Origin: Ferrimonas balearica DSM 9799
GTDB taxonomy: Bacteria > Pseudomonadota > Gammaproteobacteria > Enterobacterales > Shewanellaceae
Direction of reading: 5' to 3'
Length of the DNA: 64,000 nucleotides
Assembly (NCBI RefSeq): GCF_000148645.1
Contig: NC_014541.1
Location: forward strand, 558,001-622,000
Numbering within the stretch: the stretch's first letter is position 1; each line of letters opens with the position of its first letter. The translations under genes and the position numbers were made by a program. This document shows, piece after piece, positions 1 through 64,000 of this stretch. The notes under the pieces are model-generated. The model searched no databases and was not told the origin of the DNA. It worked only from the letters and a program-made list of their open reading frames with translations.

Positions 1-26
1 TTTGAACAACGGTTTGGGCTGACTCT

Positions 27-1514
27 ATGCGCGCTGATCTGGCTTCATTGCCAACCTCCCTTTACCACGCGGATACCATCCGCGATCTGGAACCCGAGTT
101 GGCCAAGGCGCTCGATATTCCCCTTTATGACGTGATGGAAGCGGCCGGAGCTGCAGCCTGGAACCTGCTGAAACAGCGCTGGGGTGATAACGCCCAGCGA
201 TTGTTGGTGCTGTGCGGGCGTGGCAACAACGGTGGCGATGGCTATGTTTTGGCTCGGCTGGCCAAAGCGGAGGGGCGAGCCGTCACCCTCCTGCAGGCGG
301 ACCCTGAACGTGAACTGTCGGGGGATGCGGCACTGGCGCAGGCCGCCTGGCTGGCGGCGGGAGGCGAGCTGGCACCGCTCAGTGGAGAGTGGCCGGAGGC
401 GGACGTTATTGTCGATGGTTTGCTGGGGACCGGACTGAGTGGCCCGCTGAATGCACCGATGCAACAGGCGATCGAGCGCATCAATGCGCACCCGGGCGCC
501 GTTCTGGCGCTGGACCTGCCCTCCGGACTATCCGGCCAGAGTGGTCAGGCTCTGCCGATTGCCGTGATCGCGGACGTGACCCTGACCTTTGTGGGGGCCA
601 AGCCCGGACTGCTGACCGGTGCCGCACCGGCCTACATCGGTGAACTGCATCTGGCGCCGCTGCAACTGGGGCCGGGACTGGTTGCGCACCCGGCTTCCGT
701 GACCAAATGCTCGCTGAACGATTTCCTGCACTGGCTGGGGCCCCGTCGGGTCGACAGCCACAAGGGGGATCATGGCAAAGTGGTGATTCTTGGGGGGCAG
801 GCTGGCATGGCCGGTGCGGTGAGGCTGGCTGGCGAGGCCGCGCTGCGCTCCGGTGCCGGGCTGGTTGCTGTGGTGTCCTGGCCAGATAATCTGGCTCAGA
901 TCCAGGCCGGGCGGCCGGAGCTGATGACACTGGGCGTCGATGTGGTGGACATGGAGGTGTACGCCAAATTGGGTTGGGCGGGGGCCATCGCCGTGGGGCC
1001 GGGGATGGGCCAGAGTGATTGGGCGCGGCACCTGCTGATCGGCGCGATCCGCAGTGAACGGCCGTTGGTGGTGGACGCGGATGCGCTTAACCTGCTGGCG
1101 CTGGAGCCGCAGCGCCGTGACAACTGGATCCTGACGCCGCACCCCGGTGAGGCGGCGCGTCTGCTGGGACAAAGCACCGAACAGGTGCAGGCGGATCGCT
1201 TTGCTGCTGTGGCTGAACTGCAGCGCCGCTATGGTGGAGTGGTGGTGCTGAAAGGGGCGGGCACCCTTATCCATGACGGTGAGCAATGCTGCCTGGCGCC
1301 GGTGGGGAACCCAGGGCTGGCAACAGGGGGCAGCGGCGATCTGTTATCTGGTATAATCGCCAGCCTTTTGGCGCAGGGGCTGTCACCAATGGCGGCCGCC
1401 TGTTGCGGGGTATGCGTCCACGGCGAAGCGGCAGATGCCGCCGCCATCGATGGCCAGCGCGGTATGCTGGCGTCGGATCTGCTCCCCCATATCCGACAAC
1501 TGGTCAATCCATAG
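27..1514 (+). CDS. nnr: Bifunctional NAD(P)H-hydrate epimerase / dehydratase
   Basis: Repairs NADHX and NADPHX, the hydrated damaged forms of NAD(P)H. The N-terminal YjeF_N half epimerises the R and S forms; the C-terminal ribokinase-like half removes water using ADP. The N-terminal half shows GRGNNGGDG at residues 64-72. The C-terminal half starts near residue 225 ([14 protein letters not shown]) and ends with the catalytic loop GGSGD, Asp about residue 438. At 495 aa it is full length for the fused bacterial form. The ATG at 27 fits the family N-terminus although the Shine-Dalgarno is poor; only 26 bases precede it in the window. It leads the nnr-tsaE-amiB-mutL-miaA-hfq-hflX run, a conserved gammaproteobacterial order. 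Confidence 0.95.
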
Positions 1515-1521
1515 AGGTGCT

Positions 1522-1986
1522 ATGACATCCCTTCAACGTGTGCTGGCAGCGGAAGCCGACACCCTGGCGCTGGGCCGTGAGCTGGCCGAGCGCGTTAGTG
1601 CCCCCTTTGTTATCCACCTGCACGGTGATCTGGGTGCAGGCAAAACCACCCTGACCCGCGGCCTGGTGCAGGCGATGGGCCATCAAGGTGCGGTTAAGAG
1701 TCCAACCTATACGCTGGTTGAGCCCTATGAACTGGGCTCAATTCAGCTGTATCACTTCGATCTTTACCGCCTCGCCGATCCCGAAGAACTTGAATTTATG
1801 GGGATCCGTGATTATTTTGCCGACAATACCCTGGCATTAGTTGAGTGGCCCAGCAAAGGCCATGGGGTGTTGCCAGAACCGGACTTAAGCATTGAACTGG
1901 CGTATCTGAATGAGGGACGGCGAGTCACCATGACCGCCCACAGCGAGCGCGGTAATGCGCTGCTGGCACAACTGCGAGAAGAATGA
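1522..1986 (+). CDS. tsaE: tRNA threonylcarbamoyladenosine biosynthesis ATPase TsaE
   Basis: Cytoplasmic P-loop ATPase that works with TsaB and TsaD to make t6A37 on ANN-decoding tRNAs. The Walker A loop GDLGAGKTT lies at residues 35-43, followed by the family signature [10 protein letters not shown]. At 154 aa it is normal length. The ATG at 1522 is chosen over upstream in-frame codons because it sits just after the nnr stop behind AGAGGTGCT. The stop overlaps the amiB start by four bases (ATGA), implying translational coupling. Confidence 0.95.
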
Positions 1987-3284
1987 AAAACCTATCCTGG
2001 ATGAAAACCTGGGTGTTGGGCCTGCTCCTCACCCTGGTGGCGGGGCCAGCCTTGGCCAATCAGCTGGAACGGATTCGGATCAGCCACTCCCCGGAGAAAA
2101 CCCGGGTGGTGTTGGATATGTCCGGCAAACCCAGCTTCTCGGCGTTCCGCCTGACCGGGCCTGATCGCCTGGTTGTCGATCTGAAAACCACCAAACTTAA
2201 AGCCAAGCTGACGGCGCTGGAGAAATCCTCGCCGCTGATTCGTCGTATCCGTACCAGCAATCCTCAGGGGGATGGTGATCTGCGCCTGGTGCTGGACTTG
2301 ACCCAATCGGCCAGCCACAAAACCCAGGTACTGGGGGCATCGCCTCAGGGCTATCACCGTTTGGTGCTGGACCTGGTGCCCACCAGTCGCAACCCCTCGA
2401 CCGTGGCGGCGTCGCCCGGCCGTAATGTGGTGATCGGCATTGATGCCGGCCACGGTGGCAAAGATCCCGGCTCCATTGGCCCCTCCGGCACCTATGAGAA
2501 AGACGTGGTGCTGCCGATCGCCCAGAAGCTGAAAGCCAAGATTGACGCCACCCCGGGCTTTGAAGCCTTCCTGGTTCGCGAAGGGGACTACTTCGTCAGC
2601 CTTGATCAGCGTTCCGCTAAGGCGCGCAAGAAGAAGGCGGACCTGCTGGTGTCCATCCATGCGGATGCCTTTACCTCGCCTCAGCCGCGGGGCGCATCGG
2701 TGTGGGTGCTGTCACTGCGTCGGGCCAACTCCGAGATGGGGCGTTGGCTGGAACGGGATGACAAGCTGTCTGAGCTGCGGGGGATCGGTGAAGTGATCTC
2801 GCAATCCAGCCAGGATGACCCGCACCTGCAGCGCACCTTCCTCGATCTGGCGCGGGAAAACTCGATGATGGAGAGCCAGGCGCTGGCCAGCAGCATGTTG
2901 AAGCAGATGGGGCAGGTGACGCGGCTGCACAAATCCAAGCCGCAGTTTGCCTCTCTGGCGGTACTGAAGTCGCCGGACTTCCCGTCACTCTTGGTGGAAA
3001 CCGGCTTTATCTCCAATCCCCACGAAGAGCGTCAGTTGCGTGATCCGGGCCACCAACGCAAGATGGCCAATGCCCTGTCGGTGGCGATTCAGAACCACTT
3101 CCGCAGCAACCCGCCGCGGGATTCGTTGCTGGCTCAACGCCAGACCCACAAGGTGCAGCGGGGCGAATCGTTGTCGGTGATTGCCCGTCGTTATCAGGTC
3201 AGCGTACCGGCGCTTAAGCAAGCTAACCAGCTCAAATCCGATACCGTGCGTATCGGACAGGAGCTGGTGATCCCCACCCTGTAG
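1983..3284 (+). CDS. amiB: N-acetylmuramoyl-L-alanine amidase AmiB
   Basis: Periplasmic zinc amidase that removes stem peptides from peptidoglycan during daughter-cell separation. A signal peptide (hydrophobic residues 10-24, cleavage near ALA|NQ) is followed by an AMIN septal-targeting domain (about 27-135). The amidase_3 domain has zinc ligands in DAGHGG (His157), TYEKD (Glu172) and VSIHADAF, and the catalytic Glu in [10 protein letters not shown]. One LysM peptidoglycan-binding module (about 388-433) ends the protein. AMIN-amidase-LysM is the usual layout in Vibrio/Shewanella AmiB, which is activated by EnvC/NlpD-type partners. It overlaps tsaE by four bases. Confidence 0.95.
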
Positions 3285-3292
3285 GAGCCGAT

Positions 3293-5122
3293 ATGGCGAT
3301 TCAAGTATTACCGCCCCAGCTGGCTAACCAGATTGCCGCCGGGGAAGTGGTTGAACGTCCCGCTTCGGTGGTGAAAGAGCTGGTTGAAAACAGTCTTGAT
3401 GCGGGTGCTACCCGCATCGAGGTTGAGATCGATCGGGGGGGCAGCAAGCGCATTCTGATCCGCGATAACGGCCAGGGCATCAACAAAGAGGAGTTGTCAC
3501 TGGCACTGGCCCGTCACGCCACCTCAAAAGTGGCGTCACTGGCGGATCTGGAATCCATCCTCAGCTTTGGCTTTCGTGGTGAGGCACTGGCGTCCATCAG
3601 CTCCGTGTCGCGACTGACCCTCTCCTCCCGCACGGCGGATGGCTCCGAAGCATGGCAGGCCTACGCCGAGGGCCGGGAGATGGCGGTGCGGGTTCAACCC
3701 ACCGCGCACCCGGTCGGCACCACTGTTGAGGTGGTCGACCTGTTCTTTAACACCCCGGCGCGCCGCCGCTTCCTCAAGGCGGACAAGACCGAATTTACCC
3801 ACATCGAAGAGCAGCTGCGACGCATCGCGCTGGCCCGTGAGGGGATCCACTTTATCCTCCGTCACAACGGCAAAGTCGTGCGTCAGTACCGTCCGGCCAG
3901 TAATGAGCGTCAGCGGGAACAGCGGCTGGCCGCGATCTGCGGCAGCGCCTTTACCGAGCGTGCGTTCGGCCTGACCAGTGCCACCGACGATCTGGCCCTG
4001 CGCGGCTATCTGGCGCTGGACGACGAACGGGCCCGGGTCTCGGACATCCAATACTTCTACGTGAATGGCCGGGTGGTGCGCGACCGCCTGGTCAGCCACG
4101 CCGTGCGTCAGGCGATGGAGGAAGCGGGATTGCCCGGTCAGGCCGGCTTTGTGCTGTACCTCAGCCTTGATCCGCACGAGGTGGACGTGAACGTGCACCC
4201 GGCCAAGCATGAGGTGCGGTTCCATCAGGCCCGCTACGTCCACGACTTTATCTTGCAGGCACTGCAGCAGGGCCTGGCCCAGCGGCAACAGCCCGCGCTG
4301 ACGCCACAGCATCAGGTGCAGGAGCGCCCAGCCACGCCCTACCGGGAGGGCGAGGGCCCCTATCCGCTGACCCCGACTGAAGGCCTTGATAGCGCGCGCC
4401 ATGACAGTGACAGTCGACCGTCCTCTTCGGGCGCTGGCGGCGGATACAGCGGCGGTGGCTACGCTGGCGCTGGGCGCGGCGGTCAGGCGGCGTATCAACC
4501 GCCGCCATTGCGGCCCAGCCAGTCGCCGACCCGCAGTGCGGTAGACAACTATGCCCATCTGATGCAGACTCCCGCCCCCGCTGAAGCGCCGGCCACTGAC
4601 CGCTGGCGCTGGCTCAGTGCACTGGATGAACAGCATGGGTTGGTTCAGAAACAGCAACAGCTTCGGCTGGTTCGGTTGCCGGACCTGGGCCGGGCGTTGA
4701 TGAAGCGTGATTTGAGTGAACGGTTAGCCCAGGGCTTAGTGGGGCAACCGCTGCTGTTGCCGGTCAGTGTGCCGGTCGATGTGAACTGGGTCACGATACT
4801 GGAGGCTCAGGATGAACTGTTGCGCCGTTTGGGCACCCAACTGGTGGTTCAGGGCGAGCGATTGGTGATCCGTACGGTGCCCGCGGTACTGCGCCGCGCG
4901 GACCTGGCCAAAGCGATCCCCGAACTGCTGCAGTGGCTGGAAGCGGAAACCCCCGCTTATCCGGCCCTGGCCAATTGGTTGGCGGGGCAGGCCAAAGAAT
5001 TTGCTGATGGCGCCCTGTTGTGGCGTCAGTGGCAGGGGCTGGAAAGTGGCGACGCCGAGAGCCTGCTGGAGCAGGTCAGTGTGGTGTTGCCCTGGCAAAC
5101 GATTTTGGAGTCTGAAGCATGA
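3293..5122 (+). CDS. mutL: DNA mismatch repair protein MutL
   Basis: GHKL-ATPase mismatch-repair mediator that links MutS mismatch recognition to MutH/UvrD. The N-terminal ATPase has the motifs [19 protein letters not shown] and [10 protein letters not shown], then the transducer domain with [15 protein letters not shown] long Pro/Ser/Gly-rich linker (roughly residues 340-420, including a run of GGGYSGGGY) separates this from the C-terminal dimerisation domain. No metal-binding endonuclease motif (DQHAxxER) is visible, as expected for a methyl-directed enterobacterial-type MutL. At 609 aa it matches the E. coli protein in size. The start lies eight bases after the amiB stop with GGAG upstream, and its stop overlaps miaA by four bases. 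Confidence 0.96.
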
Positions 5123-6066
5123 CCGATACGCGCCCGTTGGCAATCTGCCTGATGGGACCCACCGCCTCCGGCAAAACCGATCTGGCGATCGCCCTGCGGC
5201 AACGCCTGCCGGTGGAGCTGATCAGTGTCGACTCGGCACTGATCTACCGCGGTATGGATATCGGCACCGCCAAACCCACCGCAGATGAGTTGGAGGCGGC
5301 CCCGCATCGACTGATCGACATCAAAGATCCCGCTGAAAGCTATTCAGCGGCGGATTTTGCTGCGGATGCCCTGCGGGAGATGGAAGCGATCCACGCCAGT
5401 GGCCGCATTCCCCTGTTGGTGGGCGGAACAATGCTCTATTTCAAGGCGTTACTGGAGGGCTTGTCACCGCTGCCCAGTGCGGATCCTAAGATTCGTGCGG
5501 AAATTGAGCAGCAGGCGGCGGAGCGGGGCTGGCAGGCTCTGCATGATGAGCTGGCGCAGATCGATCCAGAGTCGGCTGCCCGGATCCATCCCAACGATCC
5601 CCAGCGATTGTCGCGAGCCCTTGAAGTCTATAGAATAAGCGGCGAGACTCTGACCACCTTAACGCAACAGAAGCGTCCCCCTTTGCCGTTTCGCACGGCG
5701 CAATTCGCCATCGTTCCCGATCAAAGAGATCGTCTGCACCAGCGGATTGAAAAGCGCTTTCTGTCGATGTTGGATCAGGGCTTTGAAGCGGAAGTCCGTG
5801 CCCTTTATGAGCGCGGCGATCTTCACCCCGGTTTACCCTCTATCCGTTGCGTAGGTTATCGCCAGATGTGGGCATATCTGGATGGGGAGATCAGCCATCA
5901 GGAGATGGTGGCCAAGGGGGTCGCAGCGACCCGTCAATTGGCCAAAAGACAGATCACCTGGTTGCGAGGATGGGAAGGCCTGCACTGGCTCAGCTCCGAG
6001 CACGATGATAATGTAGGCGAAGTGTTACAAAAGTTAGCCTTGGACTTCGGTTTGGGCTATAAGTAA
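5119..6066 (+). CDS. miaA: tRNA dimethylallyltransferase MiaA
   Basis: Transfers the dimethylallyl group to A37 of tRNAs reading UNN codons, the first step to ms2i6A. The P-loop [14 protein letters not shown] lies near residue 12 and is followed by [19 protein letters not shown], the substrate-binding signature. RCVGYRQMW and the C-terminal KRQITWLR motif are also present. Length 315 aa is typical. It overlaps mutL by ATGA and precedes hfq, the classic mutL-miaA-hfq-hflX superoperon. Confidence 0.96.
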
Positions 6067-6114
6067 CTGGCGCGCATGGGTGTTGCACGCAGCTATCACT
6101 TCGTTGAAAAGTAA

Positions 6115-6432
<318 letters not shown>

Positions 6433-6455
6433 TCGCCTGTCAGGAGTAAGTTTGC

Positions 6456-7742
6456 TTGTTTGAGCGGTATGAAGCAGGCGAACGCGCAATTCTCGTCCAC
6501 ATCGACTTTTCAGCCGAAGGTGAGCGAGAAGACCTGGAGGAGCTCAAGCTACTGGTGAGCTCCGCCGGGGTAACGTCCTGTGGCATTGTCACAGGACGGC
6601 GTTCCAGTCCCCACCCCAAATATTTCTGTGGCACCGGAAAAGCGGAAGAGATTGCCGCTGTCGTCCAGGCCGAGCAGGCCGAAGTGGTGATTTTCAACCA
6701 CCCTCTCAGCCCCGCCCAAGAGCGTAACCTGGAACGGATCTGCCACTGTCGCGTGCTTGATCGCACCGGCCTCATCCTCGATATCTTTGCCCAGCGCGCC
6801 CGCACCCATGAGGGGAAACTGCAGGTTGAGCTGGCCCAGCTGCGTCACCTTTCCACCCGTTTGATCCGAGGCTGGACTCACCTTGAGCGCCAGAAAGGCG
6901 GTATCGGCCTGCGTGGACCCGGTGAAACCCAGCTGGAGACCGACCGTCGTCTGCTGCGGGAGCGGATCAAAGCGATCCTGCGCCGCCTTGACCGGGTGGC
7001 TCGTCAGCGTGAGCAGGGCCGTCGGGCCCGGCAGCGGCGTGAAGTGCCGACCGTATCCCTGGTGGGGTACACCAACGCCGGTAAGTCGACGCTGTTTAAC
7101 CGCATTACCGATTCCGGTGTGTACGCCGCGGATCAATTGTTCGCAACCCTGGACCCGACCCTGCGCCGCATCGAAGTGGCGGATGTCGGACCGGTGGTGC
7201 TGGCGGATACCGTGGGCTTTATCCGTCACCTGCCACACGATCTGGTGGCCGCGTTTAAGGGCACCCTGACCGAAACCCGGGAGGCGGACCTGCTGCTCCA
7301 CGTTATTGATGCGGCCGATGAGCGCGCCGTGGAGAACGTTGAAGCGGTGAATGAGGTGCTGGCGGAGATCGAAGCGGATGAAGTGCCCAGCCTGTTGGTC
7401 TACAACAAGCTGGACCTGCTGGAAGAGGCTGAGGCGCGCATTGATCGAAATGATGAAGGCGAACCGATCCGAGTCTGGCTTAGCGCCCGTAATGATGTGG
7501 GTATCGACTTGTTGTTCGAGGCGTTATCGGAACGGCTTGGCAACACCATGGTCGAACTCACCGTCAGCCTGCCGCCCAGTGAGGGAAGATGGCTGTCACG
7601 ATGCTATGAATTGAATGCGGTACTGGCGACAGAATACGACGACCAGGGCCACACTCAGGTTCAGTTAAGGCTGCCTGAGCGAGACTGGCAGCGTTTGTTG
7701 AAAGCGTCCGAGGGGAAGTTGTCTGACTTTATCCTCAAGTAA
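6456..7742 (+). CDS. hflX: GTPase HflX (ribosome rescue/splitting)
   Basis: Ribosome-associated GTPase that splits stalled 70S ribosomes under heat or antibiotic stress. It has an N-terminal HflX domain, a central coiled-coil linker, and a G domain with P-loop VGYTNAGKSTLFN near residue 205, DTVGF (G3) and NKLD (G4). The start is TTG at 6456: AGGAG lies nine bases upstream, and the following LFERYEAGER matches the family N-terminus, whereas no ATG fits. Length 428 aa is normal. It lies 23 bp downstream of hfq and upstream of hflKC. Confidence 0.95.
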   Translation: MFERYEAGERAILVHIDFSAEGEREDLEELKLLVSSAGVTSCGIVTGRRSSPHPKYFCGTGKAEEIAAVVQAEQAEVVIFNHPLSPAQERNLERICHCRVLDRTGLILDIFAQRARTHEGKLQVELAQLRHLSTRLIRGWTHLERQKGGIGLRGPGETQLETDRRLLRERIKAILRRLDRVARQREQGRRARQRREVPTVSLVGYTNAGKSTLFNRITDSGVYAADQLFATLDPTLRRIEVADVGPVVLADTVGFIRHLPHDLVAAFKGTLTETREADLLLHVIDAADERAVENVEAVNEVLAEIEADEVPSLLVYNKLDLLEEAEARIDRNDEGEPIRVWLSARNDVGIDLLFEALSERLGNTMVELTVSLPPSEGRWLSRCYELNAVLATEYDDQGHTQVQLRLPERDWQRLLKASEGKLSDFILK

Positions 7743-7795
7743 TTGGCTGATAAATTAGCTAGAGTTACCGAATCCCATCAAATGGAGCAGTGTTA

Positions 7796-8911
7796 ATGGC
7801 TTGGAATGAGCCTGGCAATCAAGGCAAAGACCCCTGGGGCAACCGAGGCGGTAAAGACCAGGGTCCGCCGGATCTGGATGAGGTCTTCCGCAAAATTTCC
7901 TCCCGCTTCGGCGGCGGCAACCAGTTCAGTGGTCTGGGTGCGGGGCTTGTCCTGCTCGGCCTGGTTCTGATCTGGGCCTTCTCTGGCTTCTACAAGATCG
8001 AGGAAGCGGAGCGTGGCGTGAAGCTGCGTTTCGGCCAATTCCACGAGCTGGTGGAGCCGGGCCTGAAGTGGAAACCCACCTTCGTTGACACCGTTTATCC
8101 GGTCAACATCCAGCGAGTTAACCGCCTGACTGCGTCCGGCATGATGCTCACTCAGGATGAGAACGTGGTACGCGTTGAGATGGAAGTGCAGTACCGCATC
8201 TCCGACCCGCGTAAGTACCTGTACTCCGTGACCAGCCCGGATCAGTCCCTGAGCGAAGCGATGGACAGCGCCCTGCGCTACGTGATCGGCCACACCACCA
8301 TGGATAACATCCTGACCGTGGGCCGTGACAAAGTCCGTCGTGATACCTGGGATGAACTGGAAGGCATCATCGAGTCCTACGACATGGGTCTGGTGGTGGT
8401 TGACGTGGCGTTCAAGGAAGCCCGCCCGCCGGAAGAGGTGAAACCCGCCTTCGATGACGCCATCGCGGCTCAGGAAGATGAAGAACGTTACGTTCAGGAA
8501 GCCACCGCATACTCCCGTCAGGTTGAACCGCAGGCTCGTGGTCAGGCTGAGCGTATGCTGCAGGAAGCCGACGCTTACAAGCGTCGCGTGGTTCTGGAAG
8601 CGGAAGGTGAAGTGGCACGCTTTGCCCAGTTGCTGCCTCAGTACGAAGCGGCGCCGGACGTGACCCGCGAGCGTCTCTACCTGGAGACGATGGAACAGGT
8701 GTTCAGCAAGACCACCAAGGTGATGGTGGATAACGACGGTGGCTCCATGTTCTACCTGCCGCTGGATAAGATCATTCAGAACCAATCTGGCTCTGCTGTG
8801 CAGCAGCCCAAGATGGCTGAACCGACTCCGTCCCAGACCCGTCCTGTCCGCAACGACTTTGATGAGAGTCGTAGCAGCCGCACCGACCGCACTCGTCAGG
8901 GGAGAAACTGA
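7796..8911 (+). CDS. hflK: FtsH protease modulator HflK
   Basis: SPFH-family inner-membrane protein that forms the cage-like HflKC complex around FtsH. The first about 45 residues are Gly/Pro/Asn-rich and cytoplasmic; one transmembrane helix follows (about residues 45-65, GLVLLGLVLIWAFSGFY), then a periplasmic SPFH/band 7 domain and a long coiled coil. The C-terminal tail is Gln/Ser/Thr/Arg-rich. The start at 7796 gives MAWNEPGNQG, the conserved HflK N-terminus, with GGAG eight bases upstream; a GTG six bases earlier is less likely. Two bases separate it from hflC. Confidence 0.95.
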   Translation: MAWNEPGNQGKDPWGNRGGKDQGPPDLDEVFRKISSRFGGGNQFSGLGAGLVLLGLVLIWAFSGFYKIEEAERGVKLRFGQFHELVEPGLKWKPTFVDTVYPVNIQRVNRLTASGMMLTQDENVVRVEMEVQYRISDPRKYLYSVTSPDQSLSEAMDSALRYVIGHTTMDNILTVGRDKVRRDTWDELEGIIESYDMGLVVVDVAFKEARPPEEVKPAFDDAIAAQEDEERYVQEATAYSRQVEPQARGQAERMLQEADAYKRRVVLEAEGEVARFAQLLPQYEAAPDVTRERLYLETMEQVFSKTTKVMVDNDGGSMFYLPLDKIIQNQSGSAVQQPKMAEPTPSQTRPVRNDFDESRSSRTDRTRQGRN

Positions 8912-8913
8912 TT

Positions 8914-9789
8914 ATGCGTCCTGTTAGTTTGATCCTGTTGGTGGCAGTGCTGTTCGCCGGCTTCTCCTCACTGTTTGTGGTGGAAGAGGGTGAGCGCGCC
9001 ATCGTGAAACGCTTCGGTGTGATCCAGAAGAACAGCGAAGGTGAGACTCAGGTGTATGAACCGGGTCTGCGTTTCAAGGTGCCGCTGCTCGACCAGGTGT
9101 TCACTCTGAACGCCCGTATCCTGACTCTGGATGCGGAAGCGGACCGCTTCGTAACCTCCGAGCAGAAAGACCTGATGGTGGATTCCTACGTGAAGTGGCG
9201 AATCACCGACTTTGGTCAGTTCTACCTGGCCACCCAGGGCAACCAGCTGCTGGCTGAGTCGCTGCTGCAGAGTAAGATCAACAACGGCCTGCGCTCCGAG
9301 TTCGGTAGCCGCACCATCCGTGAGATCGTCTCTGGCAGCCGTGACGAGCTGCAACAGGAAGCGCTGCGCGCCACCCGTACTGATGCCGCTGAACTGGGCA
9401 TCGAAGTGGTGGACGTTCGGGTGAAGCAGATCAACCTGCCCCGCGAAGTGAGTGAGTTCATCTACGACCGTATGCGCGCCCAGCGTGAAGCGGTGGCTCG
9501 TGCGCACCGTTCCGAAGGTCAGGAGAAGGCGGAAGTGATCCGCGCCGGTGCGGATGCCCGTGCCACCGTAATCCTGGCGGAAGCGGAGCGTAAGTCCCGT
9601 ACCCTGCGCGGTGAAGGTGACGGTGCCGCGGCCAAGATCTACGCGGACACCTACGGCCAGAACCCTGAGTTCTATGCTCTGCTGCGCAGCCTGGATGCCT
9701 ACAAGGCCTCCTTCCGCAGCAAGGACGACGTACTGGTGATCTCACCGGATTCCGAGTTCTTCCAGTTTATGAACAGCAAGGTGCGCTGA
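8914..9789 (+). CDS. hflC: FtsH protease modulator HflC
   Basis: Partner of HflK in the HflKC-FtsH complex of the inner membrane. An N-terminal signal-anchor helix (about residues 5-24) precedes the SPFH domain, with VEEGERAIVKRFG, and a coiled-coil stretch rich in Ala/Glu/Arg. The C-terminal VLVISPDSEFFQFM is typical of the family. Length 291 aa is normal. It ends the operon and is followed by a rho-independent terminator. Confidence 0.95.
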   Translation: MRPVSLILLVAVLFAGFSSLFVVEEGERAIVKRFGVIQKNSEGETQVYEPGLRFKVPLLDQVFTLNARILTLDAEADRFVTSEQKDLMVDSYVKWRITDFGQFYLATQGNQLLAESLLQSKINNGLRSEFGSRTIREIVSGSRDELQQEALRATRTDAAELGIEVVDVRVKQINLPREVSEFIYDRMRAQREAVARAHRSEGQEKAEVIRAGADARATVILAEAERKSRTLRGEGDGAAAKIYADTYGQNPEFYALLRSLDAYKASFRSKDDVLVISPDSEFFQFMNSKVR

Positions 9790-9807
9790 GGCGACAATCT
9801 GTCCAAG

Positions 9808-9833
9808 GGCCCGGTGTTGACCGGGCCTTTTTT
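9808..9833 (+). terminator. Rho-independent terminator after hflC
   Basis: Seven-bp stem GGCCCGG / CCGGGCC with a six-base loop, followed by six T residues. Confidence 0.85.
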
Positions 9834-9849
9834 ATGGGAGTAAAAGAAC

Positions 9850-10032
9850 GTGAGTTGGATGTGGCTGATCGGTGGCGTGATGCTGATTGAAGGGCTGGGG
9901 CCGTTGTTGTTCCCCCGTCAGTGGCAGGCCATGATGCGCGAGTTGGCGGGCCAGGATACCGCGGTATTACGGCGTATTGGCGGTGCATTGGTGACGGCGG
10001 GCGCGGTGCTGCTTTACATTTTTTCCGCCTAG
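9850..10032 (+). CDS. DUF2065 (YjeT-type) small membrane protein
   Basis: Sixty-residue protein predicted to have two transmembrane helices (about 4-20 and 40-58) around a basic cytoplasmic loop (FPRQWQAMMREL). It matches the YjeT/DUF2065 family, which sits between hflC and purA in many gammaproteobacteria. The function is unknown. The start is GTG at 9850 with GGAG ten bases upstream. It lies just after the hflC terminator, so it is either expressed by read-through or from its own weak promoter. Confidence 0.85.
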   Translation: MSWMWLIGGVMLIEGLGPLLFPRQWQAMMRELAGQDTAVLRRIGGALVTAGAVLLYIFSA

Positions 10033-10056
10033 GCGGTGTTTTGACCACACCTGTTC

Positions 10057-11391
<1,335 letters not shown>

Positions 11392-11400
11392 GGGTTGAAA

Positions 11401-11420
11401 ACGGGGCCTGCGGGCCCCGT
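11401..11420. terminator. GC-rich hairpin downstream of purA, possible weak terminator
   Basis: Perfect 8-bp stem ACGGGGCC / GGCCCCGT with a TGCG loop. The plus-strand tail is TTAAAG, not a real T-run, so termination of purA would be partial; motX may be read through. Confidence 0.4.
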
Positions 11421-11454
11421 TAAAGTATCTTCTGGCCGTGTCGATAACCTGATC

Positions 11455-12072
11455 ATGAAACGGACTCTACTGACTTTGCTGATGCTGATGGCCCCGGGCG
11501 CCCTGGCACAAGAGATGCGGGCGGTGGAGCTGTACGGCCAGGACGAACTGCTGAGCATGATTCGCGCCAATACCCACCTGATGCGGGTGAAGCGTGACGA
11601 CTGCCAGTTGGTTCAGGATATCCAGGCCCGAGCCGATGTCCTCAAGCTGCCGGCCTACCAGTTTCTCTGGGCCGATATGAAGCTGTACGGGGTGTGCGTT
11701 GAGAAGGACGTGCAAACCGGTTTTGATTACCTGCGACTGGCCGCCGATCAGGGGCTGCCGGACGCACTCGAGCAGTTAGGGCGCTACTATCTCGAAGGGC
11801 GCTTTGTGGTTACTGACGAGGCCATTGGCCTGCGTCTGACCCGGATGGCCGCCTCCCTTGAGCACCACCGGGCCCTACTGACCCTCGCCCGCTACTATGC
11901 GGATGGCGAGGGCAGTCCACTCGATTATCCCGAAGTGTATCGCTGGCTCCACCGTGCTGTGTTTGAGACGGAAGCGGAACGTCGGGAAGCCGAACAGTTG
12001 AAAAATCGCCTGGCCCAACAGCTGCCGCCCAGTGTGCGCGAGCAGACCCGCCAGGCCGCCCTGGGTCGCTAA
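11455..12072 (+). CDS. motX: Sodium-driven flagellar motor protein MotX
   Basis: Periplasmic T-ring component of Na+-driven polar flagellar motors, where MotX and MotY recruit the PomA/PomB stator. The signal peptide ends at GALAQ (about residue 18). Two Sel1-like helical repeats follow (GFDYLRLAADQGLPDA and ARYYADGEGSPLD) plus the paired cysteines typical of MotX (DDCQL and YGVCV). The assignment rests on this pattern and on the purA-motX-rnr order known from Vibrio. The start at 11455 is chosen over an upstream in-frame codon at 11395 because it begins the signal peptide and lies outside the hairpin. No other flagellar gene is in the window. A generic Sel1-repeat protein is the alternative. 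Confidence 0.8.
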   Translation: MKRTLLTLLMLMAPGALAQEMRAVELYGQDELLSMIRANTHLMRVKRDDCQLVQDIQARADVLKLPAYQFLWADMKLYGVCVEKDVQTGFDYLRLAADQGLPDALEQLGRYYLEGRFVVTDEAIGLRLTRMAASLEHHRALLTLARYYADGEGSPLDYPEVYRWLHRAVFETEAERREAEQLKNRLAQQLPPSVREQTRQAALGR

Positions 12073-12122
12073 ACGACCATTAGGGTTATACTTTCACCCA
12101 CTTTCCAATCATTGGCAGTCAA

Positions 12123-14450
12123 ATGAGTCACGATCCCCATTTTCAGCGGGAGGCGGAAAAGTACGCCAACCCGATCCCCAGCCGTGAATTTCTTATCGAG
12201 CGCATGCGCGAGCACACCGGTCCGGTGTCCCGAGAAGAGTTAGCGGCCCATTTTCAACTTGAGGGCGACCAGTACGTCGCACTCTGTCGCCGTCTGCGCG
12301 CTATGGAGCGCGATGGCCAAATCGTTTACACCCGCAAGGGCCGCTACGGCCTGCCGGAGCGGATGGACCTGCTGACCGGTGTGGTGCTGGGTCACCGCGA
12401 CGGTTTCGGTTTCTTCCGTCCCGATGATGGCTCGGACGACCTCTACCTGTCCGAGCGCAGCATGTACTCCGTGCTGCACGGTGACCGTGTGCTGGCCCAG
12501 GTGGACGGCATGGACCGTCGCGGCCGCAAAGAGGGCCGCATCGTTCGCATCATCGAAGAGCGCAGCAAAGAGCTGGTGTGCCGTTACTTCAATGAAGACG
12601 GCATCGGTTTCGCTGTGCCGGATGATGCCCGCATCTCCCAGGACATCCTGATCCCGGAAGATGGCCGCGCCGGTGCCCGTGATGGCCAGGTGATCGTGGT
12701 TGAACTGGTTAAACGACCGGCCCGTCACACTCACGGCATTGGCCGGATCAAAGAGGTACTGGGTAACGAGATGGCCCCGGGCATGGAGATTGAGATCGCC
12801 CTGCGCAGCCACGACCTGCCGCACCAGTTCTCTGAAGCGCTGTTGCAGGAAACCGCCGCCATCCATGACGAGGTGCAGGAAGCGGAGAAGCAGGGTCGTA
12901 AAGACCTGCGTCACCTGCCGCTGGTCACCATCGACGGCGAAGACGCCCGCGACTTCGACGATGCGGTCTTTGTTAAGCCCAAGAAGGGCGGCGGCTGGCG
13001 CCTGTACGTGGCGATTGCCGACGTGAGCCACTACGTGCGTCCGGGTACCCACCTGGATGACGAAGCGCTGGCCCGCGGTAACTCCGTGTACTTCCCGGCT
13101 CAGGTGATTCCGATGCTGCCGGAGAAGCTGTCCAACGGCCTCTGCTCGCTCAACCCGCACGTGGATCGCCTCTGCATGGTGGCGGAGATGACCGTCTCTG
13201 CCGCTGGCAACCTGTCCGGTTTTGAGTTCTACCCTGCGGTGATGCACAGCCACGCCCGCCTGACCTACACCAAGGTGGCGGCGATGCTGGAGGGCGATCA
13301 GGCCCTGATCGAACAGTACGCTGAGGTGTTCCCGCACCTGGAAGAGCTGAATCGCCTCTACATGGCGCTGGACCATGCCCGTCAGGAGCGTGGTGCCCTG
13401 GTGCTGGAAAGCGAGGAAACCCAGTTCCTGTTTAACGCCCAACGTCGCATCGAGCGCATTGTGCCGCGCACCCGTAACGTCGCGCACAAGATGATCGAAG
13501 AGTGCATGATTCTGGCCAACGTGGCAGCCGGCAAGTTCGTGAAGAAGCATCAGGGTGAAGTGCTGTACCGGGTCCATGAAGGCCCGAGTGCTCAGAAGCT
13601 GGAAACTCTGCGCGACTTCCTGGGTCAACAGGGCCTCTCCCTGGGTGGCGGTGAAGAACCGACCCCGCAGGACGTGGCGGAGCTGCTGGCCAAGACCGAA
13701 GGTCGAGCCGATGCTGAGCTGATCCAGACCATGGTGCTGCGCTCCATGAAGCAGGCGGTTTACAGCCCGGAGAACATTGGCCACTTTGGCCTGGCGCTGC
13801 CGAGTTACGCCCACTTCACCTCGCCGATCCGTCGTTACCCGGACCTGGTACTGCACCGTGTTATCCGTTACCTGCTGGCCAAGCAGGAGAACCCGGCGTT
13901 GCCGCTGCAGGTGCTGCAGGCGGATGGTGCCTTCGGTTACGACAGTGGCCCGCTGGCGGAGCTGGGTGAGCACTGCTCCATGACCGAGCGCCGTGCCGAT
14001 GACGCCACCCGTGACGTCTCCGATTGGCTTAAGTGTGAGTTTATGCTCGACCACGTTGGCGATACCTTCGATGCGGTGGTCAGCGGCGTGACCAGCTTCG
14101 GCCTGTTTGTGCGACTGAAGAACCTGCACATCGACGGCCTGGTGCACATCTCCACTCTGGAGAACGACTACTACCACTTCGATCCGATCCGCCAATCCCT
14201 GATCGGCGAAGGTGGCGGCCGTCGCTACCGCCTGGGTGACCCGGTGGAAGTGAAGGTGCTGGCAGTGAAACTGGACGATCGCCAGATCGATCTGGGCCTG
14301 CTCGAAACCGGCAAGAAGGCCAGCAAGAAAGGCCCGCGCAAATCCAGCAAAGGCAAATCCGGCCCGGCCAAATTCGGTAAGCCCCGCAGCGGTGAGAGCA
14401 CCGAAAAGCGTGGCACCAAGAAACCCAAATCCAAGCGGAACAAGCGGTAA
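12123..14450 (+). CDS. rnr: Ribonuclease R
   Basis: Processive 3'-5' exoribonuclease that degrades structured RNA and assists tmRNA and rRNA quality control. Domains in order: N-terminal winged helix (about 20-90), two cold-shock domains, the RNB catalytic domain with the metal-binding motif DGEDARDFDDAVF near residue 273, an S1 domain (about 640-725), and a Lys/Arg/Ser-rich tail of about 45 residues. At 775 aa it is slightly shorter than the E. coli enzyme. It abuts rlmB directly (TAA then ATG). Confidence 0.96.
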   Translation: MSHDPHFQREAEKYANPIPSREFLIERMREHTGPVSREELAAHFQLEGDQYVALCRRLRAMERDGQIVYTRKGRYGLPERMDLLTGVVLGHRDGFGFFRPDDGSDDLYLSERSMYSVLHGDRVLAQVDGMDRRGRKEGRIVRIIEERSKELVCRYFNEDGIGFAVPDDARISQDILIPEDGRAGARDGQVIVVELVKRPARHTHGIGRIKEVLGNEMAPGMEIEIALRSHDLPHQFSEALLQETAAIHDEVQEAEKQGRKDLRHLPLVTIDGEDARDFDDAVFVKPKKGGGWRLYVAIADVSHYVRPGTHLDDEALARGNSVYFPAQVIPMLPEKLSNGLCSLNPHVDRLCMVAEMTVSAAGNLSGFEFYPAVMHSHARLTYTKVAAMLEGDQALIEQYAEVFPHLEELNRLYMALDHARQERGALVLESEETQFLFNAQRRIERIVPRTRNVAHKMIEECMILANVAAGKFVKKHQGEVLYRVHEGPSAQKLETLRDFLGQQGLSLGGGEEPTPQDVAELLAKTEGRADAELIQTMVLRSMKQAVYSPENIGHFGLALPSYAHFTSPIRRYPDLVLHRVIRYLLAKQENPALPLQVLQADGAFGYDSGPLAELGEHCSMTERRADDATRDVSDWLKCEFMLDHVGDTFDAVVSGVTSFGLFVRLKNLHIDGLVHISTLENDYYHFDPIRQSLIGEGGGRRYRLGDPVEVKVLAVKLDDRQIDLGLLETGKKASKKGPRKSSKGKSGPAKFGKPRSGESTEKRGTKKPKSKRNKR

Positions 14451-15188
14451 ATGAAACACGAAATGGTGTTTGGCCTCCACGCGGTGGAGGCCTTGATGCA
14501 GCGCCAGCCCGAGCGGGTGATGGAGCTGTGGGTGATGAAAGGGCGTGACGATGAGCGCCTGACCCGAATTGCCGAACTGGCACAGCAGTTTGGCGTGCGG
14601 CCCCAGCTGGCGGCCCGCAAGGTACTGGACGACAAAGCGGAATCGACCCAGCACCAGGGCGTCGTGGCGCGCTGCAAGCCAGAGCCGGTGAAAGGCGAGC
14701 ACGAACTGGACCAGCTGCTGGATGGCGTCGATACGCCCTTCCTGCTGGTGCTGGACGGTGTGACCGACCCGCATAACCTCGGCGCCTGTCTGCGCAGTGC
14801 CGATGCGGCCGGCGTTCACGGCGTGATTGTGCCGAAAGACCGCTCCGCCAGTCTGGGTCCCATCGTCCGCAAAGTGGCGGTGGGCGCCGCGGAATCCATT
14901 CCGTTGTTCCAGGTCACCAACCTGGCCCGCACCCTGCGTTCGCTGCAGGAGCGTGGCATCTGGATCGTTGGTGCGGCAGGTGAAGCCACCCACACCGTTT
15001 ACCAGAGCAAACTGACCGGCCCGCTGGCGATTGCCATGGGAGCGGAAGGGAAGGGCCTGCGTCGACTGACCCGCGAACATTGCGATGACCTGATCAGCAT
15101 CCCGATGGCCGGCGCAGTATCCAGCCTGAACGTGTCCGTTGCCACCGGCATCTGCCTGTTTGAAGCGGTGCGTCAGCGCCTGGGCTAA
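14451..15188 (+). CDS. rlmB: 23S rRNA (Gm2251) 2'-O-methyltransferase RlmB
   Basis: SPOUT-class methyltransferase that modifies G2251 in the ribosomal P-loop. The N-terminal substrate-binding domain (about 1-75) begins [11 protein letters not shown]. The SpoU knot has [27 protein letters not shown] and [15 protein letters not shown], forming the SAM site. Length 245 aa matches E. coli RlmB. It is translationally adjacent to rnr, as in enterobacteria. Confidence 0.95.
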
Positions 15189-15202
15189 GCCCTCTGGTCC
15201 AA

Positions 15203-15234
15203 CAAAAACGCCTCCATCATGGAGGCGTTTTTTT
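15203..15234. terminator. Bidirectional terminator between rlmB and the DUF481 gene
   Basis: Stem AACGCCTCCA / TGGAGGCGTT with A-tract before and T-tract after, so it can serve both convergent genes. Confidence 0.85.
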
Positions 15235-15242
15235 ATGGGCGC

Positions 15243-15992
15243 TTACCGGAACGAGTAGATCAGGTTCACCGTCGACACCACATCGTGGTTTTCCGTGCCC
15301 ACCGGCACCTTGTCGGTGTACTTGATGTCAAACCCCACCTTCAGCGCCAGGTCGGCCCAGAACTGGTTACGGTAAGCCAGGTTCAGGTTGGCGATGGTAT
15401 TGCGGTTGCCGGTTTCCACCGAGGCGTCGGCGTTGAAGGTGGTGTACTCCTGCAGGCGGTGCTCCAGCTTACTGGCCAGACGGACAATCCCTTCGTCGTT
15501 GGTGGGGTCGCTCATGTCGTCAGAGTTGGACAGGTTGGCTTCGTTGTAACGGTAACCGGCACCCACCTCCAGGGTAACCTTGGTGCGCTTGGCATCCAGC
15601 GGGGTGTAACCGTATCCGAAGGAGTAGGTGAACTGCTTCAGGTAGGAACCGAATCGATCCCACAGCATGTCGCCACGACCATAGAGGTACTGAGTGCCCT
15701 CCAGTTTGTAGTCAGACTGATACTGAAGCTGGTACTGCTCCGCCGTGGTTTTTTCATCATCGGCGGCGAAATAGGCGCGGGCCACCGCTTCCTGTCGGGC
15801 ATTCTCTGTGTCGTACACCAACTTTCCGCGCGTGTTGAAGTTGGCGGAGTTGGTGTTGCCGCTGTTGTATTGCATGCCCAGTTCCACTTCGGCGTCCAAA
15901 TCCGTCGGTGGATCAGAGTAGTTGGGCGGCACCAGCGCCAGACTCGGGGCGCTAAACAGCAGGGCGGGCAAATAAAGAAGCGGGCGATTCAC
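15243..15992 (-). CDS. DUF481 outer-membrane beta-barrel protein
   Basis: A signal peptide (residues 1-19, ending PSLA) is followed by a DUF481-like beta-barrel of alternating polar and aromatic strands, for example VELGMQYNSGNTNSANF and VTLEVGAGYRYNEANL, ending in an aromatic outer-membrane signature (LIYSFR). DUF481 proteins are salt-induced or porin-like outer-membrane proteins of unclear function. At 249 aa it is the family's usual size. It is a lone gene, convergent with rlmB. Confidence 0.8.
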   Translation of the reverse strand: MNRPLLYLPALLFSAPSLALVPPNYSDPPTDLDAEVELGMQYNSGNTNSANFNTRGKLVYDTENARQEAVARAYFAADDEKTTAEQYQLQYQSDYKLEGTQYLYGRGDMLWDRFGSYLKQFTYSFGYGYTPLDAKRTKVTLEVGAGYRYNEANLSNSDDMSDPTNDEGIVRLASKLEHRLQEYTTFNADASVETGNRNTIANLNLAYRNQFWADLALKVGFDIKYTDKVPVGTENHDVVSTVNLIYSFR

Positions 15993-16120
15993 AGGGGGTG
16001 GTTCTACACTTTCCAGGCCATCAGGGTCCGCTCAGTCTATCTCTCAATGGGCTGAAATTGCTACTCAGTTTAAAAATGGTTAATGCGCTGCGCCGGCCCG
16101 CCAGATTGCTGCATTTTTGA

Positions 16121-16149
16121 TTGTCTTCTGAGTCCCGTTCCGGTAACAT
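16121..16149 (+). promoter_or_regulatory. Sigma-70 promoter candidate for the rpsF operon
   Basis: -35 TTGTCT and -10 TAACAT with exactly 17 bp between them, about 90 bp upstream of rpsF. This leaves a leader of about 80 nt before the ATG. Confidence 0.5.
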
Positions 16150-16174
16150 GCGCCGGCTAATTCGGCCAAACCCC

Positions 16175-16238
16175 TTTTGTTCCTTGCCTCATAGGTCGGG
16201 CCGAGCCATTTGAGGCTAACTAACCGTAAGGAGCGATA
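16175..16238 (+). promoter_or_regulatory. Candidate S6:S18 autoregulatory leader of rpsF
   Basis: The leader contains GAGCC...GGCT pairing potential and an ACCG trinucleotide just before the AAGGAG Shine-Dalgarno. In E. coli and relatives the S6:S18 complex binds a hairpin with a CCG element that controls this operon. The resemblance here is by eye only and no fold was computed. Confidence 0.3.
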
Positions 16239-16631
16239 ATGCGTCATTACGAAATCGTCTTCATGGTTCACCCTGACCAGAGTGAACAGGTTCAAGGCAT
16301 GATCGAGCGCTACACTGCGACCATCGAGAAAGACGGCGGCAAAATCCACCGTCTGGAAGACTGGGGTCGTCGTCAACTGGCTTACCCGATCGAGAAGCTG
16401 CACAAAGCACACTACGTGCTGGTAAACGCTGAAGCGACTGCTGAAGCCGTTGCTGAGCTGGAAACCAACTTCCGTTACAACGACGCGGTTATCCGCAGCA
16501 TGGTTATCCGTACCAAAGCTGCTGTAACCGAAGCTTCTCCGATGGCCAAAGCCAAGGAAGAGCGTCGTGAGCGCGAAGAGCGTCGTGAGCGTACTGAAGC
16601 CAAGCCGGCTCAGGAAGCTTCTGCCGAGTAA
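16239..16631 (+). CDS. rpsF: 30S ribosomal protein S6
   Basis: Small-subunit platform protein that binds S18. [18 protein letters not shown] and [18 protein letters not shown] are diagnostic. The C-terminal tail (about residues 98-130) is rich in Glu, Arg, Ala and Lys, with two copies of EERRER, like the glutamate-tailed S6 proteins of gammaproteobacteria. A strong AAGGAG lies upstream. First gene of rpsF-priB-rpsR-rplI. Confidence 0.97.
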
Positions 16632-16634
16632 GGA

Positions 16635-16946
16635 TTGAGTTCCGTCAACCGCCTGGTGCTGACGGGCACTGTGCCCAGAGCGCCCAAGACCCTGACCGGG
16701 ATTAACGGTGTCCCCCACAGTTATTTTCTGTTGGAACATCGCTCGATGCAGATGGAAGCGGGCCATAAACGCCCGGTTTACTGCAAGATTCAGGTGGTCT
16801 TGAGTGGCCATGACACTCAACCGTTACTGCGCTATCTGGAATTAGGCTGCAATATCACCGTCGCTGGCTTCGTAGGCTGGCAGCAAGGCCGAGATGGCCA
16901 ATCAAAGCTGGTATTGCACGCCGACACGATAGAACCGATTTGCTAG
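16635..16946 (+). CDS. priB: Primosomal replication protein N
   Basis: OB-fold single-stranded-DNA-binding protein of the PriA-PriB-DnaT replication-restart primosome. NRLVLTGTV near the N-terminus and LEHRSMQMEAGHKRPVYCKIQV match PriB. The start is TTG at 16635, three bases after the rpsF stop; AAGGA directly abuts it, so translation probably depends on coupling to rpsF. Length 103 aa is typical. The position between rpsF and rpsR is conserved. Confidence 0.93.
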   Translation: MSSVNRLVLTGTVPRAPKTLTGINGVPHSYFLLEHRSMQMEAGHKRPVYCKIQVVLSGHDTQPLLRYLELGCNITVAGFVGWQQGRDGQSKLVLHADTIEPIC

Positions 16947-17186
<240 letters not shown>

Positions 17187-17222
17187 GTCCTTACACGTTC
17201 AACTTTAAGTAGAGGAAAGGTA

Positions 17223-17678
17223 ATGGACGTTATTCTGCTGGATAAGGTTGCCAAACTGGGCGGCCTGGGCGACAAAGTTACTGTTAAATCCGGTTACGCT
17301 CGTAACTACCTGCTGCCGCAAGGCAAAGCAGTTGTAGCCAACGCTGCTAACCTGGAAGTGTTCGAAGCTCGCCGTGCCGAGCTGGAAGCCAAAATGGCTG
17401 CAGACCTGTCTGCTGCTGAAGCTCGCGCTGAGAAGCTGGCTGCTCTGGAAGTGGTAGAAATCGCCTCCAAAGCTGGTGACGAAGGCAAGCTGTTCGGCTC
17501 CATCGGTACCCGCGACATCGCTGACGCTCTGACCGCCGCTGGCGTTGAAGTAGCGAAAGCTGAAGTACGTCTGCCGGAAGGCGCTCTGCGTCAGTGCGGC
17601 GAGTACGACATCGTTATCGCTCTGCACAGCGACGTAACTGCGACCGCTAAGATCGCCGTTGTTGCTTCTGCCGAGTAA
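17223..17678 (+). CDS. rplI: 50S ribosomal protein L9
   Basis: Large-subunit protein with two RNA-binding domains joined by a long helix. The N-terminal signature is [20 protein letters not shown]; the connecting helix is Ala/Glu-rich (about 40-75), and the C-terminal domain starts near [15 protein letters not shown]. Length 151 aa is typical. Last gene of the operon, followed by a strong terminator. Confidence 0.98.
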
Positions 17679-17692
17679 GCGATTACGAACGC

Positions 17693-17725
17693 AAAAAAAA
17701 CACCGCCTCCGGGCGGTGTTTTTTT
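17693..17725. terminator. Bidirectional terminator after rplI
   Basis: Eight A, stem CACCGCC / GGCGGTG, then eight T. It serves rplI and the convergent START-domain gene. Confidence 0.9.
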
Positions 17726-17742
17726 ATGCCTGAAATTCGGTT

Positions 17743-18387
17743 TCAGGGTTGGACTTTGGCCCGCTTCTCTACGGCGTTCAACACGTCGTACAGTCCCACG
17801 GTGTTGGCCTGGTTGGCCAGCCAGCCCGGGATCTTGCCGCCGGGATCGGTGTAGACCCAGTAGGTGGCTTTGGTTTTGCCATCGGGCAGGCGGCTCAAGG
17901 CCCAGCTGCCGTCGCAGATCTCCAGTCGTACCACGCCCTGTTTCGGCTCGGGGCCAAACTGGTTCATCTGGGTCCAGTAGCGGTAGTACTCGCCCGCTTC
18001 GGCATCGGCCTCATTGACGATCAGCAGGGTGTAGTCGCGCTTACTGACCAGCGGCGGGTCGACCCGGTGATAGACGTACTGGCCCCCATTGTCGGCGTCA
18101 CCGACGATCTCGATGTCGTCGATATAGGGCATAAAGTCGGGATAGTGCTGGATATCGCTGATGGTCTGCCAGACCTGTGCCACCGGGGCATCGATCACCG
18201 CCTCCATCTTGACCTCTTTGACCTTGGTGCCTGGCACCTTGCGGGTAAAGACCTGAGCCTGACTCCGGTCGGACGCCAGCTCCCACTGGCCCCCTTCGGC
18301 GGGCTCAATGCGAACCGTGTTGGCGGCCTGCACCAGGCCGGTAAAAGCCAGTGCCAGCACCAATGACCATATACGGCGGGTTACCAT
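17743..18387 (-). CDS. START/SRPBCC-domain exported protein
   Basis: A signal peptide (about residues 1-22, ending LVQAAN) is followed by a START-like hydrophobic-pocket domain: VIDAPVAQVWQTISDIQHYPDFMPYIDD is the N-terminal strand-helix signature, given here by its span at about residues 65-92. The family binds lipids or other small hydrophobic ligands; no substrate can be named. The start at 18387 has GGAGG nine bases upstream and overlaps the dgkA stop by seven bases, so the two are coupled, suggesting a lipid-related role. Confidence 0.75.
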   Translation of the reverse strand: MVTRRIWSLVLALAFTGLVQAANTVRIEPAEGGQWELASDRSQAQVFTRKVPGTKVKEVKMEAVIDAPVAQVWQTISDIQHYPDFMPYIDDIEIVGDADNGGQYVYHRVDPPLVSKRDYTLLIVNEADAEAGEYYRYWTQMNQFGPEPKQGVVRLEICDGSWALSRLPDGKTKATYWVYTDPGGKIPGWLANQANTVGLYDVLNAVEKRAKVQP

Positions 18388-18749
18388 AGCAGGATACCTC
18401 CCCACACCACGGCCACCTGACACAGGGCGATAAACACGGCGGCAGAGCCGATGTCCTTAGCCCGTCCGGACAGTTCATGATGCTCCGGGCCGATGCGGTC
18501 CACGACCGCCTCTACGGCGGAGTTCAGCAACTCCACAATCAGCACCAGCACCACTACGGCGATCATAAACAGCCGCTCCAGCACGGAGACGTCAAAGAAG
18601 AAGGCGGCAACAATGAGCACCACAGCAAGGAACAGTTCCTGACGGAACGCCTCTTCGTGGCGGTAGGCGGCTTTCAGGCCCTGCATGGAGTAGATACCGG
18701 CCTGAAAGAAGCGCATCACGCCGCGGTTTTTGTTTTCCGGTTGAGTCAT
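18381..18749 (-). CDS. dgkA: Diacylglycerol kinase
   Basis: Small integral-membrane enzyme that recycles diacylglycerol to phosphatidic acid, for example after membrane-derived glucan synthesis. Three transmembrane helices and the active-site signature ELLNSAVEAVVDRIG with the following HELSGRAKDIGSAAV are present. Length 122 aa is standard. Upstream of a START-domain gene with which it overlaps. Confidence 0.95.
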   Translation of the reverse strand: MTQPENKNRGVMRFFQAGIYSMQGLKAAYRHEEAFRQELFLAVVLIVAAFFFDVSVLERLFMIAVVVLVLIVELLNSAVEAVVDRIGPEHHELSGRAKDIGSAAVFIALCQVAVVWGGILLW

Positions 18750-19044
18750 ATAGGTCTCTCACTGTTACACGATAACAATGATACCTCTCCGCTTCGTATT
18801 CGCGCCAAATCCATTTTCAGATTGACCATTTCCGGTTCAGACAGCTTAACCATTCCCCCGTTTACTTTTGGTGTGATTCGGTTGCCTTGTTGAGTAAATC
18901 ACTGTTTTTTAAGGTTCTTAAAATGTTTCGCTTTCGTTATACTCCCTCGCTCTTGGGTTGCGTCGGAATATTGACGCATCGGTGACAAAAAAACGTCAGC
19001 AGGGGATGGGCAGGGAACCGCTGACGACTCATAGGGATGAGTGG
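18750..19044 (+). promoter_or_regulatory. Intergenic region with a promoter candidate for the giant adhesin gene
   Basis: 295 bp between divergent dgkA and the giant gene. TATACT at 18938-18943 is a good -10, with only a weak -35 (TTCTTA, 18915-18920) at 17 bp. The untranslated leader would be about 95 nt. No other element was recognised. Confidence 0.4.
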
Positions 19045-22000
19045 ATGGCTACGGATTGGCAAAAACGGCATGGCTTGGTGTTGTGTGCGGCGTTATTCAG
19101 TTTTGAACTGAGTGCGGCGCCCATTGTTCTGAATGGACCCTCGTCGGGCTGGATTCCGGTTCTGGCCGGAGCGCGGTTTGACCCGATTGATGACGAGCAA
19201 GCGCAGACCACCGGCCTCGATCTGGTCGGCGATGCACAGCATCCCCAGTTCTATACCGTCTACGACGACAACAATAGTGTCGACGAGTCCGATGACGTGG
19301 TGGCTTATCGCTTTCGGGTTGGCAGTGGCAATGACAGCAATGTCTACCTGATGGGGGTGGACTCCGATGGCGATGCCGTGCTGGATATCTTTATCGCGGG
19401 CAGCGGCAAAGAAGGCAAGATCTACATCTGGGGCAGCGACGACAAAAAGAACATCCCCGCCGGCCGGGTTGCCAATGACGGTCCCAGCACCACCACCATC
19501 GACACCAAGAATCCCCCGTACGAAATCGCGACCGACCCGCAAAACTACTCCCTGAACCCCGTCAGCAGCGTCGACAGTGACGCCTCCACCACCGACTTTG
19601 GCCCGCTGGATGGCGAAGACCACTTTGTCAGCTTTACGCTGCCGTTTTCGGCCATCAAAAGCGCCCTCAACAGCGTGAAAGGCCAGGTGGTCAGCAAAGA
19701 CACCACCCTGCGTTACGTGGTGTTCTCGCTGAACCAGACCAACAGCATTAACGGCGATTTTTCCGGCATCAATGACAAAGATCCCGGTGTCTATGACAAG
19801 ACCTACGAAGAGCTCGGGTTGTTTGTTCCGGTGGCACCGGATTACGTACCGCCCAGCAACGAGGCGCCGATTGCCGTTGCTGACACCGCCTCGACTCTGG
19901 AAGATTCCTCGGTTCTGGTTGATGTCCTTATCGGAGACAGCGACCCTGACGGTGACCCGCTGACCATCATCGGTTTTACGCAGCCTGCGTTCGGCATCGT
20001 TACCCAGGAGGGCGAGCAGCTCCGCTATGCCCCGTCATTGAACTTCCATGGCAATGACAGCTTCACTTACACCATCAGTGACGATGGGGGGCTCAGTCAC
20101 AGTGCTGCAGTGGCGATTACCGTGACGCCGGTGAACGATGCCCCTATGGCCAACTACGTTGAGAAAACCATTGCCGAAGGCGCCAGCCTGGTGGTGGCGA
20201 TGGCGGAGTTGGGGTCGGATGTCGATGGTGATGCGCTGACTCTGGCGTTGGGTGCTCTGCCTGAGGGCTGGAACCACACCGTGACCGCAAGCAGCGTCAC
20301 GATCGTCCCGCCGGTGGACTTTAACGGAAGCCAAAACATCGGCTTCACCGTCACCGATCCCGCAGGTCTTTCCGACGGCAACACCATCAAGGTGATCGTC
20401 ACGCCGGTGAACGATGCGCCGGTGGCGATGGATGACAGCACACGTACCTCTGAGGAGACGGCGGTTAATATCGACGTGACTGCCAACGACAGCGACGTGG
20501 ATGGTGATGCGTTGCGGGTCGAGAGCATCAGCAATCTGGATCCGGCTAAGGGCAGCGCCACATTCAGCGGCGGCACCATCACCTTTACGCCAGCCCAAGA
20601 CGTGACCGGCGAGGTCAGCTTCAGCTACACCGTGACCGACGGGGCGGTTGGGGCCGCAGGCCTGACCGACACGGCGACTGTGACAGTCACCATAGACCCG
20701 GTGAACGATGCACCGGTGGCGATGAATGACAGCGTGCGCACCGCCGAGGAGACGGCGGTCAATATCGACGTGACTGGCAACGACAGCGACGCGGATGGTG
20801 ATGCGTTGCGGGTCGAGAGCATCAGCAATCTGGACCCGGCAAAGGGCAGCGCCACGTTCAGCGGCGGCACCATCACCTTTACGCCGGCCAAGGATGAGAC
20901 CGGCGAGGTCAGCTTCAGCTACACCGTGACCGACGGAGCGGTTGGGGCCACAGGCCTGACCGACACGGCGACCGTGACAGTCACCATAGATCCGGTGAAC
21001 GATGCGCCACAAGCCAATGATCTCAGTCGCACCATTGAGGCGGGCGCCAGCCTGACCGTACCGGTGTCCGAACTGGCGAAGGACGCTGACGGTGATGCCC
21101 TCGACTTCACCTTTGTGACCCTGCCCCAGGGCTGGACGGCCAAAGTGGAGGGCGGCAATGTGGTGGTCACGCCAGTGGCTGACTTCAGCGGCAGCCAAGG
21201 GGTTGAGTTTACCGTTGCGGATCCCAGTGGAGCCCAGGCATCAGCCACCATCACGATTACCGTGAACCGGGTAAATGAAGCCCCCGTGGCCAATAACATC
21301 AGTCGTACCATCGCCGAAGACAGCAGCCTAACTGTGGCGGTCTCCGTATTGGCATCAGACCCGGATGGTGATGCCTTCGAACTCACTTTTAGCACCCTGC
21401 CACAGGGCTGGGTCGCCAAGGTCGAGGGCGGTAACGTCGTGGTGACGCCACCGACCGACTTTAACGGCAGTGAGCCGATCCCTTTCACCGTTACGGATCC
21501 CAGTGGGGCAGAGGCCGCGGCAGTCATTACGGTCACGGTCGAACCGGGTAACGATGCCCCCGTGGCGGTTGATGATACGGCCACCACTACGGAAGACACG
21601 CCGGTCGCGATCGACATCCTCAGAAATGACAGTGACGTCGATGGCGATGCGCTGTACTTCAACGGCGTCACCGGACTGGCTGCCGACAAGGGCCGTGCCG
21701 ACTTCGCCAATGGCGTGCTGACGTTTACTCCGGCCGCCCACGTGTTCGGCGAGATCCGGTTCGATTACACCATCAGTGATGGCGATAATGGCCAGACCGA
21801 CAGCGCCAGCGTGACGGTTACTGTCGACCCGGTGAACGATGCGCCGGTAGCCGTTGCCGACAGCACCACCACCGAGGTGGGCTCGCCGGTGGTGATCCCG
21901 GTGCTGGACAATGACTCCGATGTTGATGGCGATGCGCTCAAGGTTATCAGCGTGGTACTCGGCGACCCTGCCCAGGGCAGCGTCAGCTTCAGCGACAACA

Positions 22001-25000
22001 GCATCACCTTCACCCCGGCAGCAGGCTTTATCGGCAACGCCAGCCTGACCTACACCATCGCCGACCCCAGTGGCGCTGAAGCCTCAGCCAACGTATCGGT
22101 ACAGGTTGTTGCTGCCGATTCGGAACCGGTGGCAGTCGATGATGAAGCCTCGGTCAACGAGGATGAATCGGTACAGATCCGCGTACTGAATAACGACAGT
22201 CACGGTGGTGCCGGCCTCAACCCGGCCAGTGTCCAGGTGGTTGACGCGCCGTTGCACGGTGAGGTCAGTGTGGATGTTGGCAGTGGTGTCATCACCTACC
22301 GCCCGACTGAAAACTATGATGGCAGCGACAGCTTCACTTATCAGGTGCAGGACAACGGTGAGCGGGTTTCCGCACCGGCGACTGTCCGGATTGAAGTGTT
22401 GCCGGTCAACGATGCGCCGGTTGCGGTAAACGACACCTTTGATGTGACCGAGGATGGTGAAGTCCTGCTGACCCTGCTGAATAACGACAGTGACCCGGAC
22501 AGCGGCGATGCCCCTCAGCAGGACAGCATCGAGTTCCTGTCCCAGCCGGAACAGGGCACGCTGACGCTGCGTGATGGCCAGTGGTACTTCCAGCCTGAGG
22601 CTAACCAGACCGCGTCGGTCGAGTTCGAGTACCGGGTCGCTGATGGGGAAGGGGTTTACTCTGACGGAGCCAGAGTGTTTGTGCGCATCGAGGCCGTTAA
22701 CGATGCCCCGGTTGCACGGGCCGATGAGGCTTCAACCGACGAAGATACGGCGCTGCTGCTGGACCTTCTGACTAACGACGAAGATGTCGATGGTCAGTTG
22801 CTGCCGGGCCAGATCGAGATCACCGTACCGCCGACTTCGGGCACCGTCTCGCAGGACAGCGAGGGTAACTGGTACTACACCCCCAACCCCAATGCTTCCG
22901 GTCAGGACAGCTTCGAATACCGGCTGGTGGACGAAGAGGGGCTGGCGTCTGAGAGCGTCGTGGTGACCGTTACCATCAACGCGGTCAATGACATTCCGGT
23001 CGCCAATGATGACGCCGTGACCCTGGCGGAAGATGGCGATTTCGCCATTAACGTGCTGGGCAATGATGAGGATATCGATGGCGTCTTGCTGGCGGCCTCC
23101 GTCACTGTCGTGGCTCAACCCGAGCATGGCACCGTCGAACTGGACCGTACCACCGGCCTGCTGCGCTACCAGGCCGGCGATAACTATTTCGGCGAAGACC
23201 GCTTCCAGTATCGGGTGCAGGATGACGCCGGCGCCTGGTCCAACGATGCCACTGTGGTGGTGACCATCAGCGCCGTTAACGATGCGCCGTTGGCCAATGC
23301 TGACCGGGTCGAGATGGATGAGGACCAGGGGACAACCTTAAACCTGCTCGGCAACGACCAGGACGTTGATGGCCGCTTGGATCCCACCTCCATAGAACTG
23401 AAAGACCTGCCAGAGAGCATCCGCGTTGAGGTTCAGGCCGATGGCAGCCTGCAGATCTCCCCGGCGCAGGATTTCAGTGGTGAGGTGACCTTCAGTTACC
23501 GCGTTGCCGATGATGAGGGTGAGTACTCCGATTGGGCGCTGATCACCGTGGTTGTCCGAGCACAGAATGACGCGCCGGTCGCGGTGGCGGACCGCTTTGA
23601 GCTGGATGAAGGCGGCGTCCTGCAGGCCAGCGTGACCGACAACGATTTTGATGTGGATGGTGACGCGTTCAGTGCCCAGCTGGTGAGCCAGCCGCAGTAT
23701 GGCGCGGTAACCCTGCAAAGTGACGGCAGTTTCCGCTATCAGCATGATGGCGGCGAGCAAACCCAGGATCGCTTCGAGTACCAGATTCATGATGGAGAGT
23801 TCGACTCGGCGCCCGTGACTGTGACCCTGGATATCCGCGCGCTTAACGATGCGCCGGTGGCGCAAGCGGATGCAGTGAGCACCCGCGAAGACGAATCGGT
23901 TGCGATCGCCGTACTGGCCAATGACAGCGATGCGGATGGTGACCCGCTGACGGTTGCGGTCACCGTGGCGCCCAAGCTCGGGACTGCCGACGTGGTGGAG
24001 GGTCTCATTCACTATCAACCACAGCCCAATCGTTCTGGTGTGGATTCGCTGAGCTATCAGATCAGTGATGGCAAGGGTGGAGTCGCGACCGCGCAGGTCA
24101 CCATTGAGATTCGTGCGGTTAACGATGCACCGGTGGCCAACGATGATGTGGCTGAAACCGCAGAAGATCAGGCGGTCAGCATTGATGTGCTGAGTAACGA
24201 CAGTGACCTGGATGGCGATACGCTGAGCCTGTCTCTGGTGAACCAGCCGGCTCGGGGGGAGGTGCAACTCTCCGCTGGTCAGGTCCGCTACCAGCCTGAG
24301 CCCAACGACCATGGCGAAGTCACCTTCCGCTATGCCATTGACGATGGCAATGGCGGCCGGGACGAAGCCCAGGTGCGTGTGGTTGTGGTGCCGGTCAATG
24401 ACCCGCCGGTAGCGAACGATGACTGGACCGCAACCTCGGTACGCCAACCAGTCGTGATTGCTGTGCTCGATAACGACGTCGATGTGGATGGCGATGCCCT
24501 GGTGGTGGTTAACGCATCCGTGGATTACGGACAGGTCGAGGTGCTGGCGGATCAGACTCTGCGCTTTACCCCTCAGCCGGACCGACTGGAAGCCAGCCGT
24601 ATTAGCTATCGCATCAGCGATGGCAAAGGCGGCGAGTCCTCAGCGCTGGTGCAGGTGATGGTGGACAGTGATAACCGCGCCCCGGTGGCACAGGACGATG
24701 AGGTCATTCTTGCCAACGGGCAGTGGCAGGCCCGCATTGCGGTGCTGGATAACGACAGCGACCCGGATGGCGATGCGCTTACCGTCATCGGCGCCGCTGG
24801 CGGCTATGGCGAGGTGATGATTGAGGCGAACCAGCTGGTTTGGCAGGGCGACAGCAACATGCCGGGCAGCGTCATCATCGAGTACCGCATCAGCGATGGC
24901 TTCGGTGGCGAAGACAGCGCCATCGTGCAGCTGCTCAGTGACGATGCCCTGCGTCCCGTGGTGACGGCACCGGCACCGGTCTGGGTGGACGCCGAAGCGC

Positions 25001-28000
25001 TGTTCACCAAGGTGGACCTTGGCACGGCGACCGCGGTTGACCGTTTTGGTACGCCGCTGCCGGTGAGCCTGGTGGATGGCGTGCCGTTCTTCCAGCCCGG
25101 TGAAAACACCGCGCTTTGGGAGGCCTGCGACGACGAGGGGCGTTGTGGCACTGCGCCCCAGAAGGTCTATGTGCGCCCGCTGGTGTCCCTGGCCAAAGAT
25201 CAGGTGGTGCTGGAAGGCCGCGAGGTCGAAGTGGAGGTGGTGATGAACGGCCCCCACTACCAGTACCCGGTGGTGGTGCCTTACACCCTGAGCGGCACGG
25301 TGGATGACAGTGAGCACACCCTGGTTGAGGGTGAGCTGCTGATTGAGTCCGGCACCTCCGCCCTGCTGACCTTCGAGACCCTTGAGGATGGGGTTGCCGA
25401 AGCGGATGAGACCCTGGTGGTTCACCTGGACCCCAGCGTGAATCCCGGCAACAAGCGTGACCATCAGGTCACCATTACCGAGGGCAACCTGCCGCCGGAG
25501 CTGGCGTTGAGTGCGGCCCAGGATGGTGAACCCCGTCTGGTGGCCAGCCAGGAGCTTGGCATGATGGTCATCGCCGCGACCCTGACCGACCCCAATGCCG
25601 GGGATCAGCATCAGTGGCAGTGGCATCACGACAGCATCCTGGCGGATCTGGATGTGACGGAGGAGCGCTTCGAGTTTGACCCGGCAGAGGTTGATCCGGG
25701 CCTCTACACCCTGACCGTGGAAGCCTGGGATCAGGCGGGACTGACCGACATCACCAGCATCACCATTGAAGTGGTGGCGGCGCTGGCTCCGCTGGAGCCG
25801 GGTGCTGACAGTGATGGTGACCTGATCCCGGACCTGGATGAAGGTTACGTTGACCGTGACTTCGATGGCATCCCGGATTACCGCGACCAGGTGGTGGACG
25901 AGTGCAATGTGCTGCCGGAAACCGGTGACAACTGGGATGGCTATATCGTAGAGGCGGATCCCGCGGTGTGCCTGCGCATCGGCCGGTACACCACCAACGG
26001 CGCCTCCGGTGGTGCCCAGGTGCTGGCTCAGGACATCGGCACCGCCCGCAATGATCTGGTGGAAGACACCGAAGCCACCAATGTCGGCGGCATCTTCGAC
26101 TTCATCGCGTACAAGCTGCCGGAAGCCGGCCAATCGGTACAGGTGGTGCTGCCCCAGCGCCTCGCCATTCCGGCCAACGCGGTGTACCGCAAATTCCTGC
26201 CTGAAGAGGGCTGGGTCACCCTGATTGAAGATGGTGATAACCGCCTGCACTCCGCGCCGGGCGAGCCGGGCTTCTGCCCGCCTCCGGGTGGGGATGTCTG
26301 GACGCCGGGGCTGAATGAAGGCCACTGGTGTGTGCAGGTCACCCTTGAGGATGGGGGACGTTACGACGCGGACGCTCTGCGCAATGGCAGCGTGACTGAT
26401 CCGGGTGGAGTCGCGGTGATGCTGAACAACAACCGTCCGCCCCTGGCGAATGGCGATGTGGCGCGGGTGCGTGACGGTAAGCGCATCGTTATCCCGGTAC
26501 TGGACAACGACAGCGACCCGGATGTGGACCCACTGCGCATCGTCGCGGTCAGCGCGGCATTGGGTGAGGTCAGCATCAACGATGACCAGACCCTGGACTA
26601 CCGGGCGCCGCTGGGTTACCTCGGTGCTGATACCTTGTCCTACAGCATCAGTGACGGCCAGGGCGGCAGTGCCCAGGCCAATGTGGCGGTGGATGTTTAC
26701 CTCAACCGAGGCCCGCTGGCGGTGAATGATGTGGCTGAGTTGTACAACAACGATACCGCCCTGGTGAGTGTGATGAGTAATGACAGTGACGCCGACGGTG
26801 ACACCCTGCAGCTGGTGTCGGCCAGCGTTGATATTGGCAGCGTCACGGTGGAAGCCAATGGCCAGTTGCGTTACCAGCCGCCGCAGGACTACATCGGCCC
26901 GGCGCTGGCGACCTACACCATCACCGATGGTGAGGGGGGTGAAGCCAGTGCTGAGGTGCAGTTCAGCGTGCTGGGTAAACAGCTGGTCAAAACCGAAGGG
27001 GGCAGTTCCGGCAGCCTGAATGCCATCGGTCTGGCCCTGCTGGCCTTGCTCGCACTGGGGCGCCGCCGCGTTCTGCCCTGGTTGGCTTTGGTGCTCGGGG
27101 CGTCCGCCCCTGCACTGGCGGAGGAGAAACCGCTGGACCCGCTGAAACCCTGGTTCGTCACCGGTAATCTGAGCTGGGCCAGCAGCGATGTGTCCACCTC
27201 CGACCTTAATCGCGACCTGGCCGATGCCGGACTGAATGCTCAGGTATTGTCTCTGGACAAAGAGCGACTGGGTTGGGGCGTGGGCCTGGGGTACCGCGTT
27301 ACCGAGCGATGGTTTGTGGAGGCCGGCTACCTCAATATCGACGAGGTGGACCTCACCATTGAAGGCGTGTTTCAGGATCCAGCGACCTTCTTCGATGCGG
27401 TGGAGCACGTTTACCCCGAATCCGGCCATGGCCCCTATGCCCAGCTGGGTTATCGCCTGCCATTGAGCGAGCGCTGGGGGTTGACCGGCAAGGTCGGTGC
27501 CTTCTTCTGGGAGGGGGACTACGAGTCTGTGGCGCTCAATACCGGTATGGGCACCGGCAGTGATAATCCTGATGGCACTGATCTGCTCTATGGGGTGACG
27601 CTGGATTATCGGGTCAGCCGCGATTGGCTGGCGTCCCTTCAGCTGCAGCGGGTCGAGTTTGACCGTTACCCCGCCATGCTGCTGGGCTTCAACCTCAGCT
27701 ACCACTTTGGCGGCAGTGCCGCACCCGCTCCGGTGCTGGCCCCAGTGCCGGTGGACAGTGATGGCGATGGCGTGATCGACCCGCAGGATGCTTGCCCGGA
27801 TACGCCGATGACCCATGCGGTGGATGGTCGAGGCTGTACCCTGTGGCGCACTGAGGCGATGGAGCTGGAACTGGTGCTGCTGTTTGCCAACGACAGTGCA
27901 ACGATTCCGGCCACTTACGACGTGGTGCTTCAGAACCTGAGCGAGCAGCTTGCCCCGCTGGCGGACTACCAGGTGGTGATTGAAGGCCACGCTTCTGCCC

Positions 28001-28221
28001 CGGCTTCCTCCCGCTACAACCTGAGTTTGTCAGAGCGGCGTGCCCAAGCGGTAGGCGAGGCGCTGAATCAGCGTGGAGTCGAGTCCGCCAACATCACTTA
28101 TGTCGCCCGAGGGGAAGAGATGCCTGCGGTGGCGGGGAACACCGAGCACGCTTACGGTCAGAACCGCCGGGCGGTGGTGATGGTGAGCTTCACCGAGAAA
28201 ACGCCGGTGCCGCGCCCGTAA
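19045..28221 (+). CDS. Giant tandem-repeat surface protein fused to an OmpA-type outer-membrane protein
   Basis: About 3058 aa. The ATG at 19045 is chosen because it starts a signal peptide (cleavage near ELSA|AP) with AGGGA upstream; an in-frame TTG at 18958 would add an unlikely 29 residues. Order: N-terminal unique domain (about 30-270); 18 consecutive cadherin/Ig-like repeats of about 95-100 aa, each opening with a VNDAPVA-type junction and holding an NDSDxDGD acidic, probably Ca2+-binding, loop; a Calx-beta-like stretch (about 2045-2140); a DSDGD acidic segment and a choice-of-anchor U-like domain (about 2284-2454); two more repeats; a GGSSGS-hydrophobic-GRRR segment (2652-2677) resembling a GlyGly-CTERM signal; a signal-peptide-like stretch ending ALA|EE (2692); an OmpA beta-barrel; a DSDGDGVID loop; and an OmpA C-terminal peptidoglycan-binding domain (about 2936-3055). 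Probably a surface adhesin. The fused layout is unusual. Confidence 0.85.
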   Translation: MATDWQKRHGLVLCAALFSFELSAAPIVLNGPSSGWIPVLAGARFDPIDDEQAQTTGLDLVGDAQHPQFYTVYDDNNSVDESDDVVAYRFRVGSGNDSNVYLMGVDSDGDAVLDIFIAGSGKEGKIYIWGSDDKKNIPAGRVANDGPSTTTIDTKNPPYEIATDPQNYSLNPVSSVDSDASTTDFGPLDGEDHFVSFTLPFSAIKSALNSVKGQVVSKDTTLRYVVFSLNQTNSINGDFSGINDKDPGVYDKTYEELGLFVPVAPDYVPPSNEAPIAVADTASTLEDSSVLVDVLIGDSDPDGDPLTIIGFTQPAFGIVTQEGEQLRYAPSLNFHGNDSFTYTISDDGGLSHSAAVAITVTPVNDAPMANYVEKTIAEGASLVVAMAELGSDVDGDALTLALGALPEGWNHTVTASSVTIVPPVDFNGSQNIGFTVTDPAGLSDGNTIKVIVTPVNDAPVAMDDSTRTSEETAVNIDVTANDSDVDGDALRVESISNLDPAKGSATFSGGTITFTPAQDVTGEVSFSYTVTDGAVGAAGLTDTATVTVTIDPVNDAPVAMNDSVRTAEETAVNIDVTGNDSDADGDALRVESISNLDPAKGSATFSGGTITFTPAKDETGEVSFSYTVTDGAVGATGLTDTATVTVTIDPVNDAPQANDLSRTIEAGASLTVPVSELAKDADGDALDFTFVTLPQGWTAKVEGGNVVVTPVADFSGSQGVEFTVADPSGAQASATITITVNRVNEAPVANNISRTIAEDSSLTVAVSVLASDPDGDAFELTFSTLPQGWVAKVEGGNVVVTPPTDFNGSEPIPFTVTDPSGAEAAAVITVTVEPGNDAPVAVDDTATTTEDTPVAIDILRNDSDVDGDALYFNGVTGLAADKGRADFANGVLTFTPAAHVFGEIRFDYTISDGDNGQTDSASVTVTVDPVNDAPVAVADSTTTEVGSPVVIPVLDNDSDVDGDALKVISVVLGDPAQGSVSFSDNSITFTPAAGFIGNASLTYTIADPSGAEASANVSVQVVAADSEPVAVDDEASVNEDESVQIRVLNNDSHGGAGLNPASVQVVDAPLHGEVSVDVGSGVITYRPTENYDGSDSFTYQVQDNGERVSAPATVRIEVLPVNDAPVAVNDTFDVTEDGEVLLTLLNNDSDPDSGDAPQQDSIEFLSQPEQGTLTLRDGQWYFQPEANQTASVEFEYRVADGEGVYSDGARVFVRIEAVNDAPVARADEASTDEDTALLLDLLTNDEDVDGQLLPGQIEITVPPTSGTVSQDSEGNWYYTPNPNASGQDSFEYRLVDEEGLASESVVVTVTINAVNDIPVANDDAVTLAEDGDFAINVLGNDEDIDGVLLAASVTVVAQPEHGTVELDRTTGLLRYQAGDNYFGEDRFQYRVQDDAGAWSNDATVVVTISAVNDAPLANADRVEMDEDQGTTLNLLGNDQDVDGRLDPTSIELKDLPESIRVEVQADGSLQISPAQDFSGEVTFSYRVADDEGEYSDWALITVVVRAQNDAPVAVADRFELDEGGVLQASVTDNDFDVDGDAFSAQLVSQPQYGAVTLQSDGSFRYQHDGGEQTQDRFEYQIHDGEFDSAPVTVTLDIRALNDAPVAQADAVSTREDESVAIAVLANDSDADGDPLTVAVTVAPKLGTADVVEGLIHYQPQPNRSGVDSLSYQISDGKGGVATAQVTIEIRAVNDAPVANDDVAETAEDQAVSIDVLSNDSDLDGDTLSLSLVNQPARGEVQLSAGQVRYQPEPNDHGEVTFRYAIDDGNGGRDEAQVRVVVVPVNDPPVANDDWTATSVRQPVVIAVLDNDVDVDGDALVVVNASVDYGQVEVLADQTLRFTPQPDRLEASRISYRISDGKGGESSALVQVMVDSDNRAPVAQDDEVILANGQWQARIAVLDNDSDPDGDALTVIGAAGGYGEVMIEANQLVWQGDSNMPGSVIIEYRISDGFGGEDSAIVQLLSDDALRPVVTAPAPVWVDAEALFTKVDLGTATAVDRFGTPLPVSLVDGVPFFQPGENTALWEACDDEGRCGTAPQKVYVRPLVSLAKDQVVLEGREVEVEVVMNGPHYQYPVVVPYTLSGTVDDSEHTLVEGELLIESGTSALLTFETLEDGVAEADETLVVHLDPSVNPGNKRDHQVTITEGNLPPELALSAAQDGEPRLVASQELGMMVIAATLTDPNAGDQHQWQWHHDSILADLDVTEERFEFDPAEVDPGLYTLTVEAWDQAGLTDITSITIEVVAALAPLEPGADSDGDLIPDLDEGYVDRDFDGIPDYRDQVVDECNVLPETGDNWDGYIVEADPAVCLRIGRYTTNGASGGAQVLAQDIGTARNDLVEDTEATNVGGIFDFIAYKLPEAGQSVQVVLPQRLAIPANAVYRKFLPEEGWVTLIEDGDNRLHSAPGEPGFCPPPGGDVWTPGLNEGHWCVQVTLEDGGRYDADALRNGSVTDPGGVAVMLNNNRPPLANGDVARVRDGKRIVIPVLDNDSDPDVDPLRIVAVSAALGEVSINDDQTLDYRAPLGYLGADTLSYSISDGQGGSAQANVAVDVYLNRGPLAVNDVAELYNNDTALVSVMSNDSDADGDTLQLVSASVDIGSVTVEANGQLRYQPPQDYIGPALATYTITDGEGGEASAEVQFSVLGKQLVKTEGGSSGSLNAIGLALLALLALGRRRVLPWLALVLGASAPALAEEKPLDPLKPWFVTGNLSWASSDVSTSDLNRDLADAGLNAQVLSLDKERLGWGVGLGYRVTERWFVEAGYLNIDEVDLTIEGVFQDPATFFDAVEHVYPESGHGPYAQLGYRLPLSERWGLTGKVGAFFWEGDYESVALNTGMGTGSDNPDGTDLLYGVTLDYRVSRDWLASLQLQRVEFDRYPAMLLGFNLSYHFGGSAAPAPVLAPVPVDSDGDGVIDPQDACPDTPMTHAVDGRGCTLWRTEAMELELVLLFANDSATIPATYDVVLQNLSEQLAPLADYQVVIEGHASAPASSRYNLSLSERRAQAVGEALNQRGVESANITYVARGEEMPAVAGNTEHAYGQNRRAVVMVSFTEKTPVPRP
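20407..20994 (+). repeat. Two near-identical 294-bp tandem repeats inside the giant gene
   Basis: Units 20407-20700 and 20701-20994 each encode 98 aa and differ at only a few bases over most of their length, unlike the other repeats, which have diverged. The exact periodicity of 294 bp keeps the reading frame. This points to a recent duplication or to gene conversion. Confidence 0.85.
26998..27120 (+). other. Internal GlyGly-CTERM-like plus signal-peptide-like segment
   Basis: Encodes Gly-Gly-Ser-Ser-Gly, a hydrophobic helix, a GRRR cluster, a second hydrophobic helix (VLPWLALVLGASAPALA) and EE. The first half looks like a C-terminal rhombosortase signal, the second like the signal peptide of the following OmpA unit. 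Both are internal to one uninterrupted reading frame. Confidence 0.7.
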
Positions 28222-28238
28222 TCTCGAGCCTCCGTAAC

Positions 28239-28270
28239 AAAAAAGCGCGACCTCAGGGTCGCGCTTTTTG
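28239..28270. terminator. Bidirectional terminator after the giant gene
   Basis: Stem AAAAGCGCGACC / GGTCGCGCTTTT with flanking A and T tracts, between the giant gene and the convergent MFS gene. Confidence 0.9.
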
Positions 28271-28276
28271 TGTGCA

Positions 28277-29491
28277 TCAGGCCGGTTGTGCGGCGGGCAG
28301 GGGGCGCTCCACCGGTTTGGCGTTGATGGGCAGGTGCAGCACGGCGGCAATCAGCGCCATCACGACGGTCAGCCACCAGATGGGGGTATAGCTGCCGGTG
28401 GCGTCATAGATGCGACCGCCGAACCAGGCGCCCAGGAAGCTGCCAACCTGGTGGGTAAAGAACACCAGACCATAGAGGGTGGCCAGGTAGCGCGGGCCGA
28501 AGATCTGCCGTACCAGGCCGGAGGTCAGCGGTACGGTGCCGAGCCAGCAGAAACCGATGGCGGCGCCGAACACGGTGGCACTGTGGGTGCTGATGGGGAA
28601 CATCACAAAGGCGGCGATCACCGCGGCACGCAGCACGTACAGGGCAAACATCACGTGGCGCTTGTCGTAGCGGTCGCCCATCATGCCCCAGAAGTAGGAA
28701 CCAAAGATGTTGAACACACCCACGTAAGCCAGAGCCATGGCGGCGGCGTTGCTGGGCAGGCCGAGATCCGCCAGGTAGCTGGGCAGGTGGGTGGCGATAA
28801 ACATCACGTGGAAACCACAGACAAAGAAGCCCAAATGGATCAGCCAGTAACCGGGGTGACGGAACGCTTCGGCCAGCGCCTGCTTCAGGGTTTGCTCTGG
28901 CGCGTCGTTGCCGGTGCTGGTGTCGGTTTGGGGCATCCGCATAAACGCACCAAAGGCCACAATCAGGGCACAGCCGATGGCAAACACCTGCAGCGCACTC
29001 TGCCAGCCAAACTCGGTCAGCAGGGTTTGGGCGCCGGGGATCATGGCGAACATGCCAAAGGAGCCAGCGGCGGTGGTCAGGCCGAACGCCTTGGCGGCGT
29101 GTTGGGCCGGCACCACACGGGCCACCGCGCCCAGCACGATAACGTAACTGGTGGCAGACAGGCCCAGGCCAACCAGCGCGCCCAGAGTCAGGTACAGCCA
29201 CTCCGGTTGAGCCGCTACGGAGGTCAGCGCCAGACCGAGGCCGTAAGCCAGGCCACCGCAGACGATCACCCGGCGCGGACCATAGCGGTCAGCGGCCATG
29301 CCAACAAAGGGCTGGAACAGGCCAAACAGCAGGTTCTGCAGGGCGATGGCCAGGCTGAAGAACTCGCGGCCGACATCAAAACTGGTGCTGATGGGGGCCA
29401 TAAACAGGCCGAAGGACTGACGGATCCCCAGGCTCAGGATCATGATGGCGATGCCCAACCAGACCAGGGCAGGGTAACGACGCAGGCTCAT
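28277..29491 (-). CDS. Major facilitator superfamily transporter
   Basis: Inner-membrane secondary transporter of 404 aa with about 12 hydrophobic segments. Loop 2-3 has GMAADRYGPRRV and the 8-9 loop has GMMGDRYDKRHV, the paired MFS signature. The overall look (FGLFMAPIS, PFVGMAADRYGPRRVIV) resembles the monocarboxylate/oxalate-formate type branch, but the substrate cannot be read from sequence. The ATG at 29491 is chosen because GGAGGG lies upstream and it overlaps the stop of a 58-aa gene by four bases. Confidence 0.85.
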   Translation of the reverse strand: MSLRRYPALVWLGIAIMILSLGIRQSFGLFMAPISTSFDVGREFFSLAIALQNLLFGLFQPFVGMAADRYGPRRVIVCGGLAYGLGLALTSVAAQPEWLYLTLGALVGLGLSATSYVIVLGAVARVVPAQHAAKAFGLTTAAGSFGMFAMIPGAQTLLTEFGWQSALQVFAIGCALIVAFGAFMRMPQTDTSTGNDAPEQTLKQALAEAFRHPGYWLIHLGFFVCGFHVMFIATHLPSYLADLGLPSNAAAMALAYVGVFNIFGSYFWGMMGDRYDKRHVMFALYVLRAAVIAAFVMFPISTHSATVFGAAIGFCWLGTVPLTSGLVRQIFGPRYLATLYGLVFFTHQVGSFLGAWFGGRIYDATGSYTPIWWLTVVMALIAAVLHLPINAKPVERPLPAAQPA

Positions 29492-29664
29492 GACTGACCC
29501 TCCGCCATGTGGTGGTCCTGATGACCACCCTGGTGGCAACCGGCATTCACGGCTTGCCCCGCCAGGGCCTGAACCATGCGGGGGGAGTGGTGAAGGGTAA
29601 GCAGGGTCGCTGCCAACAACAGGCAGGGGCCCAGCAACTCTCTGAACAGGGAACGGTGTTGCAT
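29488..29664 (-). CDS. Small membrane protein with His-rich tail, coupled to the MFS gene
   Basis: Fifty-eight residues: a hydrophobic segment (about 10-24, LLGPCLLLAATLLTL), a second semi-hydrophobic part, and a tail rich in His, with HQGGHQDHH. Its TGA overlaps the MFS start codon (ATGA), and the overlap is the main evidence that it is translated. The start codon's Shine-Dalgarno is weak. The His cluster could bind a metal ion, which is inference. It resembles no family I can name with confidence. Confidence 0.5.
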   Translation of the reverse strand: MQHRSLFRELLGPCLLLAATLLTLHHSPRMVQALAGQAVNAGCHQGGHQDHHMAEGQS

Positions 29665-29685
29665 CGTGTATCCAGTGTTTTAGGG

Positions 29686-29722
29686 GAATAAAAAACACCC
29701 CCCTCAACTGAGGGGGGTGTCC
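29686..29722 (-). terminator. Terminator downstream of the lipoprotein gene
   Basis: On the minus strand, stem ACACCCCCCTCA / TGAGGGGGGTGT followed by TTTTTT. It separates the lipoprotein gene from the microprotein-MFS pair, whose promoter must lie in or beside it. Confidence 0.8.
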
Positions 29723-29762
29723 TTGTTAATCTGTCAGGCGTTGGCGTCTCCGCGCCGTCGCG

Positions 29763-30227
29763 TCAGGGGCACCAGTCTGCGGTGCCCTGCTGAACCAACT
29801 GCTCCTGTAACAGGCGTTGGTCCAGCGCTTGGTTGTCCAGCCATACCCGGGCGGTGAAGCCGTCGGCTTGCTCCTGCAGCTCTGATAACTCAATGGTGTG
29901 AGCGTCGGCCAGCAGGGTTTCAACCCGTTTCAGCGCCACCGCTGCCGCCCCCGCTTCGTCGGCACACTGGCCGGGAAACTGGGGAAATGCTGCGCCAGTG
30001 ACCTGCAGGGTCAGGGTTTGGTCCGCCATCTCGGGCCAGTCCGCCATCTGCACTCGCAGGCGGTCGGCGCGTTCAACCGCCAGCACCTTGCCAACGGTCA
30101 GCCGTTCACTTGGCTGTGGCAATACCAGCGGCTCCACCGGCGGTACGTAGGGGCGGTTAAAGGTGGTGTTAGTGACACCACAAGCACTGAGCAGGCTCAC
30201 CAGAATGAGCGGAACAAGCGTTTTCAT
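29763..30227 (-). CDS. Lipoprotein with degenerate thermonuclease-like fold
   Basis: A lipoprotein signal with lipobox LLSAC (Cys about residue 16) marks membrane anchoring. The mature part has the order GKVLAVERADRLRVQM, a short helix-rich centre (ALKRVETLLAD), and FTARVWLDNQALDQRLLQEQLVQQG. That resembles an SNase/thermonuclease fold, whose last motif is usually a strand then an invariant helix. The canonical Arg/Glu/Asp active-site set is not evident, so enzyme activity is doubtful. The family assignment is tentative. It lies 76 bp after the TetR gene on the same strand. Confidence 0.5.
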   Translation of the reverse strand: MKTLVPLILVSLLSACGVTNTTFNRPYVPPVEPLVLPQPSERLTVGKVLAVERADRLRVQMADWPEMADQTLTLQVTGAAFPQFPGQCADEAGAAAVALKRVETLLADAHTIELSELQEQADGFTARVWLDNQALDQRLLQEQLVQQGTADWCP

Positions 30228-30303
30228 GGGCGAAAGACTCCGTTTTCAATGGCGCCGTTTATACCACAACTTGCCATCTCCCGGCGCGCCTTCCCGCTCA
30301 GAC

Positions 30304-30969
30304 TCAGGCCCGGGCCCGCATCTGTGCCGGTTCGCTCTCCGCCTGCCACTCCGCCAGCTTGTCGCGGATCTGGGCCAGCGACGGGCCACGTCGGTCAGAG
30401 CGGCCCAGCAACTGGCACAGCCCGTAGGCGTACTGGTCATAGAGGGCCGGGTCTTCGGCGCAGCGCTCGTCATCGTCGCACTGGATCAGCGAGCCGCGAA
30501 TGTAGCTGCCCACCAGCGCCACCCGGTCAAACGCCCGGTCAGCACTGAGGTCCGTGACCCAATGGCGATAGGCGTCGTTGTAGTGACGCTGCGCTTCCTT
30601 ATAAGCGGCACGGTGTGGCTCAGAGCCCGCCTCCAGAATGTCCGGGTTGGGCATCAGGCGGTGCAGGACAAAGCGCTTATGGAAGCGCTGGTCCCACAGC
30701 AGCCAGCACTGGTGCAGCAGAAACGCGTCCAGTGGTGACTGAGCTTCCGCGGCCAATTGCTCAGCGCGCTCCAGGCTTCGGGACCAGCGATGGCGGCACA
30801 GCGCCAGAACCAGATCCGCTTCCTGAGGGAAGTGGTTGTAGATGGTGCCGCGGCTGATGCCGGACGGTGCCACCAGGTGGGAGCGCCGCAGCGTGAAGGT
30901 TTTCTCACCCTCAAGCAGTCGTTCAGCAACTTGTGCCAGATAGCGGTCCCGTTTGTTCCAGTCACCCAT
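30304..30969 (-). CDS. TetR-family transcriptional regulator
   Basis: The N-terminal helix-turn-helix has SGISRGTIYNHFPQEADLVLAL (recognition helix about residues 36-57), a clear TetR signature. The ligand domain (about 60-221) is helical with no named ligand. AGGAAATC lies just upstream of the ATG. It is probably a repressor of itself or of the following lipoprotein; no operator was identified in the 119 bp upstream. Confidence 0.85.
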   Translation of the reverse strand: MGDWNKRDRYLAQVAERLLEGEKTFTLRRSHLVAPSGISRGTIYNHFPQEADLVLALCRHRWSRSLERAEQLAAEAQSPLDAFLLHQCWLLWDQRFHKRFVLHRLMPNPDILEAGSEPHRAAYKEAQRHYNDAYRHWVTDLSADRAFDRVALVGSYIRGSLIQCDDDERCAEDPALYDQYAYGLCQLLGRSDRRGPSLAQIRDKLAEWQAESEPAQMRARA

Positions 30970-31088
30970 GATTTCCTGCCTTATCGCCAGTAGCCTTCAC
31001 TGTCCTTGCTCACGTTTCCAGCATAGTGACGAGCAGTACAGGGGTAAATCGAGTTATTCTCATAGCCCTATTTCCTGAGTTAATACCC

Positions 31089-31949
31089 ATGCTGAAAATT
31101 GAGCTGTTAGAGAGTTTCATCGCCATTGCCGAACTGGGCAGCCTGTCACGGGCTGCGGAGCGGCTGTGCCGCACCCAGTCAGCGGTGAGCCTGCAGCTCA
31201 AGCGGCTGGAGGAAGCGGTAGGGCAGCAGTTGCTGAACCGGGACCACAAGGGGGTCAACCTGACGCCCAGTGGCGAACGCCTGCTGAACTACGCCCGCCA
31301 GATGGTGAAACTGAACCAGGAAGCGTTGAGCGAACTGAGTCAGGAGCCGGAGCGGGAAGTGATCCGCCTGGGCCTGCCAACCGATTACGTGGTGCGTTAC
31401 CTCACCACCTCGCTGCTGGAGTTTATCCGTGAGTTCACCGCCATTGAGCTGGTGCTGGATACCGACGTCAGTGGCAATCTGTACCGCCGCCTGGAGCAGG
31501 GGGAGCTGGATCTGGTGATCGGCACCCATTGGGAGCCACAGCCTAATGCCGAGATCCTGGTGGAGCGTCGTTTCCACTGGGTCGGCAAAAAGGGCGGCAA
31601 CGCCAAGACCCGTCGCCCCATCCCGCTGGCGCTGTACCCGGAGAACTGCCCGATTCGGGCCCAGGTGTTCGCCCATCATCACCTGAACATGGTGCCGGTG
31701 CGGGCGGTGCTGTCGACGCCGTCGCCGGAAGCGATCTGCATGGCGGTGGAGAATGACCTGGCCATCGCGCCGATCGCGGACTTCCGCATCCGTGACACCA
31801 TGGATGTGCTGGAGCCGGAGGAGACCGGCCTGCCCAAGCTGCCCACCTTTAATGAGGCGGTGTACCTGGGCAAGACCGTACCCACCCCGGCCATCAGTCA
31901 GCTGATTGAGCTGTTGCGTACCCACCGCCAGGCGATCATCGGCGAGTGA
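31089..31949 (+). CDS. LysR-family transcriptional regulator
   Basis: The N-terminal winged helix has GSLSRAAERLCRTQSAVSLQ (residues about 18-37), then a LysR substrate-binding domain with conserved strand-helix units. The start at 31089 (MLKIELLESF) is the typical LysR opening; the upstream in-frame ATG at 31026 would add 21 residues with no family support. It converges on dddY across a shared terminator. LysR proteins often control neighbouring catabolic genes, so it is a candidate regulator of the DMSP cluster, by inference only. Confidence 0.85.
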   Translation: MLKIELLESFIAIAELGSLSRAAERLCRTQSAVSLQLKRLEEAVGQQLLNRDHKGVNLTPSGERLLNYARQMVKLNQEALSELSQEPEREVIRLGLPTDYVVRYLTTSLLEFIREFTAIELVLDTDVSGNLYRRLEQGELDLVIGTHWEPQPNAEILVERRFHWVGKKGGNAKTRRPIPLALYPENCPIRAQVFAHHHLNMVPVRAVLSTPSPEAICMAVENDLAIAPIADFRIRDTMDVLEPEETGLPKLPTFNEAVYLGKTVPTPAISQLIELLRTHRQAIIGE

Positions 31950-31966
31950 ACCCCGAATCAGAGACA

Positions 31967-31993
31967 AAAACGGCGCCCAATGGGCGCCGTTTT
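31967..31993. terminator. Bidirectional terminator between the LysR gene and dddY
   Basis: Stem AAAACGGCGCCCA / TGGGCGCCGTTTT, with A-rich and T-rich ends. Confidence 0.88.
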
Positions 31994-32013
31994 GACGTTC
32001 TGGCCTGAGTGGA

Positions 32014-33270
32014 TCAGTACTTGGTCTTGGTCAGGTCGCAGCGAATCGCCTCACCGCGCATCGCCGGGGTATCCGGGCGCTCGGAGGACTCACACAGACG
32101 GGTGGTGCCGTAGTCGTTGCGTTTGTCGTGGGCATTGGAGCGGGCCCACACGGTCACAATCGCTTTCTCTTCCGGCTTGGCATGGCAATCGGCGCCGTTG
32201 TAGTTAAAGGCGTGGATGGTGTTCTGATGGAAGTAAACCAGGTCATCCTTGTGCGGTGAGGTGGAGGTCCAGAACATCGCCTCATTGTCCATGCCCGCAT
32301 CAAACTCCACTTCCCGCAGGGTGTCGGTTTCGCTCAGGGTTTTCACCAGCGGGCTGTTCTCGCGCACCGCAAAGTTCTGGAACTCGTCGGCACAGGCCGG
32401 CTCGCGGATGGTGTAGTAGATCTCGGAGATGGCGTGGTTGTGGTAGGGGTAGAACGAGTCGATGCGCTGGGCCACCATGCCCACTTCGGCCCCCACCTTC
32501 TCGCCGTTGATGGCCTCGATCCGCAGCAGGCCCCAGTGACCAAAGACTTCGGCGTAGGCGTAGCTGCCGCGGGTTTTGTCGAAGTTGCGCAGGTTGCGCT
32601 GACTCTCTTCGGCGTACATCGGGAACCAGCCCACCGAGGCCCACAGGTTGGGCAGGGCATTGGCGCTGACGTCATAGGGGAAGGCCTTGGGCATCACTAG
32701 ATCGTCGCCGGTCACCATCTTGGCAAAGTGCTTGGTGAACTCACGGCCGTAAGCCTGCACCTCCGGGTCTGTCACTTTGGTTTCGAAGAACTCGCTGAAG
32801 GTGGTGCGGTTCAGCCACTGGGCCACCGGTGAGCGTCGCTCCAGCTCGCCGCCGGGGCTGTAGATCCAATCCACGTCCTCGCGGGCACCAAAGCAGGCTT
32901 TGGCCTTGTCCGGGTTATTAATCACCGCGTAGATGTGCTTCACCATCAGCTGCATATCGCGCTGGTCCATGATGCACATGTACTGGGGGCCTTTGAGGTC
33001 GTGGGTGTTGGTTTCCACCATGCTGAGGTCGGAGTGGCGGCAGTTGCCGTCGGTGCTACTCAGAGCCACGGCGTAGGCTTCGAGGTATTTGAGGGTTTCG
33101 TCCCACAGCTGGTCGACATAGGGCTGCGCTTCCGGGCTGTACTCGGCGGGCGCATCGAGGCAGGTGAACGTGGCGTTGTTGATTTCGTCGGGGTCCAGAA
33201 AATCCGGGACAGGGGCGGCCAGCGCGCTCTGACAGCAGAGCAGCGTCGCCAATAGGGCAATGGGTTTCAT
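32014..33270 (-). CDS. dddY: Periplasmic DMSP lyase DddY (cupin)
   Basis: Cleaves dimethylsulfoniopropionate to dimethyl sulfide and acrylate in the periplasm. The signal peptide ends near SALAA (residue 19). The key cupin motif is HNHAISEIYY: His277, His279, Glu283 and Tyr285, the same HxHxxxExY spacing as the metal site and catalytic Tyr of characterised DddY; His353 in FHQNTIHAF fits the fourth metal ligand in the second cupin motif. About 400 aa in length is normal for DddY and longer than DddL, Q or W. GGAAGGT precedes the ATG. It is the last of three genes in one direction after the flavoprotein and cytochrome, and acrylate is its product, which fits the neighbours. Confidence 0.82.
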   Translation of the reverse strand: MKPIALLATLLCCQSALAAPVPDFLDPDEINNATFTCLDAPAEYSPEAQPYVDQLWDETLKYLEAYAVALSSTDGNCRHSDLSMVETNTHDLKGPQYMCIMDQRDMQLMVKHIYAVINNPDKAKACFGAREDVDWIYSPGGELERRSPVAQWLNRTTFSEFFETKVTDPEVQAYGREFTKHFAKMVTGDDLVMPKAFPYDVSANALPNLWASVGWFPMYAEESQRNLRNFDKTRGSYAYAEVFGHWGLLRIEAINGEKVGAEVGMVAQRIDSFYPYHNHAISEIYYTIREPACADEFQNFAVRENSPLVKTLSETDTLREVEFDAGMDNEAMFWTSTSPHKDDLVYFHQNTIHAFNYNGADCHAKPEEKAIVTVWARSNAHDKRNDYGTTRLCESSERPDTPAMRGEAIRCDLTKTKY

Positions 33271-33384
33271 GGGAGTACCTTCCGCTCGGTGAAACGGTTG
33301 GGGAAAAACGGGGTGGAAGGAACAACGGGCGGGTTCCGGGAGAGAGTGGAGGCGCCCGAGGTTCCCCCTGCGTGAGTCTGGGGA

Positions 33385-33412
33385 AAGGGCCCGCTGCAGG
33401 GGGCAGGCCCTT
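33385..33412 (-). promoter_or_regulatory. Hairpin in the cytochrome-dddY intergenic gap
   Basis: Arms AAGGGCC and GGCCCTT flank a 14-nt GC-rich loop that can pair further. No T-run follows on the minus strand, so it may be an mRNA-stabilising or attenuating hairpin rather than a full terminator. Confidence 0.4.
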
Positions 33413-33430
33413 ATCCGTCAGGTCCGGCGC

Positions 33431-33784
33431 TTACTGCTTATGGGCCGGGTATTTGAAGGTGTGGCACTGGTCGCACATCGGCGGCTTGGTGCCGTGCTCG
33501 GAGTGACACTCCACGCACGGGATGTCTTTGCCGTAGTGCAGGTTGTTGTGCGGGTTCTGCCATTTGTCCTCTTCCGGACGGGCGGTCTGCTCAGCCAGTT
33601 CGTCCACGTCGTGGCACACCTGGCAGGCGTCGTCCGCCGGGTAGCCCTTGGGGGCGCCCTGGTGACAGGTTTTGCAGTCGAGGCCGGCGTCTTTGTGCCA
33701 GTCGCGGATCTCCATGGCCTGGGCAGAGAGAGCAACAGAGCCCAGCACCAGGGTGGACAGCATCAGTGTAATTGCGCGTTTCAT
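33431..33784 (-). CDS. Periplasmic tetraheme cytochrome c
   Basis: A signal peptide (about residues 1-23, ending SAQA) is followed by about 95 aa with four CxxCH haem motifs: CKTCH, CQVCH, CVECH and CDQCH. Extra His residues (HKD, HNNLHYG, SEHG) can act as second ligands. This is the small-tetraheme or flavocytochrome-c haem-domain type found in Shewanella, where it passes electrons to soluble periplasmic reductases. ATG 33784 is chosen over 33790 because AGGGGA is better spaced. The stop of the flavoprotein gene lies 12 bp upstream, so the pair likely forms a two-subunit equivalent of flavocytochrome c. Confidence 0.92.
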   Translation of the reverse strand: MKRAITLMLSTLVLGSVALSAQAMEIRDWHKDAGLDCKTCHQGAPKGYPADDACQVCHDVDELAEQTARPEEDKWQNPHNNLHYGKDIPCVECHSEHGTKPPMCDQCHTFKYPAHKQ

Positions 33785-33796
33785 GGTCATTTCCCC

Positions 33797-35326
33797 TTAT
33801 GCTTTGCCAGCGGCTGCGGTGCGTGCGGCAGTGATGCCCATCACCATGCACTCCGGAATGGAGCAGCTGCCCAGACGGCTTACGCCGTGGATACCACCGG
33901 CCACTTCGCCGGCAGCCAGCAGGCCCTTGATCGGCTTACCGGTCAGTGAGTCCTCCACCTGTGCCATCTGGTTGACCTTCACGCCACCCTGGCAGTAGTG
34001 CACTTTCGGCCACAGGCGAACCACCATAAACGGTGCCTTGATGTGTTTGCCCTTGGCTTCGCCCATCGGCTTGCCAAACTGCTCGTCCACACCGCTGTCG
34101 ACGTAGCGGTTGTACTCTTCGATCTGTGCCTTCAGCGGCTTCAGCGGTACGTCGAAGTGCTTGGCCAGGTCTTCCAGGGTGTCGAATTTCCAGCCCACAC
34201 CGTACTTCAGTACCTTCTTGCAGTTCGGGTGCTTATCGGCATCGTGGTAGTGGGTGATCATCAGCGGCGGCACCGGGTTGCCTTCGGCATCGCGGTTGCT
34301 CAGCTCGGCGTCGGCACGGGTCTTACGGTCCGCAATCTCGTTCATAAAGCGCTGGCCGGTCAGGCGGCTGACGGCGATGGAGTGCGGGAAGTTGAAGATG
34401 GAGTAGTTGGACACGTAGCCGAAGCCACCCTCATCCGGAGAGGCCCACGGGCCGGACTGGATGTGGGCCAGGTGCACCGGTACGGCACCAATGCGGAACA
34501 TCTCCAGCATCGCTTCGCCGGTGGCACCTTTGATGTTGGTGCAGCCTACGTCGCTGGTTAGGGTCGGGTCCTGAGCCATGCGCAGGGCGATGTTCTGGGA
34601 GAAACCACCGGTGGCCACCAGCACGGCAGTGCGGGCGCGTACGTTGAGGGTTTCGCCTTCAGACACTTTGCGGTCGGCGTAGTAGCGGGTTTCGATGGTC
34701 ACCCCTTCGATGGCGCCATCTTTGCCACGGATAAAGCCACTCATCCGGCAGCGTTTGTTCATCTCCACACCTTTGCTCAGCGCCATCTTGTAGAGGGGCT
34801 GGGTGATGCCGGCGCCACAGGCGACGGTGGTCTGGTAGGTACGCGGGGCGCTGTGGCCACCGAGCTGCTGCAGGTAGGGCAGGTATTCGGCGCCGGCGTC
34901 GAAGGTCATCTGCAGGGCTTCGTTGGCGTGTTCCGCCACGTGACGCAGCAGGGCTTCATCGGCGATGCCGCGGCCGGATTTGAGCTGGTCGGCCACCATC
35001 TGGTCAACCGAGTCTTTCACGCCCTCTTTCTTCTGCATCGGGGAGCCGGGAACCGCGAACAGGCCACCATTGATGGAGGAGTTGCCGCCAAACGTCGGCA
35101 TCTGTTCAAAGATGGCAACGGACTTGATGCCCTGCTTTTTCGCTTCGATGGCAGCGGCCAGCGCGGCAAAGCCGGAGCCGATGATGACGAAGTCGTAGGT
35201 TTTGTCCCACTGGGTGTCCTTGCTGGAGGTGCCAGCCAGGGTGGGGGCAGCGACAGCGGCCAGGCCGGTGGCGCCGAGACCCTGCAGCAGTTTGCGGCGG
35301 GTGTTGTTAATGGTTTGCTCACTCAT
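33797..35326 (-). CDS. Tat-exported FAD-dependent periplasmic enoate reductase (fumarate-reductase family)
   Basis: The flavin subunit of a flavocytochrome-c-like reductase. The signal has a twin-arginine TRRKLL motif and hydrophobic stretch; FAD binding starts with FVIIGSGFAALAAAIEA and GGNSSINGG, and GEVAGGIHG is near the C-terminus. Aligned by eye to Shewanella Fcc3, the catalytic Arg402 equivalent is kept (NEIADR) and Arg544 (GVSRLG) is kept, but His365 becomes Gly (HIQSGP) and His504 becomes Tyr (VHYCQGG). These two His clamp fumarate's carboxylates, so a smaller or monocarboxylate substrate is likely; beside DddY, acrylate is the best guess. Urocanate or methacrylate are alternatives. 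509 aa. GAGGT precedes the ATG. Confidence 0.85.
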   Translation of the reverse strand: MSEQTINNTRRKLLQGLGATGLAAVAAPTLAGTSSKDTQWDKTYDFVIIGSGFAALAAAIEAKKQGIKSVAIFEQMPTFGGNSSINGGLFAVPGSPMQKKEGVKDSVDQMVADQLKSGRGIADEALLRHVAEHANEALQMTFDAGAEYLPYLQQLGGHSAPRTYQTTVACGAGITQPLYKMALSKGVEMNKRCRMSGFIRGKDGAIEGVTIETRYYADRKVSEGETLNVRARTAVLVATGGFSQNIALRMAQDPTLTSDVGCTNIKGATGEAMLEMFRIGAVPVHLAHIQSGPWASPDEGGFGYVSNYSIFNFPHSIAVSRLTGQRFMNEIADRKTRADAELSNRDAEGNPVPPLMITHYHDADKHPNCKKVLKYGVGWKFDTLEDLAKHFDVPLKPLKAQIEEYNRYVDSGVDEQFGKPMGEAKGKHIKAPFMVVRLWPKVHYCQGGVKVNQMAQVEDSLTGKPIKGLLAAGEVAGGIHGVSRLGSCSIPECMVMGITAARTAAAGKA

Positions 35327-35710
35327 GGTGTATACCTCGTAAGTCGGTTAGCCAGAGCAAGGTTAAAGTCGGAACGCGTTCCAAACTGTGGTGCTGGGGT
35401 AAAGGTTCCCGAAAGCCTTGTTTTTTCCGCTCCTTTTGAGCGGGTGAGCAAGAAATGAACAGAACTTGGGGGTGGGGCACGGATTGGAACCCGGTGCAAA
35501 AACGGGTGGGCGTCCGGTTTGCCGGGTGAGGGACAAAAAAGGGTTTTTTATCCGACACAAAGCTGTGGAGCAGGCCCATGTTTCTGGCGGCGGACCACCG
35601 CATGAACAGGATTAAAGCGCGGATGGACAATTGTCCTATTGCCCGGTCGTCAGCGAGGATACACTTCGCGCCGTTTGCCAATCCGGCCTGTCTTTTTAGG
35701 GTACGCTTCA
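35327..35710 (-). promoter_or_regulatory. 384-bp intergenic regulatory region of the reductase-DddY operon
   Basis: No gene is evident. It holds the 12-bp palindrome GGAACGCGTTCC (35371-35382), a hairpin CCGCTC / GAGCGG (35427-35443), and an imperfect inverted repeat GGACAAAAAA / TTTTTTATCC (35531-35553). No convincing sigma-70 promoter was found by eye. Confidence 0.5.
35371..35382. promoter_or_regulatory. Perfect 12-bp palindrome, candidate operator
   Basis: GGAACGCGTTCC, 45 bp upstream of the flavoprotein ATG. A central CG with symmetric arms resembles LacI/GntR-type operators, but no cognate regulator is adjacent. Confidence 0.45.
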
Positions 35711-36253
35711 GTGAATGTCCTGTTGATCGATGGTCACCCCGACCTCAGCACCTCCACCGCGAACGCGGCGATCCTGTCCCAATTTGACGCTAACACCGAC
35801 TGGCGCATCCACCACCTGGGTGGGCGTGAACTGGTGGTGGCGGATGAGCAGGCTGCACTGCTGGCCGCCGACCTGGTGATTGTGCAGTTTCCACTGTACT
35901 GGAGCACCTTCCCCCACGTTCTGAAAAAGTGGATCGACGACGTCTTTACCTACGACTTCGCCTTCGGTCCCAACGGCAGCAAGCTCAAAGGCAAAAAGCT
36001 GCTGTTCTCAGTGACTGCCGGTGCCAAAGCCAGTTCCTACAGCGAGGAAGGCTTCAACCTGATGCCGTTCTCCGCTTACCAGCGCGCTTTCGAGCACGCC
36101 TTCGTTGCCGCCGAGATGACCCTCCTCGACACCGCCATCACCTTTGAGATGAACGCGGACCCGAACGAGGGCGGGGATAAGGACGCCTGTCTTGCGCTGG
36201 CCCAACAACACGCTGACAACGTGATGTCGATTGTCGCTTCATTGAACCACTAA
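35711..36253 (+). CDS. NAD(P)H:quinone oxidoreductase, KefF/MdaB-type flavodoxin-2
   Basis: FMN/FAD quinone reductase of the flavodoxin-2 fold. MNVLLIDGHPD is the N-terminal flavin loop, followed by ADLVIVQFPLYWSTFPHVLKKWID, whose positions about 59-82 form the core signature. LLFSVTAGA is also conserved. The start is GTG at 35711, with AGGGT seven bases upstream. 180 aa. Eighteen bp separate it from nupC, so it may share an operon with nucleoside genes; the link to nucleoside metabolism is not obvious. Confidence 0.85.
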   Translation: MNVLLIDGHPDLSTSTANAAILSQFDANTDWRIHHLGGRELVVADEQAALLAADLVIVQFPLYWSTFPHVLKKWIDDVFTYDFAFGPNGSKLKGKKLLFSVTAGAKASSYSEEGFNLMPFSAYQRAFEHAFVAAEMTLLDTAITFEMNADPNEGGDKDACLALAQQHADNVMSIVASLNH

Positions 36254-36271
36254 TCTTTCCGGGAACCTCTC

Positions 36272-37477
36272 ATGTTTCAATCTCTGTTGGGTGTTATCGC
36301 CCTGCTGGCCGTGGGCTACGCCTGTTCGGAAAACCGCAAAGCGATCAGCTGGCGCCCGGTGATCGGCGCGTTTGCCATTATCCTCGGCATCGCCGCTTTC
36401 GTTCTGGCCACTGACACCGGCGGCCAGGTGCTGCTGAGTGTATCCAGCGCCGTGGGCCAGGTGTTTGGCTACGGCGCGGAAGGCATCAAGTTTGCCTTTG
36501 GCAGCCTGGTGGACTTCAGCGTTGAAGGCATCGGCTTTGTCTGGGCGCTGCAGGTGCTGCCGCAGATCATCTTTACCGCGTCCCTGACCTCACTGCTGTA
36601 CTACCTCGGCATCATGCAGTGGTTCGTGCGCATCATCGGTGGTGGCCTGCAGAAGGTGCTGGGCACCTCCCGCGCCGAATCCATGAACTCCGCCGGCAAC
36701 ATCGTGCTGGGCCAGACCGAAGCGCCGCTGCTGGTGAAGCCGTACCACCCGGTACTGACCCGCTCCCAGATCTTCGCCGTGATGGTGGGTGGCGTTTCCT
36801 CCATCGCAGGCTCCATCCTGGCCGGTCTGGCGGGCATGGGCGTCGACCTCAACTACCTGATCATGGCGTGCTTTATGTCCGCGCCGGCGGGCCTGATGTT
36901 CGCCAAGCTGATCCTGCCGGAAACCGAGCCGACCATCGACGAAGTGCCGGAGCTGCCGGACGATGAGAAGCCCACCAGCTTTATCGACGCCATCTCCAAA
37001 GGTGCCATCATGGGTATGGGCATCGCTGCCATCGTGGGCGCGGTGATCATCGCGTGTATCGGCCTGATGGCGATGCTGAACGGTGGCCTGGGCGCCATCG
37101 GTGCCAAGATTGGCTACGAGCAACTGAGCGTGGACGTGATCCTGGGCGCGCTGTTCTACCCGGTGGCCTGGCTGATCGGCATCTCCGCCGATGAAGCGAT
37201 GATGGCCGGTTCCTTCCTGGGCCAGAAGATCGCCATGAACGAGTTTGTGGCCTTCGCCAGCATGAACAATGTGGAACTGAGCGCCCGCTCCACCGCCATC
37301 ATGACCATCGCCCTGTGTGGCTTTGCCAACATCGGCTCCGTGGCCATGGTGGTGGGTGCCCTCAGCAAGATGATTCCGGAGCGTTCCGGCCTGATCGCCC
37401 AGCTGGGTATGAAAGTGCTGCTGGCCGCCACCCTGGCCAACCTGATGAATGCCGCCATCGTCGGTCTGTTTGTCTGA
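36272..37477 (+). CDS. nupC: Concentrative nucleoside transporter NupC
   Basis: Inner-membrane H+/Na+-coupled nucleoside symporter. Hydrophobic segments throughout 401 aa, with the conserved GQTEAPLLVKPY and the EMEL/ExMM-like C-terminal NVELSARSTAIMTIALCGFANIGS region, given by span about residues 331-353. Length matches E. coli NupC. It is followed ten bases later by a nucleoside phosphorylase, forming an uptake-phosphorolysis unit. Confidence 0.93.
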   Translation: MFQSLLGVIALLAVGYACSENRKAISWRPVIGAFAIILGIAAFVLATDTGGQVLLSVSSAVGQVFGYGAEGIKFAFGSLVDFSVEGIGFVWALQVLPQIIFTASLTSLLYYLGIMQWFVRIIGGGLQKVLGTSRAESMNSAGNIVLGQTEAPLLVKPYHPVLTRSQIFAVMVGGVSSIAGSILAGLAGMGVDLNYLIMACFMSAPAGLMFAKLILPETEPTIDEVPELPDDEKPTSFIDAISKGAIMGMGIAAIVGAVIIACIGLMAMLNGGLGAIGAKIGYEQLSVDVILGALFYPVAWLIGISADEAMMAGSFLGQKIAMNEFVAFASMNNVELSARSTAIMTIALCGFANIGSVAMVVGALSKMIPERSGLIAQLGMKVLLAATLANLMNAAIVGLFV

Positions 37478-37487
37478 GCCGGAATCG

Positions 37488-38216
37488 ATGAGCGAGAAAC
37501 AGCCGCACATTCTGGTCAGCGCCGCTGACGTTTCTGAGCGGGTGATTGTCTGCGGTGAACCCAACCGGGTAAACCGCATCGCCGCCCACCTCAGCGAACC
37601 GCAACTGCTGGCGGACAACCGCGAGTACCGGGTGATGAAGGGCCAATACAACGGCGTGACCATCACCCTGTGCAGCACCGGCATCGGCGCCCCCTCCGCC
37701 ATGATCGCGCTGGAGGAGCTGCACCAGTGTGGCGTTCGCCAGATGGTGCGGGTGGGCTCCGCCGGTGCCCTGCAGCCGGAGATCGAGCTGGGTGAGCTTG
37801 TCATCGCCGAAGCGGCGGTACGCGACGAAGGCGGCTCCAAAGCCTACGTCGATGCCGCTTATCCGGCGGTGGGCGACCGGGAACTGACCCAGGCGCTGGT
37901 GCAGTACTGCCGCGACGCTGGTGTGCCGCATCACTGTGGTGTGGTGCGCTCCCACGACAGCTTCTACACCGACGATGAAGCCCGCCTGTGCGACTACTGG
38001 CACGGCAAGGGGGTGTTGGGGGCCGATATGGAAACCGCTGCGCTGATGACTCTGGGCCGGCTGCGCGGCATGGCGGTGGCGGCGGTGCTCACCAACGTGG
38101 TGCGCTACCAGCAGGACGTCAAAGCCGGGGTGGCCGACTATGTGGCTGCGGATGAGGCGATGGCCGAGGGCGAAGCCCGGGCCATCCGCGCGGCGTTGGC
38201 GGCACTGACCCGCTAA
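37488..38216 (+). CDS. udp: Uridine phosphorylase family nucleoside phosphorylase
   Basis: PNP/UDP-family enzyme cleaving ribonucleosides with phosphate to base and ribose-1-phosphate. CSTGIGAPSAMIALEEL, VGSAGALQPEIELGELV and the substrate motif LGADMETAALMTL are present, matching Udp more than PNP. At 242 aa it is a little shorter than E. coli Udp (253). The start at 37488 follows the nupC stop. Substrate (uridine vs other pyrimidine nucleosides) is inferred from family and neighbour. Confidence 0.82.
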   Translation: MSEKQPHILVSAADVSERVIVCGEPNRVNRIAAHLSEPQLLADNREYRVMKGQYNGVTITLCSTGIGAPSAMIALEELHQCGVRQMVRVGSAGALQPEIELGELVIAEAAVRDEGGSKAYVDAAYPAVGDRELTQALVQYCRDAGVPHHCGVVRSHDSFYTDDEARLCDYWHGKGVLGADMETAALMTLGRLRGMAVAAVLTNVVRYQQDVKAGVADYVAADEAMAEGEARAIRAALAALTR

Positions 38217-38240
38217 ACCGGTCTTCTCATCGGGAAATCA

Positions 38241-38270
38241 CGGGCAGTCGTTTCGGCGACTGCCCGTTTT
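38241..38270 (+). terminator. Terminator after the nucleoside phosphorylase gene
   Basis: Ten-bp stem CGGGCAGTCG / CGACTGCCCG, loop TTTCGG, then TTTT. Confidence 0.85.
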
Positions 38271-38341
38271 CGTGCGCGGACAGGTGTTATTACGCGGCAA
38301 AAATGCGTATGTTGCGGCAAGTTTGGTTCGAAGCTGACGTT

Positions 38342-39025
38342 ATGCGACTGAGCCCCTACTCCTCGACCCGTTTTGCCCCGTTGCTTGAGCAACACCACGA
38401 CGCTTTTACCGCCGCGCTGTCCGAGTGCCGGGTGGGGGCCGCCCAATTCCAGGCGGACGACCTGCTGTTGACCCAGGGACAGGCGGTGGACCGGCTCTAC
38501 ATCGTGCCTACCGGCAAACTTGCCTTTCACATCACTGCCATCAATGGCCGCCGTTTTCAGCTGGGCGAGGTGCAGTGCGAGCACCACATCATTGGTGAGA
38601 TGGAGTTCTTCACCAACACCCCCTGCCAGTGGAGTGTGATGGCGATGGAGCCGCTCCAAGCGGAAGTGCTGTGCGTTCAGCGCCTGCAGCAGCAACTGAC
38701 CGCCAATCCCATTCTGTCGCTGTTCTTCGCCTCGGCCTTGGCGTTCGATTACCAGGAGTCGCTGGCCATCTCTACCCACCGCCTGCTGCACCCCATCGCC
38801 TACAACATCGCCTTTGACCTGTGGCAGCGTCGCCACAGCAAGATGACTTTGGACGCCTTCAATCGCGTGGAGCAGGAAGCGGAGCGCTTCGGCACCTCCA
38901 GCCGGGTGTACCGCCGGGCGGTGAAATCGCTGATAGAGCAGGGCCTGGTCGAGAAACGCGGGCACAGCATTGAGGTGGTGGACTGGCCCAAGCTGGAGCG
39001 GTTTATTGCGCTGACGGTGGAGTAG
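38342..39025 (+). CDS. Crp/Fnr-family regulator, YeiL-like
   Basis: N-terminal cNMP-binding-type beta-roll (residues about 15-115) with LLLTQGQAVDRLYIVPTG, a long helix, and a C-terminal winged helix with SSRVYRRAVKSLIEQGLVEKRG in place of the usual recognition region. The look and setting are like E. coli YeiL, which lies next to nucleoside transport/hydrolysis genes. Two start codons are possible: 38342 (227 aa) or 38303 (240 aa); neither has a strong Shine-Dalgarno. It probably regulates nupC-udp, by inference. Confidence 0.75.
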   Translation: MRLSPYSSTRFAPLLEQHHDAFTAALSECRVGAAQFQADDLLLTQGQAVDRLYIVPTGKLAFHITAINGRRFQLGEVQCEHHIIGEMEFFTNTPCQWSVMAMEPLQAEVLCVQRLQQQLTANPILSLFFASALAFDYQESLAISTHRLLHPIAYNIAFDLWQRRHSKMTLDAFNRVEQEAERFGTSSRVYRRAVKSLIEQGLVEKRGHSIEVVDWPKLERFIALTVE

Positions 39026-39053
39026 GGCAGTAAAGCCGCTGTTCAAACATCAC

Positions 39054-39088
39054 AACGCCCCGGGCTTTTCTGGCCCGGGGCGTTTTTT
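39054..39088. terminator. Bidirectional terminator before the WYL cassette end
   Basis: Twelve-bp stem AACGCCCCGGGC / GCCCGGGGCGTT with a seven-base loop and TTTTTT. Serves the Crp-like gene and the convergent 468-aa gene. Confidence 0.9.
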
Positions 39089-40493
39089 AGTCTGCAGCGG
39101 CCCGTTCGGTATCTTGCTGCCCCAGATCGGCCTGGTTCAGTACTTCAAGAATATGCTGGTGCACGGCAACACGGCGTTTCTCCTCGACCGTCATCCAGTA
39201 GATCAGGTCACGTACCGCGTTATTGGCAAACAGGAACAGCGCCATATAGTTGATGCGGTAGTCCCCATAGGCCGCCTTGGCCAGGGATACGGCAGCCACC
39301 ACGCCGTAGGCGATGGCGCACATACGGGTGTACACCACCTCGTTGATGCCGGTCAGCTTCTTCCATACCCACAGCATGATTTTGGGGATGGCGATGGCCA
39401 GCCCCTGGCTCATCCAGGCGCGGAAGTCATAGCCCTCCAGGTAGGCTTCCCGGGCCAGGTCAGCGGCGCCGGTTTTGATGCCAACCGGATTCATCAGCAT
39501 CGAGTAGCCGGGGAAGCCCAGGCCAGCGCCGCCTCCGGCGGTGGTGTTGCTGCCGTTGATGTCCGAAAGGATGTGGCAAAAGAACGTCATCAGCGCGGTC
39601 AGGATGTTCTCGACGCTGTATCCGCCCTGCATCGCCCGTCCCGGATTGGCCACGGTGACCATCTGCTGCAGCTCCGGCGAGTAGAGGGTGCAGGTGCCCT
39701 GGATCTGGTCGCGGATGGCGTGCACCGCGCCGAGCAGGTCATGGGCCGGACTGTCGAAGTGGTGGCCTTTGCAGTTGAGGTTGCTGAAGGCACCCTGTTC
39801 ATACAGTTCCCGGTTATGGGCGAAGGCTTTTTTGTATTCTCCCAGCTGGTTTTGCAGGTCTTCTCCCTGCAGCGACGACAGCAGCTTCTTGTCGGAACCG
39901 GTCAGGTCCTGCCAGTCCATCTTAATGTGACCGCTGTTGGCGGCGTCGTAACTGACATGGTGCTGGGACTCCAGTGACTGGATGCCCGATTTGTCGAGCC
40001 CCGCCTGCTCCATGGCGCTGCCGATCTGAACTTTACCCACAAAGAGTTCAACCAGACCGCCCAGCAACCCCGCAAAGCTGGCCACCCACAAGTCGGCGTC
40101 ACTCATGCGCAGCGTGTTGTCCTCGCGGATGCCGATGATGGTTTGCTGGCAGGCCAGCAGATGCTCCGGCGTGGTCAGGTCAAACAGGGTGGCGGGCGGC
40201 GCTTCATCGATCAGTTCGGTGATCGACTTGCGCCGGATGGTGATGGTGGACTCGCAGGGCGCTTCCCCCAGTGCAGCCAGCGCCGCAGCGGTGGCACTTC
40301 GGTCTATGGTGCTGCCCAGGGCATCGCGGCTCAGGATGGAGCGGGTGGCGATGTCACCCTCCTCCAACCCCAACGTGGCCAGTGCGGCGTGGGTGGCACT
40401 ACGATCCGTCGGCGCAAACTCCGATTGTTCGACCCGGCGCTGCAGGTCAACCTGGGCGTTCAGCAGCCCCTGCCAAGTGACGTTTTTAGTCAT
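39087..40493 (-). CDS. Unrecognised 468-aa multi-TM protein of the WYL cassette
   Basis: Not recognised. N-terminus has an internal duplication, DRSATHAALATLG (30-42) and DRSATAAALAALG (64-76). One possible membrane segment lies at about 134-152; three or four more at about 295-308, 362-378, 389-406 and 413-430. Clustered His/Asp: GHHFDSPAHDLLGAVH (His244, His245, His251, Asp252, His258) and FCHILSDINGS (His307, Asp311), a spacing that could form a metal site in a helical bundle. Short and Gly-rich NTTAGGGAGLGF follows. GAAGAG precedes the ATG. Last of three genes downstream of a WYL regulator beside a tRNA; a membrane-acting effector is possible but speculative. Confidence 0.7.
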   Translation of the reverse strand: MTKNVTWQGLLNAQVDLQRRVEQSEFAPTDRSATHAALATLGLEEGDIATRSILSRDALGSTIDRSATAAALAALGEAPCESTITIRRKSITELIDEAPPATLFDLTTPEHLLACQQTIIGIREDNTLRMSDADLWVASFAGLLGGLVELFVGKVQIGSAMEQAGLDKSGIQSLESQHHVSYDAANSGHIKMDWQDLTGSDKKLLSSLQGEDLQNQLGEYKKAFAHNRELYEQGAFSNLNCKGHHFDSPAHDLLGAVHAIRDQIQGTCTLYSPELQQMVTVANPGRAMQGGYSVENILTALMTFFCHILSDINGSNTTAGGGAGLGFPGYSMLMNPVGIKTGAADLAREAYLEGYDFRAWMSQGLAIAIPKIMLWVWKKLTGINEVVYTRMCAIAYGVVAAVSLAKAAYGDYRINYMALFLFANNAVRDLIYWMTVEEKRRVAVHQHILEVLNQADLGQQDTERAAAD

Positions 40494-40515
40494 TGTCTGC
40501 TCTTCTTCGGGGCGG

Positions 40516-41178
40516 TCAGGAACGGGTTTCCGCTTCCAGTTGCTGAATGCGGTCGGTCAGTTTGCGGATCACCACGGCGTCGAATTCGCTGTTGCGCAGC
40601 AGGAGTTCGCGTTCCTGGTAGAGGTGTTGCAGCTCGACCAGTTTCTCGGCCATCGCCAGTTTGACGATCTCGGTGCGGATCACATCGTTGTTTTTAAAGT
40701 CGTCCAGATGCCAGGAGAGCCAGCCGGCGGCCAGCAAGGGTTTCAGCTTGGCCGGGACATCGGCCTCGTCAATCTGGCGGATGGCATCGGGGAGCTCACT
40801 CAGGATGCAGACACCGATGGCCAGGTAGACCTGGAAGGTCAGCATCAACAGCGGGGAATCCTGGGCTTCGCGGGCACTGGAGCCGTATTTGATTTTGCCC
40901 AGTTCCGCTTCGAGATAGGCGCGTGGTGTCTTGCCGTAGGTGGCCAGGTCCAGTGTGCTGTGCAGGTAGCAGTATTCGTACAGCTCACGCACCTCCTCGC
41001 GACGGTACTCCTGATGCAGGCAGGCGGTCAGGTCCGATTCACGGCCGATAAGGCGTCGGTTTTTGAGCATGGCGCAGGCAAAAAACGCCGCCCAGGTGTT
41101 GCCTTCATACTGACCACGGATCAGTTCGTTAGCGAGATTGTCTTTCTTAATGTCGAACAGCAGGTTCAGGTCGCTCAT
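40516..41178 (-). CDS. Unrecognised 220-aa protein of the WYL cassette
   Basis: Not recognised. All-helical look, no signal peptide. N-terminal part FDIKKDNLANELIRGQYEG, a possible short hydrophobic stretch around residues 109-125 (LLMLTFQVYLAIGVCIL), and a C-terminal heptad-rich region (about 170-218) likely to coil. The Cys/Tyr-rich EYCYLHSTLD patch is notable. It lies 39 bp after the WYL regulator and 22 bp before the 468-aa gene. A partner protein for that gene is the simplest reading. Confidence 0.65.
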   Translation of the reverse strand: MSDLNLLFDIKKDNLANELIRGQYEGNTWAAFFACAMLKNRRLIGRESDLTACLHQEYRREEVRELYEYCYLHSTLDLATYGKTPRAYLEAELGKIKYGSSAREAQDSPLLMLTFQVYLAIGVCILSELPDAIRQIDEADVPAKLKPLLAAGWLSWHLDDFKNNDVIRTEIVKLAMAEKLVELQHLYQERELLLRNSEFDAVVIRKLTDRIQQLEAETRS

Positions 41179-41217
41179 GATTCAGCGCTTACTCTTGTTA
41201 TGTTGTGCCACTGGGGA

Positions 41218-42096
41218 TCACCGGCTCAGGTAACGGGTCAAATCGGCCCGTACCGCAGCATCAATCGAGGGCGGGTCGAGCACCTCCATCTCCGGTGCCC
41301 AATACTTGATGAGAGGGATGATCTGGCGGGGGTGGTGGACCTCGCTGCGCAGGATCATCCCGCCGTCGGGTAACGTTTCAATCGTTTCCTGGTAGGGCAG
41401 CAGTGACCGCCGTTGGAAGTAACTGGCCACCTCGGCGGACACTTTGACGGTGACGCCGAGACGTTCGGAGCCGAAGAAGATGCCATCCGCCTCTTCAATG
41501 GCGCGCTGGATGGCCGGGTCAGGCTCAAAGGTATCCGGCAGAGACAGTTGATTGCGGATGGCGCTGAGCTGGAAGGCTTTCAGCGCAGCCCCATCGACCG
41601 CGGCCAGATACCAAATCCCCTTGTTATTGACCAGCCGGTAAGGCGCCAGTCGCGGATAGACCTTGCCTTTATAGTGCAGGCTGACGCAGTGGTGGGCGTT
41701 GATGGCCCGGGTCAGCTTGTCCAAAGATTGGCGCAGGCCTGGATTGTCTTCGTAGTGGTAGCCCTTGATCAGGTAGGGGCTGGCTAAGGTGTTGCTCAGG
41801 ATATTGGCGATAAAGCCCGCATCCAGGCTGGGAAACAGTTGGCTCACCCCTACCAGGCTGGAGAAGTTGCGGATGTCCTGATTGGACAGTTTTCCCATGG
41901 CCGCAGCGGCGAGGTGGAAACGGTCACCCGACTTGTCGATTGGGAGAAACGCCAGCCGGGCATTGATGTCCCGCTGCAGGGTGCGCTTGTTGACCCCGTA
42001 TTGTTCAGCCAGGGCGCTCATGCTCAGGGATTCCCCCGAGTTCAGGCGCACCAGAATATCGGCGAGGCGATCCGCCAATGTGGTTTTATTGCTCAT
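41218..42096 (-). CDS. WYL-domain HTH transcriptional regulator
   Basis: N-terminal winged helix with SMSALAEQYGVNKRTLQRDI (about 26-45), then a WYL domain with YHYEDNPG, YKGKVYPRLAPYRLV and GIWYLAAVDG, and a C-terminal WCX-like extension. Layout is like BrxR/CapW regulators, which control phage-defence operons and often repress them. An upstream TTG (42129) is possible, but ATG 42096 is preferred. A perfect inverted repeat (42142-42164) lies 46-68 bp upstream, consistent with autoregulation. 292 aa. Confidence 0.85.
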   Translation of the reverse strand: MSNKTTLADRLADILVRLNSGESLSMSALAEQYGVNKRTLQRDINARLAFLPIDKSGDRFHLAAAAMGKLSNQDIRNFSSLVGVSQLFPSLDAGFIANILSNTLASPYLIKGYHYEDNPGLRQSLDKLTRAINAHHCVSLHYKGKVYPRLAPYRLVNNKGIWYLAAVDGAALKAFQLSAIRNQLSLPDTFEPDPAIQRAIEEADGIFFGSERLGVTVKVSAEVASYFQRRSLLPYQETIETLPDGGMILRSEVHHPRQIIPLIKYWAPEMEVLDPPSIDAAVRADLTRYLSR

Positions 42097-42141
42097 GCTA
42101 TCCAGCACTGTGTGGTGATGTTCCGGCAACCTTACCGAATG

Positions 42142-42164
42142 AGGGTGACAGCCGGTGTCACCCT
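42142..42164. promoter_or_regulatory. Perfect 9-bp inverted repeat, candidate WYL-regulator operator
   Basis: AGGGTGACA-GCCGG-TGTCACCCT. A TTGTAC at its upstream edge on the minus strand may be a -35, so the repeat would overlap the promoter. Confidence 0.55.
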
Positions 42165-42523
42165 GTACAAAACGGGATGGGCGTTAACTCATTGTTTAGA
42201 GGGTTTGTTTCCCGGAGCGGATAGATAGCAAATCGCGGTGTTCAATTCCGTCGGATAGCGCCAGCTTCCTGAATATTGTTTGCCTTTTTCGGGCTGTGGG
42301 GGATCTGGAGGGCGGGAAGGCGTCGGTGTTTGTCCTGATTGGCCGATGGAACCAGCCACTTGGTTATTGCGGTTTCCGTCTTTGTTTCAGGCTTCGAAGC
42401 CAACCAGACAATCGTTTCGCCCAGCGACGCCAGAATGTGGGGGGAGGGCAAGCGGCGCTAAGCGTTGTGTCGCGACGCGAAGTTACACAGCATCAAGAAG
42501 CTGACAGCACGAATGGTGCATAC
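42165..42523. other. 359-bp stretch without a recognised gene
   Basis: Lies between the WYL-regulator operator and the tRNA-Leu terminator. A minus-strand open frame of 69 codons (42242-42451) exists but shows no Shine-Dalgarno or family resemblance. No tRNA-end duplicate, integrase or attachment repeat was recognised. Confidence 0.5.
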
Positions 42524-42555
42524 GAAAAAGCCCCAGTCTTTCGACTGGGGCTTTC
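42524..42555 (-). terminator. Terminator downstream of tRNA-Leu
   Basis: On the minus strand: stem AAAGCCCCAGTC / GACTGGGGCTTT, loop GAAA, then TTTTT. Confidence 0.88.
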
Positions 42556-42563
42556 TCTGTATC

Positions 42564-42650
42564 TGGTACCGGGAGGGGGACTTGAACCCCCAAGGTGTCA
42601 CCACCGGCGGATTTTGAATCCGCTGCGTCTACCAATTCCGCCATCCCGGC
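42564..42650 (-). tRNA. tRNA-Leu (anticodon CAA)
   Basis: On the minus strand the acceptor GCCGGGA pairs with TCCCGGT; a long leucine-type variable arm is present; the anticodon loop TTCAAAA gives CAA; the T-loop GGTTCAAGTCC and an encoded 3' CCA close it. Eighty-seven bases. Reads UUG codons. Confidence 0.96.
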
Positions 42651-42662
42651 TTAGGAGTGGGC

Positions 42663-42690
42663 ATTATATACCGAAGTCACTGCGCGGCAA
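42663..42690 (-). promoter_or_regulatory. Promoter of tRNA-Leu
   Basis: Minus strand: -35 TTGCCG, 16 bp, -10 TATAAT, then GCCC at the start of transcription. The GC-rich discriminator after a consensus -10 is typical of stringently controlled stable-RNA promoters. Confidence 0.7.
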
Positions 42691-42778
42691 GTCCAATTCC
42701 GCTGTTCGGGCAATTTCTGCGCACTCCCCGGTGAAACGCTCTGGTACACTGCCCGCAGTGACCAAACAAGGAGCGAAG

Positions 42779-43279
42779 ATGTCATCCCTTGCCAACGCCC
42801 CGCGGGCGTCTCTGGGTCGTCGACTGGCGGCCTGGGTATACGATTTTATGGTGGCCCTGGCGGTCTATATGCTGGCCGGTGCCGTGCTGTTTGCGCTGTT
42901 TACTGTGCTGGTGTCGGTGGGCGTCGTCGATAAGGGCGGCATGACCCACACCGTGGATGTGCTGCAATCCAGCCCGGTCTGGCTGACCCTGAACGAAGTG
43001 GGCAAGCTGCTGGCGGTAACCTGGCTGTTTGTCTGGAGCTGGAAGAAGAAGGGCCAGACCCTCGGCATGAGGGCCTGGCGCCTGCGGGTGCAGCGCACCG
43101 ATGGCAGCGAACTGGATGCCCGCCAGGCGTGGTTGCGTGCGGTGGTTTCCTTTGGCGGCCTGGCGATGTTTACCCTGCTGTGGGATGACGAAGGCGCCGC
43201 GATGAATGACCGCATCAGCGGTTCTGAAGTGGTGATGCTGACCGTGGAGCAGAACCGCTCGCTGATGGAACGCGACTGA
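42779..43279 (+). CDS. RDD family membrane protein
   Basis: Small integral-membrane protein of 166 aa. The RDD hallmark Arg/Asp/Asp pattern is seen as LGRRLAAWVYDFMVAL (first helix) with a later KKKGQTLGMRAWRLRV. Two to three transmembrane segments. The function of the family is poorly known; some members are Na+/H+-linked. The start at 42779 has AAGGAG upstream; a longer in-frame opening upstream runs through the tRNA and is not real. Confidence 0.85.
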   Translation: MSSLANAPRASLGRRLAAWVYDFMVALAVYMLAGAVLFALFTVLVSVGVVDKGGMTHTVDVLQSSPVWLTLNEVGKLLAVTWLFVWSWKKKGQTLGMRAWRLRVQRTDGSELDARQAWLRAVVSFGGLAMFTLLWDDEGAAMNDRISGSEVVMLTVEQNRSLMERD

Positions 43280-43337
43280 CCTTGCCTATCTGATTCAGGC
43301 TGTTAGCTTGGGGGTCTGCCCAGATAAGGAGATCCCC

Positions 43338-43934
43338 ATGCCGCTGCTTGACCCGCTTCCGCCGGAAACCACCCCCGAATTGGCGGAGGATTTCGCCCTC
43401 TTTACCCGCATTCTTGGTTTTATCCCCAACAGCCTGCTGACCATGCAGCGGGTGCCCGCCATGGTGCACGGTTTCGGTGCCCTGACCCGCGCCGTGATGG
43501 ACCCCAACGGCAGTGTCGACCCCGGTTTTAAGCGGTTACTGGCGCACTTCTGCAGTCGTGCAGCGGGCTGCCAGTACTGCGAGGCACACTCGTTGATCGC
43601 GGCGGAGCTGCACGATGTGCCCCACGATAAGGTGGTGGCGCTGTGGGAGTACCAGACCAGCCCGCTCTATAGTGAGGCGGAACGGGCCGCGCTGGATTTT
43701 GCCCTGGCCGCCGGGGCGGTGCCCAATGCGGTGGATGAGCCGTTGATGGCAAAGATGCGCGAGCACTGGCGCGAGGAGCAGATTGTCGAGATCCTCGGGG
43801 CCATCGCCCTCTATGGCTTCCTCAATCGCTGGAACGATTCCATGGCGACGGAGATTGAAGCGCCGGCCCAGGCGATGGGCGATGAGGTGCTGGCCAAAGG
43901 CGGCTGGACCGGCGGCAAACACAGGGCCGGGTAA
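43338..43934 (+). CDS. AhpD-like carboxymuconolactone decarboxylase family protein
   Basis: All-helical AhpD-type protein with the redox motif CSRAAGCQYCEAHS: CxxC plus the downstream His, and an upstream Glu-rich helix. These proteins act as thiol peroxidases or hydroperoxide-linked reductases. Residues 83-97 cover the motif. 198 aa. AAGGAG lies seven bases upstream of ATG 43338. It is a single gene, its partner unknown. Confidence 0.82.
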   Translation: MPLLDPLPPETTPELAEDFALFTRILGFIPNSLLTMQRVPAMVHGFGALTRAVMDPNGSVDPGFKRLLAHFCSRAAGCQYCEAHSLIAAELHDVPHDKVVALWEYQTSPLYSEAERAALDFALAAGAVPNAVDEPLMAKMREHWREEQIVEILGAIALYGFLNRWNDSMATEIEAPAQAMGDEVLAKGGWTGGKHRAG

Positions 43935-43948
43935 TCACCCTAAAGAGA

Positions 43949-43975
43949 AAGGGGCGCATGATGCGCCCCTTTTTT
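43949..43975. terminator. Bidirectional terminator between the AhpD-like gene and putA
   Basis: Stem AAGGGGCGCAT / ATGCGCCCCTT with a T-run; between two convergent genes. Confidence 0.87.
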
Positions 43976-43994
43976 GTGCCGGTTTACCGGGTTA

Positions 43995-46900
43995 TCAGCC
44001 GTCACCGAGGGACAGCAGGGTGGCATTACCGCCGATGGCGGTGATGTTGTTGCTGATGGTTTTCTCGGTGACAAAGCTGTGCAGGTAGTGCGGGCCGCCG
44101 GCTTTGGGGCCGGTGCCGGACAGGCCATTGCCGCCAAAGGGCTGCACCCCAACCACCGCACCAATCTGGTTGCGGTTGATGTAGGCGTTGCCGGCGTTCA
44201 CCTTGTGGGCGATGGCCAAAGCCTGGCCTTCATTGCGGCTGTGTACGCCCAGAGTCAGGCCGAAACCGGTGCTGTTGATCTCGTTGATCACCCGATCCAG
44301 CTCAGAAGCTTTGTAGCGGATGACGTGGAGAATCGGGCCGAAGTGCTCCTTCTCCAGCTGACCGATGTGCTGGATCTCCACCGCAGTCGGCGGCACAAAG
44401 TGGCCATGCTCGCACTCGTCGGAGAAGGCGGTTTGGCCAATCAGGCGACCCTCTTTGCTGATGCGCTCGATGTGCGCCAGCAGGCCCTGCTGAGCGGTCT
44501 GGTCGATCACCGGGCCGACGTCGGTTTTGAACAGCCCGGGGTTGCCCACGTGCAGTTCGGCCATGGCGCCTTTGAGCAGGTCGATAACCCGCTCGGCAAT
44601 GTCCTCCTGCACGTACAGCACCCGCAGGGCGGAACAGCGCTGGCCTGCGCTCTGGAAGGAGGAGTGCACCACGTCGGTGATCACCTGCTCCGGCAGGGAG
44701 GTGGAGTCCACCACCATGGCGTTCTGGCCACCGGTTTCCGCCACCAGCTTGGCGATGGCGCCATCGCGGGCCGCCAGAGAGCGGTTGATCACCTTGGCGG
44801 TTTCGGTGGAGCCGGTAAAGCAGACGCCGACAATGCGCTCGTCGGCGGTCAGCAGGCCACCAATCTCGCGGCCTTTGCCGGGCACCAGTTGCAGCACGTC
44901 AGCCGGGATGCCCGCTTCGTGGGCCAGCTGGGTGGCACGGTAGGCCACGATGTTGGTTTGTTCTGCGGGCTTGGCTACCACGGTGTTGCCGGTCACCAGT
45001 GCCGCCACCACCTGGCCCAGGAAGATTGCCAGCGGGAAGTTCCAGGGGCTGATGCAGAGGTAGGGGCCGCGGCCCTGCACAAACAGTTCGTTGAGTTCGC
45101 CGGTCGGGCCCGGCAGTACGGTGTGCTCGCCCATCAGGCTGCGGGCCTGCACGGCGTAAAAGCGACAGAAGTCCACCGCCTCGCGCACTTCGTCGATGCC
45201 ATCCTGCAGGCCTTTGCCCGCTTCACGGGTACAGAGGGCAATCAGCTCTTCACGGTTGGCTTCCAGCTTGTCGGCCAGCTCCTCAAGGGCACGGGCACGC
45301 TGCTCTACCGGCGTGTCACGCCAGGCCGGGAAAGCAGCAGTAGCGCGTTCGATGGCGTCCTGGATGTCTGCTTCGTTGGCAAAGTGCACTTCGCCCACCT
45401 GCTTGCGCTGGTCCTGCGGGCTCAGTACGGCGATGGCGTCGCCGCTTTGGCGGGTTTCGCCGCCAATCAGCGGGCCGGCGTGCCACTGTGTGGTTTTAAA
45501 GGAGTCCAGTTTGGCGAAGAAGGGGCGGGCTTCCTGGGCGATGTTCATGTTCAGTCCTTGCGAATTGGGGCGCTCCTTGCCGAAGATCGCTTCCGGCAGC
45601 ACGATTTTGTGGTTGGCCAGGGTGGGGTAACCCTTGAGCGTGGTCAGCGGGTAGCTGATCAGGCTTTCAATCGGGGTTTTGGGGTCCACCAGCTTGTGCA
45701 CAAAGGAGGTGTTGGCGCCATTTTCCAGCAGACGGCGCACCAGGTAGGGCAGCAGGTCCTTATGGGCGCCCACCGGGGCGTAGATCCGCACCTTCAGCCC
45801 CTTCTGCTGTTGCAGCAGGGTGTCGTACAGCTCTTGGCCCATGCCATGCAGGCGTTGGAATTCGTAGTCGCGCTGGCCAGCCAGATGCTGGATGGTGGCG
45901 GCGGTCTGGGCGTTGTGGGTAGCAAACTGCGGGTAGATGTTGCCCACAGTGGCGTCAGACAGCAGGAAGCGGGCGCAGGCCAGGTAGGAGACATCGGTGC
46001 CCGCTTTGCGGGTGAACACCGGGTAACCCTGGGCACCGCCCTGCTGGCACCATTTCAGTTCACTGTCCCAGTACGCGCCTTTCACCAGACGCAGGGGGAT
46101 CAGGTCGCCCTGTTCACGGGCGAGGGCGTTGATCCAGACCAGCACCGGCAGGGCGCGCTTGGAGTAAGCCTGGATCACCAGGCCCAGGTTGCCCCAGCCC
46201 TTGGCTTCATTGCTGCGGTAGAGCTTTTCAAACAGCTTGAGGGAGAGCTCCAGCCGGTCCATCTCTTCGGCATCGATGGAGATGCCCACATCCAGGCTAC
46301 GGGCCTGCTTGATCAGACGCAGTACGCTGTCGTACAGCTCGGTCATGACCCGGTCTTCGTTGGCCACTTCATAGCGCGGGTGCAAGGCGGACAGCTTGAT
46401 GGAGATGGTGGGGCGGGGTGCCTGGCTGACATCGTAACTGTGGGCGCCCAGCGCGGTGATGGCGCGGCTGTAGCTGTCGAAGTATTTGGTGGCGTCGGCG
46501 GCGGTCAGGGCCGCTTCGCCCAGCATGTCGTAGGAGTGGGTGTAACCCAGGGCACGGTTGTCGTCACTGTTCTTCAGTGCTTCACCAATGTCCCGGCCCA
46601 GCACAAACTGCCGGCCCATGATCTTCATGGCGGCGTACATGGCCTGACGCACCACCGGCTCGCCCAGTTTGTTGACCATGCGGGCCAGCAGGTTGTTGGG
46701 GCTGCCGTCGATCTTTCGGTCAAGGGTGATCACTTTGCCGGTCAGCATCAGGCCCCAGGTGGAGGCGTTCACCAGCACCGAATCACTGCCTTTCATATGG
46801 CGGGCCCAGTCGGCGCCGGACAGCTTGTCCTCAATCAGGGCATCGGCGGTGGCGGCGTCCGGAATGCGCAGCAAAGCTTCGGCCAGGCACATCAGAATGA

Positions 46901-47171
46901 TGCCCTCCTGGGTTTCCAGGCTGTATTGCTGCAGGAACGCGTCGATGCCCACCATCATCCCCTTCTTCTCGAAGCGACGAACGGCGGCCACCATCTGGTG
47001 CGCATTTTGGGTGATGGTCTCGATGCTTGCCGGATCGGCAGGCACCAGGGCGATCAACTCTTCCAGGTATTGGCTTTCATCAACGCCATAGTTAGGGCTG
47101 ATCAGCTCGAACAGGGCGGCGGGGTCCTGATTGTGGAGCGCCGGGTCCAAAACGGTGCTGGCTTTAAACAT
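43995..47171 (-). CDS. putA: Bifunctional proline dehydrogenase / P5C dehydrogenase PutA
   Basis: Oxidises proline to glutamate in two steps at the membrane, feeding electrons to quinone. The N-terminal half is a TIM-barrel proline dehydrogenase with ISIDAEEMDRLELSL and RLVKGAYWDSE; the C-terminal half is an aldehyde dehydrogenase with VAETGGQNAMVVD and the catalytic Cys in FQSAGQRCSALR. At 1058 aa it lacks the ribbon-helix-helix DNA-binding domain of the 1320-aa E. coli protein, so it cannot autoregulate and is a type A short PutA. A palindrome TTGTATACAA lies upstream, suggesting a separate regulator. Confidence 0.95.
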   Translation of the reverse strand: MFKASTVLDPALHNQDPAALFELISPNYGVDESQYLEELIALVPADPASIETITQNAHQMVAAVRRFEKKGMMVGIDAFLQQYSLETQEGIILMCLAEALLRIPDAATADALIEDKLSGADWARHMKGSDSVLVNASTWGLMLTGKVITLDRKIDGSPNNLLARMVNKLGEPVVRQAMYAAMKIMGRQFVLGRDIGEALKNSDDNRALGYTHSYDMLGEAALTAADATKYFDSYSRAITALGAHSYDVSQAPRPTISIKLSALHPRYEVANEDRVMTELYDSVLRLIKQARSLDVGISIDAEEMDRLELSLKLFEKLYRSNEAKGWGNLGLVIQAYSKRALPVLVWINALAREQGDLIPLRLVKGAYWDSELKWCQQGGAQGYPVFTRKAGTDVSYLACARFLLSDATVGNIYPQFATHNAQTAATIQHLAGQRDYEFQRLHGMGQELYDTLLQQQKGLKVRIYAPVGAHKDLLPYLVRRLLENGANTSFVHKLVDPKTPIESLISYPLTTLKGYPTLANHKIVLPEAIFGKERPNSQGLNMNIAQEARPFFAKLDSFKTTQWHAGPLIGGETRQSGDAIAVLSPQDQRKQVGEVHFANEADIQDAIERATAAFPAWRDTPVEQRARALEELADKLEANREELIALCTREAGKGLQDGIDEVREAVDFCRFYAVQARSLMGEHTVLPGPTGELNELFVQGRGPYLCISPWNFPLAIFLGQVVAALVTGNTVVAKPAEQTNIVAYRATQLAHEAGIPADVLQLVPGKGREIGGLLTADERIVGVCFTGSTETAKVINRSLAARDGAIAKLVAETGGQNAMVVDSTSLPEQVITDVVHSSFQSAGQRCSALRVLYVQEDIAERVIDLLKGAMAELHVGNPGLFKTDVGPVIDQTAQQGLLAHIERISKEGRLIGQTAFSDECEHGHFVPPTAVEIQHIGQLEKEHFGPILHVIRYKASELDRVINEINSTGFGLTLGVHSRNEGQALAIAHKVNAGNAYINRNQIGAVVGVQPFGGNGLSGTGPKAGGPHYLHSFVTEKTISNNITAIGGNATLLSLGDG

Positions 47172-47213
47172 GTGGGGTCCTCGTAATGCCGCGAGTCAGC
47201 GTGTTATCTGTTT

Positions 47214-47223
47214 TTGTATACAA
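47214..47223 (-). promoter_or_regulatory. Palindrome TTGTATACAA upstream of putA
   Basis: Perfect 10-bp palindrome 43 bp upstream of the putA ATG, downstream of a TATACT -10 (minus strand, 47244-47249). The form TTGTATACAA resembles operators of GntR/FCD regulators. A weak -35 suggests the promoter needs activation. The regulator is not in the window. Confidence 0.45.
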
Positions 47224-47345
47224 TCCTTGCTGACGGCGGGCTCAGTATACCTGCAAAATGTGAGGTCGGACAGGTTTTGCAGGGCTGGTTGGAACAGTTG
47301 TGTTAGCGCTTGGTTGTAATGCCTTGAAAGTCGGGGATTAGGCAC

Positions 47346-47374
47346 AAAAAAAGCAGGCCGGGAGGCCTGCTTTT
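47346..47374 (-). terminator. Terminator after the SH3-domain gene
   Basis: Minus strand: AAAAGCAGGCC / GGCCTGCTTTTTTT with loop TCCC. Confidence 0.88.
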
Positions 47375-47397
47375 CAGAAGCATATTCAGGGTTGGGC

Positions 47398-48018
47398 TCA
47401 GGCCCAGCCGTCGTTCTTACGCTTGCGCTTGGGACGGGGCAGGTAAGCCACGATCAGGCCCAGGATAAGACCGGCACCGGCGACCATGCCGCCTTGTTGC
47501 ATCCAGATAAAGCGTTCGCTTTGGCTCAGGGTTTCAACACGCTTGCTCAGCTCGGCGTTTTTCTGTTCGAGGGTGCTCATGGCGCGAGCCTGCTCCTGAA
47601 CTTCCGCCTTCAGCTCGGTCACCTTCGCTTCGGCATTGGCGCTGGCTTCCTGATTGGATTGCAGCAGCGCGTCGCGCTCAGCGGTAACCGACTCGAGCTG
47701 GCTGCGGGTTTGCGCCAGGGCTTCGGTCAGCGCCGGAACCTTGGTGCGGAAGCTTTCACCGCGACCCATCTGCTCAGTCTGGATCCAGCCTTTGCGGCCT
47801 TTCTCGTCGATGACTTCACTGTACTCACCCTGAGTTTTGCCAGTGGCGGTCAGGGCCTCACCCGCTTTCAGGCTGCCCAGGATCCGGTACTGGGTGCTCG
47901 GGCCAGCCAGCAGGTAGATAAAGATGTCTTCCGAGACGGTATTCGTGGCTTCCCGCGCCACGGAGGTGCCGCTCACGGCCAGCAGGCAGATAAGAGCGGA
48001 GATAATGCGTTTTGTCAT
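47398..48018 (-). CDS. TIGR04211-type SH3 and coiled-coil membrane protein
   Basis: Signal peptide (residues about 4-22, ending TSVA), a bacterial SH3 domain (about 28-90, with IYLLAGPSTQYRILGSL and GRKGWIQTEQM), a long coiled coil (about 100-175), one transmembrane helix (about 178-195) and a basic tail PRPKRKRKN. This matches the YgiM/TIGR04211 family; function is unknown and may be in cell-wall binding. 206 aa with start at 48018, where the signal peptide begins. Confidence 0.8.
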   Translation of the reverse strand: MTKRIISALICLLAVSGTSVAREATNTVSEDIFIYLLAGPSTQYRILGSLKAGEALTATGKTQGEYSEVIDEKGRKGWIQTEQMGRGESFRTKVPALTEALAQTRSQLESVTAERDALLQSNQEASANAEAKVTELKAEVQEQARAMSTLEQKNAELSKRVETLSQSERFIWMQQGGMVAGAGLILGLIVAYLPRPKRKRKNDGWA

Positions 48019-48089
48019 AGTGCTACAACCCGTGGAATGGGGCGACCATGCTAGGAGATCAGGCCAGATGTGGCAAGGGCTGGAGACGC

Positions 48090-48115
48090 AAAAAGGGAGC
48101 CAATGGCTCCCTTTT
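48090..48115 (-). terminator. Terminator downstream of pit
   Basis: Minus strand: AAAAGGGAGCC / GGCTCCCTTTT with loop ATT and five T. Confidence 0.85.
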
Positions 48116-48130
48116 GAGTGGTCTTCAGTC

Positions 48131-49399
48131 TCAGGCCATGATGGCTTTGATGATGGTGAAGAACAGAATGGACAGTGCGGCACCGGCTGGCAGGGTGATT
48201 ACCCAGCTTACAACGATGTTACGCACTACACCCAGATTCAGGGCGGCGATACCGCGGGCCAGGCCCACACCCAGTACCGCACCCACCAGAGTTTGGGTGG
48301 TGGAGATCGGCAGACCGGTACCGGACGCGATCACCACGGTAGAGGCAGCAGCCAGCTCAGCAGCGAAGCCACGGCTCGGGGTCAGGTGGGTGATGTTCTT
48401 ACCAATGGTGGTGATAACACGCTTACCCAGAACCGCCAGACCGATAACGATACCGACCGCACCCAGCGGCAGGATCCACCATACCAGCGGGGCTTTGTCC
48501 GGGATTTCACCACCAGCGTGGATGATGGTAACAACGGCAGCCAGCGGACCGATGGCGTTAGCCACGTCATTGGAGCCGTGCGCGAAGGCCATACAACAGG
48601 CGGTGACCACCATCAGGATGGCGAACACTTTTTCCACGTTGGCAAACTGGGTGTCACGGGAGCCTTTGGTGTCGAACTTCATGCGGCCGATCATGGCCTT
48701 ACCCATCAGGCCAACCAGCGCAGCCAGGAGCATCGCCAGACCGTAAGCTTCCACGGTGGAGAAATCCAGACCAACGTGCTTCAGACCTTTGGTGATGGTC
48801 ACCAGAGACATGATGAAGGCAGCCAGACCCATGTAGAACGGCACGTAACGCTTGGCGTTGTCGAGCGGGTGGTCGGTGTCGAAAATCAGCTTCTGGGCGC
48901 TCTGGAAGATCAGATACGCAATGAAGGCGGCGATGGCGGGGGTCACAATCCAGGAGCCGACGATGCCAGCCACTTTGCCCCAGGAAACGGCGTCAACGCC
49001 CACACCCACAGCAGCGAAACCGATGATGGCGCCGATGATGGAGTGGGTGGTGGATACCGGCCAACCCAGGTAGGACGCGGCAACCAGCCAGATACCCGCA
49101 GCCAGCAGCGCGGAGATCATGCCGTACACCAGCAGGTCTGGAGAGTCGATGAAGTAGGAGGAGTCGATAATCCCTTTACGGATGGTGTTGGTCACTTCGC
49201 CGCCGGCCAGGTAGGCCCCTGCGAATTCGAACACCATGGCGATGATGATGGCCTGTTTGATGGTCAGGGCGCCGGATCCCACCGAAGTGCCCATTGCGTT
49301 GGCTACGTCATTGGCTCCGATGCCAAAGGCCATCAGGAAGCCAAAAAGCGCCGCAGCCATAATCAGCCACGGGCCGTAAGTTACCAGTACGTCTACCAT
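48131..49399 (-). CDS. pit: Inorganic phosphate transporter, Pit family
   Basis: Low-affinity phosphate:cation symporter in the inner membrane. The duplicated signature GANDVANAMGTSVGSGAL (about residues 28-45) and HGSNDVANAIGPLAAV (second half) is diagnostic of PiT. About ten to eleven hydrophobic segments. 422 aa. It follows a PhoU-like gene on the same strand (49442-50119), a common pair, and a Pho box lies upstream of both. Confidence 0.93.
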   Translation of the reverse strand: MVDVLVTYGPWLIMAAALFGFLMAFGIGANDVANAMGTSVGSGALTIKQAIIIAMVFEFAGAYLAGGEVTNTIRKGIIDSSYFIDSPDLLVYGMISALLAAGIWLVAASYLGWPVSTTHSIIGAIIGFAAVGVGVDAVSWGKVAGIVGSWIVTPAIAAFIAYLIFQSAQKLIFDTDHPLDNAKRYVPFYMGLAAFIMSLVTITKGLKHVGLDFSTVEAYGLAMLLAALVGLMGKAMIGRMKFDTKGSRDTQFANVEKVFAILMVVTACCMAFAHGSNDVANAIGPLAAVVTIIHAGGEIPDKAPLVWWILPLGAVGIVIGLAVLGKRVITTIGKNITHLTPSRGFAAELAAASTVVIASGTGLPISTTQTLVGAVLGVGLARGIAALNLGVVRNIVVSWVITLPAGAALSILFFTIIKAIMA

Positions 49400-49441
49400 G
49401 GTAAAACCTTGTTAGGAAAACAAATTTTGTCGGATTGGAGG

Positions 49442-50119
49442 TTAGGATCGGGCCAGCATGAGTTCCAGACGAGAGCCAGTGCGCTCGGCCAGATCCGCCA
49501 GATCACCCACCCATTCGAGGATCTTGTAGAGGAACATCACGTCCACCGGGTTCAGCTCTTTTTCGATCTGGAACAGCTGGCGGCGCAGTGAAATCTGCAT
49601 AGAATCGGTGTCGTCTTCGATCAAATCCAGTTGCTGGATCATCTCTTCGACCAGGTCAACTTCGCGACCGCGGAAACCAGTTTCCAGCAAGTCGTCCAGT
49701 TCATTGATGGCCTTGCGGGCCTGTTTGACGGCGTCGATACAACGGACCACATACGCGGTGAAGTCCTCTTGCATCGGTACCGGGATCTGCATTTGACGGC
49801 CAATTACACGGCCGGCGATGTCTTTGGCTTTGTTGGCGATCTTGTCCTGTTGGGTCAACATCTCCAGCAAGTCAGTACGCTGCATGGGCATGAAAATGCC
49901 ACTCGGCAGACTCATGCGGATCTCCCGCTTGAGTTGGTCGGCATCGCGCTCCAGCTGGCTGATCTCTTTTTGCAGCGCAGTGGCTTGGTCCCAATCTCCG
50001 GCTTTTACGGCCTCGAAGAAAGGCACCAGACGCTTAGCGGCCTGGGTGGTCTTGTCAATGTGCTGCTCAAGCGGTTTGATAGGTGACTTGGCGAACACGC
50101 CCAAAAAATTTACCGGCAT
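49442..50119 (-). CDS. DUF47/PhoU-like partner of Pit
   Basis: All-helical PhoU-like protein, TIGR00153 type, that usually sits beside Pit transporters and is thought to modulate phosphate uptake. MPVNFLGVFAKSPI is the characteristic start, with LPSGIFMPMQRTDLLEMLTQQDKIANKA, covered at about residues 75-102. 225 aa, starting at 50119 with AAGGA upstream. The Pho box is 150 bp upstream. Confidence 0.88.
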   Translation of the reverse strand: MPVNFLGVFAKSPIKPLEQHIDKTTQAAKRLVPFFEAVKAGDWDQATALQKEISQLERDADQLKREIRMSLPSGIFMPMQRTDLLEMLTQQDKIANKAKDIAGRVIGRQMQIPVPMQEDFTAYVVRCIDAVKQARKAINELDDLLETGFRGREVDLVEEMIQQLDLIEDDTDSMQISLRRQLFQIEKELNPVDVMFLYKILEWVGDLADLAERTGSRLELMLARS

Positions 50120-50271
50120 AGCCTTGTTCCTTAATGGAGCCAAAATGGGATCGGCGCGCGAATAATACTCACCTTTGCAAGATTCGCAAGAACCAGAGCC
50201 GACGCGATCCCCTAAAGTTTAATGCGTGTGGCCCCGATTCGCCTTGGGACCCCAATCGGATGCGGATCCTA

Positions 50272-50299
50272 TGACTGTTTTATGACAGTTAGGTGACAG
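50272..50299 (-). promoter_or_regulatory. Pho box (PhoB-binding site) upstream of the phoU-like-pit operon
   Basis: On the minus strand three direct heptads, CTGTCAC, CTGTCAT and CAGTCAT, at 11-bp spacing, including CTGTCATAAAACAGTCA which matches the Pho-box consensus closely. The repeats point toward the phoU-like gene; a CYTH triphosphatase gene starts 51 bp away on the other side. Confidence 0.72.
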
Positions 50300-50350
50300 C
50301 ATGACATTTTCATTTCTGATGGATGATATTTTGATGAAATTTGGAGCGCT

Positions 50351-51238
50351 ATGGAAGTTGAGTTGAAGCTGTTATTGGCCCCTGAAACCCCGGTTGGGGC
50401 CTTGTCCAGTCTGGAATTCCCCGCCGCTTTGACTCAAATCAAACGGGCTTCACTGGGCAACGCCTACTTCGACACCCCGGATCTGGCCCTGCGCCAGCGC
50501 GACATGGGATTGCGCATTCGTCGCCGGGGGGATTTCCGTGAGCAAACCCTCAAAACCGCCGGTCGGGTGGAGGGCGGGTTGCACGCCCGTCCCGAGTACA
50601 ACACTGAGGTGTCAGGGGAATGTCCGCAGCTGGAACGTTTTCCTGACACGCTCTGGTCAGAAAAAGACCGGGAGGCCATCCAGTCTGCCCTGGCCGTGCA
50701 GTTTCATACCGACTTCGAGCGTCAGCAGGGTGAGTTAAGCCTGGCCGATGGCGTCCGGGTCGAGTTGGCGCTGGACAGTGGCACCATTCGGGCCGGTGAA
50801 CGAAGCGAGGTGATTGCGGAACTGGAACTGGAGTTGATCAGCGGAGAGGCCAGTGCGCTGATGCCGCTGGCCCGTCACTTGATGAGTCAGTGGCCACTTC
50901 GCCTGGGGCTGGATTCTAAAGCGGCCCGGGGTTATCGGTTGGCCGGACTGGCGCCCTGGCCGGAGGTGGTGGAAAACGCCGCCACCCAACCGTTGGCGCT
51001 GCTGGCGGCATGGCAGCGCAATGAAGAGCGCCTGTTGGCGGGTGAACTGGCCGCGGCCGCGCCCATGTCGGCACAGCTGCAGGCGGTGGTCACACTGCTT
51101 GGCGAATCCGCTGAGGGGCTGCGGCCGTTGGTTCAGGCACTGCAGGGCGACGCGCCCCGCCAGGCGCTGCAGGCTGCACTGGGCTCAACCGAATACGGGT
51201 TGATTCAACTGTCGTTGCTGGCCTTGTCGCTGGACTGA
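50351..51238 (+). CDS. CYTH-domain inorganic triphosphatase, YgiF-like
   Basis: CYTH tunnel-fold phosphatase that hydrolyses triphosphate. It opens with MEVELKLLL (ExExK motif), and has LRIRRRGDFREQTLKTAGR and VELALDSGTI, with YFDTPDLALRQRDMGLRIR as the core Asp/Arg set; given by span about residues 37-55. E. coli YgiF is about 433 aa with an added CHAD domain; this one is 295 aa and its C-terminal part (about 205-295) is a short CHAD-like remnant. It lies near glnE as in enterobacteria, with two inverted genes in between. Confidence 0.83.
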   Translation: MEVELKLLLAPETPVGALSSLEFPAALTQIKRASLGNAYFDTPDLALRQRDMGLRIRRRGDFREQTLKTAGRVEGGLHARPEYNTEVSGECPQLERFPDTLWSEKDREAIQSALAVQFHTDFERQQGELSLADGVRVELALDSGTIRAGERSEVIAELELELISGEASALMPLARHLMSQWPLRLGLDSKAARGYRLAGLAPWPEVVENAATQPLALLAAWQRNEERLLAGELAAAAPMSAQLQAVVTLLGESAEGLRPLVQALQGDAPRQALQAALGSTEYGLIQLSLLALSLD

Positions 51239-51984
51239 GCTTCGAGGCTGGCGCGCAGCGCTTTGATCTCCTCCAGCAGGTCGGCCTGCTGATGCTCCAG
51301 CGTTTCCTGCTGGGCCTGAAGACGCGCCATCTCCGGCGCGTCTTTTTCATCATCCTGAACAAACAGCGAGGCCAGGAATCCGGCCACCACCCCAAAGAAG
51401 CTGACGCCGGTAACGATCACCACGGCGGCGATCACCCGTCCCTCGGTGGTGACCGGGTAGTAGTCGCCATAGCCCACGGTAGAGATGGTGATCAGTGCCC
51501 ACCAGATGGCCGATTCTGCCGAGTCGATATTGGCGCCGGGGGCGCCATCTTCCACCAGCAAAATCAGCACCGAGGAGAAGGTGATGATGGTGATCATCGC
51601 CAGCAGCAGGCTGGTCAGGGTGGTTTCCCGCTTCTGCTTAAGCAGCGGCGCCAGCACCGAGCGGCTCATGCGGATCAGCCGCACCACCCGCAGGATCTGG
51701 AAGATCCGGACAAAGCGCAGCTGCTCCACCACCGGAATGGAGGCCACCAGGTCAATCCAGTGGGTGCGCAGGTATAACTTCCTGTCCGTGGCGCGCCACA
51801 GGCCGTAGAAGAAGTTGAGGATAAAGATCATGCAGATCGCAAAGTCGATCTTGATCAGCAGCCGCACGGTTTCGCGGTCGGGGTCGCTGAACACGATGGT
51901 CAGCACCACGATCACCGAAAACAGCGACAGCAACATCATGCCCAGTTCGCGTGGGCTGAGGGTGAACTCCGTCTCTCGTTGCAC
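51205..51984 (-). CDS. Voltage-gated-type potassium channel protein
   Basis: Six-transmembrane cation channel. Charged S4 segment RFVRIFQILRVVRLIRM and the selectivity filter TISTVGYGDYYP are visible. A C-terminal coiled coil (about 215-250) may drive tetramer assembly. 259 aa, the size of small Kv-like bacterial channels. Its 3' end overlaps the CYTH gene by 34 bp on the opposite strand. Nine bp separate it from the DUF350 gene upstream. Confidence 0.88.
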   Translation of the reverse strand: MQRETEFTLSPRELGMMLLSLFSVIVVLTIVFSDPDRETVRLLIKIDFAICMIFILNFFYGLWRATDRKLYLRTHWIDLVASIPVVEQLRFVRIFQILRVVRLIRMSRSVLAPLLKQKRETTLTSLLLAMITIITFSSVLILLVEDGAPGANIDSAESAIWWALITISTVGYGDYYPVTTEGRVIAAVVIVTGVSFFGVVAGFLASLFVQDDEKDAPEMARLQAQQETLEHQQADLLEEIKALRASLEAQSSDKASNDS

Positions 51985-51993
51985 CTTCGCTCC

Positions 51994-52908
51994 TCAGGGT
52001 TGAATCAGATTGGCCAGCAGCAGGGCGGATGCGTACACCAGGGCACCGTCGAGGATGGCGATGCCGCTGTTATTTTGCAGCTCCACTTCGCGGCTGACCT
52101 TGATCTGGGCCAGCACGACGTAACGTAATCCACTGGACAGGGCCAGCAGCAGGGCCAGGCCGATGGTCGACCACATCAGCCAACCGCCCACATTCAGCAT
52201 TGGGGTTGCGGGGTTATAGGGGTTGAGTGCCCCAGCCGTTGCGATGATTTTGCCGCAGGCCAGCAGATAGGCGCTGTGACGCAGTGCTACGGCGCGATGG
52301 TCCTGAGCCAGGGCCCGTTGCAGGCTGCCCCCCTGATTGATGCGCTTGAAACGGTGCTCCAGTATCCGGGTGATCACCACCAGCAGGGTCAGGGCGATAA
52401 AGTAATCGAGGCAGAGCAGAAACAGGGCGGCCAGGCTGATTTCGCCCAGCCAGCGCAGATTGGCCAGCAACACCGTGGCGGTGGCGATGGCGATGGCCGC
52501 ATCCACCATCGCCATGGCGATATTGCCCTCAAGGATCAGCCCCTGTTTGTCCACCTGGTGCAGCGCCAGTTTGTCATACCACCAACGCCCCAACCGGATC
52601 AGCGCCAGCGTGGCCAGCCCCATGGCACCAATCCAGGCGGCTTTCCACCCCATCGACTCCGGGCCGGGCAGGTGGAACACGCCGGACAGCACCAGGCAAA
52701 GGCCGGTCATGCCACCCGCTAAACTGATACCAAAGGCGATATTGTCCCGCTCGGCGAGCTCCTCCCGGGTGCTGACCCCACTCCACCAGCCGTGGGTGTA
52801 ACGGGCAATCACAAACAGCACCAGGATCAGGGCCAGCTCCACCGCCAACAGCGGCAGAGACTCCCCCGCCAAGCGTTCAAACTCCGTCAGTGCTGACGCC
52901 ATGTTCAT
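51994..52908 (-). CDS. DUF350 membrane protein
   Basis: Membrane protein of 304 aa with about eight helices in two similar halves, for example AFGISLAGGMTGLCLVLSG in the first and HSAYLLACGKIIATAGALN in the second. DUF350/YjfL proteins are of unknown role; here it is co-transcribed with a K+ channel. The start at 52908 has GAGG eight bases upstream; a longer in-frame start upstream is unlikely. A link to ion balance is inferred from the neighbour. Confidence 0.78.
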   Translation of the reverse strand: MNMASALTEFERLAGESLPLLAVELALILVLFVIARYTHGWWSGVSTREELAERDNIAFGISLAGGMTGLCLVLSGVFHLPGPESMGWKAAWIGAMGLATLALIRLGRWWYDKLALHQVDKQGLILEGNIAMAMVDAAIAIATATVLLANLRWLGEISLAALFLLCLDYFIALTLLVVITRILEHRFKRINQGGSLQRALAQDHRAVALRHSAYLLACGKIIATAGALNPYNPATPMLNVGGWLMWSTIGLALLLALSSGLRYVVLAQIKVSREVELQNNSGIAILDGALVYASALLLANLIQP

Positions 52909-52986
52909 CGAACCATCCTCCCAGCTTGCAGGGTGCCGTGATATGGTTGGGCCACTGCAAGAAGTTAAGGTTAACAGGACGTTATT

Positions 52987-55830
52987 ATGACCAGCGTGCC
53001 CCACGACAACAAGCTCAGCCCGGCCCTGACGCAACAGGCGCAACGCGCCTGGGAGCGACTAGATCCGGCGCTGCTCGGCCAGTTGGACGAGTCGGGTCAG
53101 GCCAACTTGTGGCGCTTGCTGGCCCTGTCTGAATATCTCGGCCAGGTCTGGAGCCGTGACCCAGAGGCTCTGGCTCAACTGTTGCTGCAGGGCCAGTTGA
53201 ACGAGGGGGCCGAGGCCGACCAGTATGGCCCGGAACTGGCCACGGTGATGGCCGGGTGTCCCGATGAAACCCAGGCCATGGCACGGCTGCGCCGTTACCG
53301 TCATCGCGCACTGGCCCGCATCGCCGCCCGTGACCTGCTTAACCTCGCCCCGGTGGAGGAAACCCTGGCCCTGCTGTCGGCCCTGGCCGAAGCGATGGTG
53401 GTGGCGGCGCGGGAATTCCTGGCGGCCCATCTGGCGCCGCAGTGGGGCGTGCCCACCGGTGCGCAGGGACAGCCCCTGCAGCTGATGATTCTGGGTATGG
53501 GCAAGCTGGGTGGCGGCGAGCTGAATTTCTCCTCCGACATCGACCTGATCTTCACCTACCTGGAAAACGGGGTGACACAGGGCGGTCGGCGGGAACTCGA
53601 CAACCAACAGTACTTTATCCGCCTCGGACAGAAGCTCGTCAACCTGTTGGCGCAAACCACGGTCGACGGTTTTTGCTATCGGGTGGATATGCGCCTGCGC
53701 CCCTTTGGTGATGCGGGCCCGCTGGTGGTGTCACTGGCGGCGCTGGAGGACTACTACCAGGAACAGGGGCGGGAGTGGGAGCGCTACGCCATGGTTAAGG
53801 CCCGCCTGCTGGGGGCGACGCCGACGGAGTCCCAGGCCCTGCACGAACTGTTGCGGCCCTTTGTGTATCGCCGTTATCTCGACTTTTCCGCCATTGATGC
53901 CCTGCGTCGGATGAAGGGGCTGATCGAATCCCAGCTGCGCCGTCAGGCACTCTCCAACAACATCAAGCTGGGACGCGGCGGCATCCGCGAGGTGGAGTTC
54001 GTGGCCCAGACCTACCAGTTGATCCGTGGTGGCCGCGAGCCCAGCCTGCGGCAAAGCCCGCTGCGTCCGGTGCTGGCCGAGTTGCAGCGACTGGGGCTGA
54101 TTGACCATCGCAGCCACCGTGCCCTGATCGAGGGTTATGACCTGTTGCGCCGGGTGGAGAACCGCCTGCAGGCGCTTAACGACAGCCAGACTCAAACCCT
54201 GCCCGCCGACCCCGATAATCAGCTGCGGCTGGCTCTGGCGATGGGGGAGGACAGCGCGGAAACGCTGTGGCAGCGGATCCAGCAGGCGATGGCCGATATC
54301 CACCAGGTGTTTCGGGACACCATCGGGGCGGAGCAGGACGAAGAGAGTGAATTGGGCGGTCTGCCAGCGTTGTGGCAGGGGCCTGGACTGGATGTGGATG
54401 CCGAAGCGATTCTGGCGGAGCATGGCCTTGAGGCCACGCTGTGGCCGCGCATCCGCACCGTCCGGGATGAGTTCAGCCAGCGGCGTACCGGCCCGCGTGG
54501 TCGGGAGGTGCTGGATAAGCTGATCCCACGGCTGCTGCAGAAGCTGGCGCGGCAGAAAGATCAGGAGTCGGTGTGGCTGCGCGTCACCTCCGTGCTGGCC
54601 ACCATCCTCACCCGCACCACCTACCTTGAACTGCTGCTGGAGAACCCCGGAGCGGCGCGCCAGCTGGTGACCCTCTGTGCCGCCAGTCCCTGGATTGCGG
54701 AGCAGTTATCCCGTTACCCCATTCTGCTGGATGAACTGATTGACCCGGTGGCGCTGTACCAGCCCCTGCCGCCGGAGGGCTACGCCGCCGAACTGCGCGA
54801 ATATTTGCTGCGGGTGCCGGAGGACGATCTGGAGCAGCAGATGGAATCGTTGCGCCAGTTCAAGCAAGCCCATCAGTTGCGCATCGCTGCCGCAGACGTT
54901 ACTCGGGTGCTGCCAGTGATGAAAGTGAGTGACCACTTAACCTGGCTGGCTGAGGCAATCATTGAGCAGGTGGTTAACCTAGCCTGGCAGCAGCTGACCG
55001 ACCGTCACGGTCGTCCCAGTCTGGCGGGTGAAGGGCGCGGTTTCGCCGTCATCGCCTACGGCAAGCTGGGGGGACTGGAGCTGGGCTACGGCTCGGACCT
55101 TGACCTGGTGTTTCTGCATAACGCGGGTGCCGGCGAGACCGATGGCGCCAAGCCCATCGACAACAGCCACTTCTACGTCAAGCTGGCCCAACGCATCCTC
55201 CACCTGTTTGCCACCCGCACGGCGTCGGGCGTGTTGTATGAGGTGGACACCCGGCTGCGCCCCTCCGGCAGTGCCGGTTTGTTGGTGAGCCAGATTGACC
55301 GCTTTGAGGAGTATCAGCAGCAGGAAGCCTGGACCTGGGAGCATCAGGCGCTGGTGCGGGCCCGCTTCGTCTACGGTGACGATGACTTGGCGGCGCGCTT
55401 TGCCCAGTTGCGCCGTCGCTTGCTGTGCCAGCCCCGGGATGCCGCCAAGCTGAAAGAGGACGTGGTGTCGATGCGGGCCAAGATGCGTGACCATCTGGAT
55501 CGTTCCGACAAGCAGCAGTTTGATCTGAAGCAGGGGCCGGGCGGCATTACCGATATTGAGTTCATCACCCAGTATCTGGTGCTCAAAGAGGCGGCGGCTT
55601 GTCCGGCACTGGCCTTGTGGTCCGATAATGTGCGGATCCTGGAAACCGCGCTGGCGGAGGACAAGCTGGGGCCACAAGCCGCCGATCGCCTGATCCAGAC
55701 CTACATCGACCTGCGTGACACCAGCCATCACAAAGTGCTGGCCGGGGAAGGGGGGACCGTGCCGCTGGCCGAACGGCCCGATGCCTGTGAGGCGGTACTG
55801 GGGATATGGGACGAGCTGTTGGGTGAATAA
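52987..55830 (+). CDS. glnE: Glutamine synthetase adenylyltransferase/adenylyl-removing enzyme
   Basis: Controls glutamine synthetase by adding or removing AMP in response to PII. It has two nucleotidyltransferase domains: removal in the N-terminal half (GGGELNFSSDIDLIF, about residues 177-191), transfer in the C-terminal half (LGYGSDLDLVF, about 699-709). A PII-binding linker lies between. 947 aa matches E. coli. AGGA precedes the ATG. The following genes, a lipid A acyltransferase and hldE, also flank glnE in related genomes. Confidence 0.96.
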   Translation: MTSVPHDNKLSPALTQQAQRAWERLDPALLGQLDESGQANLWRLLALSEYLGQVWSRDPEALAQLLLQGQLNEGAEADQYGPELATVMAGCPDETQAMARLRRYRHRALARIAARDLLNLAPVEETLALLSALAEAMVVAAREFLAAHLAPQWGVPTGAQGQPLQLMILGMGKLGGGELNFSSDIDLIFTYLENGVTQGGRRELDNQQYFIRLGQKLVNLLAQTTVDGFCYRVDMRLRPFGDAGPLVVSLAALEDYYQEQGREWERYAMVKARLLGATPTESQALHELLRPFVYRRYLDFSAIDALRRMKGLIESQLRRQALSNNIKLGRGGIREVEFVAQTYQLIRGGREPSLRQSPLRPVLAELQRLGLIDHRSHRALIEGYDLLRRVENRLQALNDSQTQTLPADPDNQLRLALAMGEDSAETLWQRIQQAMADIHQVFRDTIGAEQDEESELGGLPALWQGPGLDVDAEAILAEHGLEATLWPRIRTVRDEFSQRRTGPRGREVLDKLIPRLLQKLARQKDQESVWLRVTSVLATILTRTTYLELLLENPGAARQLVTLCAASPWIAEQLSRYPILLDELIDPVALYQPLPPEGYAAELREYLLRVPEDDLEQQMESLRQFKQAHQLRIAAADVTRVLPVMKVSDHLTWLAEAIIEQVVNLAWQQLTDRHGRPSLAGEGRGFAVIAYGKLGGLELGYGSDLDLVFLHNAGAGETDGAKPIDNSHFYVKLAQRILHLFATRTASGVLYEVDTRLRPSGSAGLLVSQIDRFEEYQQQEAWTWEHQALVRARFVYGDDDLAARFAQLRRRLLCQPRDAAKLKEDVVSMRAKMRDHLDRSDKQQFDLKQGPGGITDIEFITQYLVLKEAAACPALALWSDNVRILETALAEDKLGPQAADRLIQTYIDLRDTSHHKVLAGEGGTVPLAERPDACEAVLGIWDELLGE

Positions 55831-55860
55831 AAAAGGGAGGCTGGTGCCTCCCTTTTTTTT
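55829..55860. terminator. Bidirectional terminator after glnE
   Basis: Stem AAAAAGGGAGGC / GCCTCCCTTTTT with loop TGGT and a T8 tail, shared with the convergent acyltransferase gene. Confidence 0.9.
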
Positions 55861-56780
55861 CAGTAGATCTTCGGGTCGTCCGGATTGGGCCGCGTTTTAA
55901 AGCGGCGGTGCAGCCACATGTACTGCTCCGGACGGCGTCGTACCAGTTGTTCGGTCACCTCGTTGCAGCGGGTGGTGTCAGCCAGTTCGTCGCCGCTGGG
56001 GAAGTTCTCCAGCGCGGGGCTGATCTCGATGTGGTAGCCGCTGTGGTCCGCTTTGCGCTCCACAAAGAACGGCAAGACCCGGGCCTTACCCAGCTTGGCC
56101 AGCGTCGCGGCCCCGGCAGCGGTGGCTGCAGGGACGCCAAAGAAGGGGGCAAACACACTGCCGCGTCGGCCTGCGTCCTGGTCCTGGGTGTACCAGATCA
56201 CCTCACCCGCTCGCAGGGCTTTCACCATCTGACGGACTTCGCGCTTCGGGATCAGCCCCTTGTTGGAGCGCAGCCGGCCTTTCACCTGCAGGTACTCCAT
56301 CATCGGATTGTTGTGTGGGCGGTATACCCCGACCCCGGGCTTCATCTGGCCAAAAACCCGGGCTCCGGGCTCCAGCATCAGGCAGTGGGCGGCCATCAGG
56401 ATCACGCCCTGGCCCGCCTGTTCAGCCGCTTCGACGTGCTCCCAGCCAGCCACCGTCATGTGGGCCTGAACCTTGGCGTCAGACCACCACCAGGCGTTGG
56501 CGGTATCGAACAGGGCCATGCCGGTCTCTTCGAAGTTTTTACGGATCAGCGCGTCGCGTTCCGCATCGGACAGCTCCGGCATACACAACTCAAGGTTGCG
56601 ACGGGCCACGTGGATGCGCTTGCCCATCAGGCGCTGAATCAGCCGGCCCACAGCCGCACCAAGGCGGTATTGAATGGACAGGGGAAGCATAATCAGCAGG
56701 CGCATGATGACGGTGCCGAGCCAGTAACCCCAGTACTTGGGGTGCAGCAGTGCCCGACTGAAGGGGGCGGTGGTGTTCAT
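55860..56780 (-). CDS. Lipid A late acyltransferase (LpxL/LpxM family)
   Basis: Adds a secondary acyl chain to Kdo2-lipid A at the inner membrane. One N-terminal transmembrane helix (about residues 17-38, LGTVIMRLLIMLPLSI) is followed by the catalytic HX4E motif AAHCLMLE (His about 132), and VGVYRPHNNPMMEYL and TQDQDAGRRGSVFAPFFG, all standard for LpxL. The exact acyl donor (LpxL, LpxM or LpxP) cannot be fixed. 306 aa. Divergent from hldE, whose product also makes lipopolysaccharide. Confidence 0.9.
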   Translation of the reverse strand: MNTTAPFSRALLHPKYWGYWLGTVIMRLLIMLPLSIQYRLGAAVGRLIQRLMGKRIHVARRNLELCMPELSDAERDALIRKNFEETGMALFDTANAWWWSDAKVQAHMTVAGWEHVEAAEQAGQGVILMAAHCLMLEPGARVFGQMKPGVGVYRPHNNPMMEYLQVKGRLRSNKGLIPKREVRQMVKALRAGEVIWYTQDQDAGRRGSVFAPFFGVPAATAAGAATLAKLGKARVLPFFVERKADHSGYHIEISPALENFPSGDELADTTRCNEVTEQLVRRRPEQYMWLHRRFKTRPNPDDPKIY

Positions 56781-56903
56781 GAGAGTGATATTCGGCCTTT
56801 TTTATTTGGCGTTAGTGTACCTCAATCGGCCGGGAACGGCACAGCACAGCGGCATCCACCATGTTACACTGGCGGTTTCTTTGTGATTTTTGCTGGACGC
56901 TGA

Positions 56904-58328
56904 ATGAAAGTTACTCTGCCCGATTTTTCCCAGGCCCGTGTGTTGGTGGCTGGCGATGTGATGCTTGATCGCTACTGGGTCGGGCCGGCGGATCGGGTCT
57001 CTCCGGAAGCGCCGGTGCCGGTGGTTCAGGTGAATCACTGCGATGACCGGGCCGGCGGTGCCGCTAACGTGGCGCTGAATGTGGCGGCACTGGGCGGCCA
57101 GTGTCGGCTGTTGGGGCTGGTTGGGGAGGATGAGAGTGCCGAGGCACTGCGTCAGGCCATTAAAGCCGGCGGCGTGGATGCGGAACTGTTGGTGCAGTCC
57201 GGCAGCAGCACCACCACCAAACTGCGGGTGATCTCCCGGGACCAGCAGTTGATCCGACTCGATTTCGGCGATCATTTCCAACCCTCCGACGCCCTTAACC
57301 GGGCTGCCACCGGGCAACTGGCACAGCATCAGGTGCTGGTGCTGTCGGATTACGCCAAAGGGGCGCTGGTCGACCTGCCTGCGTTGATCGCCTCGGCACG
57401 TCAGGCGGGCGTTACCGTTCTGGTTGATCCCAAAGGCAGTGATTTCTCCAAATACCACGGTGCCTCCCTGCTGACCCCCAATATGACCGAGTTTCAGGCG
57501 GTGGTGGGGCCGGTGCGCGATGATCAGGAGCTGGAGCAGAAAGGCCAGCAGCTGGTGCGCGAACTGGCGCTGGATGCCCTGTTGGTGACCCGCTCCAAGA
57601 AGGGGATGACCCTGCTGCGAGCCGGGCAGGACGCGCTCCACCTGCCAGCCATGGCCCGCGAGGTGTACGACGTGACCGGTGCCGGCGATACCGTGATCAG
57701 TACCCTGGCGGTGGCTCTGGCGGCGGGCAGCGAGCTGCCCCAGGCCTGTGCCCTGGCCAATGCGGCAGCGTCGGTGGTGGTGGCCAAGCTGGGCACTTCC
57801 ACGGTTTCGGCACTGGAGCTGGCGGCGATGGTGGACTCTCTGCATCACAGCGACGGTGTGGGTGTGGTCAGTGAGAATCAGCTGCTTAAAGCGGTGGCAG
57901 AGGCTCAGGCCCGTGGCGAAACCGTGGTGATGACCAACGGTTGCTTTGACATCCTGCACGCCGGCCATGTGGGTTACCTCGAACAGGCCCGGCGCCTGGG
58001 TGACCGCCTTATCGTCGCGGTCAATGACGATGACTCGGTGCGCCGCCTTAAGGGCGCGTCCCGCCCGGTTAACGGTGTCGAGCAGCGCATGCGGGTGTTG
58101 GCCGCGTTGGGCGCGGTCGATTGGGTGGTCCCCTTCAGTGAGGACACGCCGCAGCGCCTGATCGGTGCGGTGTTACCCAACTTGCTGGTGAAGGGGGGCG
58201 ACTATCAGGTGCATGAGATCGCTGGCCACAAAGAGGTGCTGGCCAACGGCGGTGAGGTCAGGATCCTCGGCTTCGAGGATGGGCTCTCCACCAGCGCCAT
58301 CATCAACACCATCCGCAAGGCCGACTGA
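56904..58328 (+). CDS. hldE: Bifunctional heptose kinase/adenylyltransferase HldE
   Basis: Makes ADP-heptose for the LPS inner core. The N-terminal ribokinase domain has [21 protein letters not shown] region residues about 18-38, the PfkB motif [13 protein letters not shown], and the C-terminal cytidylyltransferase domain has [17 protein letters not shown]. 474 aa, the normal fused form. Divergent from a lipid A acyltransferase, and its stop is next to a secreted HExxH protein gene (TGA then ATG). Confidence 0.95.
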
Positions 58329-59198
58329 ATGCGATGGCTGGGCGCGGCACTGGCACTGGGGGTGTGGCTTTGGGCCCTCCCGGTGCTGGCAGCGCCCGCC
58401 CATCAACTGTGTCGGCTGGACGCACTGGATGAGTGTGTTGAAGGGCTCAGTCCCCAGTGGCGGGGCATTCTCCAGCGCTTGTGGCCGGGGCCGCTGGCGG
58501 TTTCGGTAAAAACCGCGCTGGCCGGACAGGGGGGCGTCACCCTGCTTACCGACACCGACGCTTTGATTCTGCTCGACCCCCAAAGCCTGAAACGGCCCCA
58601 CCTGGTGTTGCTGGATAAGCAACTGATTGAACGTCCCCCGCTGCGCACCTTCCGTACCACCTACTATCACGAGCTGGGTCATGTCGCGACCCGCAACTCC
58701 CCCTGGCTGCAACGCCTTGCCCGACCCAACTGGCCACAACACTGGCCCGAAGAGGTGCTGGCGGATCTCTACCTGTTCTGGACCCAACTGCGGGAGGGAG
58801 CCAGTATGGATGCACTGTGGCAGCAGGTGCATCTGCGTAATCTGGGCCTGATCCAGGCTCGTCCTGACTGGACTCACTGGACCACGCCTCTGCTGGTGCC
58901 CCTGTTGTGCCAGCCTGAGGCACTAAAAGCCTACTCCCAGCGTCCACTGGAACAGTTTCTTGATGCCACCCTGGGGCCACAGAGTGCGCCGCCACTGGCT
59001 CAGTACCGGCTGCTGGGCGAGCGGCAATTCGCGCTGACCACGCCGGGCATCGCCCAGCCCTATCTGGCGTCAGCCCACCGTGGCCACTGGGCGGCGATGC
59101 TGCAGCCGACCCTGGATTGGCTGGGGGTCGACAGCGCCACCTATCTGCAGCATCACCATCTGCCTTACCACGACGACATCTGCCAGATTCTGCGATAA
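58329..59198 (+). CDS. Secreted HExxH putative zinc metallopeptidase
   Basis: Signal peptide (residues 1-21, ending VLAA). The mature part holds YYHELGHVATR (HELGH about residues 114-118), a gluzincin-type HExxH zinc motif, and WPEEVLADLYLFW about 26 residues later, which may supply the third ligand. 289 aa. No family name can be given. It starts at the hldE stop codon, so it is co-expressed with heptose synthesis, but whether its substrate is in the envelope is inference. Confidence 0.68.
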   Translation: MRWLGAALALGVWLWALPVLAAPAHQLCRLDALDECVEGLSPQWRGILQRLWPGPLAVSVKTALAGQGGVTLLTDTDALILLDPQSLKRPHLVLLDKQLIERPPLRTFRTTYYHELGHVATRNSPWLQRLARPNWPQHWPEEVLADLYLFWTQLREGASMDALWQQVHLRNLGLIQARPDWTHWTTPLLVPLLCQPEALKAYSQRPLEQFLDATLGPQSAPPLAQYRLLGERQFALTTPGIAQPYLASAHRGHWAAMLQPTLDWLGVDSATYLQHHHLPYHDDICQILR

Positions 59199-59489
59199 CG
59201 CTCGTTGGTGGGATTCACTATTGAGCGGCGGGCCTCACCACCCCCTGAATCAGCGACATTCCAATAACCCATTTAAAATCATCGGGTTGGTTTTTTGGCA
59301 CGGGATCTGAATAGGTTAGCCCGCCTGGTGAAGTGGTACGGGCATGGTTAGGACTTTCCTGGCCGATGACGACATTGACACCCGGCCCCCCAGTGGGGCC
59401 TCCCATTCTGGCTCCCTGCCTTGACAGGTTCGGGCGGGGGGCCGATGTTTGAACGCTAAGTTGACCAGAGATGCAGTGAAGGAGCGCGT
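59199..59489. other. 291-bp gene-free stretch with inverted repeats
   Basis: Includes a weak hairpin (about 59260-59296) followed by six T, a hairpin GGCCCC / GGGGCC (59384-59400), and a longer inverted pair CGGCCCCCC (59383-59391) / GGGGGGCCG (59436-59444). A TTGACA with a poor -10 (GATGTT, 17 bp) precedes the small-protein genes. Nothing else was recognised. Confidence 0.4.
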
Positions 59490-59720
59490 ATGTCGGGAAC
59501 AACCATGGTCGTGGTGATTGTGGCCATCGTAATGGGGTGTGTGCTGGAGATGAGCCGCCACTGGGCGCGCTCAGGTCGCAAGCACAGCAAAGATACGGAA
59601 GCGGCGCTGGAGCAGTTGCGTCAGGAGAATGCCAAATTGGCTGAGCGGGTTGCCACTCTGGAAACCATCGTGACCGATCGTGGCTTCGACCTGGATCAGC
59701 AGATCCGCAAGCTGGGTTAA
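59490..59720 (+). CDS. Small membrane coiled-coil protein 1 (PspB-like)
   Basis: Seventy-six residues: a transmembrane helix (about 5-22), a basic stretch, then a coiled coil ending in LETIVTDRGFDLDQQIRKLG. It is paralogous to the next two genes, all sharing the C-terminal LExIVTD...DLDQ/RKL pattern. The layout is PspB-like (TM plus coiled coil), but no psp regulator is nearby. GAAGGAG precedes the ATG. Confidence 0.78.
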   Translation: MSGTTMVVVIVAIVMGCVLEMSRHWARSGRKHSKDTEAALEQLRQENAKLAERVATLETIVTDRGFDLDQQIRKLG

Positions 59721-59743
59721 CCCCCACCGGACAGGGAGACAGG

Positions 59744-60019
59744 ATGATGGCGGAAGTGGTTTTGGGCTTTTTGTTGGCCGCGGCCATTGTGGCGATGGTC
59801 TTGGCCTGGCGGTCACCCAGCCGTTTTGCTCAGTGGGCCAGAGTGCTTGGAATGAGTCAGGACCGCGGGTCTGCAATGGCGGAGGATCTGGCTGCCCGGG
59901 AACGCCTGGCGGAGCTGGAAAAGGAAAACGCCGACATTAAGGCACGTTTGGCGGTGTTGGAATCCATTGTGACCGACAGCAGCTATGAACTGGACCAGCG
60001 CATTCGCAAGCTGAGTTAA
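59744..60019 (+). CDS. Small membrane coiled-coil protein 2 (PspB-like)
   Basis: Ninety-one residues with an N-terminal hydrophobic helix (about 4-22) and C-terminal LESIVTDSSYELDQRIRKLS. It shares the coiled-coil motif with its two neighbours but has a longer basic middle. GGGAG lies upstream of ATG 59744. Fits a chain of adjacent paralogues, 24 and 10 bp apart. Confidence 0.75.
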   Translation: MMAEVVLGFLLAAAIVAMVLAWRSPSRFAQWARVLGMSQDRGSAMAEDLAARERLAELEKENADIKARLAVLESIVTDSSYELDQRIRKLS

Positions 60020-60028
60020 GGAGGCGGT

Positions 60029-60268
60029 ATGACCCTTTGGACGTTTTTAGCGATTTTCTTCGGTGGCGCGTTTCTGCTGGAAGCTTACAAGACCCACAGA
60101 AAGAGCAAGCTTAAGGCGGGTCAGAGCAGTGAGCTGGCCGCGGTAAAAACCGAGCTGGATGCTTTGAAGGCCGAGAACCAGGCGATGAAAGCGCGGATCC
60201 AGACGTTGGAAGCCATCGTGACCGATGGCCGGTTCGATCTGGATCAGGAGTTTCGTAAGCTGGGCTGA
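60029..60268 (+). CDS. Small membrane coiled-coil protein 3 (PspB-like)
   Basis: Seventy-nine residues with an N-terminal helix (about 3-19), a Lys-rich middle and C-terminal LEAIVTDGRFDLDQEFRKLG. Strong GGAGG upstream of the ATG. Together the three paralogues form a probable operon, and different basic middle segments hint at separate partners. Confidence 0.78.
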   Translation: MTLWTFLAIFFGGAFLLEAYKTHRKSKLKAGQSSELAAVKTELDALKAENQAMKARIQTLEAIVTDGRFDLDQEFRKLG

Positions 60269-60289
60269 GGCCCAGCTTCGCCGACGGCT

Positions 60290-60934
60290 TTAAGCCATCA
60301 GGGTGGCGATCAGAATGCCACCACCCACCAGAGTGAACAGGGCACCACAGATCCCGTCAATGTAGGGCGTCAGGCGTTGCAGCTGACGCTGCATCCGGGC
60401 GCCGGTCAATACCCAGGCCAGCCCGGAAAACCACGCCAGTGACAACCCCCACAAGATAACGATGGCCGCGACCTTGCCCTCGCTGGAGACCGATGGCGGC
60501 ACCAGGGAGGTCAGCAGGCTCAGGAAAAACACCAGCGCTTTGGGGTTGAGCAGATTGGTGGTGAACCCTTTAACCAGCGCCGCCCAGGGCGACACCAGCG
60601 CGGTGGCCGGTCCCAGGCTGCCGACGCTGCCGACCCGCCACTGCTGGTAAGCGGAGCGCAGTGCACCCAGCCCCAGATACAACAGGTAACTTCCCCCGGC
60701 CACACGCATCACCACCGGCAGCATCGGGTGCTGTTGGATCAGCAGGCTGACGCCGGTCAGCGCAAACACGGAGTGCAGCAGGATGGCCAGTGAGATGCCC
60801 AGCGCAATCGCCAGGCCGATGCGGCGGCCGTAGCGGCTGGCATTTTGCACCACCAGGGCAAAATCCGGGCCCGGACTGGCCAGGGCCACCAGGTGCACCA
60901 ACGCCAGGGTGGTCAGCAAAGAGAGTTCGTTCAT
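60290..60934 (-). CDS. LysE/RhtB-family amino-acid exporter
   Basis: Inner-membrane exporter of 214 aa with about six helices. The N-terminal ALASPGPDFALVVQNASRYGRR and the mid-protein GFTTNLLNPKALVFFLS are diagnostic; these spans lie at about residues 17-38 and 122-138. The exported substrate is unknown: RhtB-type amino acids are usual. Lone gene. Confidence 0.88.
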   Translation of the reverse strand: MNELSLLTTLALVHLVALASPGPDFALVVQNASRYGRRIGLAIALGISLAILLHSVFALTGVSLLIQQHPMLPVVMRVAGGSYLLYLGLGALRSAYQQWRVGSVGSLGPATALVSPWAALVKGFTTNLLNPKALVFFLSLLTSLVPPSVSSEGKVAAIVILWGLSLAWFSGLAWVLTGARMQRQLQRLTPYIDGICGALFTLVGGGILIATLMA

Positions 60935-61017
60935 GGTGAGTCAGGAGGGGAGTAAAGACGCCAGAATACTGCGCTCCGGCGCCGGGTGTAAATCCTCGAA
61001 TGGGGTTTGTCGCGGCG

Positions 61018-61716
61018 TTACTGCCCGCTCAGAGCCCACTCAACAGCGGCCTCGGCATGGAGTGCCGTGGTATCGAACAGGGGCACGTCGGTGTGTTCAG
61101 GCTTCACCAGCAGGGCAATCTCGGTACAGCCCAGAATGGCGCCCTGCGCCCCTTCGCGGTGAAGGCGTTCAATGATTGCAACATAGTCCCGGCGAGCGTC
61201 ATCGTTGAACTGCCCCTGACACAGTTGGTCGAAGATCACCTGATGGATACGTGCCCGCTCTGCCGCATCGGGGAGCCGCACTTCAATGCCGTAACCCTGC
61301 TCCAGTCGCTCACGGTAGAACGCCTGCTCCATGGTGAAGCGGGTGCCCAGCAGAGCCACACAGGTGATGCCGTCGGCCTGCAGGCGGGCGCCAGTGGCAT
61401 CAGCAATGTGCAGCAAAGGGATGGAGATGGCGTTGGCGATCTGCGGTGCCACTTTGTGCATGGTGTTGGTGCCGATCAGCAGCCCCTCTGCCCCTGCACG
61501 CTCCAGAGCCTGCGCTGCCAGGGCCAGATGCTCTGCGGTTTGATCCCACTCACCCTGGTGTTGCAGTTCGGCAATGTCGGCAAAGTCGACGGAGTTGATC
61601 AGCACCTTTGCAGAGTGCAGGCCTCCCAGTCGTGCCTGGACGCCCCGGTTCAGGGCCTGGTAATAACTGACGGTGGATTCCCAGCTCATGCCGCCCAGCA
61701 GGCCGAGGGTTTTCAT
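61018..61716 (-). CDS. Aspartate/glutamate racemase family protein (YgeA-like)
   Basis: Two-cysteine, PLP-independent racemase fold. MKTLGLLGGMSWESTVSYYQ is the N-terminus; TNTMHKVAPQI replaces one typical catalytic Cys by Thr (GTNTMHK), while GCTEIALLV retains the other. E. coli YgeA has CTNTMHK, so loss of the first Cys here is notable. The start is taken at 61716 by family match; 61728 is possible. 232 aa. Activity may be altered or lost. Confidence 0.8.
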   Translation of the reverse strand: MKTLGLLGGMSWESTVSYYQALNRGVQARLGGLHSAKVLINSVDFADIAELQHQGEWDQTAEHLALAAQALERAGAEGLLIGTNTMHKVAPQIANAISIPLLHIADATGARLQADGITCVALLGTRFTMEQAFYRERLEQGYGIEVRLPDAAERARIHQVIFDQLCQGQFNDDARRDYVAIIERLHREGAQGAILGCTEIALLVKPEHTDVPLFDTTALHAEAAVEWALSGQ

Positions 61717-61800
61717 TGCCGATGTCATGGTTCCGATACTCCGTTGCAGGGATGCCCCATTGTGCCGACTGAGAGGGTGGGGAAACAGGCGCCAGCGCAT

Positions 61801-61830
61801 AAAAAAACGGCGCACCAGGCGCCGTTTTTT
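61801..61830. terminator. Terminator between the DUF3622 and racemase genes
   Basis: Stem ACGGCGC / GCGCCGT with A7 before and T6 after; serves the minus-strand DUF3622 gene. Confidence 0.85.
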
Positions 61831-61844
61831 CGAAGCGATTCGAC

Positions 61845-62186
61845 TCAGTCGTCGTACTCGTCATCGTAGTCGTCGTAATCCGCGTCATCGGTTTCTGCAG
61901 CGGCGGCACGCTCGGCACGCTTCTGCTCAGCTTTGGCGGCCTGGCGCAGGGCCTGGGCTTCGCGCTCGGTACGTTGAGCGGCTTTACGCTGGTTACGCTC
62001 TACCTGCTGCTGCAGGAAGCTGTTGAGGGTCTCTTCGCCCCAGCTTTGTGCTTCCGCTTCGCTGCCAAAGCCATCCTGGCGCTTGGTTACCTTGGTCTTA
62101 CGGGTGGAGATTTTGCGGACAATCTCAGCGGTCCAGCTGCCGTCGTTTTCAGTAACGCGGATGTCGTACTTTTTGCCTTGAGCCAT
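61845..62186 (-). CDS. DUF3622 small basic-acidic protein
   Basis: 113 aa. N-terminal part KKYDIRVTENDGSWTAEIVRK is a beta-sheet motif, then a helical charged region (AAQRTEREAQALRQAAKAE), then an acidic Asp/Tyr tail (DDADYDDYDDEYDD). It matches DUF3622, of unknown function, found in Vibrio and Shewanella relatives. A soluble cytoplasmic protein is likely. Confidence 0.8.
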   Translation of the reverse strand: MAQGKKYDIRVTENDGSWTAEIVRKISTRKTKVTKRQDGFGSEAEAQSWGEETLNSFLQQQVERNQRKAAQRTEREAQALRQAAKAEQKRAERAAAAETDDADYDDYDDEYDD

Positions 62187-62385
62187 GATGGTTTCTGTCC
62201 AAAAGCGGGGATGGATGCACGGCCGGACTGGCCGTCAGTTGGCGCTCTCGACACTCAGGCCCGGAGCGCATCGCGCCAACGGTGGTCGCGAGGGGCCGAA
62301 GTATACACTGCGGTGGCACCAGGACGCATCCGATTCCAACAGTAAAACCATGGCGGGACGGTTTCGGCCCCGCCGTGGTGGTCGC

Positions 62386-62952
62386 TCAGCGGTATTGCAG
62401 CTGCGAGTCGACATCTTTGCGGGTGCCGCGGATTGGGTAGTGGTTACCGGGATCGCGGATCCAGCGCAGGCCATTGACCAAAGCCTGCAGTTCAGGCCGG
62501 ACAAAGGGGTTGTTGGACAGATCCACCACATGGAGGTTGCCCTCTTCATTCACCACAAACAGGCCGGGTTCGGCAAAGTTGTGGTCGGTCTCCTGCTCTG
62601 AGCGGGGCAGGGAGATGTACACCCCCAGTGCTTCCATCTGGTCCTGGGTCAGGCCATACGCCAGGGGGAATCCGACCTCAAGTTGACTCTTATGGGCTGC
62701 CAGCTGGGCCTGTGAGTCGGCAGACACTGCAACGATATCGACGCCAATCTCCAGCAGCTCTTCGCGGAACCCTTCCAGTTGATTCAGGTATTTGGTGCAC
62801 AGTGGGCAGTGACGGCCACGGTATACCACCACCATCTGCCAGTTTGCACCGCTGTCCGGTCGGGGCTGTCCGAGGCGAACGCTTTCGCCTTCGAAGGTGG
62901 TGACGTGCAGCTCTGGAAAGCGATCGCCGGCGGCAAGTTTGTGCTGATCCAT
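62386..62952 (-). CDS. Redoxin-type (AhpC/TSA) peroxiredoxin-like protein
   Basis: Thioredoxin fold of 188 aa with the redox motif RGRHCPLCTKYL (CxxC with preceding Arg), typical of AhpC/TSA-like redoxins. VDIVAVSADS and GLFVVNEEG are conserved parts of the fold. AAGGAG precedes the ATG by seven bases. It starts 18 bp after the mdaB stop, forming a probable operon with it under the divergent HxlR regulator. Peroxide or thiol reduction is likely, substrate unknown. Confidence 0.83.
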   Translation of the reverse strand: MDQHKLAAGDRFPELHVTTFEGESVRLGQPRPDSGANWQMVVVYRGRHCPLCTKYLNQLEGFREELLEIGVDIVAVSADSQAQLAAHKSQLEVGFPLAYGLTQDQMEALGVYISLPRSEQETDHNFAEPGLFVVNEEGNLHVVDLSNNPFVRPELQALVNGLRWIRDPGNHYPIRGTRKDVDSQLQYR

Positions 62953-62970
62953 CAGAGACTCCTTGAGTGC

Positions 62971-63549
62971 TTACAGGTGTGGGGCCAGATGCTGTTGGAA
63001 ACGAACCAGGTCGTTCTCAGTATCGGGGTTTTTCATCACATCAAAACTAGCAAAGGTGGGCAGCGCTGACATACCGAAGAATCGGAAGTTCATGTGCATC
63101 GGGAACATCAGGTCATCCACGCCTTTGCCTTCAAACAGGAACTGATCTTCGTCATCAAAGGCTGCCTGGGGCGCATTGAAGGTGAGTGACATCAGGTATC
63201 GGCTGCTGAGCTTTCCGCCACTGCCATACTGCTTGCTGGCGTCCTCCCGGCTGCGGCCATCGCCATCGCACAGGACGCCCATCATGCCGGTGGTGTAGAC
63301 CTCGTCCATGTACTTCTTGAAGGACCAGGGCACGCCCATCCAGTTCACCGGGATCTGAAGAATCACCAGGTCGGCCCACAGGTGCTTTTCGACCTCGGCT
63401 TCAATGTCGTAGGCCTCGGTCATGGTGGTGAGTTGCACCTGGTGACCTTTGCCTCTGGCCAGCTCAGCCGCGACATCGACCATGGCGGCGCTGAGTTTGC
63501 CTTCGGAGAAGGGGTAGGGTTGGTGGGTGTTGATGATCAATACGTTCAT
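62971..63549 (-). CDS. mdaB: NADPH:quinone reductase MdaB
   Basis: FAD quinone reductase that detoxifies quinones. [19 protein letters not shown] is the N-terminus, [21 protein letters not shown] the core, and [18 protein letters not shown] match E. coli MdaB closely. 192 aa, against 193 in E. coli. The start at 63549 is preferred over an earlier in-frame codon. It is transcribed away from an HxlR regulator, a usual redox-sensing pair. Confidence 0.9.
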
Positions 63550-63589
63550 ATCACTGGCTCCGGTAATGGGTCGCTGTGGTGTTGAGCGC

Positions 63590-63639
63590 ATTGTGGTATC
63601 GTGTGGTTACCAACGTCAACCAGTATACTTTTAGTAACC
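63590..63639. promoter_or_regulatory. mdaB promoter and candidate HxlR operators
   Basis: On the minus strand TTGACG (63614-63619), 18 bp, CACAAT (63590-63595). Two inverted repeats overlap this region: TACT-TTT-AGTA (63626-63636) and GGTTAC / GTAACC (63605-63610 / 63634-63639). HxlR/YodB-type regulators bind TACT...AGTA dyads, which supports a divergent operator. Confidence 0.5.
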
Positions 63640-63688
63640 TAACTGATGGTGTTCCGGTAGGGAGCCGTCAGGAAACAGGAGCAGTGAT

Positions 63689-64000
63689 ATGGCCGACACC
63701 CATCCTCAAGCCCGTGTCGAGGTGAATGCTCAGGGACAGAAGCGGGCGATCTCCCCCTGTCAGGAGCCCTGTCCGATTGAGCGCGGCATGCGCATTATCG
63801 GCGGGAAGTGGAAAGGCTCGATCTTGTGGCATCTGAAGGATGAACCGGTGCGCTTTAATGATCTGGCCCGCATGTTGGGCGGAGCCAGTAAGAAGATGGT
63901 CAACCAACGTCTTAAGGAGATGGAGGAGCAGGGGCTGATTCGGCGCGAGGTGTTGAGTGAGCGCCCGGTGGCCGTCTCCTACCAGATCACCGATTTTGGA
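63689..64000 (+). CDS. HxlR-family redox-type regulator, partial at window end
   Basis: First 104 codons only; the gene runs off the window. CQEPCPIERGMRIIGGKWKG is the HxlR N-terminus, with two Cys (about residues 24 and 28) that could sense redox, and the wHTH has FNDLARMLGGASKKMVNQRL with LIRREVL. AGGAG lies seven bases before ATG 63689. Divergent from mdaB and the redoxin, so a regulator of both. Confidence 0.88.
   Translation, partial: MADTHPQARVEVNAQGQKRAISPCQEPCPIERGMRIIGGKWKGSILWHLKDEPVRFNDLARMLGGASKKMVNQRLKEMEEQGLIRREVLSERPVAVSYQITDFG

Follow-up and report, generated by a model that had tools for sequence, protein, structure and literature searches.

Bunzi, composed of BnzA and BnzB, is an anti-phage defence system and is treated as such in reviews, too. 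The WYL repressors BrxR and CapW have the HTH-WYL-WCX layout, and the structure 8tp8 is presumably that of DriD. A 2026 review counts Bunzi among the systems with unknown mechanism (PMC12926258), and a TerB-type domain is listed for it (PMC10952713). The R-BOX palindrome of BrxR has a 5-bp spacer (PMC9122601), the operators of CapW are similar in length to the palindrome described below (PMC9122588), and the titles and abstracts on DriD and PafBC tie these regulators to single-stranded DNA and DNA damage. Here we describe a three-gene cassette in the window, i.e. the whole 64-kb stretch of DNA that was analysed, which we hold to be probably, if only narrowly so, a candidate anti-phage module that was acquired horizontally, is controlled by a WYL protein and combines a very diverged BnzB core with a new partner.

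The cassette consists of three compact minus-strand ORFs, encoding a 468-aa BnzB-like protein, the putative effector or enzyme core (39087..40493); a 220-aa partner protein with no family match (40516..41178); and a WYL-domain regulator of 292 aa if read from its ATG (41218..42096). The gaps are 22 and 39 bp, and an alternative TTG start at 42129 would lengthen the regulator by 11 aa to 303 aa (41218-42129). A GC-rich terminator hairpin (39054..39084) lies between the cassette and a CRP-like gene and marks the 3' end of the cassette. All three frames are intact, purine-rich stretches, as judged by eye, precede two of the genes, and the GC content at codon position 3 is normal (0.76-0.80 in the three frames vs 0.81-0.84 in three neighbouring genes), two antisense ORFs that were checked having lower values (0.61 and 0.68). 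This confirms the WYL-regulated three-gene cassette proposed in the preliminary description of this DNA. The end given there, 42164, is the last base of a perfect 9-5-9 inverted repeat (42142..42164), a likely operator situated 45 bp before the regulator ATG.

A profile search of both proteins, as had been proposed, linked the 468-aa protein to BnzB and the 220-aa protein to no family. The PADLOC BnzB profile (PDLC03834) matches residues 123-399 of the 468-aa protein with E 5.9e-29 (model positions 152-436 of 504), and the identity to BnzB is 21-27%, varying with the alignment. The protein is, by its sequence, homologous to the Bunzi component BnzB, though only distantly. The initial claim that no known defence system matches stands for the pair, but not for the 468-aa protein.

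A genome scan yielded 107 motif-bearing stretches, of which 52 were retained because tblastn with the 468-aa protein matched them; in 51 of them the called BnzB-like ORF was also hit by phmmer (E <= 2.2e-6), the exception being L051 with a mis-called ORF. Alignment A9 (41 rows) comprises 38 of the 52 loci, the window, L036 and L037. Five loci were left out owing to a mis-called or cut ORF (L046, L051, L053, L059, L089), and nine were judged near-duplicate or dispensable (L038, L054, L068, L070, L072, L077, L082, L086, L087).

The 468-aa protein keeps all 16 invariant positions of A9, the window being one of the rows: D134, G142, L174, H244, H251, G255, H307, S310, D311, G322, G324, P328, G354, D356, R358 and N415. 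It also has the superfamily motifs H-x6-H, H-x2-S-D, G-x-G and G-[YF]-D-x-R; H244, H251, H307, S310, D311, G322, G324, G354, D356 and R358 are each found in 41/41 rows. H244 falls within a motif used for locus collection, while H251, H307, S310, D311, D356 and R358 are outside both motifs that served to gather the 52 loci. The His/Asp cluster noticed earlier was thus borne out in H244, H251, H307 and D311 (41/41) and in H245 (39/41), but not in D252 (21/41) and H258 (1/41), and the equally invariant S310, D356 and R358 had not been named. From this conservation we infer a possible catalytic or metal site. At positions common to 37-40 of the 41 rows, the protein has G243 for N, D247 for K, F304 for W, G326 for P, A366 for P and K371 for E; because of these losses and its long branch (see below), its activity may be changed or decayed. 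The term membrane protein is weakly indicated by two 19-residue stretches with a mean hydropathy above 1.6 (135-153, 1.79; 386-404, 1.68), the former having a counterpart at >=1.80 in all seven relatives checked. The structure model (pLDDT 70) gave no fold match.

The 220-aa protein had no match in Pfam (no family at E <= 1, TerB included), PADLOC (none at E <= 1), NCBIfam, PHROGs, plasmids or phages, and in 152 genomes of the family and 394 of the order it found itself alone. The TerB test is a weak one, because even a true BnzA scores below the TerB cut-off (E 0.013). No BnzA was found in the whole source genome at E <= 1. The protein has a single central hydrophobic stretch (residues 108-126); it is predicted, with low confidence, to be helical, and its structure model reaches pLDDT 47.

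In comparisons by hhalign the 220-aa protein scored 0.0-1.2% against the BnzA, M09A and short-partner sets (0.1% for BnzA, 1.2% for the short-partner set), and there is no support for a diverged BnzA or M09A, the scores being near zero. The comparison with M09A is noisy, because its 23 rows were picked by length only and one of them (L046) is a spurious ORF, and the controls are weak, too: short partners gave 97.2% against BnzA but 19.4% against the M09A set, which in turn gave 7.9% against BnzA. Since hhalign missed even some likely kin, a low score leaves kinship possible, and we considered whether the 220-aa protein could have arisen from a glycine-zipper partner by extreme divergence, which would make the cassette another short-partner BnzB module. 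The gene order (partner, then BnzB), the central hydrophobic stretch and the sizes of known short partners (161 aa in L129, 165 aa in L036 and 202 aa in L130, vs 220 aa) are consistent with this; the lack of a glycine-zipper motif and hhalign scores far below that of short partners against BnzA are not.

Phylogeny is divided on this point. By BnzA- or M09A-profile match, a glycine-zipper partner (BnzA, M09A or the short form) stands beside the BnzB relative in 48 of the 52 loci and in six of seven further loci. Two trees were built, one of 53 rows taking in 47 of the 52 loci and one of 26 selected rows; the labels "Bunzi" in the former came from the length of the upstream gene, which mislabelled L061 and L081, and partners were later assigned by profile. 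In the 26-row tree the BnzB clades track the partner type. The window BnzB stands apart as a separate lineage on a long branch, measuring 6.28 changes per site in the 53-row tree and 4.6 in the 26-row tree. The 53-row tree groups it with three short-partner rows at 95/96 support, a grouping flagged for long branches, whereas no supported set of the 26-row tree contains it. We consider a diverged glycine-zipper partner rather unlikely; it would be compatible with a diverged anti-phage module, and the two assessments are not exclusive of each other.

In the regulator, WCX (3.9e-12) and WYL (5.4e-8) exceed the Pfam cut-offs and HTH_11 is just below (24.7 vs 25 bits), which upholds its naming as a WYL-domain regulator. 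Its designation as BrxR/CapW-like gained no support by sequence, as phmmer found no PDB chain at E <= 10; in profile searches it matched other WYL proteins (DeoR-family/WYL regulator) and PafBC best. Searching with the window WYL by phmmer at E <= 1e-3, a procedure that other WYL families escape, we found relatives near Bunzi at three of the 52 loci: in L058 (40.6% identity) 86 bp after bnzB, in L070 (29.5%) 2 bp after bnzB on the opposite strand, and in L042 (34.7%) upstream of bnzA with intervening genes. In L081 a WYL/WCX gene, seen by eye and then confirmed, is located two genes upstream of an M09A-type pair. The repeat at 42142..42164 is the sole exact copy in the genome, and its pattern with up to three mismatches occurs at one place in the window vs 0.05 expected. 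Perfect 9-bp inverted repeats are not rare in the window (65 overlapping placements, mostly nested terminator-like hairpins), so that the main value of this palindrome is its position.

A single regulator over a two-gene core, matching best a DeoR-family/WYL regulator and PafBC, would also suit a toxin-antitoxin-like or stress module with no primary anti-phage role, in which a membrane-active BnzB-like toxin is held by the 220-aa inhibitor and the WYL protein represses until DNA damage occurs; the link that DriD and PafBC have with DNA damage and single-stranded DNA, and the short-partner module L008, which adjoins tellurite-resistance (ter) genes on a plasmid, point the same way. We regard it as unlikely: at the examples read, relatives adjoin defence genes, with Bunzi directly before pglZ and brxL (BREX) in L039, adjacent to type I restriction genes in L044 and near a TmtA-like gene in L014, and each BnzB clade has its own partner type, as expected of an effector complex. 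A decaying Bunzi remnant, i.e. a BnzB drifting without BnzA beside an unrelated 220-aa ORF, would account for the very long branch, the replaced near-invariant positions and the genome without BnzA, but is very improbable given three intact frames with normal codon-position GC in a tight operon, purine-rich stretches before two genes (by eye) and retention of all positions that do not vary among the other 40 rows. A housekeeping gene is rejected, as both the 468-aa and the 220-aa protein are found in 0/13 other congeneric genomes.

The distribution is patchy. The cassette is present in one of 14 congeneric genomes, in a variable slot flanked by a tRNA-Leu(caa) gene (42564..42650, minus strand), the 3' end of which faces the cassette at ~400 bp. 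The tRNA neighbour inferred to mark an island site is thus there, but none of the three cassette genes encodes an integrase and no direct repeats of at least 10 bases were found between 39001-39120 and 42481-42660. An initial genome scan that used the 468-aa protein as its only query found no relative; one of 369 genomes in a class sample had a match, the source itself, and a BnzB family query matched four of 398 genomes in a phylum sample, the source included and two being weak partial matches. The pair is a singleton, as the searches turned up the 220-aa protein only once. Among E. coli genomes, the 20 matches listed of 5372 cover only the tRNA, and no genome spans 80% of the query. Viral scans with a single query, which detect close relatives only, found no relative of either protein, whereas scans with alignments found two distant BnzB-like loci (none with alignment A7); phages yielded no record for the 220-aa protein and one for the 468-aa protein.

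The defence reading put forward at the outset gains support because of the BnzB homology, the BREX and type I restriction neighbours of relatives, the WYL genes near Bunzi and the presence in 1/14 genomes, although the ten neighbouring genes of the window contain no PADLOC defence family. Conservation in all relatives and a housekeeping match, named in the preliminary description as observations against defence, were checked, and neither refuted it. In such an anti-phage module, a WYL dimer on the palindrome would repress the operon until an infection signal, perhaps single-stranded DNA by analogy with DriD and PafBC, is read by the WYL domain. The 220-aa protein, via its hydrophobic stretch, could replace the glycine-zipper partner, serving either as a membrane anchor or as a sensor. 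BnzB, which is probably associated with the membrane and has a putative site around H244, H251, H307, D311, D356 and R358, would then be switched on and harm the infected cell or the phage, i.e. cause abortive infection.

Across the superfamily (BnzA, M09A, short glycine-zipper partners and the window form), the part that stays constant appears to be BnzB, and the comparison names BnzB residues for mutation. To judge from the window form, BnzB may be able to exchange its partner, which makes the question of BnzB as the effector directly testable. More tentatively, and with well below an even chance in our estimate, the cassette may represent a fourth BnzB class without a glycine-zipper protein, in which an unrelated small protein drives BnzB under a WYL repressor sensing DNA damage or single-stranded DNA; if true, at least four defence systems would have BnzB as their common effector, and BnzB would be an enzyme with a fold not yet solved.

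Compared with the BrxR and CapW repressors, the window regulator shares the layout and the palindrome before the operon, but has no sequence match to them in PDB searches, and profile comparison places it nearer to PafBC and further WYL proteins. The short glycine-zipper modules (L007, L008, L036, L129, L130) likewise have a small upstream partner (161-202 aa) and a BnzB-like protein of ~454-462 aa where complete (468 aa in the window); they differ in that the hydrophobic part of the partner resembles BnzA, a trypsin-like gene lies upstream in L007, L008 and L036, and no relative of the window WYL was matched in L129 and L130. The PADLOC candidate PDC-M09, mostly from Bacillota, also combines a BnzB-like core with a dedicated partner, but its M09A is encoded downstream, is ~370 aa long, contains, in the one example read (L077), a hydrophobic stretch rich in glycine, and showed no kinship to the 220-aa protein. 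Unlike Bunzi, the window has no BnzA and no TerB or glycine-zipper partner that we could find, possesses its own WYL regulator, and has a BnzB of the low identity given above; in common with Bunzi, it has a BnzB homologue, the order of partner, then BnzB, and a chromosomal variable site. The cassette is Bunzi-like, yet it is not Bunzi by definition.

The cassette is, as the preliminary description had proposed, a compact three-gene operon on the minus strand, with genes for a WYL regulator (41218-42096 from ATG), a 220-aa protein (40516-41178) and a 468-aa protein (39087-40493), with gaps of 39 and 22 bp, respectively, between the genes and a terminator hairpin (39054-39084) at the end of the operon. 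A tRNA-Leu(caa) gene lies beyond the regulator (42564-42650), and the codon-position GC of the three frames is much the same as in three neighbouring genes. Pfam and NCBIfam gave nothing above cut-off for the 468-aa protein. The earlier reading of the cassette as a defence module holds in its direction and is wrong in detail: this protein, described before as unrecognised, matches the PADLOC model of BnzB, a component of the Bunzi system together with BnzA (E 5.9e-29, residues 123-399). Five further genomes of the 152 in the family encode BnzB homologues preceded by a long gene, and in both of the two scanned with PADLOC the pair was BnzA and BnzB; identity to the window protein is 21-27%, varying with the alignment. 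The 468-aa protein is a distant BnzB relative.

Of 107 stretches from a motif scan of genome contigs, 52 matched the window protein by tblastn and were retained; phmmer matched the called ORF at 51 of these loci, the exception being L051 with a mis-called ORF. The motifs were drawn from the window protein and three Bunzi proteins, which biases the sample towards members resembling Bunzi and towards positions 242-250 and 363-371. Outside the motifs, D134, G142, L174, H251, G255, H307, S310, D311, G322, G324, P328, G354, D356, R358 and N415 (window numbering) are identical in all 41 aligned rows, and because of this we think that BnzB-like proteins have a putative enzyme site at the invariant positions. 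The window protein departs at several positions kept by 37-40 of the 41 rows, which points to a change or relaxation of its function.

By profile, the partner is BnzA-like at 25 of the 52 loci, M09A-like (the partner in the PADLOC candidate PDC-M09) at 23 and neither at four, namely L059 and L066 (contig end), L051 (mis-called frame) and L080 (a different glycine/alanine-rich partner); each profile was built on five of these loci, and ten of the 48 matches are by construction. At 44 of the 48 loci the partner gene and the BnzB-like gene overlap or are at most 60 bp apart; the distance is greater in L038, L046, L060 and L073, partly owing to split or mis-called ORFs. In the order sample, 8 of 394 genomes match, own genome included. 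The next upstream gene matches the BnzA profile at six of the seven further loci, two of these genes encoding short glycine-zipper proteins (161 and 202 aa), and the seventh locus ends at a contig end. A tree built from 26 chosen proteins splits off the groups with BnzA, with M09A and with a short partner (small glycine-zipper protein) by one branch each (support 82/91, 89/100 and 99/96), and BnzB clades track the partner type. The position of the window protein is unsure: here it stands apart in no supported group (end branch 4.6), and in a 53-row tree it groups with three short-partner rows at 95/96, with a long-branch warning (end branch 6.28).

The M09A-type loci (L047, L061-L063, L067-L069, L073-L079, L081-L089), mostly from Bacillota and with the partner downstream, form a large sister group of Bunzi; M09A was confirmed by PADLOC at L077, the one such locus scanned. 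Two Pseudomonas loci (L053, L054) carry a second, weaker BnzA-like gene after the Bunzi pair (E 7e-20 and 6e-19). Three plasmid and viral records (L007, L008, L036) have a trypsin-like protease, a 165-aa glycine-zipper protein and a BnzB-like protein in series, interrupted in L007 by an IS3 transposase and preceded in L008 by terD/TerD-family genes. Among 72,556 plasmid records 461 match the window protein by tblastn, at about 25% identity among the matches listed; two of the 461 were read. At L130:6525-8497 (reverse strand), genes for a 202-aa glycine-zipper protein and a 454-aa BnzB-like protein adjoin a gene with a phage Mu GemA domain, with a TniB/AAA-type ATPase nearby; this module is possibly carried by a Mu-like prophage.

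Pfam, PADLOC, NCBIfam and PHROGs assign the 220-aa protein to no family, searches of plasmids and phages and the viral scan gave no homologue, and none of the 732 ORFs at the 52 loci matches it at E <= 0.5; only its own genome matches among the 152 family and 394 order genomes. The protein has a single hydrophobic stretch (residues 108-126), and its predicted structure is unusable (pLDDT 47). Against the BnzA, M09A and short-partner sets hhalign gave 0.0-1.2%, which is compatible with distant kinship, because among the controls short partner/BnzA reached 97.2%, and short partner/M09A only 19.4% and M09A/BnzA 7.9%. That the cassette represents a fourth BnzB class, free of the glycine zipper, is a tentative reading that we consider less likely than not.

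Conservation of the cassette at this site throughout the relatives would speak against a defence role; the 468-aa and the 220-aa proteins are each present in only one of 14 congeneric genomes, the window genome itself. In G011, the closest relative read, whose flanks share 82% and 87% identity with those of the cassette, another stretch occupies the slot; it contains an 878-aa lipoprotein-like gene and has at each end a hairpin resembling the tRNA-Leu terminator (L034:4838-8434). The 468-aa protein is absent from the tRNA-Leu surroundings of all seven congeneric genomes read (L034, L110-L115); of these, G011 alone has the flanking CRP-like gene within the part read. The cassette is therefore not core, and its site is variable. 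None of the three cassette genes encodes an integrase, no direct repeat of at least 10 bases was found between the two end stretches compared, and ten neighbouring genes examined contain no PADLOC family at E <= 1e-5.

Bunzi is reported to protect against phage (Millman and colleagues, 2022). Three loci picked for defence-like neighbours serve as examples, not as a rate: in L039 (5908-13981) bnzA and bnzB are followed directly by pglZ and brxL, as if Bunzi were built into a BREX operon, in L044 Bunzi adjoins type I restriction genes, and in L014 it is close to a TmtA-like gene. Bunzi is included in a review table of defence systems (PMC10952713), and another review lists it as a defence system of unknown mechanism (PMC12926258). 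A literature search on Bunzi, BnzA, BnzB and PDC-M09, with most subscription journals outside its coverage, gave, among the matches listed, no title that deals with how BnzB works or with a BnzB linked to a WYL gene. We slightly favour the view that the cassette is a WYL-controlled defence module of the BnzB type, and infer that it acts through the same effector as Bunzi.

The regulator has clear WYL and WCX domains, and its nearest PDB chains by profile are a DeoR-family regulator (8tp8, which we take to be DriD), WYL proteins and PafBC; PafBC and DriD bind single-stranded DNA, according to a title and an abstract. Its family occurs near Bunzi at 3 of the 52 loci, all from Campylobacterota (six loci in the sample by record title): 86 bp past bnzB in L058 (40.6% identity over 291 positions), 2 bp past bnzB on the opposite strand in L070 (29.5%), and upstream of bnzA with intervening genes in L042 (34.7%). 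This co-location is moderate evidence of a link between the regulator and Bunzi, because WYL genes in general frequently neighbour defence genes (PMC9122601).

Bunzi has BnzA, whereas the cassette falls outside its definition, because the 220-aa partner matches no known partner set and the whole genome has no BnzA at E <= 1. Ahead of the regulator lies a perfect 9-5-9 palindrome (42142-42164), which has no second exact copy in the 4.28-Mb genome and four more sites at 3 mismatches; its position is the main argument, because perfect 9-bp inverted repeats are no rarity in the window, with 65 overlapping placements, mostly terminator-like. The target of BrxR is an imperfect inverted repeat of 11 bp with a 5-bp spacer (PMC9122601), and the targets of CapW are imperfect palindromes 19-24 bp long (PMC9122588); the palindrome ahead of the regulator here has a length of 23 bp and a spacer of 5 bp.
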